Shown piece by piece: positions 1-64,000 of a stretch of DNA of 64,000 nt. Source of the stretch: Melieria omissa (lineage: Eukaryota > Arthropoda > Insecta > Diptera > Ulidiidae); NCBI GenBank assembly GCA_963971225.1, contig OZ020269.1, positions 102,961,067-103,025,066 of the forward strand, in the 5' to 3' direction. The notes beneath the pieces were generated by a model. The model searched no databases. It saw only the letters and a program-made list of their open reading frames with translations, and was not told the origin of the DNA. Both the position numbers and the translations under genes were made by a program. The number at the start of each line of letters is the position of its first letter. Position 1 is the stretch's first letter.

Positions 1-1255
1 ATATAAAAATAAAACGAAGTAATCTAGAATTTTTTTCACAATTTATTCCTACTCTTCGGTCTTTAAGTATGAAATAGTCCATATTTATTTCTATTTTTTT
101 CCTCCGTATGCCACCAACCGCACTTTTCGTCGGAGTCCTGCCATAAATTTTTGCACGAAAAATTCGTTCACTTTTTTAGACCCCCACAACCACTTCCTCC
201 GGAACTCTTCTTTTGTCGATACCCTCGCATCACTCTTCTTTAAAATGCCTATAACTATCGACCACTAGTTTGCGATAGGGCGGAGTTCCGGGCTGTTAGG
301 CGGATTAAACTCGCGCTGTACATATTCCATCCTATATGGAGAATATTCTCTTCTTACCACTACAGAGTTTCTCTGGAGGAGTGGCAAGTAGCCAAGTCTG
401 GCCAAAACAACGGTTTTGATGTGTGGCGACGAATAAGAGGCCACAGTCTCTTTTCAAAGCAGTCTTCCCGGTAAATATTGCCCTTCATTGTGCCGACTGT
501 TACAAAAGGGTTTGTTTTAACACCGCACGAACAGATGGCTTGCCAAACCATGGTCTTCTTTGGGAATTTTGCCCTTGATTTAACCTTGTATTCATCAGCA
601 ACATCTTGGCGATTCGAGGTTGTGTAGAAATCTTGCCCAGCTAAAAATGTAAAGTTGTTGTAGCAGTATGTTTCTTCATCCATGATCACACTATTGAATT
701 TCGTTAGCCAATTTTCGAACAAGTTTCAAAAACGGTGCTACACTGTGAGATTTCGTTTCGCGTCCCGATCTGGTACTACTTGAGCCTTGTAACTCTTCCA
801 GCTTACTCGCCTCTTGGCTTTCTGGACGAACGATGACGATTTCTTCACGATTTAAGCCACCGAACGACTTGACATTCGCGGATTTTTTTTAAATGCGGCA
901 ATCACTTTCTTCGTGCATCTAACGTCCTTCTGGCCATGATCACCACCACTACCTGCCTTACGATCAATCCTCAGCCTTTCATTACAATTTTTCAACACAA
1001 AATTTAGCTTCATTGTAATTCGGCGTATACTGAGGTTGGGATTCGTAGTGTGTTCGTGCAAGATGAGTTTTCTGCGTTCGTATTCGTTTGCCATTTTCTT
1101 ACCAATAAAACGGGTTTTGCAAAGTTTTTTTAATTGAATATTGAAAACCAAGTCATGGAGTACTTACGTCTAAAATTTTACTATTCAATGAGTTTTATTT
1201 TAAAAGATACAGGGGTTTTAAAGTGTCCCTATTTTGGTGTGCACACCCTTTAAAT
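1..1255 (-). mobile_element. ITmD37E-like Tc1/mariner-superfamily element, degraded
   Basis: A transposase relic fills this segment on the minus strand. Its right side (transposase 5' side) carries GTGTGCACACC near 1240-1250, and its left end is at or beyond the window edge, so the terminal repeats could not be paired. The order of conserved blocks on the minus strand (HTH region near 870-1094, catalytic region near 360-720, C-terminal block near 110-330) shows an almost full-length but broken copy. Assignment to the ITmD37E group rests on recalled family motifs. Confidence 0.7.
50..1094 (-). pseudogene. ITmD37E-type transposase pseudogene
   Basis: A DDE transposase for cut-and-paste movement, now inactive. 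On the minus strand the start is the ATG at 1094-1092 (MANEYERRK), followed by an N-terminal DNA-binding region and the block RKAGSGG. The reading frame breaks between about 852 and 722. It resumes with IMDEETY (first catalytic Asp), then KKTMVWQAICSCG, and FWPDLATCH (second catalytic Asp) near 375. The last block, with a degraded copy of the family's NSPELRPIE motif that should carry the final catalytic residue, lies near 260-330 in another frame and contains an in-frame stop. So at least two frame disruptions are visible. What is seen is the motif order; the family name is from established insect element families. Confidence 0.75.
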
Positions 1256-1289
1256 AGTTTTGTCCTACGATGATTAGATAGTGATCTAC

Positions 1290-1920
1290 TATCCTTGCTA
1301 AAATGGTTCTAAAAAAAGATTAAACATTATGCCAAAAATGATGTTCGAAGGAGAGAAGACATTGAGAATCTGTCCCAAGAAGAGAATGTATGTCCCAAGT
1401 GGGATTCAAACAATCAATGGTGCCAGAATATTTGAACTTTGGTATAGGGATCCACATCCTCAAAGGAGAGAAGGTATTCTGAGTGAGCTAAGTACATCTG
1501 AAGCAGGGTTTAAACATTCAATGAAGCTGGCAATAATAACAAAATGTTTTTACTTCAGAAGCGGGATACAAACATTCAATGAAACTAGAAAAGATAACAA
1601 AATGTTTTCAGTTTGGGAGAGGAATCATAGTTTTATAAGTAGAGAATTATGGATGAGTTATATATGTGAAAAATATCCTACTTCTACCAAACATTCGATG
1701 ATGCTGGTGAAGATATCATTGTATTTTTACTTTGGTATAGGAATCATAATGTTTAAGGTAGAAAAAAAAATATTGTGGAAGAGTTTTGAATGTTCAAAGT
1801 GGGCTTTAAATATTAAATAAAAATATCAGATGACACCTGAGCATTATCTGGTGAGCTGGTGAAGATACCATAGTCTTCCAACTTTGGTATAGACAGACTT
1901 AGAAAGTTGAAAGTCTGAAA
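1290..1920. repeat. Degenerate tandem repeat tract
   Basis: Related phrases recur imperfectly: AACATTCAATGAAGCTGG-like at about 1510, 1568 and 1687, and TTTGGTATAGG(G/A)ATC at about 1438 and 1731. The spacing is irregular (about 60 to 120 bp), as in an old decayed minisatellite. The 163-codon open frame through it (1329-1820) follows the repeat and has no recognisable domain. Confidence 0.45.
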
Positions 1921-2300
1921 AATTTACATATTTAGAAACAGGACCACCTGGAATATAAAGAATCGTGCTAGCCATGTTCATTGGCCAATACGTAAAGTGG
2001 TAAGACACAGTTCTTTACGAATTGACAATATTGGATTGAAAATCAGTTGATGTTGTAGTGGGTCTTCAACTAAGAACTGGTGAGAAAATTAGTATGGAAC
2101 CATTTTATGAGATAATAAATATTCGTAGTTAGAAACCAAACCAACTGGGTTACTCATTTATGGATATTCCGGAGGAATTGGGTTAAAGGTAGCAGTCTAC
2201 CAAAAAGCTTACTTGCATTATCGCAAGTCAGTTCTTATGTTTGTGTTAAATTTTTGTTGTTGAACTGAAGATGAATAAAAAAAGGCGGCATTTAAAAAAA
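1920..2300. other. AT-rich DNA, nothing recognised
   Basis: No coding signal, terminal repeat or RNA gene is visible on either strand. Confidence 0.4.
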
Positions 2301-2304
2301 TGTA

Positions 2305-2454
2305 TGTACCTATATATTTTTATTTTTTTATGAGAAGTAAATGACACAAATTATAAAACAAATTTTAGGAGATTTATTTTAACATTTGGGGAGGAATTTT
2401 TTTAATATTTTTTAAGATTTCGTAGATAGTCATTTCATGTATCTGGCAACACTG
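2305..2454 (+). mobile_element. Right end of a hAT-type MITE, copy 1
   Basis: About 150 bp resemble the 3' half of the complete MITE at 7822-8157, ending in ATCTGGCAACACTG, the hAT-like terminal repeat. No matching left terminus was found upstream, so this is a solo right end. Confidence 0.6.
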
Positions 2455-2575
2455 ATCCCAGTATGATCTCGAGTTGTTATCGAATAATCCAGCATCGCCT
2501 CGAGTTGTTCTCGATTATTTCAGCCCCGTATCACAGCGAGTCGTTTCTGCGATTATTCCATCGACATTTTAATTT
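2455..2575 (+). repeat. Three imperfect ~35-bp repeats
   Basis: The phrases CTCGAGTTGTTATCGAATAA, CTCGAGTTGTTCTCGATTAT and GCGAGTCGTTTCTGCGATTA follow each other, each ending in a TTATT(C/T) stretch. The array lies exactly between two hAT-type right ends. Confidence 0.55.
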
Positions 2576-2579
2576 TTTT

Positions 2580-2721
2580 AATTTTTTTTTGTAAAGTCTT
2601 ATTCCTTTAAAATGACTCATAGTATAAAAATATTGTAGGAGATTTTTTTATCTTTTGGGAGGAAATTTTAGTATTTTTTTAGAATTTAAGAGAAAGTAAT
2701 TTTAGGTATCTGGCAGCACTG
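2580..2721 (+). mobile_element. Right end of a hAT-type MITE, copy 2
   Basis: A second copy of the same sequence (GTAGGAGATTTTTTTATC through ATCTGGCAGCACTG), 267 bp after copy 1. It again lacks a left terminus. Confidence 0.6.
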
Positions 2722-3100
2722 GTGCGATATCATTTTGTCTTAGCCAATAGACAGTCAGAGGAGTCTATATACCAAATTTTACAAATATATACCAAATATA
2801 CCAAATTTTACATCAAATCAACTCGCTCGGTAATATTAAAATGCTGAAATAATAAATGTAACAAGTCATCTTTTTGTGTGCTTTAAGTAGTCATTCAACC
2901 TGTCATTTCAACCTAACCTAATCTTGATTGCTTTAATGAACTGTTTAATGAATTCAGTTGCTTTTTAAAAAATGAGCGCTTTTAATTTGCAATCAGTTCA
3001 ATTAAATAAAATTCTCAAAATCTGCTCCAACTGAATTCACAAAATTCGAACTTAAGTACTGTTTTTAATTGTTAGAGTTTTAAAAATATCAAAAGAGATT
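2722..3100. other. AT-rich DNA, nothing recognised
   Basis: Contains an isolated CCTAACCTAATC motif near 2916 of the kind seen in the SINE tail at 61 kb. Nothing else can be supported. Confidence 0.35.
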
Positions 3101-4000
3101 CACCGATTCAGCGTTCGCCAGTTCCGCCAAATCGGCATTGTAGAGATCGCGCCGCTTTTATCTTTGCTGTCGCATCTTCCATTAAGCAGATTCCCTTACA
3201 GCGGCCCTGAAAAATGTGTTACAAGCTTTAATTAAGCCAGTTGCAATCACGCCCCGCGCCAGTCAGCAGCAGCAGCCAGTGTCCTCGCAACAAATCATGT
3301 TCGTGATTAATTTCGCGCTTTCACACCTCGGCCTATAATCACAGCGCAGCGTTACAAACACTGAAAATATGTATGTATGTACCACTGAAACAACAACAAC
3401 AACAATAACATCAAATTGAAGTTAATGTACAATGAAAACAAAAGCTGCAAGGCGAAAATTATAAATACGTTAATCACACTTGAGCCTAAAGCCAAAACGG
3501 GCACACAACGTTGCCGCATTTTCGACCAGACGAAACCGAATACGAGTACTCCGACAGCTGCTCGAAATCGTTATCATTTATAATTTTGCACGCTTGCAGG
3601 TTTTTATTGCCGTGAAATTGCCAATAATTACCAGCAACAATAACAACAATTCGGAATGCACCAAAAACAAACCGACACCGCCGCAGTTGCAGTTGCAGCG
3701 CATTGAGTTAAGAGTGTTTGGAGTCGAGTTGAGTCGAGTTGGAGTGAAGTAAAGTTGTCATGTGGAGCAATTTTCATATATCAAAATATGCAACTGCAGT
3801 TGCTGAACTTGACGGAGTTGACCGCATGTGGTGGCTCGCAGCAGTTGCAGCAGCTTTGCGAATCAATCATTTTGATGCGTTCGAGTCGGCGCAGACTGAC
3901 GTAAATTATGATGACCTGTGCATCGGGTGAGCTCAGAAGGAAAGTGGGCTTGAAAGCTTAACTCAAATTAAGTGCTTAGGGGAATTTTCTGGTATTGATT
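3100..4000. other. GC-richer unique DNA island
   Basis: Non-repetitive DNA with CAG/CAA tracts (3267-3283, 3391-3407) and GCAGTTGCAG runs (3683-3697, 3795-3855). Short open frames here lack codon structure or domains. This looks like conserved intergenic or intronic DNA into which neighbouring elements inserted (inference). Confidence 0.4.
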
Positions 4001-5200
4001 TTATGTAACAAGTCAAGGTGCAAGAGGATTTTTTAGTAAGTTTTGTTGGTCCTGTAGACTCAAATCAGTTGGAGGAATGGAAGATGAGACTTGGATTTTG
4101 TTTGAGCCAATAGGTTCAACACAGTAAATCCCAAAAATTTTAGAATAAGGTTATTGAAGCATAAGAGCTCAAAATTGCCAGCAAAAACTGAAAATTTTAC
4201 ACAATAGTTTTTAGTCTTTCATACCTCAAGCAATGTGTTTCTTAGCTTCTAAAAGGTATCAATAAAAAACCAGCTTTTTTAAAACCAGCTGCTGTCAATT
4301 CGTGGTTGTTCTGATGACACAGATGCGAACACTTATTATTATAGATAAATCGAGCGTTGCGAAAACATAAAAAAAATTTGTTTTTGCAATCACTAAAACA
4401 ACACACAAATTCATTCAAAACTACGCACTGGGTGGTAAAGCTGAAAAAACAAAAATAATATTAGCGCTACTTAAGGACCAAATGGGAATATAATAAAAAA
4501 CAACAAAAAACATGCACCCAAAAAAAGGCTGGCAAAATAGTTAAATGTGTTTTACCGCGCCGCGCAGGGATTCAATTAAGCAAGGATCAACGGTGAAACA
4601 TTTTCAATGGGGTGAGTTGTTTCTTTTTGCCGCAAGGACTCGACGCTCATTTTAAATGAGTTTTTAATCTCTAATCGTTTTACAATGGGTATGTAAACAT
4701 AAACACGCAACACCAGCAACAATAAGTTGAAGGATCAAATGTAAAGACAATGATAGATCCAAACCCGAAAGAGAGCAATGCAGGCATACAATTTAATTGT
4801 TCATATATATTTTTCATAACAAAAGGGAATCAGTTTCTGGCAGTAATATTACATGATCGTGAAGTCTATGTTTTTCTTTTTTTAACAAAATTTTGGGGAT
4901 GTCCTTGTGGATACATGAATGATAATTACGTGGGTTATAGGTAGGCTGATAGATCAAAGGTATATAGAAGACTAATTTCTTAAAGTTCTGATTGTATGTT
5001 AGTAGGTAGGAGATCAATTTTGTACGAACGTACATAAGTAAGTAGGTCGTTTTTTGCTGTTCCGAAGGGATCACTCATATGCCAAAGTGATCCATTGTGA
5101 TACCACAATTTTCTGCTCTCATATATCCCGTTAACAGAACCAGTTAGAGCTTCTAACAAAACGAAATATAATGTGAATAGTCCTATCGAAACAAATTTTC
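4000..5200. other. AT-rich spacer
   Basis: No gene is supported. A 17-bp string CCATTGTGATACCACAA at about 5091 matches the tail of SINE family A (compare 22294 and 61005 reversed) and may be a small relic of it. Confidence 0.35.
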
Positions 5201-5760
5201 AGGTTGTCCTAGAAGAACTCGCTCAGTTTGAGAACAGTTGTAGAGAAGAGGGGAAACAGATACTCTTCGACAACTCTTAAGAATATTTGTGATTACTCAT
5301 TTAAGTTGTGTCATTCTTCTTCTTCACCCATGCTGAAAGACTGGAGCTGTTTTCTAACGACTTCTATCGTATTTGTATGAACGGAGAAGAGAAATTAAAT
5401 ATACCGCACATCTTATGCACTTGTCCTGCTTTATCCAGAAGAAGGTTGAACCAGGTAACTTCTTCTTTAGCAGTCTTCTTTAACAGAAACTTAAGTCGGT
5501 AAGACGTGAGAAGTTAAAACTGGTTCACTGAGTGAGCGATCTTATGTTCAATTGTTTTGTGGCTAAGACAGATTTGCCTTAGGGTCGCCACTGCTGCCTT
5601 CATACCTACTTCGTTCTACGAGGTTTATGCTCGGCTGACGGTCGTACCAGAGGTTAATTCGGGCTTGAGAGGGATGGTTTTAGGGTTTTAGTGCGGTTAA
5701 AGTTCCACACGGACGAAAGCTTTGGCTTTTGATGCTTTCCCTCTTTATAACAAAAAGAAC
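5200..5760 (+). mobile_element. LINE 3'-end relic (Jockey/I-group)
   Basis: The frame near 5340-5450 reads FYRICMNGEEKLNIPHILCT followed by CPALSRRRLN. This is the cysteine-rich C-terminal tail that follows RNase H in Jockey/I-group non-LTR retrotransposons (C..C, EE, HILC..CPAL..RR). No RT core is present. The rest, to about 5760, would be 3' UTR. It is 5'-truncated and decayed. Confidence 0.55.
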
Positions 5761-5859
5761 GTCCTCTTCTTGTTAGAATTATTTTTTTCAACTTGGTCAC
5801 ACACAGACTACCAAAAGATGTACGCAGGTGGTAAGTAAATAAAGAAAAAAAATCAATTA

Positions 5860-6235
5860 AAATTTGAATTTTGATGAAACTTTATTCAAAAATAATATTT
5901 GGTTTGTGCCATTAGTAATGGAATATGACATAATTCAAATGACCGTCACGAGCAGCCTGGCACACCTCGATTCTTTGTAGGTAATTTTCGATGACTTTTT
6001 TACATATAGCAGGCTGTAAGGCGCCAAGAACTGCGCGTATGTTGTTCTTAAAATGCTCCAGAGTCTGCGGATTGTCCCCAAAGAAAAAAGTCCAAAGGGT
6101 TCAGATCGCACGATCTTGACGGCCAATTGGCATCACCAAAACGCGATATATGAAAGTGAAGAAGAGCGTCAGTATTTGAAAGCACAGTGATGGCTTGCAA
6201 GTCATTTTTATAGTGCTTGCGCCGCTCTTTAGTCT
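5860..6235 (-). pseudogene. Tc1/mariner-superfamily transposase C-terminal relic
   Basis: On the minus strand, near 6185-6070, the translation contains HFHISRFGDANWPSRSCD then LNPLDFFLWG, the block around the last catalytic acidic residue of mariner-superfamily transposases (usual form RSPDLTPLDFFLWG). Downstream, in a shifted frame, a helical tail can be read (KSHRKLPTKNRGVPGCS near 5945-6000). Stops and frameshifts interrupt it. The upstream catalytic residues are not recognisable, so it is a dead fragment. Confidence 0.6.
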
Positions 6236-6429
6236 ATAGGGACCCGTTGAACCTTTATGTGCAAATTACAAAAAACTCAGACGTGCTGGACTATTACTTT
6301 GTTCGGCAAAAAGAATATGTACAACGTCCTCTTTCAGAAATATACGGTCGTTACTCTGTTGCAGAAATGCTGTTGTACAGTGTTATCGTTAAGACCGAAT
6401 TTTGGATAGATCCAGTAGATTAAAGAATT

Positions 6430-7150
6430 ATAAAAGCAAGTTTGATAAAGTAGGTTTGGTCTAAAAACAAAAGACAAAAGAACACTTTGCTAGAAATAAA
6501 TTTGCTTTATGATGATTTTTAAATAAAAATTTCAAGTTTTAAATGGTAAAATGATTAAATTTAAATATAAATTGTTTTTAAAGTGGTCATCAACTAATAC
6601 CAAAGAACTTCTTGTTTGGAAATATTTTAGTTCTGATGATTAACTAAATTTGAAAATATAAAATTTTTTATTCTGATGATTTTTGTATTCAAATAGACTA
6701 TTTTTCGAAGTGATGATCCACTGATGTTAAAGAACTTCTTGGAGATCTTTTAGTTCTAATTAACCTAAGTTGAAAAAATTTTTATATATATTTTCAGATT
6801 TAATATATTCATTCAATAATTCAACTTCTTCTTCCAAAATACTTCAGCGGACATTCTTTAAAGTCTCAAATTTTTTCAAATATTAAATATAGAAAATTGT
6901 TAAACATAAATTTCCCAATTTAATTTCTCTGAATTTTCACGCACACACACACACACATTTAAATCGATTCAAACGCTTGTTAAAGCACTTTGAGGCAGCT
7001 TAAAGAACCATTCCGAAAAAATTGCATAAATTCCAAAATAATGTACATGTAGGAAAATCCACGAAAAATCAACGGATATTGGCGAAATAAATCAGCAAGG
7101 CATAATTTGATTCGTCCTTCTCGCTCCTGTCGCGACTCAAGTCGATAACA
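6430..7150. other. AT-rich DNA with a short CA tract
   Basis: A (CA)n tract lies at about 6940-6956. No gene or terminal repeat is seen. Confidence 0.4.
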
Positions 7151-7813
7151 ATGCCTGCGAGCTGAACGCAATCACGCCACATTGCGCGCAGTAAGCGGCA
7201 ACAAAGCCGTCAGCATGTGTTGCCACTTTGCACCTACCGCCCCGCCTTCGTGCCACTTGACGTTCAATACCATTTCACTGTCAATTTAATCACCTGCCAG
7301 CGCAAGATGTGCACGCAGAGACGTCAAAATGCGCAGCGCGTTCGCAGCCAGCGACGCCTTTCGTGCGTGAGTCAATAGCGCTGCGCTACTTCCGTTTCCG
7401 TTAGACGAGTTTGGAGACAACGAAGCGCGGTTGCTTATTGTCTGCTTGTCTGTCTGTCTTTCAGTTGCGACTTTTTCATTTCCCTAATTCTTTTGCATGT
7501 TCGCGAGGGAAAAAAGCAAATATCTGAGCTGCAATCGAAGCGAGTAGCAAATGCTGGCAGCAAAATGCGGGGTTCACTGTGCCATAATAAAAACAATAAA
7601 GTGTCAAATATTCGTTGACTTAATAAAATCTGACAAAATCTTAAGATGACCTTTGAGATCTTGAGAGAAGCTTGTTGTGGAATTTGGGTTTATTTAAGAA
7701 ATTTTTCATTTAATTTTTCATATAACCATCACTTAATTTTTGAGCACAAATTCCATCACCAACAAATCTTTCATGTGTATTAAACAATAATTTGGGTCAG
7801 CAGCAACTGCAAT
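7150..7813. other. GC-richer unique DNA island
   Basis: Unique sequence with TCTGTCTGTC near 7440-7460 and no supported reading frame. It is interrupted at 7814 by the hAT-type MITE. Confidence 0.4.
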
Positions 7814-7821
7814 CTGCGTGG

Positions 7822-8157
7822 CAGTGTTGCCAGATCAGGAGATTTCCTTCTAGTTTTAAGAAATTGTTGGCCTTTTAGGAGAATTTTTAGGAGAAAGAAT
7901 TGTTTAGGAGAAAGTTTAGAAAATTTATATTTTATGTTCGCGGATTTTTCGGATCCTTAGTGGATTTTTGGAAGATTTTTGGATAACGAAGTATGATATA
8001 GATTAAGTATATATTTTGATTTTTTTATGAAAAGTTTAGTTCCTCTAAAATGATGCAAATTTTTAAACAATTTTATTAGATTTTTTTTTTGGTAAGAAAT
8101 TTTAGTATTTTTTGTTAAGATTTAAGAGAAAGTAATTTCAGGTATCTGGTAACACTG
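7822..8157 (+). mobile_element. Complete non-autonomous hAT-type MITE (336 bp)
   Basis: Ends are CAGTGTTGCCAGAT (7822-7835) and ATCTGGTAACACTG (8144-8157), inverted with one mismatch. The element is flanked by a perfect 8-bp direct repeat CTGCGTGG at 7814-7821 and 8158-8165. Eight-bp target duplications with CAG-start ends are diagnostic of hAT (P elements also make 8 bp but have different ends). No open frame encodes a transposase. The interior is AT-rich and repeats TTTTAGGAGAA. Confidence 0.85.
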
Positions 8158-8165
8158 CTGCGTGG

Positions 8166-9340
8166 TTGCAACTGTCGCCTGGCACTCATTGTTGCAAGCT
8201 TTGTTGCATACGAAATTAGTGTAGCAAGCAAAGTTTTATCGAAAGCAAACATGGCAGCGAATTTTGTGTGCACTGCTGACACAGATTTTGAACCATTTCG
8301 ATTGCACTTCCTTTTCATTAGTTCAGAGACACTCAACTGGCCGCACTTGGGGAATTTGTTGTTCAACGCAGCAACAGCAGACTGGACAATCGAACAACAG
8401 AATACAAGCCAAAAAACTCGATTTCTTGCGTTGCTGACCCATTGTGTCAAAGCGTCAATCAGACCAAAAACACACACAGATAAAAACACACACACACAGC
8501 CCAATACGAGCTCGTCGTATATGTTTTTGGGTGGCAACATTGCTATGCAAAGTTATTGAAGCTGTTATGCAGCACGTGCCACATCAGTGCCAGCATTGGT
8601 CTTGTTGTTGCAGTTGCAGCTAGTTGGCTTCATTATCCCCATGGATTTGCCGCTGCCGTTGCTGCATCTGCTGCAACATTTACATACAAGCAAAAAGATT
8701 GCCAGCAGCAGTGTGGGTGTGTCACAAATGGTGCAACCAGTGCATTATTCCTCCGGTTCGCCGTCGGCCGTTTGCTCTGAGCATTTTACTCTAATGTCCG
8801 CTTAGTCAGGAATACGGCAACGTTTTATTTATTTGTTTATTGAACTGCACCGAGGATAAGGAATTAGTCGAGTGTACGTACGCAGACGGACGACGAAGAG
8901 GCGGCAGCCGGGTCCATTGGAAATTGCATAATCCAATTTGTGCTCCAGTTTCCGCATTAGTTGTTGTTATTATTGTTGCACAAAGCATTGACAATGACAA
9001 AGTAGTCGGCTCCCACAGGTAAATGGACTATTTATTAACGAAGAGAGATGCGACTAAACGAGCGTTGAAGGAAATCACTTTAAATTTAGTTTATTGTTAG
9101 GGGAGTTCTTAGTGTTGTTGTTGTTGTTGTTGTTTGGTAAAGCACACATAAAAATATTTTATGTGGTAACAAAAATACAATTTTATGACATTTCAACTTT
9201 TAATGATTCATTTTTTATGTTGATAAAGCTTTTTAATTCAGTTTGAACTTTTTAGTTCAGTTTGAACTAAAAATCTGACCAAAAATTATAGAAGAGAGAT
9301 TGTATTTTTGGGCTTTTGTCCAAAAATACAAACAAAATAG
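8166..9340. other. GC-richer unique DNA island grading into AT-rich spacer
   Basis: Contains a CA tract (8468-8500), GCAGTTGCAGC and GCTGCC runs, and a GTT run at 9113-9134. Overlapping open frames on both strands (for example 8115-8540 minus and 8251-8559 plus) show no domains and are best explained by composition. Confidence 0.4.
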
Positions 9341-9346
9341 ACTTTT

Positions 9347-9475
9347 GTCGATGACCTCAAAGAGATGAACGTGCAAAACTGGTGGCGCTTAGCAGCGGAT
9401 AGAGAAATCTGGAAGAAGATAGTTGCGGAAGCAGTGGTCTATCCAGGACTGTCATTCTAAGGAAGAAGAAGAAGA
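9347..9475 (+). mobile_element. LINE 3'-terminal fragment
   Basis: The frame 9347-9460 gives LKEMNVQNWWRLAADREIWK and ends ..VVYPGLSF stop. It is followed at once by GGAAGAAGAAGAAGAA, probably the 3' tail. The NWW(R)LA.DRE.WK block is the extreme C terminus of RTE/endonuclease-reverse-transcriptase type LINEs. It is a different family from the copy at 44.4 kb, which has NWRRRARSRGAWREV at this place. Confidence 0.6.
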
Positions 9476-9672
9476 ATTTTAATTTATTTTTATTTATTTA
9501 TTTAAAACGAGGAACAATAATACAATTATTTTTTCACGAAAAATAGAGTGCACTGGTTGCCAGGACCTTTGGCTCGCAGATGAAAAAGAAGTTTATTGCT
9601 ATCATTATTGACTAAGCAGTCATAGTTCAAAGTTCATAGATGAATTATGAAATTCAGTTCAATTCAAGACTC

Positions 9673-9890
9673 TGTACTTACTTACTCAACTGGCCATAAC
9701 AACTCGTTGTGGGATTACGGACTAAAGAAAAAGTTCTCTCCAGGCTTCAGTTGACCATATCAAGAGATAAGGTGTGATCAACTTGGTCCTCACCTAAGAT
9801 GTGGTCTACCCCTTAACAGTCGACCTTCAGCCATCGCCGAATACATTTTTCTTCGGAGTTTCATTGTCCATATGGGCCTCTATACCATTT
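9673..9890 (-). mobile_element. 3' fragment of the 44-kb LINE family, minus strand
   Basis: The reverse complement aligns with 46150-46384: GACAATGAAACTCCGAAGAA matches GGACGACGAAGCTCCGGCGA, and the family 3' end GTTATGGCCAGTTAAGTAAG appears as its complement at 9673-9706. It is diverged, with small deletions, and carries only the last ~75 codons and 3' UTR. Confidence 0.7.
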
Positions 9891-9899
9891 TAAATAGGA

Positions 9900-10130
9900 G
9901 CATTATACTATCTTAAGAAATCTGAAAGGTAGGTAGCCGTGAATGCTCCGATGGGGGGTCATTTAGGTCAAAGAGAGTCTTGAGAGACCCATTGTAAAAA
10001 CACAGTTTTTTGAACTTATATCTCCTGCAAAAAAAACTAGATTGAGCCTCTTACGAAGCTGAATACACTGAGAACAGTCATATCGGCTTGATTTCACAGA
10101 CTGTTGAAGAACTCACACCGGTCAATCTTT
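9900..10130. other. Spacer, nothing recognised
   Basis: No repeat or coding signal could be supported. Confidence 0.3.
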
Positions 10131-10411
10131 GCATTTCCAGAGAATGCAGAACAAGTAGATAAAATATTAAACAAATTTTTCTTCTTCTCTTCATCTATGC
10201 TATTATTATTACTATCTGCGGGGCATGTGCACTGCGACTTAAAAGGTCTATTGTGCATCCTTCATGGTCGTCACAGTTCGTCCGTGCGTCCAGTATCCAA
10301 GAAGAATCTTAGTATATTTCCTAAGGGGCCAATTTTGGCTTGCAGAAGAGGACGTCAAACACCATTTGTAAGGGGCACAATAGATCAATCCTGGTCTCAG
10401 TGCAGTTTACC

Positions 10412-11290
10412 CTAATCAATTCTATCTATATTTCCTAAGCCTCTGGAAACGCAGTCCGAACCTGGTATAATAAAATCACCCAGATGCTTTTCCCGTTTGT
10501 GCATATGCGCAGGGTATGTGGCTAGTATGTGTATTGCAGTTTCATTTTCCTGCAAACAAAATCTACAGAGTTCGTTCACCCTGATACCTAGTTTGGTTAG
10601 ATGATAGTTCAGTCTACAATGCCCTGTCAATATAACTGTGATAATCCGTAGGTTATTCTCTGGGAGACTCATACATTCCTCGAACCTTTTCTTGTTGTAA
10701 GATCTAATAACCATCTTGGAATGTTCAAGGCCCGGTGGATTTTACCAGTATTGATTCCGGATGGTTATCTGGTCTTTCCTGGAAAGGATGGATAATGCAT
10801 CTTTGCCTAGACCACAGAATGGTAGATGACCCCTTCTTGCAAGTGTGTCGGCCTGCTCATTCCCATCAATACTGGCGTGATTCCGGATGGTTATCTGGTC
10901 TTTCCTGGAAAGGATGGATAGTGCTCCTTTGCCTAGACCACAGAAGGGTAGATGCCCCCTTCTTGCAAGTTTGTCGGCCTGCTCATTCCCATCAATACTG
11001 GCGTGACCCGAAACCCAGAGGACCCATACCTGTTTGTAATGGCCTAGTTCGTTCAGCTTTTCAAGACATTGCGAAACCAGTTTGAAGGATACCTGGTAGG
11101 ATCTTAATGTCTTGATTGCCGCTTGGATGTCTGACAGAATCGCGATCTTCCGGCTCCGGTATTTTCTTACCAAATTGAAGTGAGTGGTTCCGAGTATCTA
11201 ATCCCTGGTCCATACACCTCGATACCGTTACATTCCTCCGTAAGGGAGCCATCTGTGTACCAGAAAATCATGTACTGATCCATCAGATAT
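10412..11290 (-). pseudogene. RNase H plus C-terminal tail of a non-LTR retrotransposon
   Basis: Read on the minus strand: FWYTDGSLTEECNG near 11280 holds the first RNase H Asp. IAILSDIQAAIKTL near 11130 corresponds to the SD.QAA motif with its Asp. WVSGHASIDGNEQADKLARR near 11000 corresponds to the WVPGH..I.GNE.AD motif. The tail LTGHCRLNYHL..LGIR..ELCRFC then HILATYPAH ends near 10480. Frame changes occur around 11180 and 10740. The normal HxxC..CP cysteines are partly lost (ATYP for CxCP). It is a dead copy. The block SIDGNEQAD is present twice because of the 126-bp duplication. Confidence 0.75.
10752..11003 (-). repeat. 126-bp in-frame tandem duplication inside RNase H
   Basis: Two adjacent copies (10752-10877 and 10878-11003) share GATTCCGGATGGTTATCTGG and GCCTGCTCATTCCCATCAAT with only a handful of differences. 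The unit equals 42 codons, so the frame is kept through both copies. Confidence 0.85.
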
Positions 11291-11351
11291 GTCTCTGATA
11301 TACCTACCCAGCTTGTTTCATTACTAAGTTCTGTTTTAAATCTTTTGGTGA

Positions 11352-11562
11352 AACAGAACTTCGGTGTACCTCAGCTGGCTAGTGCGTTGGGCCGCGAGTC
11401 AAGACTTCGCGAGTTCAATACTCCGTTGGGTTAACACCGAAAAAAAAGGAAAAACAACAATTTTTCTTTCGGCGCACGCACAACACGGTTGGTTGCTGGC
11501 CTTAGTCTCGTAATCGGGATGGCGTGCCAGTCAAGAAGAAGAAGAAGAAGAAGAAGAAGAGC
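11352..11562 (+). mobile_element. tRNA-derived SINE, family B
   Basis: The head CCTCAGCTGGCTAGTGCGTT resembles a tRNA D-arm with polymerase III box A, and GCGAGTTCAATACTCC about 30 bp later is a decayed box B (consensus GGTTCGANTCC). The body continues to GGCGTGCCAGTC and ends in an (AAG)n tail at 11533-11562. A second partial copy with the same body and (AAG)n tail is at 58600-58697. It carries no protein. Confidence 0.65.
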
Positions 11563-11845
11563 TTCGGTGTATTTGTGTCTCTCGGTATTGCAATCTCGGG
11601 ATCATCTTACTGCTTATCTTATCTATCTTACCTCTGCAGAGATCACTGGAAAATGGAGCCAACCTCTTCATGTGGGTACCCATGTGACAGTGATCCATCA
11701 GAACACCAATCATGGTCCTTAGTTGATCCTTTTTAAGTCAGAGGATTTCTTTAGGACTGCGGGAGTTATGTGTGGCCAAATTTGGTGAGCAATAAGACCA
11801 GCATTACATCTCTCTCTCATCTAGAATTACTTTCCTTTGATGGGA

Positions 11846-12185
11846 TTTGTATAAGTTTCAAGCCTACTCCAGAGGTTCTTATTCTAATCTCCTTTAAATT
11901 CTAATATAACGACAGTTTAGAATTAAATTTATGGAAGATTCTGACAGGAAATCAGTGAACTATTTAAACACTGGAGGTTAGATTCTTTCATGGGGGTTTA
12001 ATAGGGTTTGTATAAGTTCCAAGCCTACAAGACTACTCCAGAGGTACTCATTCGAATCTCCTTTAAGTACTAATAAAGCGACAGTTTAGAATTAAATGTA
12101 TGTAAGATTCTGACAGGAAATTAGTGACCTATTTAAATCCTAGGGGTTAGTTTCTTTCATGGGGCTTGTAAGAGTTCGAAGCGTA
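11846..12185 (+). repeat. 161-bp tandem repeat, ~2.2 units
   Basis: TTTGTATAAGTT(T/C)CAAGCC starts units at 11846 and 12007, with a third partial start near 12165 (GCTTGTAAGAGTTCGAAGCG). Shared interior: GACAGTTTAGAATTAAAT and GATTCTGACAGGAAAT. Confidence 0.75.
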
Positions 12186-12269
12186 CAAGTTAGAAGAGGA
12201 ATTTCGAAAGTTACCACATCTTGGCCAATCAGCATGTTGACGAAGCTCATCTGCCCTATTGTTGCCTGG

Positions 12270-12375
12270 AGTCAATAGCACACACAGGATTTCATTTTGG
12301 GGGGGTTTTGCGTACAACTTTTGAGCCAAATACCATTCGAAACCATATTTTGTGTAAGCAATTTGTGGGTTTGAA
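12270..12375 (-). repeat. Dispersed ~110-bp repeat, copy 1
   Basis: The reverse complement reads ACAAAATATGGTTTCGAATG then GGCTCAAAAGTTGTACGCAA and ATCCTGTGTGTGC. Sister copies lie at 48045-48150 and 49765-49905. Type of parent element unknown. Confidence 0.7.
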
Positions 12376-12639
12376 CTACCAAACTCCCCCCACCCCTGTT
12401 TGCGCTTATGCCCGGAGTGTCCTTATATCCTGGATCACTGCATAGAGGAATATGAAGCTGAATAACGCCAAAAAATTGTATTTTGTTAAAACTGCATCCA
12501 GAGCCCAGAGTCAAATAAAGAATTAATCGAGTCTTCCAAACGGCCTTCTTACCCAACCTGGTCTAAGTCGGAAAATCTCAGCCTAGTTTAATTTTTATGA
12601 CCATAAGAAAAAAGAACGATCGTGAATAACTTATTTTTG

Positions 12640-13215
12640 CTCTATCAAAGAAATATAATACATTTTATTTAATCATAAATTATATAAAAAAATTTAAAAA
12701 ATACAAAAAAATTATATATAAAAAAATATATTAAAAATATAAAATTAGTATAAAAATATTTCAAAATACATAACAATCTAAAAAACATCATAAATTATAT
12801 AAAAAAATTTCCAAAAAATACAACAAAATTATATATAAAAAAATATATTAAAAATATAAAATTATTATAAAAATATTTCAAAATACAAAAAAATCCAAAG
12901 AAAAATCATAAATTGTATTAAATCATAAATTATATAAAAAAATTTAAAAAATACAAAAAGTATAAAAAAATATACAAAAAAATATAAAAAAAATATATTA
13001 ATTATATAAAATTATTATCAAAATATTTAAAAATACCAAAAAATCCAATAAAAATTCATAAATTATATTAAATTAATAAATTAATAATTATAAAAATAAT
13101 AACAAATAATATTATAATCAAATTATATTAAAAAATATATATAAAATTATTTTAAAAAATCTTTTAAAAAATTATTTTAAAAAATACAAAAAAATTATAT
13201 AAATAAATTACATTA
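12640..13215. repeat. Very AT-rich satellite, ~115-130 bp unit
   Basis: ATCATAAATTATATAAAAAA begins units near 12673, 12788 and 12922, with a decayed fourth near 13055. Each continues TTTAAAAAATACAAAAA.., TATATTAAAAATATAAAATT and AAAATATTTCAAAATAC. G and C are almost absent. Confidence 0.7.
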
Positions 13216-13306
13216 AAAAACTACGTTCCGGAATAATCAAATCACGCCTCGTTTACGGCCAAATTGCAGTTGAAATTTCAATGTTTCTAGTCTTTCGAAA
13301 TTAATA

Positions 13307-14419
13307 GGGGAAAGTGGGGTAATGACGGCCATGGGGTAATGACGGCCATCACCATTTTTGGTACTTAAAGTTGACGTAGGTCTAAACCGTTTACTGTAAC
13401 AGAAAGCTTGTTCCGTAAGCTTGTTTTTAAGTAGAAGCTGAAGTGTGTGAATTTATTATAACTTGTAGTTCCAGACCAGTGCCGATACGTAACTACCCGA
13501 AAGTTTTATAAGGTGTTCAAAATATCGATTATTTCGTCAACACTTTCAGCTACACAATCAAGGTAAATATATTAAAATGTTGCTATTGATATTAGCTTTC
13601 TAAATCAAGTAAAATTTGTCATGTGTCTTGCATAGTTTATTTGTACTGCATGCTTGCGCAAAATGAGGTCAGTGGGGGAATGACGGCCACTAGAGGTGGG
13701 GTAACGACGGCCATGTCATTAAGAAGTATTTTTGGAATCCGCATGATGATATTTGTTCATCATTGAGGCCTTTTATGCCATTTAAAGTGGATCCACTGCT
13801 TGTCCAATCGTTCTAGACGGTATAGCTATTCTGCACTATACATTCTCACAAGTCCCAAGGAACTCCAAGATCCTTTTTATAATTTTTTTTTTTTCATGTA
13901 GCGGTTAACGCTTCGTAATATTAAAAGTCGTGCGACATTAACTTTATTTGAAATTTCCCGCCAAATGCGCCGAGCTTCGATCGATGAGGATGAAAATTAA
14001 TATCGTTGTATTGTAAGTTTGAGGCATTTTTTTCAATATGTTTCAATTTCGTTTCTTTTCCGCTTTTTGTGAGCTATCAATAAAGTTACAATTACAAAAA
14101 TGTCAAATTTCCATTTGTTTTTCTTCACGGAGCCTTTATTAAGCACTCACAGCGATTTGTGTTGATATTTGTGCGATTTCTGGTCGGTTTTTTTGAGTGG
14201 CCGTCATTACCCCACCATTTTTCTAAATGACAAAAACCAACTTTTTTTATAGATTCTAATTTTTTATAGTTAAAATCAGAATTTTTGAAATCTGCCGATA
14301 CACTTTATTAGCATATGTGTTCGAGTTGTGCTCTTAACTCTGATTTGATCAAAAATATCAATTTTTGGATATGTTTTGATGCTAAATGAAAACTATGCCG
14401 TCATTACCCCACTTTCCCC
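13307..14419 (+). mobile_element. TA-flanked 1,113-bp foldback element with iterated GGGGTAATGACGGCC motif
   Basis: Inverted ends GGGGAAAGTGGGGTAATGAC (from 13307) and its complement (to 14419) are perfect over 22 bp and flanked by TA (13305-13306, 14420-14421), as in Tc1/mariner/pogo elements. The motif GGGGTAATGACGGCCAT is repeated in tandem at 13316-13332 and 13333-13349. It recurs at 13674-13688 and 13698-13714 (diverged), and inverted at 14199-14213 and 14398-14412. No transposase frame is present, so it is non-autonomous. The iterated motif may be a transposase-binding array (inference). Confidence 0.8.
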
Positions 14420-14429
14420 TAATTATTTA

Positions 14430-15960
14430 CAAAATATAAATATGAATTATTTAACAACATTATTAAATTATTTAGTAACCGCCACGAACCTGAAGGGCAT
14501 CAAAAACCCCATGGCAAAGCAAATATACTTTCGCACCTCCCATACAATGTGTAAAAACAGCCAAAGGACATCTCACACATGCATCGTAAAATGTTTGCTC
14601 TTTCGACAGCAACAACAACAACAACTGCGGCACACAAATAGCGACACACATTTTCGGAACGAATTTCGAATTAGTAATGCATCGGCTACATTGCAATGAC
14701 AATGCACAGGCGGCCACCAAAGAAGGCGACTGTCACCCGGCGCGAAGATGAATGCGCCAAAGCGCTGAGAACGTACCGCAAAATGATCAGCACGCCAGCC
14801 GCGTACGAGGGCGACAAATGCTAAATGGAAAAAAACAAATGTCACAAGTGTGACACCAGCAGCAACAGCGAGGAAGAAGCTGTGCGCTCCCTCGCTGCGA
14901 TTCGTATGGGCCACCACCGGAAGGAGTGCGCACAGCGAGCAGCGATCAGCAAGAGTCTGTGTGGAGTCTTTGAAGTTGCCTCTCCATTCTAACGGCAGAC
15001 AATGTGTCTGCCATTATCCTGGCAGCAGCTCTGCAGCATTATCCTTGATGCAGGATGCGTGCAATGTGCGTGCGAACCGTGTAACAAGTGTAACAAATTT
15101 CTTACCCGCTCATTGACTTTGCCTTTGCTGTATTATTGTTGCTGTATTATTTGTTGTTGTTCGGTTTAATTGTTGCGCTACTTTTCATGTATTGCCGCCT
15201 GTGATTGTGTCTATTAACGCTTGGAAGACACACCGAAAGTGTCAAGAAAAAGGCGACACAAATTCGTTACGCGCCTTGCGCCATTGACTTTTAAACTGCG
15301 AGCAATTTGTTGTTGTTATTGTTGTGTTCGTGCTTGTGCAACACATTGGCTTATCTCTCTAATGCAATGTGTGTGTTCTGATTTAATAATTTTTTTTTTT
15401 TATTACATTTTTGTAAGATTCTGTTTTATGTTTTGCCATCCAAATTGCCACCAAAGTGTGTGCGCTGCCAACGCGAATGCAAAGTTGCGCCGCCGCGCAA
15501 CTTTCATGCGCTGCTGTCATTTGTGATATGACGACAACTGCCGTCGTCTGTCAGTCTTTTCGCTTTACTATGTATATTTCCCCTTTTTTGGTTGGTTTTT
15601 CTTAGCGTAAATTCCGTGTGGGTGTTGCCGCTTTGCCATTATTGATGTATTCAGTGCGGTTTTTGCGTTTTATCTGTTCTATGTCACTGTCAGCACTCAC
15701 TGTGCGTCGCGGCACAATCATCATCGCCAGCGCGATTTCTTTTTTAGTACTAAATACTTGATCCATGCCCACACACGCGCAGACTGCACAGTGCCCGTTG
15801 AAGTCGGTTGCCGCTGTCAGCAATGATGTTGTTGTCATTGGTGTTGTTGGTTTTGTACGAAACTGTCGGCAATCAGTTGAGTGTTCTATGTGAATTGACA
15901 GCGTAGACAGAAAGACTCCAAGCAGCGAGATGCTCAGTTTGAAGAAAAGAAATCAGAATC
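14430..15960. other. GC-richer unique DNA island
   Basis: Contains a CAA tract at 14609-14622, GTTGTT runs (15135-15160, 15310-15325) and a T tract at 15388-15401. Many overlapping open frames on both strands lack domains. Confidence 0.4.
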
Positions 15961-16340
15961 GGGGTTTATCAATTGCAATGAAATGGGGTCTGGCATAACA
16001 GCCCAAGTATCAAAATATATTCAACTTTGCAAATATAAGCTCAATCCGTACTTCTGGCAATTTTTCGTATAGTTATCATATAGTTTCCTTGATGCCAGTA
16101 AGGTGCCTTACATAACCTTCTTTGAAGCCTATGAATTGGACTTAAACTTTGGATTTAGAGCCCATAATTTTGCTAATGATAATTGGCTCATTTCTTGTCA
16201 ATCGAATCGAAGGCACCGAGATATCGGCCATTGGTTACATGTGTCTGGAAGACGATGAGACTAGCATTTACTTTATTGATGAGTGCCTAGTCTTAAGACT
16301 TCTTAGACACATTTGAAAAAGAGTCACTGTGCCACAGAGT
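15960..16340. other. Spacer, nothing recognised
   Basis: No repeat or coding signal could be supported. Confidence 0.3.
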
Positions 16341-16344
16341 CACA

Positions 16345-17195
16345 CATTCGAGTTACCAGACTTCCTTCTATTTACCAAAACGTTGGATCACCCAAAAGAG
16401 ATTCAGAGTCTTTGGAATACCTTATGATGTGGTCCGCTGAATTGAAGACCGCAAAATCACCTACGGTCAGACTTGCCAAAACTACTTCAGGTCTTCAGAA
16501 TCTTTGATGACTTAATGGTGAGACTTGCCAAATCAACTTCAGGTTTTCAGCGTCCTTGGAAAAACTTATGATGTGACCCGCTGATTGAAAACTGCAAGAT
16601 CACCCAACGGTCAGACTTGCCAACTCTACTTCAGGTCTCCAGAGTCTTGGGAAAACTTTATGTAGTGTATCACTGAATTGAAGGCCGCAAGATCATCCAA
16701 TGGTGAGATTTGCCAAATCTACTTCAGGTCTTCAGAGTTTTTGCAAAACTTTATGATGTGGTCCGCTGAATTGAAGGCCGCAAGATCATCCAATGGGGAG
16801 ACTTGTCAAGTCTACTTCAGATCTTCAGAGTCTTGGGAAAACTTTATGTTGTGTATCACTGAATTGAAGGCCGCAATATCATCCAACGGTCAGACTTGCC
16901 GAATCTACTTCAGGTCTTCAGAGTCTTTGAGAAAACTTATGATGTGAACCGCTTAATTGAAAACCGTAAGATCATCCAATGGTGAGATTTGCCAAATCTA
17001 CTTGAGGTCTTCAGAGTCTTTGGAAAACTTTATGATGTGAATCGCTAAATTGAAGGCCGCAAGATCATCCAATGGTGAGACTTGCCAAATCTACTTCAGG
17101 TCTTCAGAGTCTTGGGAAAACTTTATGATGTGAATTGCTAAATTGAAGGCCGCAAGATCATCCAATGGTGAGATTTGCCAAATCTACTTCAGGTG
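16345..17195 (+). repeat. 93-bp minisatellite, ~9 units
   Basis: GA(C/T)TTGCC marks the unit at 16470, 16522, 16613, 16707, 16800, 16893, 16986, 17079 and 17172. After a shortened second unit the spacing is 91, 94, 93, 93, 93, 93 and 93. Each unit has AATCTACTTCAGGTCTTCAG, AAACTTTATGATGTG and GAATTGAAGGCCGCAAGATC. Because 93 is a multiple of three, open frames such as 16678-16947 follow the repeat; they are not taken as genes. Confidence 0.9.
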
Positions 17196-17199
17196 GTTG

Positions 17200-18030
17200 C
17201 GAGCACCAGTGCTTGATAGTCGAAAAGGGAGTCACTAGTCGAGGTGCAATGGACAGTATTTTCTTAATGCCTGTGTCCTTGGGACACTCCCTACAACTTC
17301 ATATCTAATAATGAAAGAATAAAAGCCCGATGCCGATACAGAAGACATTAGCAAATAGTCCTTAACATATCACTAATGACCTTGTTGAATTCAAGTCAAG
17401 GCATTAACCCTCTATACCTAACTTACTGGCTTCTAAATAAAATATTTTTAATATAAATTGTATGCCTCATAGGTACAGAAATTTGAGAAAACGAGTATGT
17501 AAGTTTATTATGAAAATCTAAAAATCTAACTACAAATTTAACAAAACGAGTATGTAAGTATATCATTAAGGTCAAATATTGAAAACTTACCAAATATAAT
17601 TCTAAAGACACATGTTACTTAACATTTGCCCTCACTCACATAAACCTTGTACGTGTCCCCACGACCTTACATAGCCATTTCCAATTAGTTCAGCTTTAAA
17701 CTGTGTCATGCATATCCTAACAGAATTGTGTTAATAGTTTTCTTCAAAAAGGGAGAATTTAAAATTTCACGGCAATTTACCTACTCTAAGTAGTTGCGGT
17801 TGCGGTTAGTTAGTTTTGTGGTTAATGAAGTGTCTACCCAAGTTGAGGGAAGACATTTCAAGGATCTCTTCTTGTCTCTAATTATGATTTCCAGCCCATG
17901 AAAAATGTTAGTAAATAGCAATTAACAGTGAAGTGGAACTCCACGAGACAAGACAAAGGAACTCAGGCATGACGAGAAAGGATCGCGAGGGAAAGAAAGA
18001 AGAAAGAAAACAATGTAAGAAAATCGTATT
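17200..18030. other. Unique spacer
   Basis: A short direct repeat AACGAGTATGTAAGT occurs near 17491 and 17542. Nothing else is supported. Confidence 0.35.
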
Positions 18031-18085
18031 ATTATTGATGGGGATAATGCACTGCGACCTAGTAGATCTATTGTGCCCAAGAAAA
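18030..18085 (+). mobile_element. LINE 3'-UTR scrap
   Basis: ATGCACTGCGACC.AGTAGATCTATTGTGCC resembles 10223-10258 (GTGCACTGCGACTTAAAAGG, TCTATTGTGC), which lies in the presumed 3' UTR of the RNase H LINE. Only ~50 bp are shared. Confidence 0.4.
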
Positions 18086-18259
18086 TAGTAGATGAGGTAG
18101 CGATAATTATAGAAGAAGGGTTAAAAGTCAATCTAAGCTGCAGTAAGGATACTGTGAGTCCTCGATACTATTTAGTACTTATAATCGGTGGAGGATGGTA
18201 TATGTAGGGCTAAAGTTAAAGCTTTTAGTATAGGTAGATACTTTTGGTTTGGGTAATCT

Positions 18260-20073
18260 GAAGGTAGAGCTAGAGGTCATTAAGTAGAGCTAAAGTTAAA
18301 ACGAAACCTGGATGTAACAGGAATAGATAAAAGGAGGTTGCAATGCAGAAAAGAGTGCAGTAAAGAGGATAATGAAGTGGGAAGAAGCTGCAAAAAGAGG
18401 GCACAATCAAGTCGTAACAAGTAGGGGAAGTACAGGAGAGTAGAGGGAATAATAGAGGAGAAAGTAAAGTTATAGTTAGAGGTAAAACTGAAAAGGAAGA
18501 GGAGGATGAACGAGTAGAGAAAATGAGGATGAAATGCAGAGAATGGTGCAGTAAAAAGGATAATGAAAATAATAAAGTCGAAAAATAAAGTCGAAAAAGT
18601 AGAGAAACTAAAGGAGAGTAGGGTGAAGTATACAGGAGGAAGTAAAGGAATAGTTCGAGGTAAAATTAGAAAGGAGGAGAAGGATAAAGGAGTAGAGAAA
18701 AGTAGGATGCAGTGCACAAAAGAATGCAACGAAGAGGATAATGAAAAGGGAAGAAGATGTAAATAGAGGGCACAATGAAGTTGAATGAAGTAGGGGAAGT
18801 ATAGGAGGGTAGAGGTAATTATAGAGGAGGAAGTATAGAACTAGTTAGAGGTAAAGCTGAAAAGGAGCATGAAGGAGTAGAGAAAATTATGATGCAGTGC
18901 AGAAAAGACTGCAGTGAAGAGGATAATGAAGTGGAAAGAAGATGCAAATAGAGAGCAAAATGAAGTCGGAAATAGTAAGGGAAGTAAAGGGGAGTAGAGG
19001 GAAGTATAGAGGAGGATGAAAAGAAAGATAAGTCGAAAAGAGCATTAGTTGGGGAGGCGAATGAAGTAGTGGAGAAAGCGTGGAGTATCACAGTTCAAAA
19101 TAGAGTTGATGGAAGAGAGGTAAATGTTGAAAGGAGGGTAAAGTGCAAAGAAGGATAAAGTGGGGAAAACGATGATGTTGAAAACAGGATAAAATGGAGA
19201 AGAGGAAATAAGTAACGAGTAGTATTGAAGGATAAAGTGGAATGTGGAAACAAAGGGTTAAGTGAAATGGAGTATGAAATAGAGAGATTTATAAAATGAA
19301 GAGAATAATAAAGTTCGATGAAGGATACAGTGCGGGAGCGGACGAAGTTAAAAGAAGATTAGAAGTATAAAGTAGAAAGAAGAGTAAAGTGGAAAGGAGA
19401 TTGAAGAGGAGCGAGTGGTGCGGCAATACGGTAGATGAATCAAGTATTACCGTTTAAAATGGAGATGATGGAATAGTTTAAGGTGAATGTAAAAAGAAGA
19501 GAGAAGTGAAGGAAGTGAAGTAAAAAAAAGGTTAAAAGTGGAGACAAGGGTTAAGTGGGAAGGAGGATGAAAAGGAGAGAAATATTAAGTGGAATGGCAA
19601 AGTGGTCGAAAAAGTGAAGTATTACGTTTGAAAATGATAATGATAAAGTTGTTAGAGATTAATGTGGAAAGGAGGATGAAGTGAAAAGCAGTATAAGGTG
19701 GGGAAAACGTTGATGAAAGGAAACTATGATGAAAGGAATAAAAACCGGAGAGGAGAATAAAGTAAAGAGAATGGCAAAATGATAAAGTTGATACAATGGA
19801 GAGAAGGATAAAGTGGAAAGGAGGATAAAATGGAAAAGAGAATGAAGTTGCAAGAAGTTCTAAATAAAGAGGAGGATGTAGTGGTTCAAATATAGGTGAA
19901 CAAATTAGAAATTAAGGTAAAAAGGAGAACGAAGTAGAGAAGCGGATGAAGGGGATATTAAACGAACTGGACAGGAAGATGATGTGTTAAAGAAATCAAA
20001 TATTACAGTTTAAAATAGAGAAAAGAGGGTGAAGAAATGAAAATGATGAATATGATAAAGTGGGATGTACAAG
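18260..20073 (+). repeat. Purine-rich strand tract with ~185-bp degenerate repeats
   Basis: The + strand is overwhelmingly A and G for about 1.8 kb. GAGGATAATGAA-type anchors recur at 18365, 18557, 18732 and 18917 (192, 175, 185 bp apart), each followed by GAAGAAG.TGCAAA-like text. Beyond 19.1 kb the repeat decays to GGATAAAGTGGAAAGGAGGA phrases. The Ser/Phe-rich open frames on the minus strand (for example 18280-18729) are composition artefacts. Confidence 0.75.
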
Positions 20074-20360
20074 AAAGAGAGGAGAGGAGAATGAAGTTGA
20101 GCTTGAGATCTATGAAAGAGAGGAGAGGAAAATGAAGTTGAGCTTGAGATCTATGAAAGAGAGGAGAGGAAAATGAAATTGAGCTTGAGATCTAAGAAAG
20201 AGAGGCGAGGAGAATGAAGTTGAGCTTGAGATCTAAGAAAGAGAGGAGAGGAGAAAAAAGTTGAGCTTGAGATTTAAGAAAGAGGGGAGAGGAGAATGAA
20301 GTTGGGCTTGAGATCTATGAAAGAGAGGAGAGGAAAATGAAATTGATCTTGAGCTCTAAG
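20074..20360 (+). repeat. 41-bp minisatellite, seven units
   Basis: GCTTGAGATC starts at 20101, 20142, 20183, 20224, 20265, 20306 and, altered, 20347: spacing exactly 41 throughout. The unit is GAAAGAGAGGAGAGGA(G/A)AATGAAGTTGAGC.. and continues the purine strand bias of the preceding tract. Confidence 0.92.
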
Positions 20361-20379
20361 AAAAGTTCTAAGAAGTGAG

Positions 20380-20780
20380 TGTGGAAATATAGCCTCACGT
20401 CTGATAGAATCACTTCTGAAAGCTTAGTTACAGCATAAATACTGCTTAACTCGATTACTTTCGTAACTCTGACTATTGAACTATAAAAGATTGAACTCAT
20501 TGCTACTCACCACATATATATTTTGAAGTTAAAAATTTCATGTATAATTTTTTGTTGCATTATGTATGGTAATTAACTCGTAAGAATGTACATAGGTAAA
20601 TACGTAGGTATGAATTCATTCAATAATATTTTCTCATTCACACTGACTTCATTGCCAAATGAAGTAAATCAAAATACTAATGACTTCAAAGCTCAGCATA
20701 AACAATGGAATTGTTTTTATTGTATTTTTAAAGCAACTCACGTCTGTCGAAACTACCAGCTGAAATGTTTCCCACCTTTA
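20380..20780. other. Spacer, nothing recognised
   Basis: No coding or repeat signal supported. Confidence 0.3.
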
Positions 20781-22080
20781 TTAACCAATTTGCCAAGGGG
20801 TCTTACCGAAAACGACGAACGCCCCAACAGCAGCCAACAAAAATGCCACACATCATCAGACTAATTACGTATTTTGTAATTGTAACAATTTGACCTGTGA
20901 GCACAACATTTCGGCAGATAAAAAAAAATGTTAAAAATGAAAAAATGATTTTCAAAGAATACAAACATTTCCGGACCGCCATTGTGCGACGTTTGTAAGA
21001 ATCTATGAAAATAACTGAAAAATAACCACGCCCACTGCGGTTTGCGTCGGGCCAATGCACGCTTTGACGATGACGACAATGACAATGCAATTTCGGGCAA
21101 CAATGGGCTAAGTGAGCGGCCCAGTAAGTACAACCACACATCTAACCTCGGCGCTAATGCGATTATGGACCGCCGCGAAGCATGCGAAAGCCGGCGCACA
21201 CAGCGTGACAGTGCGACAGTAAACGCAAATGTCATCTTTGACATTGTCGAGTGTCGAGATGTTCGTGTGTGGCGCGCAATGTCACAGCCGCCAAGTGCGA
21301 GGAGAGCAAAGAGCATCGCCAATGCGCGAGAGCAACTCGGCCGCAGAGTGACTATGGAAATGTGCGGCGACACAGCGACAGAGCTCGAGTGTGCGGCGTG
21401 TACGGTCGTAATTAGTTGCAATGCTTTTTCCGTAATTTGACAGGTGTGTGTCCCCATGGACCGACCGGCTGCGGTGAGCAGTGAAGTGAAAGCCGCTGCG
21501 CGACACACAACTTGTGTCTGTCTGTCTGTCTGTTCATTTTGTGCCGCTCATAGATTTTCCCATCGACAATCAGCTTCTTTATTGTCTTTTGTCCATTGGC
21601 GATGTGTGTCGCTTCTAACTTTGTCTTGGTCCGTTTGTTGTTGTTGTTGCATTGACAAAGTATTTCCCAGTGTTTTAGCTCAAATCCTACAGTTGCTCAT
21701 CTGGTCGACTGACATTGTCTGTCGGTCTGTTTGTTTTCATTTGAAAAACATTTCGCTCACTTGCATTGCGTTTGTGTACTTTTTGCGCCCGTCTGTCTGT
21801 CAGTCTGTCTAGTTGGTTCTTTGTTGTGTTCGGTCGTTCAAAGCACAAAACAAAATATGTTTCAGAAGGTTTTTCAGTGGGTTTTGCTTACTGCTCTTTT
21901 TTGTGTCGGCACGTTTTATGTTTTCACCTTTGAGTGCCGATCGATTGCTCTGTTTACCTCAAATTGGGCTAAATTGTGCAATAATAACTCAACATTAAAT
22001 ACTTTTGTCGGTGAGTGGGTCTTTGAAGACGGCGTGTGTGTGGTCAGTTGGCTGATTGTTGAAGAATTAGAAATCTGAAC
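20780..22080. other. GC-richer unique DNA island
   Basis: Contains TCTGTCTGTCTGT (21516-21531), GTTGTTGTTG (21636-21648) and TCTGTCTGTCAGTCTGTC (21791-21808). Long overlapping open frames on both strands (up to 215 codons at 20861-21508 minus) have no domains, and the opposite strand is equally open, which speaks against coding. Confidence 0.4.
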
Positions 22081-22248
22081 GTTTTACAGTTGTTTGAATA
22101 GGTAAACAAAAAGATGTTAAAATGGGATAATTTTAAAGTGGTTGTAAATTAATACAAATAATTAGAAACTAAATGTTTTAGTTGAATAATTTTCGATTTT
22201 TAGTATAAATATAAAAGCATTTTATTTCCATATTCGTTGTGAGGATGC

Positions 22249-22474
22249 AACTTATCACTTACCCGCTTCTGTATGAGACACAATAAGGCCTCTATATGGG
22301 CCCATTGTGATACCACGAATGCCACCCGGTTGAAATGTGTATACAATACTGTCTTTTCAAGTTGTGGATAGCGATAGAAGTAGACAAGTGTTTCACCAGC
22401 CCGAGCTAGGATTCCAAACTAGGGCTTCTGGTATGAGAAGCCAGCGCCCTACTCGCTGGACTATCGAGACCGGC
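22249..22474 (-). mobile_element. tRNA-derived SINE, family A, internally deleted
   Basis: On the minus strand the head is GGTCTCGATAGTCCAGCGAG, then GGCTTCTCATACCAG, and a mutated box B (TTTGGAATCC). The body jumps from GTGGATAGCG-side text directly to the tail TTTTCAAC..GTATACACATTTCAACCGGGTG..GTGGTATCACAATGGGC. Relative to the copy at 60.7 kb, the middle ~150 bp are missing. Confidence 0.7.
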
Positions 22475-22703
22475 GCTTTCGGAGGTAGTTTTTCATTAGT
22501 TTCTGCTGAACCTTTCTTGTACCACTGCCCGACTCTATGGGAACACCCACTACGAACTCTGGGATCAAAGTTCCTGACAGACCTTGATGGATAGATCGAT
22601 GGATGTGAGGGTGGGCAGGAAGGCTACAAGCCTTCCATAGCACTCAGTCCATTTTAGACCATTGTACTATACCCATGGGGATAGGGAAGGAAAATGAGAG
22701 TAA

Positions 22704-23022
22704 TATCTCATATTTCACCCGTTTTTTGAAATGCGTATGCAACAGCAACATATGTTACATTTCAAGTGGATGGGGAAAGGGAGGGGAGGGAACTTACAGT
22801 TTTATGCCGAATCCGAACGAGGCGATTGGCAGTTTTCCATTCACACTTCGAGGTTTTGCCATTGCCTGCCAAGAGCGCACTTGTGCGATTCTTGTAGTTC
22901 TCATTCCCTTCATGTGGATAGCGATAGAATGATACGAGTTTTTCACCAGCCCCAGCCAGGAATCGAACCTGCAGCCTTTGGTATGAGAAGCCAGCGCGAT
23001 ACCCGCTGGACTATCGAGGCCG
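22704..23022 (-). mobile_element. tRNA-derived SINE, family A, near full length
   Basis: Minus strand: head CGGCCTCGATAGTCCAGCGG near 23022-23003, then GTATCGCGCTGGCTTCTC, ATACCAAAGG, and box B GGTTCGATTCC (22957-22967). The body contains CTATCGCTATCCACATGAAG and AATCGCACAAGTGCGCTCTT. The tail ends near 22704 in CGGGTGAAATATGAGAT. The head resembles elongator tRNA-Met (GCCTCG..TAG, box A, CTCATA anticodon-loop region, box B), so a tRNA origin is clear; the exact parent tRNA is inference. Confidence 0.8.
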
Positions 23023-23099
23023 ATAGACCTTCTCATCCCGGCAAAAGTTGAATTCTCGGATTTGTTGTTCTTCAACTGTTTTCTTCGGATTGGGGCCGT

Positions 23100-23494
23100 A
23101 AGTTAGCTCCAGAGAAACGAAGAAGGGATTTCAATTCTATTTAGGGCTTTCATGTGGAAGTGCACACACCCTTTCCTATATAACCTAACCGAACCTTCTC
23201 CTAGATACAAACCCTATAGCTTCCTACTACGACCTTTACGATAGTAAACTTAAGTAAGAGAATGCAGACTTTTGAACCTGAATAAACTTCAACTCTTTGT
23301 TGAATCCGAACAACCCAAATGGTGCTTCTAAGGACATATTTGACATTGATTCCGAATCCACTGATCATTTTCCCTCGAATAGTTCTAGTTATTGAAATGG
23401 TACTCGTAATTAGGTTAAGTTAAAGTGGTTCTTATGTACAGACTTTACCGAAATATTAACCTAAGTCACAGATGACTCCATTGTTTTATTAGTG
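23100..23494. other. Spacer, nothing recognised
   Basis: Contains CCTAACCGAACC near 23182 only. Confidence 0.3.
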
Positions 23495-23615
23495 GAAAAC
23501 CTCTTCACAAACCTTTGGAGTGTTATTTTGTGGACAAACCTTTTCATTCAAAAAGGAAAAACTCTTCACAAACCTTTGGAGTGCAATTTGTGGACAAACC
23601 TCATCCAATCTCAAA
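23495..23615 (+). repeat. 61-bp tandem duplication
   Basis: CTCTTCACAAACCTTTGGAG at 23501 and 23562, each followed by TTTGTGGACAAACCT. Confidence 0.8.
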
Positions 23616-23737
23616 TGATGACTGCCTGAAGTTATCCAAGTCATTAAAGAAGGCGAAACCTAAGGCTTCCCAACGAAATGTTAACCTAAAGCTTTGTGCC
23701 TCTGAAGAGAGCCGAACCAAAAAAAAAGAGCAAATGA

Positions 23738-23850
23738 AAGAAGAGTAAAGAAGAAGAGTTCTACATTTTCTCTGGTAGAACAAAAGACGAAATTAATAGA
23801 AAAGAAGAGTAAAGAAGAAGAATTCTACATTTTTTCTGGTAAAAAAAATA
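23738..23850 (+). repeat. 64-bp tandem duplication
   Basis: AAGAGTAAAGAAGAAGA(G/A)TT starts at 23741 and 23805, each followed by CTACATTTT(C/T)TCTGGTA. Confidence 0.8.
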
Positions 23851-24333
23851 AAGAACCAAGCGAAAAAGACCATTTCCATTCTCGAAAAACCCAATGTGAT
23901 ATTCTATCATATAAACCAGGCTCCTTCTATCCCAAAACTTTCCTCGTTATGGATCATGCAAGTCCCAATGTTGTCTACTATCCCACAAACTGGTTCCCTC
24001 ATAAGTCAACACATTCCTGGTTATGAATGGTGTACAAGTTGGGAAATCGGCAGCTTTGAATGTTCTGGACATGTCCAGTAAAAATTATTTTCAATGGAAG
24101 AATCAAATTTTTAGGGTGCCGAAAAAAGCAGGCAAGTGCTTTCTAAGGTGGTCCAAAAAAGATTTCACTTGGTCAGATCTCAGCATAATTTTTACCTTCT
24201 ATATACAATAAAAAAGATTTCCTTGATCATTTGGAGTTCCAAGGATATTGGGAATTTTAGGGCCTTGAGTTCTACTGTCAGCTTGGAGCATCGTCCAAAC
24301 GTGACCTTATCCTATAATTACTTTATTGGTAAC

Positions 24334-24606
24334 TGTTTAGAGGAGAACATCCAGAGGCTACGCTGGTTTGGCCATGTCTGCCGTATGGACGATGAAGCCC
24401 CGGCAAAAAAGGTGTTTGATGCGGCAGCTGGAGGTCGACGTCGAAGAAGAAGGCCGAGTCTCCAGTGTAGGGCCCAAGTTAAGGAGGCTTTGTGTTCTCT
24501 TGGTTTGACCAACTGGAGACTTTGCGCGTGCAAAGCAGAGGTGGGTTGAGAGAGGGAAGGCCGTAACCCGGTAACGGGTTGTTATGGCCAGATAAGTAAG
24601 TAAGTT
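24334..24606 (+). mobile_element. 3' fragment of the 44-kb LINE family
   Basis: The frame reads LRWFGHVCRMDDEAPAKKVF then GGRRRRRRPSL, almost identical to residues ~564-600 of the 44-kb copy (VRWLGHVCRMDDEAPAKKVF). It ends with GGCCGTAACCCGGTAACGGG and TATGGCCAGATAAGTAAGTA. It is 5'-truncated near 24334, and the frame is broken late (LCACKAEVG stop). Confidence 0.85.
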
Positions 24607-24619
24607 TAGAGGAGACGAA

Positions 24620-25060
24620 CAATCTGGTAATATCACTTCAGAGCAAACTGTTCAACAACAGGAACTCATTGGTCCACGTTGGACCAATGTTTCACTGCAC
24701 TATGAATCACATAAGAAGCTCGGCGCCTCACAAAATTTTTGTTAATTTGTTTTCTTTGAATAGAACAACTTAGATGTGATGACTTCGAAGATCCTTTTTT
24801 CATTGGAATGATACTCTTGAATTTATGGCTTCATAAATTTTGTACGAAAATGATTCTTTTGCGAATTAGAAGGCAGAAACATATAAAAATGTGAACTAAA
24901 ATACCACTTAAGTTTTTGTGAATAATTGTGGAATTGGAATTGGAATTAAGGTGAGTTCAAGTTAAACGTCCCTTTACGGCATTTCACACCTTCGTCTAAT
25001 CACAAAGGCCATGAAGAGACTTCAGTCGAAAGAGTTGGTTGCAATTTTGGCGCTTAATTT
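24620..25060. other. AT-rich spacer
   Basis: Nothing supported. Confidence 0.3.
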
Positions 25061-26000
25061 TTGCCATCGATTTGTTACACTTTTGTGAATGATTGCAACT
25101 GCAACACAATATTCACAGCTTTCAGCGTTTCTGTGCCTCTAACTCTTCTTCACTCCGTTACAACCCGCTCCCACCACACCATGTTCTGAACCATTCATAA
25201 CGCCTACGCGCTCGTCTGTCAAATTAAGACGAATTGAATGGACCGCATCTTTGACGGTTGCTGCTTGTTGATGTGGTTGGCGGTGGGTTGATGAAGAGGA
25301 AACTGGGACAGGAGGGAGAGCTCTGTTCAGCAATTGTTCGATAACACCACAACACTCTGCCAGTACGCTTCGGCACCCCTGTCGGCCCCACTGGCTGCAG
25401 TGTGCAGCTGGTGCCAACTTGACGTTCTCGACCACCTCAGCAAACCGTTTCCATGCGCCATTCGGCAGCGATTTGTGCATATTCGGCACATTTTCTGCTG
25501 ACTTGTGTGTTGCATGCAACGTCGATCCGTTACGGACGGCTGCAGTCGAGCGACTCTAATTTGTTGTCTATGTGTGCAGTTGTGTGTGTGGCTATGTGTC
25601 TGTATATCTGTGTGCATTTTCGCATTGTCGATATCCTTATTTCCAGTTGTTGTTGCTGTTCGCTGTGCTCATTGGAGCGCATTGTTTTGACCACCGCTGC
25701 AGCGATGACCGTTGCGCTGTGGGTGCGTCGACGCACACAGTTTTCGATTTTTGTCCGTCTCCAACTAATTTTGCATGCATCCGTGCTTACGAATGAAGGT
25801 TTCTGGGTGATGCTGTCGATTTTGTGCTAACGGCAAAGGCGCACAGTGCGTTGCTGCACTGCCGCCAAAAGCGAATCTTCGTCGCTTGCCACTGTGTGTC
25901 ACTGGGGAATGCATTAGTTTCGGTCGGTTGTGTTCACAATTTCTGCATTAAACGTTCGACATTGAACAGATGTGCAGTGCAGTGAATGTGGCGAAAATTT
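25060..26000. other. GC-richer unique DNA island
   Basis: GTGTGTGTGGCTATGTGTCT near 25583 and GTTGTTGTTGCTG near 25646. The many overlapping short frames are not convincing genes. Confidence 0.4.
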
Positions 26001-27290
26001 TGAAGCATTTTTGAATTCGCATGTGGAAGTCTCAAGGTGGATTGGAAGAAGGTCTGTGGTTATTGTATGCTTGAAAAATTTCATAAATTGTGTTTTATGA
26101 ATTTTCGAGCTTCTTTTTGTTGTTGTCAATAGTGAAAATCTTAACACTATTTTTAAGAATATTTTTCATTAGGGCTGCATTGCTTTTAACGTTAAAAATC
26201 GTTAGTCAAAAGTTTGTTTGAAAAAAAATAATTATATAAATTTTTTTATATCTACAAATTTGTTCTAATTAAACAATTTTTTTTTTATTTTTTTATTTAA
26301 AAAATACAATACGTAGCTATATATTTGTTTTTAAGCAAATAAATACAAAATAAAAAAAAATGAAAAATAAATGGAACCTTTTTCATTGCACTCGTGTCAA
26401 ACAGGTCTTGAAGCTTCTAACCCAAAGGACTCTAGTCTCTTACTTTCTATATTAGCTTTGAACTTCTTCAAATATCCCCACAAATTACATTTTTTTTATT
26501 TACATTCAACGACTTTCAAGAACAATTTTCATGTAACAACTGGTGGACATTTTTTCATATTAACTGAATATTTACTTTAACTGAATATTTACTTTAACTA
26601 CTTATACTTAACTTTAACTACCTATATCTGGATGTGGTTTCGGACATGAAATCGAAAAATTGGTTTTAGATTCATATTCAGTATCTAAAAATCTCCTTAC
26701 ATCTCTTTTTATTAAAAAAAAAAATTGGTCGTTAGAGGGTCAACAGCGTCATTGTTTTCCATAAACTGACGACATTCAACTAACCAAAAACGTGATTGTC
26801 TTTTATCATTTTTCAAATATCGATTTTCAATAACAATGTCAAAAACAACAACAAAAATGTTAACATGGTTCAATAACCGATTTTTCAAAACGCGGCAATT
26901 GTCTTCTATAATTTTTCAATTAAGAATTCCTAACAGTGCAATTGTCTTCCATAAACTAAAGGCATTCATTTAACGTACCTTTTTTGTCATCATTCAACTC
27001 TTATTACTAAATACTACAATTACAACTAACAGTTCTTAAAAATGCAATTGTCTTCTATTACTTCTCAACTACTTCTCCACTAACAATTCTTATTTAATGA
27101 TATACAGCGAACTCAGAACAACTTATGATTCTAACCAAAAGTTTTTGAACTAATGGTATTCAATTGTTGAGTATCTTATGACTTTCACGTAATGACTATT
27201 ACATGTGGATTTTCAATGTTACCTGGTAATGCTCATCCATGCTATCCATTTTCAACTAATATTTATTAGGTACCCAGTGAGGATGCGAAG
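26000..27290. other. AT-rich DNA with scattered CAATTGTCTTC phrases
   Basis: The phrase GCAATTGTCTTC(T/C)AT recurs near 26895, 26939 and 27044, with relatives at 26748 and 26793. This suggests a decayed repeat. No gene. Confidence 0.35.
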
Positions 27291-27299
27291 GTCCTCTCG

Positions 27300-28310
27300 A
27301 TTTAACTTGAGGAGTTTATTGGAAAACCCCTCTGTCCGGGGCTAGGAATTGTTTTGCCTGCCGTTCTCCCGTTGTGTTGGTCCATTGGTTAGCAAATTCC
27401 TGGTCAGCCCATTTCCGTAACCACTCTGAATGTGTCCTCTTGGTAGTCCACAGAATGGTTACGGGACTATCAGTGGGCGTAAGGCACCCTTCGTGCCCTG
27501 GTATCCAGTGCAGTTCAACAGTGTTGCGACTTCCCAGTTCATTCAAGAGATTGCGGCAGTCCGGCATCAGTCTTGAGGTAGTCGATTAGGCTTCTAGTGC
27601 CTTTAGGACATCCTGACTGTCGTACTGTATATAGATATGTGTGTCAGACGACTGCCCGCATAGGCACTCACTAGTACACTCTATGATGGCGTGTGTTTCC
27701 GCCTGAAAGATGGTAGCTAGCTTCCCCATTGGAAAATCTTTGTGAAACCTGGAACCATATACCCCGGCGCCAGTGCTCCCATCTTTCAACTTCGATCCAT
27801 CCGTGTACCAAAATTGCGATCCTGAGTCTGGTATGAATTAATTTGATCTCCATAATTTTCTGTCCAAGATGTTAATCTTTTACCTTTTGGACGATTCCAC
27901 CTTTGGTGGAATAATGTCGGAGATCCTGAGCATTGGGTCATTTATGAGCATTTTTAATATGCTCATGTGTCATGTGTCCTTTAAGATCTCTACTTTCTAA
28001 TTCAGTAATGCACACAAGCCTTAAGGCCTGAGAGCAGGCTTCTTTCCTGATGGCTATGTGAAGAGGAGGCACACCTAAAATTGCCTCCATTGCATTTGAC
28101 GGGCACGTTCTCATTGCCCCACTAATGCCCATGCAACGCACTCTTTTGTTGAACTTTATGCCACCATATTGCAGAGGCATAGGTGATTATTGGTTTAACT
28201 ATGCTGTTATAGGACCAGTAGACCATTTTTGGTCTCAGGTCCTAGGGTTTACCGTAAAGTCTTTGACAGGCATACATTGGCCGCGTTGCCTTGCCGACAA
28301 CATTGTTCAG
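27300..28310 (-). mobile_element. LINE relic: RT thumb plus RNase H (Jockey/I-group)
   Basis: A minus-strand fragment that begins in the end of reverse transcriptase and continues through RNase H. Both ends are truncated, and the frames are interrupted near 28130, 27880 and 27590. Confidence 0.75.
27316..28290 (-). pseudogene. RT C-terminal / RNase H pseudogene of a non-LTR element
   Basis: Read on the minus strand: the segment near 28235-28130 carries WGLRPKMVYWSYNSIVKPII and TYASAIWW, the post-RT connection typical of Jockey/I-type elements. It is followed by MGISGAMRTCPSNAMEAILG and VPPLHIAIRKEA. RNase H then shows KDGSTGAGVYG (27789-27750, first Asp), QAETHAIIECTSECL (Glu) and IYIQYDSQDVLKALEA (Asp). 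After a stop at 27586-27588 comes ELHWIPGHEG near 27500. All four RNase H blocks are recognisable, but stops and frameshifts mean no protein is made. Confidence 0.8.
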
Positions 28311-28329
28311 ATGCTATGAACTTTTCAAA

Positions 28330-29090
28330 CTAAGAACTGCTTCTAATGATTTTCACTAAAGTTGTATCAGAACTTCTTATTCATTTCAAACGGACAGAAA
28401 AACTATTAAGTAATCAATGTAATTTGAAATTATTTAATTTGTATTATTTAATTTTCATTATTTAATTTCAATTACTTATGTTAATGTCATTAACTACACT
28501 TTTGCCTCACAACAATCTGTAAATAATATAAAATTAGTATTTAATGAACAAACAGTATTGTGTTAGAATTGCATCTAGGGTTCGAAAAAAGACGAGCGGA
28601 AAGACAGCAACAGCATGAAATTTTTCAATTTGATGGCTATTCAAATGACGGTAAGATTGTTTGGAGGTTTAAAAATTAATTACTAAAAACATATACAAAT
28701 AAATAAAAAAATATATAAATTATATTCAAAATCTAACTAAATGGCAACACTGGCATTGCTACTGCTACCACTGCAGTCGTTTACAATTAATTGGGATAAA
28801 GACTCCAATCCTTTAGATGACCTATTGACCTGATTAATTATTATATATGATATATTATTAGTAATTACAACAACTAAGTATTTATGAAGATAAACCATAA
28901 TAAAAAGAAAAACCATTAATTTTCAGTTCGTGATGTAACTTGACTTTTCATACATTTCGAACTTAAAAATTTCATTAAAAAATTCATAAATTCTTCATAC
29001 AATTCGGTGCTCAGAAATCTGCTCATATTAAAGGCTTTTATTGAATTAACTATTTTTGTTACTTAAATTCTCCCACTTAATGATTTATGG
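28330..29090. other. AT-rich spacer
   Basis: Nothing supported. ATGGCAACACTGGC at 28741 resembles a hAT end by chance; no partner was found. Confidence 0.3.
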
Positions 29091-30480
29091 ACAACGATGC
29101 TTTCGATGCGGTGTCGCGCGCGGATTATCGGCGTCGAAAGCCATCAATCGATCAATAAAAAGCTGTTAACCTAATTTATTTAAATTACAAACCGCCGCCG
29201 CAGCCACCAACAGACAACGCCCAAATAAAAGGCCGCAACAGAAATGCGCATAAATGCAGTTAATTAAATTAAACAATGCAGAGCGAGACGGATGGGCGGT
29301 CGGCGGCAGCTAAAACAAATGCACACGACACGACATGGCGCGGTGCGCGATTTGGGGCGTTCACGCGCCTCCAAAACGCACTGCTGGGCGTGCGACAGCG
29401 CCGACACTTGTCGGGGCGGCCAACTGTTTGCTGGATGTTTTGTGATGTTGTTGATGTTTTGTGATGTTGTTGATGACGCTGTCGATGGTCGGTGCGATGA
29501 TAAATTTAATGACAATGACTTAAACTCATTGGCACAGCTGTTGATGTTTCTGATGCTGTCATTTGCTCTATGCAATATTGTTGTTGTTGTAGTTTTTCAC
29601 TTTAACGATTATTTTATACGCGCTAACATGCACTCACACACACACAAACACACACTTATTGCGTTGTATGTACATGTTGCGTATTGACAATAAAATTCAT
29701 TTCTTTTTAATTCAATATGCGGCTGCGATTTAAATGGGTCGGGCGCGTGCGCTCGCTCAGCTGACAGCTACATAACTACAACAAGAAAAATACGCAAATG
29801 CTCTAACATGCGCTTAGCTTTTACCGTCCCACATTGAATGCGGTTTAGGTTTCATACAACACCAACAACAAACACACAAATGAGCGGTTTTATCATTGTC
29901 ATTCTTTGTTGTTGTTGTTGTTGCCGCCATTGCTTTCGATTTCATTTAGCCGCCAGCGCACAGTCAGTAGGTGGTCCCCCATGCATTTTGTTGAAACGTT
30001 CATTCGTTTGTCATATGTGTTGTTGTTGTTATGATTTTATTTATCTACAAATGTCATTCATTTGATTGTCAATTTGTTTGACATGTTAAGTGTCATAAAG
30101 TATCGCTTCAACATGCGCCGCAACATTGTCATTTCGGGGCGTCAACAACAATGGCTGCGCTGTGTGTCTGCCGCATTGTTGTTGTTTGCCTGTTGTCTAT
30201 CAGCTGGTTGGTCAGTTGGCTTTGTGTTGTCTTTGAAGTTGTTTTTAATATGCCACAATATTTGGCACCGCTTGCTGCCCGACCCCGTGTGTTGTCTACA
30301 TTTCGAAAGCAGCTTAAGTAAGCAAAATGAATATCTTTCGTTCGGCTCGGATAAGCGCGCTTTGGACTGACCACATTTTAATGTGTACTTTCATAAGCGT
30401 CCTGAGGCGCGACTGGCAGCTTTTTTGTGGTGAGGTGTCGGTCATTGCTGCCTTAAGTGAATTTTCATATTTTCTGAAAC
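29090..30480. other. GC-richer unique DNA island
   Basis: GTTGTTGATGTTTTGTGAT is doubled near 29445-29475. GTTGTTGTTGTT tracts lie at 29580 and 29909, CA-rich DNA at 29632-29655, and GTTGTTGTTGTTATG at 30018. No gene supported. Confidence 0.4.
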
Positions 30481-30869
30481 GTTTGGTTGTGATATGAAGT
30501 AATTAAAAAATTGCTCTGGAAAAGCCTAAAATCGACATCAAATTGAACAATCGAGAAAAACATTTGTATGACAATTTTTGGAATGATGAATTGAATTGCA
30601 TTAACCCAAGATATTTAAGACTGTCTGCGAGTGAAAATACGTAACACAGTTATTTTAGTTATTTCTTGTAATTATGGTTGTAAACATAACTAAAAACGAG
30701 AAAAACTACACCTTTTCAAGTTGTATATCAGAAAATTTAACTTGTATTTCAGCGTTTAAAATTCTATTTTAGATTTTAAAATATAATTTAATTTGGGTTT
30801 CGACAATACATTTTGATTTTTGCTGTGTAGAAACCCAAAAGTTGACAACGTCACAAATCCGATCGTAGT

Positions 30870-30883
30870 GGGGGGGGGGGGGG
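30870..30883 (+). repeat. G14 homopolymer
   Basis: Fourteen G in a row, at the point where the sister repeat units have GTATGGGGGACGCCCC. Length may be affected by assembly. Confidence 0.7.
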
Positions 30884-30887
30884 TGCC

Positions 30888-31275
30888 CCTGATGATGAAT
30901 TTCTGAACTTTAGTTAATTTTGTATTTTTTGTAGTCAAGAATGTTGGCGATCGCTAAGTAAATTATTGAAATCGGTTCAATAGTTTTCGATATTTACAAG
31001 TTTCACAACCCCGATCGTATGGGGGACGCCCCCTGATGATGAATTTCTGAACTTTAGTTAATTTTGTATTTTTTGTAGTCAAGAATGTTGGTGATCGCTA
31101 AGTAAATTATTTAAATCGGTTCAATAGTTTTCGATATTTACAAGTTTCACAACCCCGATCGTATGGGGGACGCCCTCTGGTGATGAATTTGGGTACCTTA
31201 ATTAATTTTTTATTTTTTGTACTCAAGAATGTTAGCGATCGCTGAATAAATGATTGAAATCAGTTCAGTAGTTTC
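30888..31275 (+). repeat. 144-bp tandem repeat, ~2.7 units
   Basis: Unit starts (G(A/G)TGATGAATTT) at 30891, 31035 and 31179. Units share GTAGTCAAGAATGTTGG.GA, TCGGTTCAATAGTTTTCGAT and CACAACCCCGATCGTATGGG. The single-copy version in module B is at 36050-36150. Confidence 0.9.
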
Positions 31276-31972
31276 CGAGATGCGATGTTTTCTCGCTTAC
31301 TTAACTACTACATTTGCAAATGGGGAGCCAATGGCCAGTTTTGTATGGCAGCCCCTTTAAGACTAGAAGTTAGCGGGTAGGTATGTTTGGAAGAAACATG
31401 CGGCAAAGAAAATAAATGGATGTCGGTCATACATTTGATACATCTGGGGGCAACATGGGAGCAATCTTAGCCTATTTTATAAAAACGACCATTTTGTATG
31501 GGAGCCCCATCAAGGGTTGGAGATAGGCGGTAAGTATGTTTGAAAGAAATGTTCAGTAAGGAAACCTAGAAAGGTCGGTCATATATTTTAACCCTCTAAG
31601 AGCAACTTCTGACCTGCTGTGGAGCAATTTGTCGAATTTCCCAGCTTTTTTGTGAACTTCGACCTCGATGCGACGCCATTTAGCCCCACCCTAGCACAAC
31701 AATTTTTTGGCTCATGCATTTTTTTACTAAACCGCATAAAACGAGATGTTGCGGAGCATCGAAATCGAAAAATTGTGCACTAAATCCATACATACATTCC
31801 TACTTAGCTGTCATTCCCGAACTGCCCAAAGCAGAACACAGCATCAGTAAGCGATATATGAACTCTCTCGATCCGTAAAATCGCTCTCAAGATCAAGGTG
31901 TGGTACCTTAACAAAGGCAAATAATCAATACACAACGCAAAATAATAAAAACTCTAAGCAGTGTGGAAACTG

Positions 31973-32147
31973 TGTGGAAAATCACAATTTTCTGTCTGTA
32001 AAAAAATGGTCTCTCTAACCGTAGAGAATCGATAAAGAATTACTTTGTTATATAATTCCGATAAGCGTCGTTAACGTATCAAATTTATATGCACTGCCGC
32101 CTCATAGCCATCTACGTATAAATACGGGGTTTCGAGCGTCAATTGTT
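31973..32147 (+). promoter_or_regulatory. Promoter of secreted-peptide gene 1
   Basis: TATAAATA at 32117-32124, with an initiator-like TCAATTG at 32139-32145 (TSS about 32141-32148). GATAAG is at 32060-32065 and the box TGTGGAAAATCACA at 31973-31986. All recur at the same relative places in the other two units. TGGAAAATCA resembles a Dorsal/NF-kB site (consensus GGGAAAATCC) with mismatches, and GATA boxes commonly pair with such sites in fly fat-body genes. Regulation by immune signalling is inference. Confidence 0.7.
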
Positions 32148-32197
32148 AGAATCGTTTTTCGCGAACGAAAAATCCTTTTCACTTCGAAAGTATCAAC

Positions 32198-32392
32198 ATG
32201 AAGGCCTTCAGTTTGATGACATTGGGAATAGTGGTACGTCTCAAATTTTTGAAAAATATTCATAAAAACTAACAAAAGTTGTAAATTTAGGTTGCAGCAT
32301 TGGCATTGCTACTGACGCCTGTAGATTCCAAATATTGTAACGTAGATAGCCATATCTATGACCCAAGGTGCTTTCCTAAATATCCTAATTAA
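32198..32392 (+). CDS. Short secreted peptide gene 1 (two exons, 45 aa)
   Basis: Exon 1 is 32198-32233 (12 codons), intron 32234-32290 (57 bp, GTACGT..TTTAG, phase 0), exon 2 32291-32392 ending TAA. The start sits in ATCAACATG. Residues 1-25 form a signal peptide (MKAFSLMTLGIV, then VAALALLLTPVDS) with a clean -3/-1 site (V.S). The mature peptide is KYCNVDSHIYDPRCFPKYPN: 20 residues, cysteines at 28 and 39 that could close one disulfide loop, and basic/aromatic/proline-rich. Product is presumably exported. Two paralogues lie downstream on the same strand, with a conserved signal peptide but unrelated mature parts. I do not recognise the family. A small immune or other extracellular effector is likely (inference from architecture and promoter motifs); a reproductive or salivary peptide is the alternative. 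Confidence 0.75.
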
Positions 32393-32424
32393 TGGGCGTA
32401 ACGCAATTTCTCCATCACTTGCTT

Positions 32425-32442
32425 AATAAAAAGAGGAATAAA
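32425..32442 (+). terminator. Polyadenylation signals of gene 1
   Basis: AATAAA at 32425-32430 and 32437-32442. The block ACTTGCTTAATAAAAAGAGG is shared with gene 3 (38662-38681). Confidence 0.7.
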
Positions 32443-32662
32443 CAACAACATTGTGTCTGGCTTCTTCAGCCAGGATTCAAAAGCAGGATTCACAGGAAAA
32501 TATGTATACTTCCTGTTAAATTGCAATAAAAGATTTGAAGTAAGAATAAAACGAAAGAAATTGTGTAGCCAAAGATATTTTCGGAAATACAGGTTGTCAA
32601 TGCAAAATCTGAACAAATTTGTTCCCATATTTAGCAGCACTCGAGGCTAAAAATCGTTCATT

Positions 32663-32753
32663 TTAACCCTTTCAGTCACAATGTCCAATATATTGGACTA
32701 CAGCCCATACAATTCATACAGAACGGGTTTATTTTCATGTCGGAAAGGGTTAA
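32663..32753 (+). mobile_element. piggyBac-type MITE (91 bp with TTAA)
   Basis: TTAA at both ends (32663-32666, 32750-32753), with inverted termini CCCTTTCAGTCACA.. and ..TGTCGGAAAGGG. A homologous copy is at 60013-60102. TTAA duplication plus CCC-start ends are the hallmark of piggyBac-type elements. Confidence 0.75.
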
Positions 32754-32759
32754 TGCAAG

Positions 32760-34615
32760 CAGTTTAAATGATTTCAAACTAGACTGCTGATAGGTCCATT
32801 GATCCTGTTTGTTTGTCGAATGACTTGTCACTTGTAGATTGGTCTGAATGCTGGTGGTACTCTTCAGTTGATGATAAATTGAATATGCTGATTGATAAGA
32901 TTTCCAAATTTTTTGACACTCATGTGCCAATACGTACACGTCGCGTCATCAATGGCAGCTGTCCTTGGTTTACTGCTGCAGTGAAACTGGCCCCAAAGAA
33001 GCAAATGGAAGAGAAATCCAACTGACTACAATTGGGAGATGCACTGTAGGGCTAGGAATGAAGCTGTTTCTATATTCAGAAAGTCCAAAAAGAATTTCTT
33101 TAGCTCTAAGCTGCGTCCTTCTCTACCGCCCAAGCAGCTTTGGAATAACCTGAAAAGTGTTGGAGTGTGCAGTAAAAATTCGGATACCTCTTGTCTTGAC
33201 CCTGATCTACTAAATGATTACTTTGTTGCCAGTTCAGTGTCTAGCTCGTCTTGCTGCACGCCTAAACTGTGTTCATTAGATAGACTTGCCGTCTCCCCTT
33301 GTAGTTTTCAGTTTGTCACTGTTAGTGAACTTGATGTGATTCGCTGCATCAATGAAATAAACTCAAATGCTGTTGGTGAGAATGGGATTGCCATCAAATT
33401 TATTTAGCTTATTCTTCCCTATGTTCTTGGTACCCTCACGCTTATAATAAATCACTGCTTCACAAGTTCGTGTCTCCCGGAAATTTGGAAGGTGGGTACA
33501 ATTGTTCCTGTAGCGAAGAAATCAGCTGCTTCACATCCGGGTGACTTCCGACCTATCAGCATATTGTCCTCACTCTCCAAAGTCTTCGAATCTCTCATGG
33601 CTGAACAGATCTCTAGTCCCATTGACATGTTTGCACTAATGTCACCCCATCAATCAGGTTTCCGTCCGGCGCATAGTTGTTCCACAGCTATTATCAAAGT
33701 CCTGGACGACATAAGAATACCTTACGACCTTGGCAAGGTTACCTTACTGTGTTTGTTGGATTTTTCTAAGGCATTTGACTGCCTAAATCATTCAATCCGG
33801 TGTCAAAAGCTCAAATGTTACTTTGGGTTTGCGGATAGTGCGGTAAGACTTTTGGAAAGTTATCTACATGGCCAATCTCAGAGGGTTAGGGTTGGGTGTA
33901 ACTTCCCCTCAAGGCTCAGTACTTGGTCCGCTCCTTTTCACTATGTTTATAAATGACATTTTCAGTGTTTGTAGCCATGTGTCTATGCTTGCATATGCGA
34001 ATGACATCCAACTTTATCTGTCTAGGCCTGTAGGTCTTGTTGAGGACTTATGTGTGAGGATAAATGAAGATCTATGCGCCATTTATAGATGGGCCTGCGA
34101 GAACCAACTCAAGCTTAATCCACTAAAGTCTTATGTTCTTCCGGTTTCCAAATCACCGCTCTCCTTTTGTGATGTTCCTCCAATTTATCTCAATGGTTCT
34201 CAGCTGCAGTTCGTGGACCGGATCACTAATCTTGGCTTCAGGATCAATTCCTAGTTGTCTTGTGAGGACCACATAAACTCGGTCGTAAGCAAAATATACC
34301 TGACGTTACGAAATCTTAGAATGACTGCTGCATTCGTACCATGACAGACAAGACGAAAAATGGTTTTACAGCTAATTTTACCCATAATTACATAGTCGGA
34401 AGTTGTTTACAGCAAACTTGAATCTAGGTCGGAACATAAACTGCTTATTGCCTACAACAATACTGCACGTTACGTCTATGGCTTAAAGAAAGGGGATCAC
34501 GTTTCTTCTTATAGTAGACAATTGCTTGGTCTTGACATCAAAAGCTACTTAGAAGCACGAAATTGTATGTTTTTACATAAACTTATACATACGAAACGTC
34601 CCGCCTACCTTTGGA
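32760..34615 (+). mobile_element. LINE relic with RT domain, between genes 1 and 2
   Basis: A 5'-truncated non-LTR element that starts in the linker after the endonuclease, runs through RT and ends in the post-RT region (LIHTKRPAYLW near 34585-34614), where hAT sequence begins. Several frameshifts and stops (33405, 33880, 34254, 34330). Jockey/CR1-group by RT motifs; clade not resolved. Confidence 0.75.
32813..34615 (+). pseudogene. Reverse transcriptase pseudogene
   Basis: Pieces in order: LVDWSECWWYSSVDDKLN..PWFTAAVK (linker before RT, 32830-32990); FRPISILSSLSKVFESLMAE (33548-33607); HQSGFRPAHSCSTAIIKVLD (RT block 3, ~33650); CLLDFSKAFDCLNH (RT block A, catalytic Asp, ~33755-33795); PQGSVLGPLLFTMFINDIF (block B, ~33905-33965); and YANDIQLYLS (~33990-34020). 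The last replaces YADD with YAND, so one catalytic Asp is lost. After 34254 the post-RT part lies in another frame (LEARNCMFLHKLIHTKRP). Inactive. Confidence 0.8.
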
Positions 34616-35090
34616 TACGTTGAAAATTACTGCAACGATGATAAAATTAAACAGTGGAGAAATGACAATGGTTGCATTCCGGATCGATGGACAGAAATAT
34701 TCAGTCATTTGTATGCTGAGAACTGCGACTACACCGCGATAGCCAGTTTGAATGAGTATATTTTGTGTTTGCCAGGGACGAGTGCTTCTGTTGAGAGAGT
34801 GTTTTCTGACGTTAATAAATCTTGGACGGAAGAAAAGTCCCGACCAAAACTCGACACTCTGAAAGCGATGCTCATGGTGAAATGCAACTTGACATATTCA
34901 TGTGTAGAGTTCTACCACTTTTTGAAAACAAAATCTGATTTACTCTGCCAAATTGCTAAAAAGGGGAAATATTCCACCATATGTGAGGCCAATGCGTGTG
35001 CGATTGACTTTGATGATGATGATGACGACGACGACAACGTTGAAGTTGTAGCAATGCTAGTTGATATGGATAAATATTAAAATATGTATT
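34601..35090 (+). pseudogene. hAT transposase C-terminal fragment
   Basis: The frame runs open from about 34601 to TAA at 35078-35080. It includes LCLPGTSASVERVFSDVNKS and the continuation WTEEKSRPKLDTLKAMLMVK, the hAT dimerisation region (LP.TSA.VERVFS.V...K..R..L....A.L). It ends in an Asp run (DDDDDDDD, GAT/GAC codons at 35011-35037). The catalytic Asp residues and BED finger are absent. No terminal repeats were found. It is fused to the end of the LINE relic near 34600-34615, which suggests one element inserted into or truncated the other. Confidence 0.7.
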
Positions 35091-35247
35091 GTTTTTCAGA
35101 AAATTTTAATTTTTAAACTTTGTATTTCCTTTTTTTATGCTTTTTTTCCAATTCGGAATCCCGCGAAATTGTCAAACCTAGTGGATTTATCCTTCTTTTC
35201 AGCCAAAACGAGGTGACATGGTTAGACATACTCGATGTTTGCAGCTG

Positions 35248-35518
35248 CCCAAAGCGATATATGAAATCTCTCGATCCGTAAAATCGCTCTCAAGATCAAG
35301 GTGTGGCACCTTAACAACGACAAACAATCAATTCACAACACTTAATTAAAAAACCTCTAAACACTCTGGAAACTGTGTGGAAAATCACAATTTTCTGTTT
35401 GTAAAAAATGGTCTCTCTAAGCATGGAGAATCGATTAAGAATAAGTTTGTTATATAATTCCGATAAGAGTCGTTAACGTTTGACATTTGTATACACTGCC
35501 GCCTCATAGTCATCTACG
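35248..35518 (+). repeat. Proximal upstream module of gene 2
   Basis: Starts CTGCCCAAAGCGATATATGA, matching 31825-31860 of module A. The distal part of the module is missing upstream, replaced by the hAT/LINE segment. Confidence 0.7.
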
Positions 35519-35549
35519 TATAAATACGGGTTTTCGAGTGCCAATTGTT
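35376..35549 (+). promoter_or_regulatory. Promoter of secreted-peptide gene 2
   Basis: TATAAATA 35519-35526, GATAAG 35462-35467 and TGTGGAAAATCACA 35376-35389, in the same order and spacing as gene 1. The initiator region is changed to CCAATTG. Confidence 0.65.
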
Positions 35550-35599
35550 TGAATCGTTTTTCGCGTACGAAAAAGTCTTTTCACTTCAAAACTATCAAC

Positions 35600-35785
35600 A
35601 TGAAGTCCTTCATTTTGATCACATTTGGAATAATGGTCTGAAATTTACAAAAAATTATTCATATAAACTAACAAAAGTTGTAAATTTAGGTTGCAGTGTT
35701 GGCATTTCTACTGACGCCTTTATAGTCAAGTAATACTGACGATATGGATTATTCTCCAAATGATTTTTACATCATAACTCAATAA
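35600..35785 (+). pseudogene. Secreted-peptide gene 2, stop codon at the signal-peptide end
   Basis: Exon 1 35600-35635 (MKSFILITFGIM), intron 35636-35689 (54 bp, donor weakened to GTCTGA, acceptor TTTAG), exon 2 from 35690 reading VAVLAFLLTPL then TAG at 35723-35725. The stop occupies the codon that is GAT in gene 1 and CAG in gene 3, just before the signal cleavage site. The frame behind it stays open for 19 codons (SSNTDDMDYSPNDFYIITQ, then TAA 35783-35785), rich in Asp and Tyr and with no cysteine. Promoter and polyadenylation sites remain. A single-base nonsense change (for example CAG to TAG) is the simplest reading; a sequencing error or read-through cannot be excluded. Confidence 0.7.
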
Positions 35786-35870
35786 AATGAGAAGTAAAAG
35801 ACAAAATGGCGTGAAGTCGGTGAAATGAAATTCTTCCTACACTTGCTTAATAAAAAAAGTAATAAAGAAT
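35781..35870 (+). terminator. Polyadenylation signals of gene 2
   Basis: AATAAA at 35781-35786 (overlapping the second stop), near 35849 and near 35861. The ACTTGCTTAATAAA block is conserved with genes 1 and 3. Confidence 0.55.
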
Positions 35871-35887
35871 CAAATTGCGTTTTTTTT

Positions 35888-36761
35888 CAAGTTATATATC
35901 AGATAATTTAACTTGTATTTCAGCGTTTAAAATTGTAATTCAGATTTTTAAATGTAATTTAATAGGGTTTCGACAATAGGTTTTGATTTTTGCTTAGTAG
36001 AAGCCCAAAAGTTGACAACGCCACAAATCCGACTCTATGGGGAACACCCTCTGGTGGCGAATTTCTGAACTTTAATTAATTTTGTATTTTTTGTACTCAA
36101 GAATGTTGCCGATTGCTAAATAAATGATTGAAATCGGTTCAGTAGTTTTCTCGCTTAATTAATTACTACATTTTCAAGTGGGGCGCCAATTGCATAGAAA
36201 ATGGCCAGTTTTGTATGGCAGCCCCCTTAAGACTTGGAGTTAGAGGGTAGGTATGTTTGGAAAAAATAAAATAAATGGGTGTCGGTCATACATTTGATAC
36301 ATCTGGGTGCAATCTGGGAGCAATCTTAGCCTATTTTATAAAAACGACCATTTTGTATGGGAGCCCTATCAAGGGTTGGAGATAGGGGATGAGTATGTTT
36401 GAAAGAAATGTTCAGTAAGGAAAACTAGAGGAGTCGGTCATAGATTTTAACCCTCTAAGAGCAACTTCTGACCAGCTGTGGAGCAATTTGTCGAATTTCC
36501 CAGCTTTTTTGTGAACTTCGGCAGAACACAGCGATATATGAATTCTCTCGATCCGTAAAACCGCTCTCAAGGTCAAGGTATGGTACAGCAACAAAACAAC
36601 GACAAACTATCAATTCACAACACTTAATTAAAAAACCTCTAAACACTCTGGAAACTGTGTGGAAAATCACAATTTTCTGTCTGTAAAAAAATGGTTTCTC
36701 TAAGCGTAGAGAATCGATAGAGAATGACTTTGTTATATACGTGTAATTTCGATAAGCGTCG
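35888..36761 (+). repeat. Upstream module of the gene unit, copy B (belongs to gene 3)
   Basis: Direct repeat of module A, with one copy of the 144-bp unit and without the ~160-bp insert at 31667-31840. It keeps TGTGGAAAATCACA at 36658-36671 and GATAAG at 36751-36756, and is then cut by the Transib-like element at 36762. Confidence 0.8.
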
Positions 36762-38318
36762 CACGTTGGGAAAAAACAGGCAAAAACACTCGCATTGGAG
36801 GAAATCCAAAAGTTGCGAATCTGAATTTTTTTTATATTATTTTCACTTCTAGCAAATTATCGTTAACAAGGCTGTCTTCAGATGCCCGTAGAATCTATAT
36901 TTTTTAATGAAATCCCATAATTTTTCACATGTGGGGTTATGATATTTAACTAATTAATATACCAAAAAATTGTATTTCAAAAATGTTTATTTTGACAAAA
37001 AACAAATATCTTACCTTTTCCTAATTTTTTGATAAAAATGAGAAAATTCGGGATTTTCTGTGGACTGTAACTTTTGAGATTCCACAGAATTCCACGAAAT
37101 ACGTATACGCTCATTAGGTGGGACGTTCAGCTAAATGATGGTACCAAACTCATCTGCGGAGTCTTGCGACTAAATGAATGCGAGCAATTTTCGCATGACA
37201 ACCCAAGCACTTTTTGTACTCAGTTCTGGTGCGCAACGATATATTTTTAATTGCTGAGCAAACCTACAACATATGAAAAACAGCAAGGCTGTTGTTGAAA
37301 GGAATAAATATGTATTTAATGTATAGAATTGAGTTATGTACATATATATCGCATTGATTTATATATGTCCGTCTGTTAATATGTCTTCCAATTCGTCTGT
37401 CTGATGTAAGGTATTCACAATTGCTTTCGAAAAAGTTGAAACACGAAACTGAAATTTCGTACAAACACTTTGGAAATCACGAGAACAACATATTGCCTAA
37501 AATGGGCGTGGTTTGCCCCTTCTTAACAGGGTTGCCATATAGAGATATTTTGCAAAATATGAACTTTTAAATATTTACCGTCCGTTTAGGGATATTTTTG
37601 TCTGGAAATAGGTGTGACATGCCTCTTTAACCCCTTGAGATACATAATAAGTCATTAGTTTAACTTTTAGTGAGAAAAGTTATACTTGTCAGTTAACCTT
37701 TTCCGTGCTTTATAAAAGTAAATAAATAGTTTAGATTGTTTTAAGAAAGAGTTTGCCTACTTTTATAAAAGTGGGCTTAGTGTCTCTAAAGAACATTTTA
37801 ATGCATGACAGCAAAATTGTAGCTTATTTTAATATTGTTAAAAATAAAGTCTGTATGGAGAGTAGGCGTGTCCGTGGGCGAATTTTTTTCATTTTCGGAA
37901 TAAATCATCTTCTACTTATGGGAAACCGTTATGCGAAAATGCAATCTTTTATCTTTTTTATTTCCGAAGTTATTAAATCTTTTGTTGTACATTCGGAAAA
38001 CATAAACCATGCTGCGAAAAAGTGCTCAAATTAAGAAACCCTAAAACACGTGTAACTTTATTTTTGATCTTCTTTGATAATCAGTTATCAGTTATTGACT
38101 TATATTTTTTGCTTTTGTTTATGCATATTTCTTAAACTCTTAACTTCCGACTGTAGGGTACCAGCTCCTGGTAGGGGAAATAAAAAAAAATATACCATAC
38201 AATTCTCTGAAGAATTCTTAAGAAAATAACGAAATTTTAGTTCTCTAGTTCAAAAACTATAGATTCTAAAGCTCAAAACAGGCGATGCGAGCGTTTTTGC
38301 CTGTTTCTTCCCAACGTG
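36762..38318 (+). mobile_element. Transib-like non-autonomous element (1,557 bp) in the gene 3 promoter
   Basis: Inverted ends CACGTTGGGAAAAAACAGG.. (36762-36795) and complement (38285-38318) match over 34 bp with two mismatches. It is flanked by a 5-bp direct repeat CGTCG (36757-36761, 38319-38323). The uninterrupted paralogous sites at 32060-32076 and 35462-35478 read GATAAG(C/A)GTCGTTAACG and prove the insertion. A CAC start, 5-bp duplication and CGNCG target fit Transib, the superfamily related to the RAG1 recombinase. No transposase frame was found inside. Superfamily assignment is from end structure only. Confidence 0.8.
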
Positions 38319-38400
38319 CGTCGTTAACGTTTGACATTTGTATGCACTGCCGCCTCATAGCCATCTACGTATAAATACGGTTTTTCGAGCGTCAATTGTT
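38319..38400 (+). promoter_or_regulatory. Core promoter of secreted-peptide gene 3
   Basis: CGTCGTTAACGTTTGACATT then TATAAATA at 38370-38377 and initiator TCAATTG at 38392-38398. The GATA and Dorsal-like boxes that sit within ~145 bp of the TATA box in gene 1 are 1.6-1.7 kb away here because of the inserted element. Confidence 0.7.
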
Positions 38401-38450
38401 AGAATCGTTTTTCGTGTACGAAAAAGCCTTTTCACTTCGAAAGTATCAAC

Positions 38451-38631
38451 ATGAAGTCCTTCAGTGTGATGACATTCGGAATAATGGTAAAATAATTGTA
38501 AAATAAAAAAAAGATATTCATATAAACTAAAAAAGTTGTAAATTTAGGTTGCAGCGTTGGCATTGCTACGGACGCCTGTACAGTCGCGAAAGCATTACGG
38601 TCCACCATTTCCACTAGAATATCTTGATTAG
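38451..38631 (+). CDS. Short secreted peptide gene 3 (two exons, 39 aa)
   Basis: Exon 1 38451-38486 (12 codons), intron 38487-38547 (61 bp, GTAAAA..TTTAG, phase 0), exon 2 38548-38631 ending TAG. Residues 1-25 are the family signal peptide (MKSFSVMTFGIM, then VAALALLRTPVQS). An Arg at position 20 interrupts the hydrophobic stretch that is Leu in gene 1 and may weaken export. The predicted mature peptide is RKHYGPPFPLEYLD: 14 residues, no cysteine, basic start, PP and aromatic residues, acidic end. It shares nothing with the mature part of gene 1, although intron, signal peptide and 3' UTR are nearly the same. The frame is intact, so it may be expressed, but its promoter is split by a 1.56-kb element. 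Function unknown; secreted effector is inference. Confidence 0.7.
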
Positions 38632-38669
38632 CTCCCTTGGGAGTAACGCAAATGCTCCTACACTTGCTT

Positions 38670-38694
38670 AATAAAAAGAGGAACAAACAATAAA
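38670..38694 (+). terminator. Polyadenylation signals of gene 3
   Basis: AATAAA at 38670-38675 and 38689-38694, in the same ACTTGCTTAATAAAAAGAGG block as gene 1. Confidence 0.7.
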
Positions 38695-39044
38695 ATTGCG
38701 TTTTTGTAGATAGTCCGTCATTCGGATAGTTTGTGTCGAAAATCCAATACATCAACCAATCTATAGGAAAGTTTGTTATTAATTCCTAAACTTATTTACT
38801 ATCTGCCGGCCTCATGAATTGTTGACGAACCTTTTGTGCTGACAGCAGTAAGAGGAGGAGAAAAAATTGTATATATCCTTGTTGAAAATGATGAGCGAAA
38901 GATGCCGACTACTATCTGAATTGGTTGAAAAGATCTGAGCATCGCTGACAGAAGTGTGTAAACTTGGATTGGAATGGAAAGGATATGAGAGGAGCCGAGA
39001 AAGTGAACCTTAGAGGGTTCAATTTCTCAAGCATTCAGGCTAGA

Positions 39045-39345
39045 AACCTCATTGTGCTTAAGACTTGTGAGGAAAAGTGCGATAGAGAAGAGATAGGGAA
39101 GGGAGAGGGACTACAAGTCTTCCTGCATGAATTTCCTGGATCTTTTTAATAGTTTTAGGAAATTTGTATTAAATTTTCATTAATTTTTCTTAATTTTTAG
39201 CCCATTGTGCTTAAGACTCGAGAGGAAAAGTGTGATAGAGGAGAGTGAGGTGTGGTTAAAGAAAGCAAGTGTAGGAAAGGGAGAGGGACTACAAGTCTTC
39301 CTGCACGAACTTCCTGGATCTTTTTAAGAATTTTAGGAAACCGTG
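39045..39345 (+). repeat. ~150-bp tandem duplication
   Basis: CATTGTGCTTAAGACT(T/C) starts at about 39050 and 39202. Each copy continues GAGGAAAAGTG.GATAGAG, GGGACTACAAGTCTTCCTGC and TTCCTGGATCTTTTTAA. The second copy has a ~30-bp insert. Confidence 0.8.
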
Positions 39346-39349
39346 CAAT

Positions 39350-40400
39350 CTCGATCTGGATGAAGATTTTTACATCTCCAATTTAGCCTAGTTTGCAAGG
39401 AAAGCTGGTCATTAGTCAGCTGCGATCACAAGGGATAGCCGAAGTCTTCTTCGCCCAACTCTCCAACCAGCTCGGTCGATTCCCATATTCTTTCTTTGGT
39501 TTCTTTTGTACACAGAAAGTGTCTTTGGTTTCCGACGTCCAACGGGTGCAATGATGGGTTAAAAACATGAAAACATTACACATTAAAGTAGGTATTTCAA
39601 ATAGGAAATACTTTCACACGTGTTTTAAAATTTTTTTGAAACTCAAAATCCGACTGGATCAACGGTGGATTAAGAGTTTGTATAAGGAAACATGATTTAA
39701 TAGATCCATTGACTTTAAATATGGTGAAAGTACTTTAAATGAGAACAAATTTGAAAAGAATATTTTCATAAAAATCTGACGTGATCAACAAAGGGTTAAG
39801 AAAAGCTTAATTATTGGGCCCATGGACTTCAAAGCCGTCGGGCCCTGCTATTATTTTATATTTCAACTGTTTGTAAATAAGTAAAATTACCACACCTAAG
39901 GCTCCAAAAACCCCAGAGAAACTATGGAACAACATATCCAATTACCACGTTTTGACAGATTGGTGCGTTTTTTGGGCCAAAGACCACAATGAAATCGATA
40001 TTACGTCGCTTCAGAAAACAAATGTCGTATGTATTACTAGGCTTAATGGAACATACGACATTCGTTTTCTGAGGTAATGATTAGTCGCTTTTATTTGACA
40101 ACATGATGAAAAAATTTATCAAAAATTATCTAAAAAATCAAGACTAAACCACATATGGGACCACAACAATTGTTACAAAAATATTTAAAAATTTCTAACT
40201 ATCAAAAAGTGCAGCTGGCTGACCATAATTTCAGCTAACCGGCCAATACTTACAAAAAAAATAGAATAAACAAAATTTGCAGGCCAACTTTCGGAGAATA
40301 GACTATGCAAAAATTCATTCAAGGCCAATTGAAATTTGCATACACTCGTTTGTGTTTTTATAAAATGGACTACAACTCACTGCACTGCACTGGACTAAGA
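39350..40400. other. Spacer with decayed repeats and one stem-loop
   Basis: The phrase AAAATC(C/T)GACG/TGGATCAAC..GGATTAAG recurs near 39647 and 39771. Apart from the hairpin listed separately, nothing is supported. Confidence 0.35.
40011..40072. other. 22-bp stem-loop (hairpin)
   Basis: TCAGAAAACAAATGTCGTAT.. (40011-40032) pairs with ..ACGACATTCGTTTTCTGA (40051-40072), with one mismatch in 22 and an 18-nt loop. Near-direct repeats ATTACGTCGCT and ATTAGTCGCT flank it, so it may be a tiny foldback MITE; arm and loop sizes also resemble a microRNA precursor. Confidence 0.6.
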
Positions 40401-41170
40401 CACTTGTGCGCATTTTGTGCATCAACAAAAATAAACTAAAAGGCATAAACTCAAAACGATTTTAGTCCATTTTATGCCATTCGATCGCATTCAATGCCAC
40501 TTGGCTGCCATCGCCTCCACTTCACTTCGCTGCTGCTGCTGGGCGCGCGTAAGCAGCTCACATAAATAACAAGCAGTTTCTTTGCACAGCATCGGAAGCT
40601 GACCCCCTCCTCCCTGCTCGTCCGAGTCGCGGCAGTTAGTGTAAATCCGCTTAAAATGCACTAAAGAAATGGCAGCGGGAAAAAAGCGGAAATTCGAAGA
40701 GAGCGTAAAATTCAACAAATGCCAACGCGCCACCAGGCATCGCAGTCGCCAATGCGCGATGATGAGCAGCCGGCAGTCAGTAGCCGCCGGTAGCCACTTT
40801 GGGGCGAAATTAAAAATTCAAAAAAAGAAAATCCAACAACGAAATCAAGCAAAACTTAACTGCACTGAACTGAAACTGAGCGCGCAACAGAAACACATGT
40901 CGCAGATTTGTTTCACTTTCGGAAGCACTTAAGCACTCAGCGGCGCATTTGTTGCGCGCACGGACGGACGGACGGACGGACAGACAGACCGGGCATGCCG
41001 CTGGCACGCTGACAGACTGGCTGGTCGGTTGCATGCCGCTGCGATGATGCTGACTGTGACTGCATATGCAAAGAGTGTCGCTTCATAATGCGACGATATT
41101 TTTTCGGCAAAACATGAGCGACAGCCGAGTTGTGTGTTCAATGTGAACAATTTGTTTACATGGCGATGTA
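40400..41170. other. GC-richer unique DNA island with GGAC tract
   Basis: A GACG tetranucleotide run (ACGGACGGACGG..) spans about 40958-40990. Overlapping frames lack domains. Confidence 0.4.
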
Positions 41171-42290
41171 AACAAATGAGATGATATGAAAAAAGTCTAC
41201 AGGGAGTGTCAAAATGTTTTGTGAAGTTTGAATTTCATAGCTCATCTTTGTAATCAGAAGTTTGTGTTGTTGACTTGATGATGAAAACAAATCATTTTCA
41301 TTTCATTACACTAAACATTTAAATGTCAAAATGATAACATAAGAAAAGCTGATGTAGAAAATGTCAAAATGTTTACATAAGCAAAGCTGATGTAGAGAAG
41401 GTAGGCAATGTAAATATTTTTACGAATTACTAGAAGTGTTCCACGTGCAAGTAAGAAGTCAGTGGGCCCAATAAATCAGGCTTCTCTTAAGTCTTTGTTG
41501 ACCTCGTCAGATTTTGATGAAGAATTATTACTATCTTTTTAATTCCCATTTGAGGTGCTTCCATTTTATGCAAATCATGTTTATCCAAACCCCGTCAGAT
41601 TTTGGTTTTCAAAAAAATTCAAAACTCACATCGAATTATTTCACACGCGAAGTACTTTTGTCAAACTTGAAGTCAAAAGTCCCAAAAAATCTGGCTGCTC
41701 CATATAAATTTGTAACGCTGTGTTTACTCTTTGTTTACCACTTTAAATTTTGTTTTTCCTACAAGTAAGAAACACGATTTCAATTATTTTCTATTTGAAG
41801 TGTCTTCACCAATTTAGAAACCAACAGGTCAACCGGTTCATGTTTTCTCATGGTCCTCCCGTATATGAACCTTAACCCATTGTTGACCTCTTTAAAATTG
41901 TAATTATGTAGATAACAAAAATAAGTGTCAAGTTATTTTCGATTTTGGGAATTTTCAAGCTTGAAATCAACAACTGGGCTAATTAAATCATGTTTCTTCA
42001 TGCCATGTTTTGCCTCTTTAGACTCGGAATTTCAAAAAAATCCAGTCGTAGCGGGAGCTCATTTTTTTATATGAAACGTAATAAACGTGTTTAATTAATA
42101 TTTATTTTAAGTGTTTTCACCAATTCACCACAAATTTTTAGTGGTTGAACAATGATGAATCAGTCAGGATAAATAATTTCTATATATTTAAAAGTATAAA
42201 TAAGTAAAAATTATCTGTATAAGTTGAAATTTTTATTGTTGACTTGGTAATGACATTCTTGTTGTTGACTTGCTGAACTAGAGGAAAATG
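41170..42290. repeat. Decayed repeats including a ~45-bp duplication
   Basis: AATGTCAAAATG..ACATAAG.AAAGCTGATGTAGA occurs twice in 41321-41398. Phrases like TTCACCAATT(T/C)A..AC and TCATGTTT(T/C)CTCATGG / TTCTTCATGCC recur at 41806, 41840, 41990 and 42117. No gene. Confidence 0.4.
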
Positions 42291-42299
42291 TAAATTACA

Positions 42300-43390
42300 C
42301 CAATTGAATCAAAACTTGTTGACTTGATTGTTGAATCGAATTCAAATTAAATGAAGTTTAATGAAATAAGTTGAATGAAATTAAAACAAAACAACAATTA
42401 AATCAAAAAAGTGTTAACTTGTTTGTTGAATTGAATTTAATATAAATGAATGAATAATGAATAAGTTGCATTATTTAAATTGAATTGAATGAATTTTAAT
42501 TGAATAGAAATTAACTAAAATAGAAATTAATATAATAAGTTCAATGGAATTAATTTATGTGGATTTGAACTTAGTTCAATACAATTGAAATGTGATGAAT
42601 TGAATTAAATTATCTTTAATTAAATTACATTAAATTATTTAAATTAATTTATTTCAATTTAATTGAATGGAAGTGACTTGATTTTAAATTAAAAAAAATG
42701 GATTGAATGGAATTAAATGGAATTGTAATCAATTTTCAATTGAACTGGATTAAATTGATTTGAATTGAATTGAAATAAAATTAGTTGTATTGAAATAAAT
42801 TATATTGAATTGAATTTGGTTGAACTGAACTGAAATGAAATGAGTTGAATTAATTTAAATTATATTAAATTCAATGTATTTTAATTGACTTTAATTGAGT
42901 TTAATTGAATTGAATTGAATTGAATTGAATTGAATTGAATTGAATTGAATTGAATTGAATTGAATTAACCTAAACTGAATTAAATTTAAATTACTTTTGA
43001 TTTTTTTATTGGTTGGTTTAAATTATTGTATATTAAATTGATTTTAGTTGAATTGAACTGAAATTAAATGAGTTGAATTGATTTCAGTTATATTAAGTTC
43101 AGTTTTAATTAAACTAAATTGAATTGACCTAAACTGAATTTAACTTAAACTACAACTTTTGATTTATTGATCTAGAGAAAAATTTAATCAAAAGAAATGA
43201 TTAAATATTAAAAGTTGATACTTTTATTGTTATTTAGATTATGACTTTAATAATTTGGACACACGTAATTAAATTGATTTATTTAATGTTAGCTGATTTA
43301 CTTTTATGTAAACTCTCTGCATCAATTGATTATTGAATTGAATTGAATTGAATTGAATTGAATTGAATTGAATTGAATTGTAAATGTCAA
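42300..43390. repeat. AATTG-rich tract with two pure GAATT runs
   Basis: Uninterrupted (TTGAA)n at 42903-42965 and 43333-43380 sits in a kilobase of decayed versions of the same pentamer. Confidence 0.85.
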
Positions 43391-44380
43391 CCTACTCGTA
43401 CAATGTCAACAATTCGCGCCAGCGCTACTCAATCGTTGGCATTGCAACACTTGTTTCTATTTTTTGTCGGGCTGCCTGTGTAAACGAGTGTTTTTGTTGT
43501 ACTTTTTCATCGCTCCAAAAGCACGAAGAAGACATTGAAACTGTGGAAAGTGTCGCCTAAAAAACAAATTGATTATTCCCCTTTGACATTTAAGCCCATT
43601 ATTTATGCGCTATTTGCGATTACTTTAATTCGCTGAATGCAGCGGCACCGGCACTGACACTCTGCCGCTTGCATTGCCGTGTTGTTGTCGATCTTTTTTT
43701 AAAGCGTTGTCTTTCAAAAATGTGTGGTTTTGTTTCTGTAAAATTTGTTGTTTCTTTTGAAAACGAAAAATGTGTTTACTTGATGCCGCGCTTTGTTTTA
43801 AAATGTCTGTCATTTTTGTGTGCTTTTTACGTTTTGTTAACAATGTTGTTGCAAGTTTGTTGTTTTCGAGCGTTCACTACCTCTCACACAGAAAACAGTC
43901 GCATGTATGATTGTTTTAACATGTATGTGTGTGTGTTTGTGTGCCGGTAGATGCGTGTTTCCAAAAATGTTTTTAAGCCTATTAAAGCTTAACGGCATAA
44001 AGTGCATGATTAATAATTTCGCAGCCATTTGTTAGCGACTCTTTATTGCGCTGTCGCGTTGCTTGTGCGCTGCCCGCTTGAATGGTCATTGGCATTCAAC
44101 GTTCGAATTTCACTATATGCCGCCAGCTGATTAGTCGACCACAACTTTGCGTTCGAAAGTAATGTTGGGTATTTATTTAACAAATTTATGGCTTCTGGTT
44201 TTTTGAGTGGAAAAATTCGTAGGTGTTTGGTTTGATTTTTAGAGGTAACGCTTGAGGGCAACTGTGATTGTGCCAATTTTTGTCAGAGAGCTGAAAAGTT
44301 AGTTGGAAGCTATAGTTATTTATATCTTTTTTAGGGAATATAAGTCAAACTGTATACATACTTATATTTTTTTAAAATAA
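43390..44380. other. GC-richer unique DNA island
   Basis: TGTATGTGTGTGTGTTTGTG near 43922. Opposed open frames at 43625-43950 lack domains. Confidence 0.4.
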
Positions 44381-44382
44381 AC

Positions 44383-46393
44383 TAAGAATGACGACCAAAA
44401 AACCAATGGTACGATGAAGAGTGTCGCGCAGCCACTGCAGTGAAGAATGCTGCATACAAGAAGACCCTGCAGTCGGCCGCCACGCGAGCCTTGACAGAAA
44501 AATACCGGGAGGAGAGGAAGAAAGAGAGGTGCCTTTTTAGACGCAAGAAACGGGAGCAAGAAAGGCGCGAGCGTGAAGAAATCGAGGAGTGCAGGAGCAG
44601 GAATGACGCCCGAAAATTCTTCCAAAAAGTTAAGCGTCTTACGGAAGGATTTAAGCCTGGGGCATCTTCTTGCAGAGACGAAAACGGGGATCTGGTTACG
44701 GATGCGCAGGGTGTGCTGAGGTTGTGGAAGGAGCACTTCACCAAGCTGCTCGCAGGCGACGAAAGGAACAATACCGCCAGTGGTGAAGATGTCCAGATGG
44801 CACCAATCGACGACGACGGTGTGGATGTGCCACCGCCCAGCCATGACGAGGTCCGGGTCGCTATCCAGCGACTCAAGAACAACAAAGCTGCAGGGCCAGA
44901 TGGGCTACCAGCTGAATTGTTCAAGGCCGGCGGCGGTGAGCTGATTGGGTGCATGCATCAGCTCATTTGCAAAATATGGCTGGAGGAACGAATGCCCAAC
45001 GATTGGAACCTCAGTGCCCTTTGTCCTGTGCTGAAGAAAGGCGACCCAACAATATGCGCCAACTACAGGGGTATCAGCCTACTTCCCATTGCATACAAGG
45101 TCCTGACGAGCGTATTATGTGAAAGACTAAAGCCACTCGCCAAGGCGCTGATTGGACCTTATCAGTGCGGCTTTAGACCTGGTAAGTCCACCATCGACCA
45201 GATATTCACTCTACGCCAAATCCTGGAGAAGACCCATGAGAACCAAATCGATACACACCATCTCTTCATCGATTACAAGGCAGCATTCGATAGCCCGATA
45301 AGGGATCGCCTATATGCCGCATTGTCTGAACTTGGTATCCCTGCAAAGCTCGTTAGACTTTGCAGAGCGACGTTGAGCAATACGCGCAGCTCCGTCAAGG
45401 TTGGAAGTGACCTCTCCGACCCCTTTGATACCGTTCGAGGTTTCAGACAGGGCGATCCTTTGTCCTGCGACCTCTTCAACTTCACCATGGAGAGTGTGCT
45501 GCGCAAGGCCGGTGTACATCGTAATGGCACAATTTTCAACAAAAGTGTCCAGCTCCTTGCTTACGCTGATGATATTGATGTCATCGGACGTAACAAGCGA
45601 GATGTCACCGCTGCCTTTGCGGCTATCGAAAGAGAATCTGCCAAAATAGGTCTGGTGGTAAATGAGGGCAAGACGAAGTATATGCTGTCTACACGCAGGG
45701 ACTCGCAGCGGCTAGGGTCTCACGTCGAGGCCGACAGGTATGCTTTTGAAGTTGTCAAGGAATTCGTCTACCTTGGCACCGCCATCAACAGCAGCAATGA
45801 TGTCAGTCTGGAGATAAAGCGAAGGATAACTCTTGCCAACAGGTGCTACTACGGTCTCGGTAGGCAATTGAGAAGTAGAGACCTCTCTCGACCGACAAAA
45901 CTTTCACTCTATAGGACGCTTATCTTGCCCGTGCTCCTCTATGGCGCTGAAGCATGGACAATGACACGAAACGACATAGCGGCCCTTGGAGTGTTCGAGA
46001 GGAAGGTGCTTCGCAAAATCTTCGGCCCTGTTCGGGTTGGTGACGACTATCGCATACGAACCAATAACGAGCTGTATGAGCTGTATAAGGACATGGACGT
46101 AGCGCAGCGAATTAACATCCAGCGGGTACGCTGGCTCGGTCATGTCTGCCGCATGGACGACGAAGCTCCGGCGAAAAAGGTATTCGATGCGATGGTTGGA
46201 GGTCGACGGCGAAGAGGGAGGCCGTGTCTCCGGTGGAAGGACCAAGTGGAAGAGGCCCTGGTATCTCTTGGTGTGACCAACTGGAGAAGGCGCGCGCGAA
46301 GCAGAGGCGCCTGGAGAGAAGTTTTGCGGCAGGCCGTAACCCGATAACGGGTTGTTATGGCCAGTTAAGTAAGTAAGTAAGTAAGAATGACGA
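44383..46393 (+). mobile_element. Recent 5'-truncated LINE insertion with 12-bp target duplication
   Basis: TAAGAATGACGA at 44383-44394 and again at 46382-46393 flanks the element (part of the repeat overlaps the TAAG tail). The 3' end is GGCCGTAACCCGATAACGGG TTGTTATGGCCAGTTAAG followed by (TAAG)n. The endonuclease half is missing, as expected from abortive target-primed reverse transcription. Older copies of the same 3' end lie at 9673-9890 (minus), 24334-24606 and 59045-59205. Confidence 0.9.
44407..46347 (+). CDS. Reverse transcriptase of a non-LTR retrotransposon (5'-truncated, open frame)
   Basis: The frame is open from TGG at 44407 (WYDEECRAAT) to TAA at 46345-46347, with no native start because the element is truncated. 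Numbering from 44440: a charged linker (1-130), the RT entry block NNKAAGPDGLPAELF (~147), FIDYKAAFD (276-284, first catalytic Asp 278), FRQGDPLSCDLFNF (~337), YADDID (375-380, both catalytic Asp intact), and the C-terminal basic region RLGHVCRMDDE-like / GGRRRRGRPCLRW (~565-600), ending near LRQAVTR. This is the endonuclease-RT type common in insect genomes, RTE-like by motif style; clade is not certain. It would copy its RNA at the target site but lacks its endonuclease. No internal stop, so it inserted recently. Confidence 0.88.
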   Translation, partial: WYDEECRAATAVKNAAYKKTLQSAATRALTEKYREERKKERCLFRRKKREQERREREEIEECRSRNDARKFFQKVKRLTEGFKPGASSCRDENGDLVTDAQGVLRLWKEHFTKLLAGDERNNTASGEDVQMAPIDDDGVDVPPPSHDEVRVAIQRLKNNKAAGPDGLPAELFKAGGGELIGCMHQLICKIWLEERMPNDWNLSALCPVLKKGDPTICANYRGISLLPIAYKVLTSVLCERLKPLAKALIGPYQCGFRPGKSTIDQIFTLRQILEKTHENQIDTHHLFIDYKAAFDSPIRDRLYAALSELGIPAKLVRLCRATLSNTRSSVKVGSDLSDPFDTVRGFRQGDPLSCDLFNFTMESVLRKAGVHRNGTIFNKSVQLLAYADDIDVIGRNKRDVTAAFAAIERESAKIGLVVNEGKTKYMLSTRRDSQRLGSHVEADRYAFEVVKEFVYLGTAINSSNDVSLEIKRRITLANRCYYGLGRQLRSRDLSRPTKLSLYRTLILPVLLYGAEAWTMTRNDIAALGVFERKVLRKIFGPVRVGDDYRIRTNNELYELYKDMDVAQRINIQRVRWLGHVCRMDDEAPAKKVFDAMVGGRRRRGRPCLRWKDQVEEALVSLGVTNWRRRARSRGAWREVLRQAVTR

Positions 46394-46515
46394 TGCAACT
46401 TTGTGTGGTCAGTGAGACGAATGTAGATTTTTATATATTAAAAGTATGTATGAAAGTAGGAGAAGATCAGCTTAGGCCATCTAACCACTGAAGCACGCAA
46501 GAAAGATTCGGGAGT

Positions 46516-47962
46516 TTAAAAACTAAGACTAAGACTAAGACTAAGACTAAGGCTAAGACTAAGACTAAGACTAAGACTAAGACTAAGACTAAGACTAAGA
46601 CTAAGACTAAGACTAAGACTAAGACTAAGACTAAGACTAAGACTAAGACTAAGACTAAGATTAAGACTAAGACTAAGACTAAGACTAAGACTAAGACTAA
46701 GACTAAGACTAAGACTAAGACTAAGACTAAGACTAAGACTAAGACTAAGACTAAGACTAAGACTAAGACTAAGACTAAGACTAAGACTAAGATTAAGACT
46801 AAGACTAAGACTAAGACTAAGACTAAGACTAAGACTAAGACTAAGACTAAGACTAAGACTAAGACTAAGACTAAGACTAAGACTAAGACTAAGACTAAGA
46901 CTAAGACTAAGACTAAGACTAAGACTAAGACTAAGACTAAGACTAAGACTAAGACTAAGACTAAGACTAAGACTAAGACTAAGACTAAGACTAAGACTAA
47001 GACTAAGACTAAGACTAAGACTAAGACTAAGACTAAGACTAAGACTAAGACTAAGACTAAGACTAAGACTAAGACTAAGACTAAGACTAAGACTAAGACT
47101 AAGACTAAGACTAAGACTAAGACTAAGACTAAGACTAAGACTAAGACTAAGACTAAGACTAAGACTAAGACTAAGACTAAGACTAAGACTAAGACTAAGA
47201 CTAAGACTAAGACTAAGACTAAGACTAAGACTAAGACTAAGACTAAGACTAAGACTAAGACTAAGACTAAGACTAAGACTAAGACTAAGACTAAGACTAA
47301 GACTAAGACTAAGACTAAGACTAAGACTAAGACTAAGACTAAGACTAAGACTAAGACTAAGACTAAGACTAAGACTAAGACTAAGACTAAGACTAAGACT
47401 AAGACTAAGACTAAGACTAAGACTAAGACTAAGACTAAGACTAAGACTAAGACTAAGACTAAGACTAAGACTAAGACTAAGACTAAGACTAAGACTAAGA
47501 CTAAGACTAAGACTAAGACTAAGACTAAGACTAAGACTAAGACTAAGACTAAGACTAAGACTAAGACTAAGACTAAGACTAAGACTAAGACTAAGACTAA
47601 GACTAAGACTAAGACTAAGACTAAGACTAAGACTAAGACTAAGACTAAGACTAAGACTAAGACTAAGACTAAGACTAAGACTAAGACTAAGACTAAGACT
47701 AAGACTAAGACTAAGACTAGGACTAGGACTAGGACTAGGACTAAGACGAAGACTAAGACTAAGACTAAGACTAAGACTAAGACTAAGACTAAGACTAAGA
47801 CTTAGACTTAGACTAAGACTAAGACTAAGACTAAGACTAAGACTAAGACTAAGACTAAGACTAAGACTAAGACTAAGACTAGGACTAGGACTAGGGCTAA
47901 GACGAAGACTAAGACTAAGACTAAGACTAAGACTAAGACTAAGACTTAGACTAAGACTAAAA
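46516..47962 (+). repeat. TTAGTC/GACTAA hexanucleotide array, ~240 units
   Basis: About 1.45 kb of (GACTAA)n on the + strand, nearly pure. Two blocks of GACTAGGACTAGGACTAGG followed by AAGACGAAGAC lie at ~47718-47750 and ~47877-47907, 159 bp apart. Single variants GATTAA are at ~46657 and ~46791. The 489-codon Ser-Leu frame on the minus strand is a product of the repeat. Confidence 0.95.
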
Positions 47963-48044
47963 TCCAAAAATCTCAAAACTATCATTTCTTATTTTTCGCG
48001 GAGAAGACTGAAAATCATCGAAGCATACAACCGAACCAAACCCA

Positions 48045-48150
48045 CCAAGAACAAAAATTGCTGGTACAAAATGTGGTTTCAAACGGTATTCGGCTCAAAA
48101 GTTGTACGCAAAACCCGCTTTAAAGGTGACATCCTGTGTGCCACTGATTT
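48045..48150 (+). repeat. Dispersed ~110-bp repeat, copy 2
   Basis: ACAAAAATTGCTGGTACAAA, GGCTCAAAAGTTGTACGCAA, ACATCCTGTGTGCCACTG. Matches 12270-12375 (minus) and 49765-49905. Confidence 0.75.
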
Positions 48151-49700
48151 CTGCACACATATTTATTATTTTTGACGTCAAAATTGCTCTTCTGTTTGTT
48201 TGTCAAAACAGACCTCCGCCCGTCGGGATTGTAAATAAAATAATTTTCTTACAACAATTAAATTCAAATTTGTACCCAAAAATCTCAAAAATATCATTTA
48301 CAATAACATAAAAATATTAATAAAAATCAAAGCGTTGTCAGGTGCCATGAAAAGGCTGTCAACATTTGGTTATTAATAGCGCCGTAACGTTCCAACAACC
48401 AATCGCACTAAACACTAAATGAAGTCATCAAAACGCCAAACTTTACTTTGTTTTGGCTTTCTCTGTGTATGTGTGTGTGTGTACAATAAAAAATCTCGCC
48501 CGCCAAGCCTTAATTAATTCATTTAATGATTTCATTTAACGACAACCACCTGCAGCGTTAATGATGCTGTAGCCATATGTGGAATCAATTAATTTGTTTC
48601 CGCCATAATTGTAAATTGCCGCCGATGCTGTAAATATTTGCTGCCCGATTGCCGATTATAGTAACGATTAAAAAACACTAAAAATAAATAAAAGCAAAAC
48701 TTGTATGGCAACACAATCAAATTTTAATTACTGCACATAATTAGTTACATATGTACATATGAAAAAATTGAAACAATTTTATGAAAAAAAGTAGTAACTA
48801 ACAAAAAAATATAAATAAAATTTCTCTTCTAAAAAGGTGTGGGCCATGTTATGCTGAATTAGGACAATGCACTACAATTTCGTGTCATAAAATGTTAATG
48901 TATGTAAAGTGTTAGGCGGGACAGCACAGATATAACAACAAAGCAAACAACAACAAAAACAATGAAAGCGGCAACATTGTAGACGAAGCCGCAGTTGTAT
49001 TAAAACGAGTTTTGCAAATTAAAATTTCATTGCAATTAATTGAAAAAATTGTAACACACACACACACACACACACATACACAGATACACAATCAGCACAA
49101 CAGTGTCGCATGTGCTGGTCTGTGGCCGGCGCAGCAATTTGGCCGCACATTGTTGCAGTGTCGAGAGTTGATTGCAAGCAATTTATTTTATGCGCACACA
49201 CACGCATGTGTCCAGGCGGCACATGTGTCAGGGGACACAGAGGGGGGAATATTTAATTTTTAGCAAATTTAGTTTAGTTACAACAATTTTGCATGCAACA
49301 AATATGCGCGAGCCGCCAATGGACCAAACGTCCGACAAGCTTTGCTTTTTCTCTTTGCTGCTTTGCTGTTGGTGGTCTGCTAGCTAGCGGATATTTTGGC
49401 ACAGGCTGGCAACGCTCACAGCCGGGAGTGCAGTGTGCTTGGCGTGACATGTCGAACATGGCCGCAGGGCGCCGGGCATAAGCACGCATTGTGTAGAATT
49501 TATTATAAATCGTTGCAAATTCCAACTAGAAAATTTTCCATAGAAATGCTCTTGGTGGGAGGAAGCAAGTGATTGGGAGTGTGGTATGTTGGGCGGAATG
49601 TCTGTTTTCAAACATGTTCAAGTAAAACTCTTTGGTTTTGTTTGATGGACAGAGAAAGCAAAAATCTATTATTTATTAAAAGTATATGATTTGATCCAAT
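48150..49700. other. Unique DNA island with CA tract
   Basis: A TGTGTGTG run is at 48467-48482 and (CA)n at 49053-49080. Overlapping frames lack domains. Confidence 0.4.
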
Positions 49701-49764
49701 GATGAGTGGTAATGGTGCGCATTCGAGTATTAATTAGAAATTAGTAGCCATAGACATGTGGGGG

Positions 49765-49905
49765 AGGGGGTTCAAAGTCCCCAAAACACAAAAATTGCTG
49801 GTGCAAAATATGGTTTAAATGGATTTGAATGGAATTAAATTCAAAAGTTGTACGCAAAACCTCTCTCTCTTCCCCTCAAAACGAGATCCTGTGTGCGCCA
49901 CTGGT
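49765..49905 (+). repeat. Dispersed ~110-bp repeat, copy 3
   Basis: ACAAAAATTGCTGGTGCAAA, TTCAAAAGTTGTACGCAAAA, GATCCTGTGTGCGCCACTGG, with a CT-rich insert (CTCTCTCTCTTCCCC). Confidence 0.75.
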
Positions 49906-49909
49906 TTTA

Positions 49910-50505
49910 ACAGAGCAACGAAACATGCTGCATACTGCACATAAGTAAGTATAGTACTTTTTTATATCAAAAAGTGCCCACAATCAAAGATTCAGGTTTG
50001 ATTGCCTCAATTTGACTGCCAAATCCGCCCATGAAACGCTATTGAAGACATTTATTTTGAGATGAAGTCGAATCTTACAACTTGATTTTTAGGGATTAGT
50101 GTGTATGGGAAAAATATTGAACGCAAAATTTTAAGTCGCCGCACAAAAGAAAACTCTAGTTGAAATATATATAAATAGAAAAATGAGAACAATTTTGTGC
50201 ATTTAAGGTTCTCATTATATTTTTCGTTCAGCTCTTGGCAATTCCACACTGTTATCAAATATTGTCCAGCTATTCTGCAAGTTTTGTAGCGCATTTTAGT
50301 ACCAATTTTGAATAAGTACGAAATAAAAACTCAAAGACATTTTCAGTTTTGTCATATTTCTGGCATTCAGGTTCATTTCTGAGCTTTGATGTATTTAAAG
50401 ACCTATAACAGAATTTTATGGCGAATATTTTCGTGATACATGATTTCGTTTCCAACCATTGGTTCCACTCTACGTTGTCTCCTGTATGTTGTCGGACCAT
50501 TCTTT
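49910..50505. other. Spacer, nothing recognised
   Basis: No element ends or coding signals supported. Confidence 0.3.
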
Positions 50506-50510
50506 CCACA

Positions 50511-50621
50511 TAACAGTTGGGCTGAAAAGTTCTAGAACTATGTTGAACAATAAAATAGAATTTTGCCAAAAAAAAATGTGTTTTTCTATAAAACGATACG
50601 AACTTTTCAGCCCAACTGTTA
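50511..50621. mobile_element. 107-bp TA-flanked foldback MITE
   Basis: ACAGTTGGGCTGAAAAGTTC and its perfect complement form the ends (50513-50532, 50600-50619), flanked by TA (50511-50512, 50620-50621). The interior of ~67 bp is AT-rich. A Tc1/mariner-type MITE by its TA target. Confidence 0.85.
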
Positions 50622-50931
50622 GGACCTTACGACAGTAAATTTTCAAATTATAAAATGTTTGTATTTGTACCAAAATAAAAACCTGAGTGCGTCACTGATC
50701 AGGAACCTGACCTATACACATTTTCAGTGGCGCGTCTTGCGTTTTCGTCTTTATGGTTGAAAATAACTGTGAAAATGATTTACTTTCTTTATCTTGGTGT
50801 CAATCTTTGATGCGCGCTCAAACAAAACTGAGTCAGGGTATCTTAAAACCGTCTGAACAATTTTTTTAGTATGAAATCTCATCTTTCTAACACCATATAG
50901 TATAATTCGATTGCACTTACGCAACGCGAGA

Positions 50932-52204
50932 TACCAGGTATATCAGTATGAAGTAAGCCTCAAGATACAAAGGTTTCGATAGGGAATATTTGTTGTGAAC
51001 GAGCCTTAATGTTTTTTTGTTTTGTTGCTATGACATCTGTCAAGCATATTTAGTATACAACAAGTCATTGAACAAACAACATCATATTTTTTTATCGTGT
51101 TAAAAATATCGAATACATTACATTAAGTTTTTGTTTTTATTTGAAGAAAAGCGCTGCAGAGTCGCATCGAATGCTTGTCGAGGCATATGGTAATCATGCT
51201 CTATCAAGCACAACATGCAAAAGATGGTTTCAACGGTTCAGAAATAATGACTTTGATGTGAGAAATGAAGAACGTGGAGGACCACCAAAAAAGTTTGAAG
51301 ACGTCGAATTGCAAACGATATTGGATAAAGATGACACTTTGAGTCAACAGCAAATGGCAGAAATGAGAAATGTTAAATGTTTCACAAGCAACAAATTCTG
51401 TATGTTTAAAAGCTATGGGAAAGATCCAAAAGTGTGGAAAATGGGTGCCACATGAACTGAATGAAAGGCAGATGGAAAAACGAAAAAACACTTGTGAAAT
51501 TTTGCTTCAAAGACACGAAAGAAAATCAATTTTGCATCGAGTTGTTACTGGCGATGACAAATGGATCTATTTTAAGAATCCTAAACGGAAAAAATCATGG
51601 GTTAATCCGGGACAACCTTCAACAACGACTGCAAAACTAGATCGATTCGGCAAGAAGACAATGCTGTGTGTTTGGTGGGACCAGAGTGGCGTTGTGTTTT
51701 ACGAGTTGTTAAAACCTGGCGAAACCGTTAATACTGATCGCTACCGACAACAAATGATCAATTTGAACCATGCATTGATCGAAAAACGACCAGAATGGGC
51801 CAGAAGACACGGCAAGGTAATTTTGCTCCATGACAATGCACCTGCACACAAAGCAAGACGGGTTCAGGATACAATCAAAGCACTTGACTGGGAGCTGCTA
51901 TTCCACCCGTCGTATTCACCAGACTTGGCTCCTTCCGACTACCATTTGTTTTCATCGATGGGACACGCATTGGCTGAGCAGCACTTTGATTCCTACGAGG
52001 GAGTCGAAAATTGGGTGTCTGATTGGTTTGCTTCAAAAGACAAACAATTCTATTGGCGCGGTGTCCACAAATTGCCTGAAGGATGGACAAAATGTGTGGC
52101 TAGCAATGGTTAATACTTTGAATAAAATATTTTTTACTTTCCCATTAAAAATTAGTGTTTTATTTTCGCAAAAAAGGGCTCACTTCATACGGATATATCT
52201 GGTA
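50932..52204 (+). mobile_element. Complete mariner element (1,269 bp)
   Basis: Inverted ends CCAGGTATATCAGTATGAAG.. (50934 on) and complement ending ..ATATATCTGG (52202) match over ~25 bp with three mismatches. TA flanks at 50932-50933 and 52203-52204. It carries one transposase gene broken by a 7-bp duplication. Confidence 0.92.
51090..52113 (+). pseudogene. mariner (DD34D) transposase with 7-bp frameshifting duplication
   Basis: The DNA-binding half is open from about 51090 (no ATG visible) and reads LSFCFYLKKSAAESHRMLVE, then RGGPPKKFED and LSQQQMAEM. At 51358-51373 the text GAAATG AGAAATG shows a 7-bp tandem duplication that shifts the frame. The catalytic half resumes at 51370 and ends TAA 52111-52113. 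Numbered from 51370 it has VVTGDDKWIYF (Asp 62), ILLHDNAPAHKAR (Asp 155) and YSPDLAPSDYHLF (Asp 190). 34 residues lie between the last two Asp, the mariner DD34D signature. WVPHELNERQ is also present. All three catalytic residues survive, so the copy is young but inactive as written. Subfamily not assigned firmly (mellifera-like text). Confidence 0.9.
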
Positions 52205-52209
52205 CACAT

Positions 52210-52860
52210 GAAAAATGTATTTCTTTTGTAGTGTTCAATGAAGTAATGTGCAAACGTGAGCTGTAAAAAACTGATCGAATGAGTGCGCTGGACTTTAATA
52301 AATCAGATAAGGGTATGAGGAGTATTGGGTCAATGCATTAGTGATATTTTTAAAAAAATATTTGTTATGTTTTTCCTATTTATGAAGCAATATTAAGCCA
52401 TGTAAAAACTGCTCTACTGTGCTTCGACTACGCGTTGCTTTTAGACATCAAAACCACCTTCAGTAAATTTTCCAACAAATACCAAAAAAATGTGAAATTA
52501 GTGAGTCAACCATTTCATTAATCATTCAAGTCATCATTATTTAATTACTTTTTATATTTGAGCATACAAATGTTTCTTTTTTTGTGATTTCTTAACTTTA
52601 CTTAGTTCTATGGGTTAAAAGATCACTTCTGAAATGTGCAAACGTTTTGTTAGCAATTCGTTGACCTGTTCAAGTATTGCAAAAACTTTCAAATACTATT
52701 CAAACACTGGTCTTAACAGTGCTAAACACTGTCGTTCCTTCACTCTGATCACTTCCGGTTGCATTCTCAAAATAGTTAAAGCATTTTGACCGCTGGCATT
52801 AATTGTTTTTGCAAATTTCCTTAAATATTTTCCACTTTCATTGCAATAAATTTTGGCCCA
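52210..52860. other. AT-rich spacer
   Basis: Nothing supported. Confidence 0.3.
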
Positions 52861-54540
52861 AACATGATTTGAGGGCGTCAATTGCTCAGCCAGCTGCAAA
52901 TTGCACACACATATTTTAAATGCAAACATCTACAGTAGACGATATCATTTCGCCAGTGCGCGCAACTACCTTGAAGCCCAAAGCCAAATGCACTGAACAC
53001 GGCCGGCACGAGCAGGCAATCAAATGTGGCGTACTTGTGCCAAAGCAATGGAGGAGCCATGTGCCACCATCTTTTTTTATCAGATATCAGAAACACCTGC
53101 TGCCAGCCACCGCCACCAGCCAAGAGCGACCAATATTGCTACTGCAGCCGGCTGCCGTTGCCGCTGTTACATTTAATAAAAATCTCGCTGCACTCGCAAC
53201 GCTGCACCGCACCGTCTGGCAATGCATCACAAACACGCAGCTCGATCTGTTCCGACGTGGCTTCCTGTGCGCCGGCGTTTGTCTGTTCTGTTCTGTCGGC
53301 TGCCACTTGGCAGCGCACAAGTGGCGCACGGAAGCTGCGCTGCTCCGTCAGGCAGGAAACGAGGCTTAAATCAAAATTGGGCTCGGAGGCTTAATGGCGG
53401 TGCGCCATGTTCGCCGCATTGCCAACAGCTGACTGCCTGTTGTGATTGTGTTTTGGTTTTTCTTTTTTTTGTTGTATCAGGCGAGGCTTTTTGTTGGCTG
53501 CTGCCAGTGCTGCCACGTCTGAGGAAGCGTAAAAATTAATTAAGTTGACTGCTGGCATTGGCGTTGGCTGCTTCACATGCACTTGCAGCTTCCCATGATC
53601 TATGTGTGTGTGTGAGTGTGTCTGTGTCAGTTGTAGCTGAAATTCGTTTATAGCGTTGCCACTCAATTCAACGGCCATGGTTCAATTGAAGCGACCAACT
53701 GCTGCTGCCTGCAAATTGTCATCTGGCACTTTTCGCTTCGACTTTTGCCGCACTTCATTGCATTCTTCGCGCACCATTCTTTCAGTCCAGCTTCAACTTC
53801 ACATTCGGCCAAAGTGCGAAAATTATGATCATGATTTTTCAACTTTTTCACACATGCCGCCACTTAAGTGTCGTATTGGCCGCCTTCGTGCAACACTCTG
53901 CATTGGCAGGCTTGGTTTTTTTTTTGCTGGCTTTCAAACGCACGTTTTGCCAGTGCTGCATATTTAATTAATGAACTTTCGCATTCACCTACGATTTACT
54001 CCTTTCTATTTTCTTCTCTCTGCCTCTTTCTCTTTGGCTTTTTGCACATTTCTAATGCTTCATCGTTGGCATCGGCTTGACCGGCAAATGGGCGCTGGCT
54101 GGTACGTTTTTCTAGGCTCGCTGGCGTTGCGTTGTTGTCTGGCCGCGCCGCTTTGTGTGTGTGCGGTGGGCGTTGTCTGGGTGTAGGCGGAAAAATTATT
54201 AATTTTGATTAATTGCCATCGATTGCCCAGGGCTGTGCAATTCACATTTACATGCGCCAAAGTTCTGCATGAAATTCAACGTTTTCCGCACGGCTGTTGC
54301 TCATTGAAAAAGGTGTATGACACTGGCTGATTAATAAAGTTTTAACATTGACTTGAGCCAACTGTGGGAATGGCACAAAAATGGGCTGGCATTTTTTCTT
54401 CTTTTTTTTTAACTTTAATCATTTCATTAGTTGGCATTAATGGCAAATAAAAGAAATTGAAAAAAATGCAATAAATTATCAACTTGAATTTGTTTGATGA
54501 TTTGTCTTTGTGCTTAACCCTCAAATGCATAGAATTGGCT
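52860..54540. other. GC-richer unique DNA island
   Basis: GTGTGTGTGAGTGTGTCTGT near 53605, several GCTGCTGCC/GCCGCCAC runs, and frames open on both strands without domains. Confidence 0.4.
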
Positions 54541-54646
54541 TAAGATAGTGAATAGACTTATTTTTCACATGTCTTCAAATTAAACACCGTTATAAGTTGT
54601 TGAAGGGACAACTAACGATTTTTGTTAATACTTGAGAATTAAGTCA

Positions 54647-54885
54647 ATTTTTACGAGAAGACTACTGAACAAACCTTACCAATGTATCTTTTGTTTAAAA
54701 CTGTAGTTTTATAGAATTTTCTTGTAGCTTAATAAAAAATAGTAAGGCGAAAGATTAACCAACGAGAAGAGCCAATTTTTTAGATTGTTTTTTACGAGAA
54801 GAGTACAAACCTTACCAATGTATCCTTTGTTTGAAACTCTAATTTTCTAGATTTTTCTTGTAACTTTATATAAAACATTAAGGTG
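54647..54885 (+). repeat. ~135-bp tandem repeat, two and a part units
   Basis: TTTTTACGAGAAGA, CAAACCTTACCAATGTATC and TTTGTTT(A/G)AAACT recur from 54648 and 54789. A third start (TTAACCGAAGAGAGGAGGCC) follows the MITE at 55224, so the MITE interrupted the array. Confidence 0.7.
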
Positions 54886-55223
54886 TTACCGTGGGAACAC
54901 AATTGGAGCGTATGGACGTATGGGCGCACGGCGTACGGCGTAAATACGCTGTCGAAATACGTTCAGACGTTGCCTTGCTCACAATTCCAGCGTGAGCAGC
55001 AACGTATAAAACAGTCAAAATACGTTTTTCAATTGTCAAAAAATGAATAATACGCCCATACGCGGCGTAAAAAATAGAAATAGATCTAATTGAGCGTACG
55101 ACGTTTTTACGTTCATACGCTTGCGTCGTCAATTGTGTGCGCTTTCATAGAAATATATGAAATTTAATTTGACGACGCAATACGTCGAACGTAAATAAAA
55201 CGTAAATTGTGTTCCTACGGTTA
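54886..55223. mobile_element. PIF/Harbinger-type MITE (332 bp), CpG-rich
   Basis: Ends CCGTGGGAACACAATT (54889-54904) and AATTGTGTTCCTACGG (55205-55220) are inverted with one mismatch, flanked by TTA (54886-54888, 55221-55223). The interior is full of TACG/CGTA phrases (ACGGCGTACGGCGTAAATAC, CGCAATACGTCGAACGTA) that form further inverted repeats. TTA duplication fits PIF/Harbinger. No protein. Confidence 0.75.
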
Positions 55224-55224
55224 A

Positions 55225-55600
55225 TTAACCGAAGAGAGGAGGCCATTTTTTTACAGTTTCATATATGAAGCTGTACGAAGGTCTTTCTTTCTTGTTAAAT
55301 CTTTGGCTTTCAAGTTTTAATTTTTGTTTAATAAACCACTGATGGTAAACTAAAGGTACCAACACATGCTTTAAGCCATTGGAAAGCTCACAACTAAGTT
55401 CAAATTCTAGACCAGTGATGACTACAAATACAGGGTATTTAAATTGAAGTGTAACCAACTTTAAACGTCAAAAACACTGCAGTATAAAATAGAATGAAAG
55501 AATTTTTTTTCACTACTTAATAGCCATTGAATTATCTGTCAAATGCATATAACGGTTTTCCAAAATCAGAGTAATAGCAAACGCAATGGACCTAAACTCG
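55225..55600. other. Spacer, nothing recognised
   Basis: Only the third start of the 135-bp repeat at its left edge. Confidence 0.3.
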
Positions 55601-55608
55601 AAGCGTAG

Positions 55609-56118
55609 TTGATCCCTCTTTTTTTGGCTGGAAAATGGACTTCTGCAATCGTTACAGAGTTAAAACATTTGCGCATGAATAACGTTTTTTTTCGCACCAT
55701 AAAACGATACAAGGAGACCGGCTCTGTTAAAAAACGGAATGGTGGTGGCCGTCAACCAACTCCGACGTCCGCTGAGAATGTAAAAGAGGTGAGAAGCAAA
55801 TTATCCCGAAATCCAGGTCGAAGCGGAAACTTGATGGCAAAGGACATACGTCAGCCAAGCTTTTCAAAAAAAGAGCGTTGGATATTCCAGCAGGACTCTG
55901 TACCTGCTCATAAGGCTCGAACTGCGCAGTGTTGGCTTCAACACAACGCCCCAGCGTTCATTTCGACAACGGAATGGCCATCGTCTTCACCAGACCTCAA
56001 ACCTATTGATTTTGCCATATGGGGCATTTTGGAAAGTAAGGTCTTGCAAAATAAATATGAAAGCATCGATGCCCTGAAACATCGATCCATGACTGGAAGA
56101 AAATTCCGCAGGGTGTAA
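55609..56118 (+). pseudogene. maT-like (DD37D) transposase with internal deletion
   Basis: The open frame joins two separated parts of a transposase. The N-terminal HTH region reads TIKRYKETGSVKKRNGGGRQ then SKLSRNPGRSGNLMAKDI. The text then jumps to the second catalytic block WIFQQDSVPAHKA and to EWPSSSPDLKPIDFAIWG. Between Asp of QQD and Asp of PID lie 37 residues, the DD37D spacing of maT elements. The segment that should hold the first catalytic Asp (about 100 residues) is deleted near 55850-55865 without frame loss. The C terminus diverges after NKYESIDALK. It may make a catalytically dead DNA-binding protein (inference). Terminal repeats not found. Confidence 0.8.
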
Positions 56119-56284
56119 TTCGAGCTTCTTGCGTTCCATTTGCCAGTCGATTCGCTGCTGTTATTGAGTCAAAAGGGGTCATATTGAAAACTAAGTAAAA
56201 GTCCTTAAAAAGAATAACCATAAAACAATAGACGAATGCTTAACAAAATAAGTGCGAAAGCTTCCATTAAATTTTGATTAAGTT

Positions 56285-56680
56285 GGTACAGAAAGTATGA
56301 TTATGGTGCTGTTGCTGTGATTTTTATTATAATCACGTTGACAACGACGTCGTTTTAGAGTCGTGTGGCCCTATCATCACCTTTCTCAATGTGTTTGGGC
56401 CATTTGGCGACTGAAAAACATGAATGTGATGCTGTTGCTGTCATTTTCATTGTTATTAAGTAGTTTACTACGAGTACATGGCGACGGTTGAAGAAGATGT
56501 CATCTTGTAGTCATGTGGCTCTGTCGCTGCTGTTTTCAATGTGTTCGGGCCAATAGGTGCACACAAAAACATGATTGTGATGCTGTTGCTGCCGCTTTCA
56601 TTGTAATCAAGTAGTTGACTACACGGCAACGATTGAAGCCGAATCTTTTCTTGTCACAAGCCATCTTTGTCATATTACGA
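56285..56680 (+). repeat. ~125-150-bp tandem repeat, ~2.7 units
   Basis: ATG(G/T)TGCTGTTGCTG starts at 56305, 56427 and 56578. Units share TTTCATTGT.AT.AAGTAGTT, CGACGGTTGAAG-like and CAATGTGTT(T/C)GGGCCA. Confidence 0.75.
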
Positions 56681-56716
56681 GCAAGTCTATAGATATGAGC
56701 GTTAGTCGCGTGGACT

Positions 56717-56961
56717 TTAACCCTTTCGGGACTACTGGGATAATACGTTCCAGCAAGTGCTTAATGCTTCTCAAAACAATTATTCAAATATTACGACCCA
56801 CGCAAAATATTTTTCCGATTTCGTTGTTCCCGCATAAAAGGATGATTTCAAAATTTGTGAACATCCAATATAATTTTCTAATCCCAACATTCATAGCATG
56901 AGAATATTTCGACTGAGAATTATTTGGATTTCAAAATTAAACTCCGTCCCGAAAGGGTTAA
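56717..56961. mobile_element. piggyBac-type MITE (245 bp with TTAA)
   Basis: TTAA at 56717-56720 and 56958-56961. Perfect 12-bp inverted ends CCCTTTCGGGAC / GTCCCGAAAGGG. The interior differs from the 90-bp copies at 32.7 and 60.0 kb. Confidence 0.85.
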
Positions 56962-56969
56962 GACAGCTT

Positions 56970-57540
56970 TGAATGTTATATACCCTTAAGATTGCTAGTC
57001 TGTATGGTTTCAGGCGTGGGACTATAATCAAATGAAATGATGGGAAACAATAAAAAAAAAATTTGAAATTAAGTTATATGAAATGACATGAAAACTCTGA
57101 GTTGATACAAAATAAAGTGAAATGCAATAAATTTTTAGTAAATAGTCAAATAAATATGTCCTCAGGGACATTTAGGACTTACAACGACCGAAAGAGAAAA
57201 AACTGAACAACAGTTCATTCAGTAAGTTCGTTTATGGCTCTCAAAAAAAAAATTCTCTAATAAGTGGTGGCAAATCATTTGTTATTGAGATTTAAGTTAA
57301 TGCGGATCGATACTGATCCTTTATTTTTTCATTTCTTTTGCTAAAAGATTACATACAAATCACAAACCGTAAGTACTGTGTGACTATTAACTAAATCTTC
57401 AAATTTATTTTCCTTAGCAGCCGCTTCTTGAACCACCATCCACCATCCTAATCGAACTGACTAGTTGAGCCCACTGCGTTCTCTCACTATCAAAATTCGC
57501 CGCTCTAACGTCCCTCTTCTCACCAATTTAGAGTACCGCA
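56970..57540. other. AT-rich spacer
   Basis: Nothing supported. Confidence 0.3.
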
Positions 57541-58530
57541 ATTGCTAGTGCAAACTTCTACTGGTACTACTTATACAGTTGCCAGCAGCATTTGCCATTC
57601 AAGCGACCTGACTGCGCTATAAACTTGATTAGGAATATGCATGAGATGCAGCCAAGCGATATCGCTGGGCCTTAATATACTATAGCATGTTAATGGTCGC
57701 ACTGCAATGCGCCGACGACTAAAGTGGCGGCGGAAAACACGGCCATCAGCGTCACCATCGTCGACACCATCAATTGCCGCACGCGCAGTTGCGCATGCGC
57801 AAACCGTAACAGCGTCGCCGCATCGACTAATTAACGCTACACCCAGCGCTGGCGCGAAAACGCATGCTGGCGTTTTCTGCGAAGGCCGACAACAGCAGTC
57901 GGGACAATTGCAATGTCCGACAAACACTCACACACACGCACACAAGTGTGCGACCAGTCGTTGAACTCGTCAGCCAACATTGACGTAGCGAGCAGTGGAG
58001 GGGCGCGACCACAAACAATAGCATCAATAGTGTGGAGATTAATTGAATCATTCACACTTTGAGAACGCACACAAACACACACAGACATACACACTCAGGC
58101 GGTCTCACAACTGGCTGCGCCCAGGAACAGGACGCGTCTTTTCTGTCGTTATGCAGATATGCCGCTTGCATAATTTACCTGCTGGCAGCACACATGGGAC
58201 TGGTTCTTGTTGTTGTTGTTATTGTTGTAGTTGCAATGATGGCCTTATTCCTGTGCGTGGCCAGAAATGATCTATCGTTTTCCATTTTAATAGAAATTCA
58301 TTATTTTCGCTGGCCATGTCGCGACGTGTGGCGCGCCAGTTTGTTTTGACGTTGCAGCATAAGAAATGTTGTGACTTTTTATTAGTTCATTAAACGTTGC
58401 ACGCATGCGCCTGATTTATTTATTGTGCATGTTGCGTCAAGGGTTCTTGGCAATTTGATTTGTTTTGGTCGGTTCTTGGTCGCTTTGATTAATGCATTGC
58501 AGCAATAGAAATTGACTTAAGGGTTCGAGA
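57540..58530. other. GC-richer unique DNA island
   Basis: CA tracts (57925-57945, 58065-58095) and GTTGTTGTTGTTATTGTTGT at 58208. Open frames on both strands without domains. Confidence 0.4.
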
Positions 58531-58599
58531 TTTGCAGCAAGCAAAAACATAATGTGGAGGGTTTTTTTGCCTTCGATTTAATATATGTATGTAGATGAT

Positions 58600-58697
58600 G
58601 GCATAAAACTGTAGGTCCCTTCAAACCTTGTATAAACATTAGCTAGGCCTTAGTTTCGTAATTAGGCTGTCGTGCCAGTCAAGAAGAAGAAGAAGAT
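58600..58697 (+). mobile_element. SINE family B, partial copy
   Basis: GGCCTTAGTTTCGTAATTAG then CGTGCCAGTC and an (AAG)n tail, parallel to 11500-11562. The tRNA-like head is missing. Confidence 0.55.
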
Positions 58698-58699
58698 AT

Positions 58700-59040
58700 T
58701 TTAAAAGATTTAAAAATATTTTTGTTTATCTTTTAGGGAAAGTAGGATCTTTGGAACGACTGTGTGATTTGGCTTCAAGCTTCATTGGTCAAGAAATTCA
58801 AGAATTCTTTAGGCAAGTCTTCAATATCCGGTCTCTTCTTTGGCGGTCCTTCCCGGAGTCTCCACCGTATAGCACTTTTAGTCATTTGATTTTACTTTCA
58901 TATTTTTTAGGGTTGCTACACCACTCGGCCATATTGCTTTCACATTTCAGTAATCTTAGTTGACATTAGTGAAAATGACTCAATGCTGAGTACATATTTT
59001 TAGTTCATCATTTTTTGTGCAATGAAGTCATATTTTGAGG
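58700..59040. other. Spacer, nothing recognised
   Basis: A 70-codon frame (58751-58963) has no recognisable features. Confidence 0.3.
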
Positions 59041-59044
59041 CGCT

Positions 59045-59205
59045 CGACGCAACTGTAGAAGGTCGATGACATAGAGACTCGCCGTGTCTTCGGTAGAAAG
59101 ACCAAATTGAGGGCGCTCTATCATCTCTTGGTCTGACCAACTGGGGAAGTCGGCAGGCCGTAACCCGGTAACGGGTTGCTGTGATCAGTAAAGTAAGTTA
59201 GTGGT
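59045..59205 (+). mobile_element. 3' fragment of the 44-kb LINE family
   Basis: GAGACTCGCCGTGTCTTCGG, ATCTCTTGGTCTGACCAACT and CGTAACCCGGTAACGGGTTG align with the last ~150 bp of the 44-kb copy. Decayed. Confidence 0.75.
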
Positions 59206-59209
59206 TTGT

Positions 59210-59880
59210 ATTTATATTTATTTATTTATTTCTTTAATTAATTAAATAATCTAGAAATACAGTATTCCTTACAGATTATGTAGAACTAGTGAGACCATTA
59301 CTGTTTACTATGTAATTAATTCATTTAATATTAGCTTAAAGCTATTTTTAGAAATTGAAAAGTCAATTGCCAAAGAATTTGAGAGCGAATTCAGTTCTTT
59401 TAAAGCTCTATATATGGGAGCATGGGAAGCGTACACAGTTCTGACGCATTCAAGTAAGAATATATCATTACTCCGAAGACTTCTAGCAGGAATATGAAAG
59501 GAAATGCGCTCAAGCAGTCATGGGGAATCAATCACTCCACTAATAATGTCGAAAACAAAGGAAAGTGAAAGAATAACCCTCCTACTGTGTAGCGATTTTA
59601 AGTTGATTAACATACATCGTGCATCATAAGATGGAATAGGATCGACAAAATTCAACGATCTCAATGCAAATCGTACAAACGATTTCTGAATGCGTTCGAG
59701 TCTATTGATATGACAAACACGATACGGTCTCCAAATAAAAATATTTGAAACAACATTAAACACCGCTCTAATATTCGCCATAATAATATGAAACTTTCTC
59801 ACCAAAATCGTAATGAATATCATTTCATAGCCACCGTTTTTAACTGATTTAGCTCTCTGGATTTTTTTCCTGTTTGATTG
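59210..59880 (-). mobile_element. LINE 3' fragment with (TAAA)n tail, minus strand
   Basis: The minus-strand frame 59823-59518 reads YRVCHINRLERIQKSFVRFA then LRSLNFVDP, PSYDARCMLINLKSLHSRR and FVFDIISGVIDSP, the post-RT region of Jockey/CR1-group LINEs. The RT core is absent. The downstream end has TTATTTATTTATTTATTT on the + strand at 59217-59233, the probable (TAAA)n 3' tail. Confidence 0.7.
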
Positions 59881-60012
59881 ACTCGGAAAACTATTACAGG
59901 GAAACTAGTTATAGTTATGAAAATGTGATAATACAAAGATAGAAGATGATCCTGATCTAAAAATTGAATACCACAAATCTGGAGAACTGGATCAAGTGCT
60001 GCTTTAATTGCA

Positions 60013-60102
60013 TTAACTCTTTCCGACACGATTCCCTATATATGGGACTACAACCCCATATTTTCAACTGAATCAGTTTATTTTCATGTCAGAGAGGGTT
60101 AA
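60013..60102 (+). mobile_element. piggyBac-type MITE (90 bp with TTAA), sister of 32.7 kb
   Basis: TTAA at 60013-60016 and 60099-60102. Shares TAT(A/T)T.GGACTACA.CCCATA and GTTTATTTTCATGTC with 32663-32753. Confidence 0.75.
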
Positions 60103-60179
60103 AGTGGATGGAGTTTGAAAGGATGCAACATAGTTTTTTGGAAAATAAACGTGTATTTTTAATGATAAGAGAAAACTCT

Positions 60180-61640
60180 TTGATTTTTTTGATCCAGATG
60201 GCTTACGAATAGGAAAATATGCCGTGTATGGAAGAATCAAATCGAGAAGACCTTTTTAGAATTTGGTCAAACCATTGAAAACGTTCCTTTAGAGAACATA
60301 CTATATATGAAAGAATGAAATCGAGGAGACTCAAATCGAAAGACTCAGATCGGAAGAATCAAATCGAAAAGAATGCACAGAGTTTGAGGGAAACTCTCTC
60401 CTTTAAAGAGCATGCAATGGGGTGAAAGAATCAAATCAATAAGAGTCCCACTATATGGTCGGTTTCACTCCTTTACGGAACATGCCATGCATGGAGTAAT
60501 CAAATCTAGAAGACCTATTTAGAATATGACATGGATAGAAGGATCAAATCGAGAAGACCTTTTCAGAATTTGGCCAGACCACTGGAAACGTTCCTTTAGA
60601 GAACATGCCATGCATGGAAGAATAAAATCGAGAAGACTTTCGCAGAGTTTGGACAGATTCAGTGGAAACGTTTCCTTAGACAAGGCCGGCCTCGATAGTC
60701 CAGCGGGTAGCGCGCTGGCTTCTCATACCAAAGGCCCCAAGTTCGATTCCTGGCTCGGGCTGGTGAAAAACGTGTCTACTTCTATCGCTATCCACATGAA
60801 GGGAATGAGAATTACAAGAATCGCACAAGTGCGCTCTTAGCAGGCAATGGCAAAACCTCCAAGTGTGAACGAAAAAATGCCAATCGCCGTTCGGATTCGG
60901 CGTTAAACTGTAGGTCCCCTCCCTCCCTTTCCCCATCCGCTTGGCTTGACATATGTTGGCAAAACAGTGTTGCATACACAGTTCGAAAACGGGTGAAATA
61001 TGTGGTATCACAATGGGTCTTTCAGGCCTCCGAGTGTGTCTCTTATAGAGGCAGCCACCGCAACCTAACCTAACCTTCCCTTAGAGAACATTCCATGTAT
61101 TCAAGAATCTGAACTGGAACTGAAAATACCTTATCAGAGTGTCTTGGACCCAATTGAAACGATCCTTTTAAGAATATGCCATTTATTCAAGAATCAAATT
61201 GAAAAGATCGTCTGAGAGTTTGGTCGGACCCACTGTTAACTTTTCTTTTCACGTATTCAAGAATCAACCCAATAGAAACGGTTGTTTTGAAAATATGCCA
61301 TGTATTCAACTTCTTCTTTCCAAATTGAAAAGATTATTTTAGAGTTTTATTGGACCCACTGTTAATTTTTCTTTGATAGAAGAATGATGTCGAGAAGACC
61401 TCAAAGGATTTTTTTGGACCATTGGAAACGTTTCTTTAGAGAACATGCCATGGATAGATGAATCAATTTGAGAAGACCTTTTTAGAGTTTAGTTAGAACC
61501 ATTGTTTACTTTTCTTTTGAGAATATGACATAGATATGTAGAAAAATGAAGTCAAGAAGACCTTCTCAGCGTTTGGTCGGACCCACTAGAAAATATCCTT
61601 TTGACATCAAGAAGCCCTTTTTGGAGTTTGGTCGAACTCA
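60180..61640 (+). repeat. Degenerate minisatellite interrupted by a SINE
   Basis: GAGAA(C/T)AT(G/A)CCATG-type anchors recur near 60294, 60478, 60601, 61083, 61172, 61288, 61440 and 61513. Phrases between them are GAATCAAAT(C/T)GAGAAGACC and TTTGGTC(A/G)GACCCA(T/C)TG. The array is split at 60684-61075 by SINE family A. Confidence 0.7.
60684..61075 (+). mobile_element. tRNA-derived SINE, family A, full length
   Basis: Head GGCCGGCCTCGATAGTCCAG; box A region GCGGGTAGCGCGCTGG; CTCATACC; box B GTTCGATTCC at 60741-60750. Body of ~290 bp, tail CAACCTAACCTAACC. It is flanked by TTTCCTTAGA (60671-60680) and TTCCCTTAGA, a likely target duplication. The head matches the layout of tRNA-Met(CAT). Confidence 0.85.
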
Positions 61641-61750
61641 GAGATGTTGGGTTAGAACTCAAGTTATAAATAATTTTGACAATTCAATGAAAAATTATTT
61701 TTAATCTGGAAAACTTTTTTGTTATTAATTTTTTTATTAATATCTTAGAG

Positions 61751-62274
61751 TTATGGGCCAGTTACTCATGACACAGAACATAAACTTAACCATAAACATA
61801 AACTTAGAAAATTTGAGCGATTACTCAAAACTTTATTTCCGTAAACATAAACTTAAAAATCAGCTGATTAGCTGAGCGACAATATTGCCACTTCGATTTC
61901 TCCATCTCGTGAACAATCAAATTCAAACTTTTCACGACATTTTTTTACTTGCTATTATTAAATGTTTGAGCATCCAACGACTAAAATTATTGATATATTT
62001 ACGAAACTAATAAAAATTGCAATCCATTTTGTATATTTTACAAATTATTTTAATTTGTTTACTTTTCAATTTATTCCGAAGAGAGTGGCAACATTTTTTT
62101 CGTTTTCCGTAAACATAAACTTAGAAACCAAAACGAAACAGATTTCTAAGTTTACGGTTAAGTTCTAAGTTTATGTTCTATGTCTCGGGTAACCAGTTGT
62201 ACAGCTTTCGGGTATGCCAGGTCGTGCTAGCTGACAAGTAAAACTAAGTTATGTCATGAGTAACTGGCCCATTA
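61751..62274. mobile_element. PIF/Harbinger-type MITE (518 bp)
   Basis: Perfect 20-bp inverted ends TGGGCCAGTTACTCATGACA (61754-61773) and complement (62252-62271), flanked by TTA (61751-61753, 62272-62274). Inside, (A/G)CATAAACTTA(A/G)-type phrases repeat at both ends in opposite orientation. No transposase. Confidence 0.88.
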
Positions 62275-62279
62275 CTTCA

Positions 62280-63300
62280 GAAAACAATTTTAAGTCGAGA
62301 AGCTTTTTATGCACAAGAAATCAATAGAAAGTCAAAGTCGAATTGTTAAAAGAAAACTTGTTTACTAGTCAAGAAATCAGTGAGTTAGTTTGGATGTCTG
62401 TGAAAGAAACAAAACAAAAATATTACTAAAACGGAAAAACCAAATTGAGAAAGACCAAGTTTGAGTTTGACTGCTTAAGTTATGAAATTATTTGGGAAAT
62501 TTGGATGCTGCAAAATATCTTTTTAGAAAGGAAGTTGAAAAAAGGCTGAGTTGGTTGGATTGATTGGTTCTAAGGTTCTAGTTAGCGCATAGATGTCGTT
62601 TTGATACCGTTTTGATATCATCAACCCAGTAGTATTGTCTTCTGCAGAATTTTGTTTCTACATTCGGTCCCAGATTTTGATGAAGGCAAGTACCAAGTTC
62701 GCAATGCATTTGCTATTTCTACGAAATTGCGACATACATATTGAAAAGTGTCTTCCGCCGTCTTCTCGACAAGGCCGGACGGGCAAAGAGCAGGTGATGG
62801 ACGGTTTTCATTTGATTTGGGTTCTCACAACTATGGTAGCAGATATTAAAGGGGATGTCCTTTTAAGCTGCGGGCTCTTCAATGCACCTGTTCTGGAGGC
62901 CCTTATTTCATAGGGAAAAAATTTTTTAATTTCTTTTAAATTTTTTCAATTTTTTTCTTCCATTTTTCCTAACTTTTTCAAATATGAAAAATTCAAATTC
63001 CATTCAAAATTACATAAAATTTGCGTGATTACTTATAATTTGCTTTTGCGTTGCTAATTTCAGCTTTGAAAAATTTGCATAGTTAAAGTTTTCAACTTTA
63101 AAACCTACGTTGCATGTTGCAAAACGTACTATGTGTGCAAAAAAACACACACACATACATACAAAATCATAAACGCAACCCACCATTTGCTAATAAACCA
63201 ACGAATGTCTTTTCGTTTGCAATCTCCGCACACTTTAAGTATTCAAAAAGCATTTTAGTGGCTGCTGCAACAAGGGTTTTAAATTTTTTTAGGTTTCGTT
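62280..63300. other. AT-rich spacer
   Basis: Contains a T-rich stretch (62917-62970) and a short CA tract near 63145. Nothing else supported. Confidence 0.3.
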
Positions 63301-64000
63301 TATGAAATGCCTTGTCATAAAAGTATTAAACATATTTTTACTGCCCGAAATGCGGCCCAAAGTGGTGGCTCCTTATTTGTGGTTGTCGTAAAGACACTGA
63401 AACTCTTTGGCCGACGGGCTGTGCACTCCACACGCGGACGTCTTTGTTACGGACAAATCGACATATTCGTTCATATGTGCATTTGTATGCAATAAACATT
63501 TCCCTTTGGCATTTGCTGTTGAAAAGCGATGCGACTACTTGGACGATCGCCGGTATGCATTATGGGTTAGTTAGTTAGTTAGTGAGAGATGAGACGAGAC
63601 GGCAAAGCGGCGAGCAGTAAAAACAAATCATACGCTGCCACACTCTCGCGGGATTAGCTTGGCTGGAGATGGCTGCCGGTCGCTGCTGGTGCTGCTTATT
63701 GCTCTTGTTGTTGTTGTTGTTGTTATTGTGCTGCTGTATAATAACAATAAAACGAGCAGTCCACTTCACGCCGCCGCCGAAAAAGTCACATTTGAATTGC
63801 CACCAATTCCCTGCGCTAATAAATTATGTGCTATTCCTTGGCCGGCGCAGACAACCCGATCAGACCGGATCGGACCCATTCAAGAAAAGCAACAAAATTA
63901 TGGAAAATCTCGCTTTAATTCCGTTCAATGATAAAAGACAATGAATACATGTGAATGCGTTTGCCCGACGATCCGCCCATGCAGCGCGCACACAGAGCGA
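63300..64000. other. GC-richer unique DNA island
   Basis: GTTA tetranucleotide run at 63566-63583 and a GTTGTTGTTG run at 63702-63727. The Val/Leu-rich frames at 63659-63944 follow the GTT run and are not taken as genes. Confidence 0.4.

What the first reader, a model, noticed from the sequence alone, without database searches (positions are those of the whole stretch)
30713..38694. Cluster of three paralogous tiny secreted-peptide genes with conserved leaders and unrelated mature peptides
Sequence shows three same-strand two-exon units (32198-32392, 35600-35785, 38451-38631) sharing promoter, 12-codon exon 1, a 54-61 bp phase-0 intron, signal peptide and 3' UTR, while the mature parts have no similarity (two-Cys 20-mer; Asp/Tyr-rich 19-mer behind a stop; Cys-free 14-mer). 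Conserved leader plus hypervariable product is known from effector families such as host-defence peptides. I cannot match it to Bomanin, Daisho, Baramicin, cecropin or other fly families, so it may be undescribed.
Basis: partly seen in the sequence, partly recalled or inferred. Interest (0 to 1): 0.88.

Follow-up and report, generated by a model that had tools for sequence, protein, structure and literature searches.

The report
Hypervariable secreted-peptide gene family in fly
A fly genome carries a small family of tiny genes that share promoter, intron and export signal but mostly encode very different 12-20 residue peptides, the pattern expected of peptides caught in an evolutionary arms race; what they do is not known.

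Summary
Three two-exon units lie at the stated coordinates, 81-95% alike in aligned bases outside the mature part, while the peptide after the signal is close to unalignable. It is not a high-copy repeat: DNA searches of the 490-Mb genome give seven places, three here, three 0.27-0.42 Mb away on the same contig, one on another contig. A profile adds a diverged fourth window copy at 28615-28833. Five of eight copies are intact. Under standard alignments the mature part evolves 4.9-5.5 times faster than the intron and the leader 0.4-0.7 times as fast; very cheap gaps lower the mature excess to 1.2-1.8. No homologue appeared in Pfam (U1, U3), the PDB (U1) or 5.8 billion proteins. I read it as a lineage-restricted family of secreted peptides with a fixed frame and diversifying product. 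Host defence is possible but unsupported: promoter kB-like and GATA sites are at chance level. [quoted passage not shown]

The parts
32117..32124 (+). TATA box of unit 1 (TATAAATA)
   Evidence: 81-86 bp before the ATG in the five promoters scanned, U1, U2, L002, L003, L005; also at 38370 in unit 3
31849..32197 (+). Unit 1 promoter and 5'UTR, shared with the other copies
   Evidence: 88-95% of aligned bases identical to units 2 and 3; homology begins about 350-470 bp before the ATG in most pairs
32198..32233 (+). Unit 1 exon 1, MKAFSLMTLGIV
32234..32290 (+). Unit 1 intron, 57 bp, GTACGT..TTTAG, with ACTAAC
32291..32392 (+). Unit 1 exon 2: VAALALLLTPVDS then KYCNVDSHIYDPRCFPKYPN and stop
32393..32456 (+). 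Unit 1 3'UTR with AATAAA at 32425 and 32437
   Evidence: 81-86% of aligned bases identical between units
35252..35599 (+). Unit 2 promoter and 5'UTR
35600..35785 (+). Unit 2, dead copy: in-frame TAG in the signal peptide, donor GTCTGA; downstream SNTDDMDYSPNDFYIITQ
36530..36761 (+). Distal promoter of unit 3, stranded upstream of the inserted element
   Evidence: 84-87% to the unit 1 and 2 promoters
36762..38318 (.). 1557-bp inverted-repeat element inserted in the unit 3 promoter (ends CACGTTGGGA..TCCCAACGTG; 5-bp flanking copies CGTCG at 36757 and 38319)
38451..38486 (+). Unit 3 exon 1, MKSFSVMTFGIM
38487..38547 (+). Unit 3 intron, 61 bp, GTAAAA..TTTAG
38548..38631 (+). Unit 3 exon 2: VAALALLRTPVQS then RKHYGPPFPLEYLD and stop
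28615..28650 (+). U0, diverged copy, exon 1 MKFFNLMAIQMT, donor GTAAGA
   Evidence: Profile built without it: E 2e-8, best reversed-sequence decoy with that profile 5.4; read (the U0 row is one base off in exon 1)
28741..28833 (+). U0 exon-2-like part, MATLALLLLPLQS then FTINWDKDSNPLDDLLT; the AG acceptor at the homologous place is missing
30713..31661 (.). Repeat block with 144-bp tandem copies upstream of unit 1; a second copy at 35884-36520 lies between units 2 and 3

Best explanation
A small, recently expanded family of genes for short secreted peptides, evolving by birth and death. SHOWN: a shared two-exon frame; eight copies found, five intact and three broken; a leader slower than, and a mature part faster than, the intron under standard alignments. 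INFERRED: the intron is spliced; the signal peptide is cut after V-x-S; a 12-20 residue peptide is released outside the cell without further processing; the fixed promoter keeps copies in one expression programme while selection for change, partly through small insertions and deletions, replaces the product. The most likely reason is a partner that keeps changing, such as microbes, the female tract or the larval food plant. I cannot choose the arena firmly: given this explanation, about 0.35 immunity, 0.3 reproduction, 0.25 saliva or gut, 0.1 other.
For: Seven genome places with DNA probes plus U0. All 5 intact copies have a GTA donor and TTTAG acceptor; of the 3 broken ones, U2 and L004 have a GTC donor and U0 lacks the acceptor. 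V at -3 and S at -1 in 5 of 5 intact leaders (the rule is recalled). Relative rates in four distinct intact copies: mature 4.67-4.75, intron 0.86-0.96, exon 1 0.47-0.52, signal peptide 0.36-0.40; merging mature with intron costs 2dlnL 35-40. L002 vs L005: leader 2/75, intron 7/58, mature 16/39 differences. In five of the seven close copies the stop abuts the same 3'UTR word, at 63, 42 or 39 nt from the signal peptide, so net length changes kept the frame (only two independent changes, so modest evidence).
Against: No transcript or peptide evidence. With very cheap gaps, L002-L005 needs 6 events in the mature part (42 bp) against 7 in the intron (58 bp), 1.2 times per base, and four other pairs 1.6-1.8 times, so the excess depends on alignment; though for several pairs such alignments score hardly better than shuffled sequence. 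Among the leader's 25 codons, 8 of the 10 variable ones are replacements, four of them swaps between hydrophobic residues, so the leader shows no excess of silent change. Three of eight copies are dead; the rest could be decaying. Segment-wise quartets hint at exchange between copies, which could keep the frame artificially alike. Tree support is low at inner nodes other than the one joining L002-L005.
Confidence: 0.62

Rival explanations
1. Host-defence peptides of the haemolymph or gut, like the Toll-induced short peptides of Drosophila (odds given that the peptides are real).
For: Short secreted peptides in fly immunity are young and lineage-restricted: Bomanins are reported as restricted to Drosophila and close relatives (PMC6857651, passages); Ibin replaced Mibin with no significant mature similarity (PMC12882233, abstract and passages). 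Mature lengths here, 12-20 aa, are near the 16-aa Bomanin domain (PMC12894722, passages). One kB-like site with one mismatch sits at the same place in 4 of 5 promoters.
Against: That site is one per promoter against 0.4-0.6 expected and is inherited, not independent; Rel-like two-mismatch sites 0-3 against 1.1-1.5; WGATAR 0-1 against 1.5-1.6. No common domain or Ibin/Mibin motif in the mature parts. Intact peptides carry net charge 0 to +1.
Confidence: 0.35
2. Male or female reproductive-tract peptides (seminal fluid), diversified by sexual conflict (odds given that the peptides are real).
For: In medfly testes and accessory glands 33.5% of contigs had no database match, and 400 putative secreted peptides were found (PMC3469604, passages). 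Small-intron, fast-evolving secreted genes fit (recalled).
Against: No expression data here; the five peptide words tried occur in no paper of the library; no seminal peptide sequence was compared.
Confidence: 0.3
3. Saliva or gut peptides facing the larval food plant or its microbes, as in gall midges (odds given that the peptides are real).
For: Hessian fly SSSGP-1 has the same layout: conserved promoter, UTRs, intron and signal peptide, diversified mature part, tandem cluster with one inverted copy encoding an identical protein (PMC2955719, abstract, passages and section 7). Here L002 is inverted next to L003 with an identical predicted peptide.
Against: Mature coding regions are 252-484 nt in SSSGP-1 and 258-462 nt in SSSGP-2, here 39-63 nt with stop. 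The species and its diet are not known here.
Confidence: 0.25
4. Non-functional: decaying duplicates whose reading frames are relics, the mature part drifting through indels.
For: 3 of 8 copies broken; cheap-gap counts bring the mature rate near the intron rate in one of five pairs; no excess of silent change in the leader; TE-rich surroundings.
Against: 5 of 8 copies keep start, donor, acceptor, signal peptide and an in-frame stop; donors are damaged in two copies whose frame is also broken; leader slower than intron.
Confidence: 0.15
5. Part of a transposable element or other dispersed repeat.
For: One copy lies on another contig, and units sit next to repeat blocks.
Against: Seven DNA matches in 490 Mb (lower bounds by the tool's statement); pairwise homology ends at different places downstream (about +120 to +1200) rather than at fixed ends; U1 and U3 match no Pfam family.
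Confidence: 0.04

Closest known systems
Hessian fly SSSGP-1 and sister SSSGP families (Chen et al. 2010, PMC2955719; abstract, passages and section 7 seen)
   Same: Promoter, UTRs, intron and signal-peptide coding conserved while the mature coding part is super-diversified; clustered tandem copies plus one inverted copy with an identical product; the first intron lies in or at the end of the signal-peptide coding part.
   Different: Mature coding part here is 39-63 nt with stop against 252-484 nt in SSSGP-1; copies spread over about 0.42 Mb plus one elsewhere, rather than 15 kb; no salivary expression known; no sequence comparison with SSSGPs was made.
Drosophila Bomanins (PMC12894722 and PMC6857651, passages seen)
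   Same: Clustered genes for very short secreted peptides.
   Different: Bomanins share a conserved 16-aa domain; here the mature part is what varies. U1's two Cys are ten residues apart; the close-set Cys pair of Bomanins is recalled, not from a call.
Ibin/Mibin (PMC12882233, abstract and passages seen)
   Same: Short secreted fly peptides; related genes whose mature parts share no significant similarity.
   Different: KNHEEWXG and RPXTLPPN-type motifs are not present here; the change there is one replacement dated to about 55 million years ago.
Daisho (PMC6989431, passages seen)
   Same: Short secreted peptide pair.
   Different: Daisho1 and 2 mature peptides are shown aligned with identical residues; no sequence comparison was made here.

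Membership tests
SSSGP-like 'conserved frame, diversified product' kind | Noncoding parts and signal peptide conserved, mature coding part diversified | tested here: met
SSSGP-like 'conserved frame, diversified product' kind | Clustered copies | tested here: met
   7 of 8 found copies lie within about 0.42 Mb of C3; one on C1
SSSGP-like 'conserved frame, diversified product' kind | Intron in or at the end of the signal-peptide coding part | tested here: met
   phase 0 after codon 12 in the seven close copies, by sequence
SSSGP-like 'conserved frame, diversified product' kind | dN/dS above one in moderately diverged mature parts | not tested
   mature parts here are too short and poorly alignable; rate relative to the intron was used instead
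SSSGP families proper | Sequence relation to gall-midge SSSGPs | not tested
   no SSSGP sequence was fetched
SSSGP families proper | Expression in larval salivary glands | not testable with these tools
   no RNA data
Bomanin | Conserved 16-aa Bomanin domain in the mature peptide | tested here: not met
   mature parts of the copies share no 16-aa domain; no direct comparison with a Bomanin sequence was run
Ibin | N-terminal KNHEEWXG motif | tested here: not met
   absent from the mature peptides read against the motif given
Mibin | C-terminal RPXTLPPN/QRPXXPN/DF motif | tested here: not met
   absent from the mature peptides read against the motif given
NF-kB-regulated immune peptide | kB-type promoter sites above chance | tested here: inconclusive
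   one one-mismatch site in 4 of 5 promoters, at the same place, against 0.4-0.6 expected each (consensus recalled; U3 and L004 not scanned)
NF-kB-regulated immune peptide | Induction by infection | not testable with these tools
   no RNA data

The most novel reading that the evidence does not exclude
An undescribed family of fly peptides, 12-20 residues long, in which each gene copy keeps one promoter, intron and signal peptide but most carry a near-new product: an extreme short case of frame-and-payload evolution in which point changes and small insertions and deletions under selection rewrite almost the entire secreted peptide between paralogues whose introns differ by only about 9-21% (intact pairs with different products).
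Probability: 0.35. Interest if true: 0.65.

Novelty: new member of a known kind. Interest (0 to 1): 0.5.

Why it matters
If expressed, these genes would show that the conserved-frame, super-diversified-product mode described in gall midges also occurs in another fly with peptides of only 12-20 residues, small enough to synthesise and test one by one. They would give a natural series, from intact through dead copies, for asking how a secreted peptide is rewritten, and which partner drives it.

Tried and rejected
Pfam with U1 and U3: no family up to E 10. PDB with U1: three claudin-4 chains at E 2.1-2.4, chance. Rfam on the window and tRNA scan: nothing. Protein database with U1+U3: no candidate; with the four distinct intact peptides: one candidate, not scoring E 10. 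Genome-wide protein search with U1: itself plus three chance-level matches at E 1.45-3.02; it missed the other seven known copies, so it is a weak negative. Genome-wide DNA search with U0: itself and five short partial matches of 40-94 bp, not followed up; the DNA searches with U1 and U3 did not find U0, so other diverged copies may be missed. A weak profile match at C3:102571714 (E 0.07) translates to nothing like the leader. Viral contigs with a 24-base leader pattern: none. Bacterial-type promoter scan: uninformative. Promoter motifs: TCAAGGTCA (nuclear-receptor type, recalled) is exact in 3 of 5 promoters scanned (L002, L003, L005) and one mismatch off in U1 and U2; noted, not built on. 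Nine literature searches.

Dropped before counts: U0 was left out of the rate analyses because it is too diverged to align well outside the leader; U2, L003 and L004 were left out of the four-copy rates and kept in the seven-copy rates. U3 and L004 were left out of the promoter motif scan. 9,103 of the 200,000 fetched bases read N.
Full report
What is there. The three units are at the stated places. Unit 1 is exon 1 32198-32233, intron 32234-32290, exon 2 32291-32392; unit 2 is 35600-35785 with a 54-bp intron; unit 3 is 38451-38631 with a 61-bp intron. All three have TATAAATA 81 bp before the ATG, and unit 1 has two AATAAA signals after the stop. They are duplicates beyond doubt (E down to 5.5e-170).

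How alike. By segment, pairs of units are 88-93% alike in the promoter, 89-95% in the 5'UTR, 86-89% in exon 1, 89-92% in the intron, 82-87% in the signal peptide and 81-86% in the 3'UTR, over aligned bases; the mature part scores z 2.5 (U1-U2), 1.8 (U1-U3) and 0.0 (U2-U3) over shuffles. Another aligner setting gives 79-91% for the introns and 70-81% for the 3'UTRs of the same pairs, and 31-47% for the mature parts. With cheap gaps U1-U3 beats 493 of 500 shuffles, U1-U2 422 and U2-U3 110. So residual homology is visible in some pairs and lost in others.

More copies. DNA searches of the whole 490-Mb genome with units 1 and 3 give the same seven places: U1, U2 and U3 in the window; L003 with ATG at C3:102578552 (+), L002 at C3:102580871 (-) and L005 at C3:102725680 (+); L004 on C1 near 2800642. 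The tool states that such counts are lower bounds. A DNA profile of the seven, run on the window and 200 kb of C3, finds the six that lie on those stretches and one more, U0, at window 28561-28780, E 2e-8, when the best reversed-sequence decoy is 5.4. U0 reads MKFFNLMAIQMT, donor GTAAGA, then MATLALLLLPLQS-FTINWDKDSNPLDDLLT, but its acceptor AG is missing.

Products. Intact copies (5 of 8): U1 KYCNVDSHIYDPRCFPKYPN, U3 RKHYGPPFPLEYLD, L002 and L003 QKVHGQSPGIVPQ, L005 QRGVHIPPNREN. Broken (3 of 8): U2 (stop in the signal peptide, donor GTCTGA), L004 (start codon lost, donor GTCAAT, stop in the mature part), U0 (acceptor lost). All five intact copies have GTA donors and TTTAG acceptors. Every intact leader ends V-x-S, as signal peptidase prefers (rule recalled).

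Evidence that they code. In five of the seven close copies (U1, L002, L003, L004, L005) the stop abuts the same 3'UTR word, at 63, 42, 42, 42 and 39 nt from the signal peptide; in U3 (45 nt) six bases intervene and in U2 (57 nt) more. Lengths to an in-frame stop are multiples of three by construction, so the argument rests on the shared place of the stop and amounts to two independent frame-keeping changes: modest. Introns are 54, 57, 58 and 61 bp. Leader rates are 0.4-0.7 of the intron rate. Against: eight of the leader's ten variable codons are replacements, four of them between hydrophobic residues, two are silent.

Rates. With four distinct intact copies the mature part has relative rate 4.67-4.75, the intron 0.86-0.96, promoter 0.41-0.52, 5'UTR 0.63-0.70, exon 1 0.47-0.52, signal peptide 0.36-0.40 and 3'UTR 0.73-0.82; the mature/intron ratio is 5.5 (codon alignment) or 4.9 (nucleotide alignment), 2dlnL 40.4 or 35.1. 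With seven copies the ratio is 4.9 or 5.3, 2dlnL 53.6 or 64.8. The cleanest pair, L002-L005, differs at 2 of 75 leader, 7 of 58 intron and 16 of 39 mature sites. The caveat is real: an alignment with very cheap gaps explains that pair's mature part with one mismatch and five gaps, 14.3 events per 100 bp against 12.1 in the intron; the four other pairs so counted give 20.6-26.7 against 11.5-14.8. For several pairs such alignments are hardly better than those of shuffled sequence, so this lower bound is soft. Insertion and deletion are an important part of the picture, and positive selection is likely but not proved. Quartet counts with U1, U2, U3 and L002 favour different groupings for the two promoter pieces (4 to 2, and 0 to 4), a weak sign of exchange between copies.

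Surroundings. Between units 1 and 2 lie a degraded reverse transcriptase (33408-34251) and a hAT-type tail (34553-35077); a repeat block stands before unit 1 and again between units 2 and 3; a 1557-bp inverted-repeat element with 5-bp flanking copies CGTCG splits the unit 3 promoter. Homology between copies starts about 350-470 bp before the ATG in most pairs, farther for the C1 copy against L002, and ends at varying places downstream, about +120 to +1200, so this looks like segmental duplication rather than a mobile unit.

What it may do. Nothing here shows expression. In the five promoters scanned, kB-like sites with one mismatch number 0-1 against 0.4-0.6 expected, the one site being at the same place in four of five, and WGATAR sites 0-1 against 1.5-1.6 (consensus sequences recalled). 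The database searched for homologues holds Drosophila, Zeugodacus and Bactrocera proteins, so the negatives mean no annotated relative was reached; tiny genes are often not annotated. The pattern is known: Hessian fly SSSGP families have conserved promoter, UTRs, intron and signal peptide with super-diversified mature parts, and an inverted copy with an identical protein (PMC2955719), as L002 and L003 have here. Fly immune peptides offer another model (PMC12882233, PMC6857651, PMC12894722), seminal peptides a third (PMC3469604). I commit to a secreted diversifying peptide family at 0.62, with the arena open.

Verdict. Observation confirmed and extended; interpretation partly supported; a new family of a known kind.

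Noticed in passing
window 36762-38318: A 1557-bp element with inverted-repeat ends CACGTTGGGA..TCCCAACGTG and 5-bp flanking copies CGTCG, which recalls Transib-type elements (recalled); it moves the distal promoter of unit 3 1.56 kb away.
   Followed up: partly
L004 (C1 about 2799850-2800370): The C1 copy has two tandem copies of the family's distal promoter segment before its gene part.
   Followed up: no
C3:102578552 and 102580871 (L003, L002): Inverted pair, 96% identical over about 920 bp, with identical predicted peptides but about four differences in the 58-bp intron.
   Followed up: partly
promoters at about -310 to -321 in U1, U2, L002, L003, L005: TCAAGGTCA, exact in L002, L003 and L005 and one mismatch off in U1 and U2, 0.3-0.5 expected by chance with one mismatch allowed; resembles an FTZ-F1 site (recalled).
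   Followed up: no
window 30877-31308: Three tandem 144-bp repeats with a fourth copy at 36039.
   Followed up: no
window 44392-46347: 651-aa open reading frame of a LINE-type reverse transcriptase, 77% identical to its best database match.
   Followed up: partly
window 46467-48175: Long array, apparently of a six-base unit, open in several frames on both strands (KTKT/RLRL/LVLV/LSLS).
   Followed up: no
window 51367-52110: Mariner-type transposase ORF (Transposase_1 and DDE_3).
   Followed up: partly
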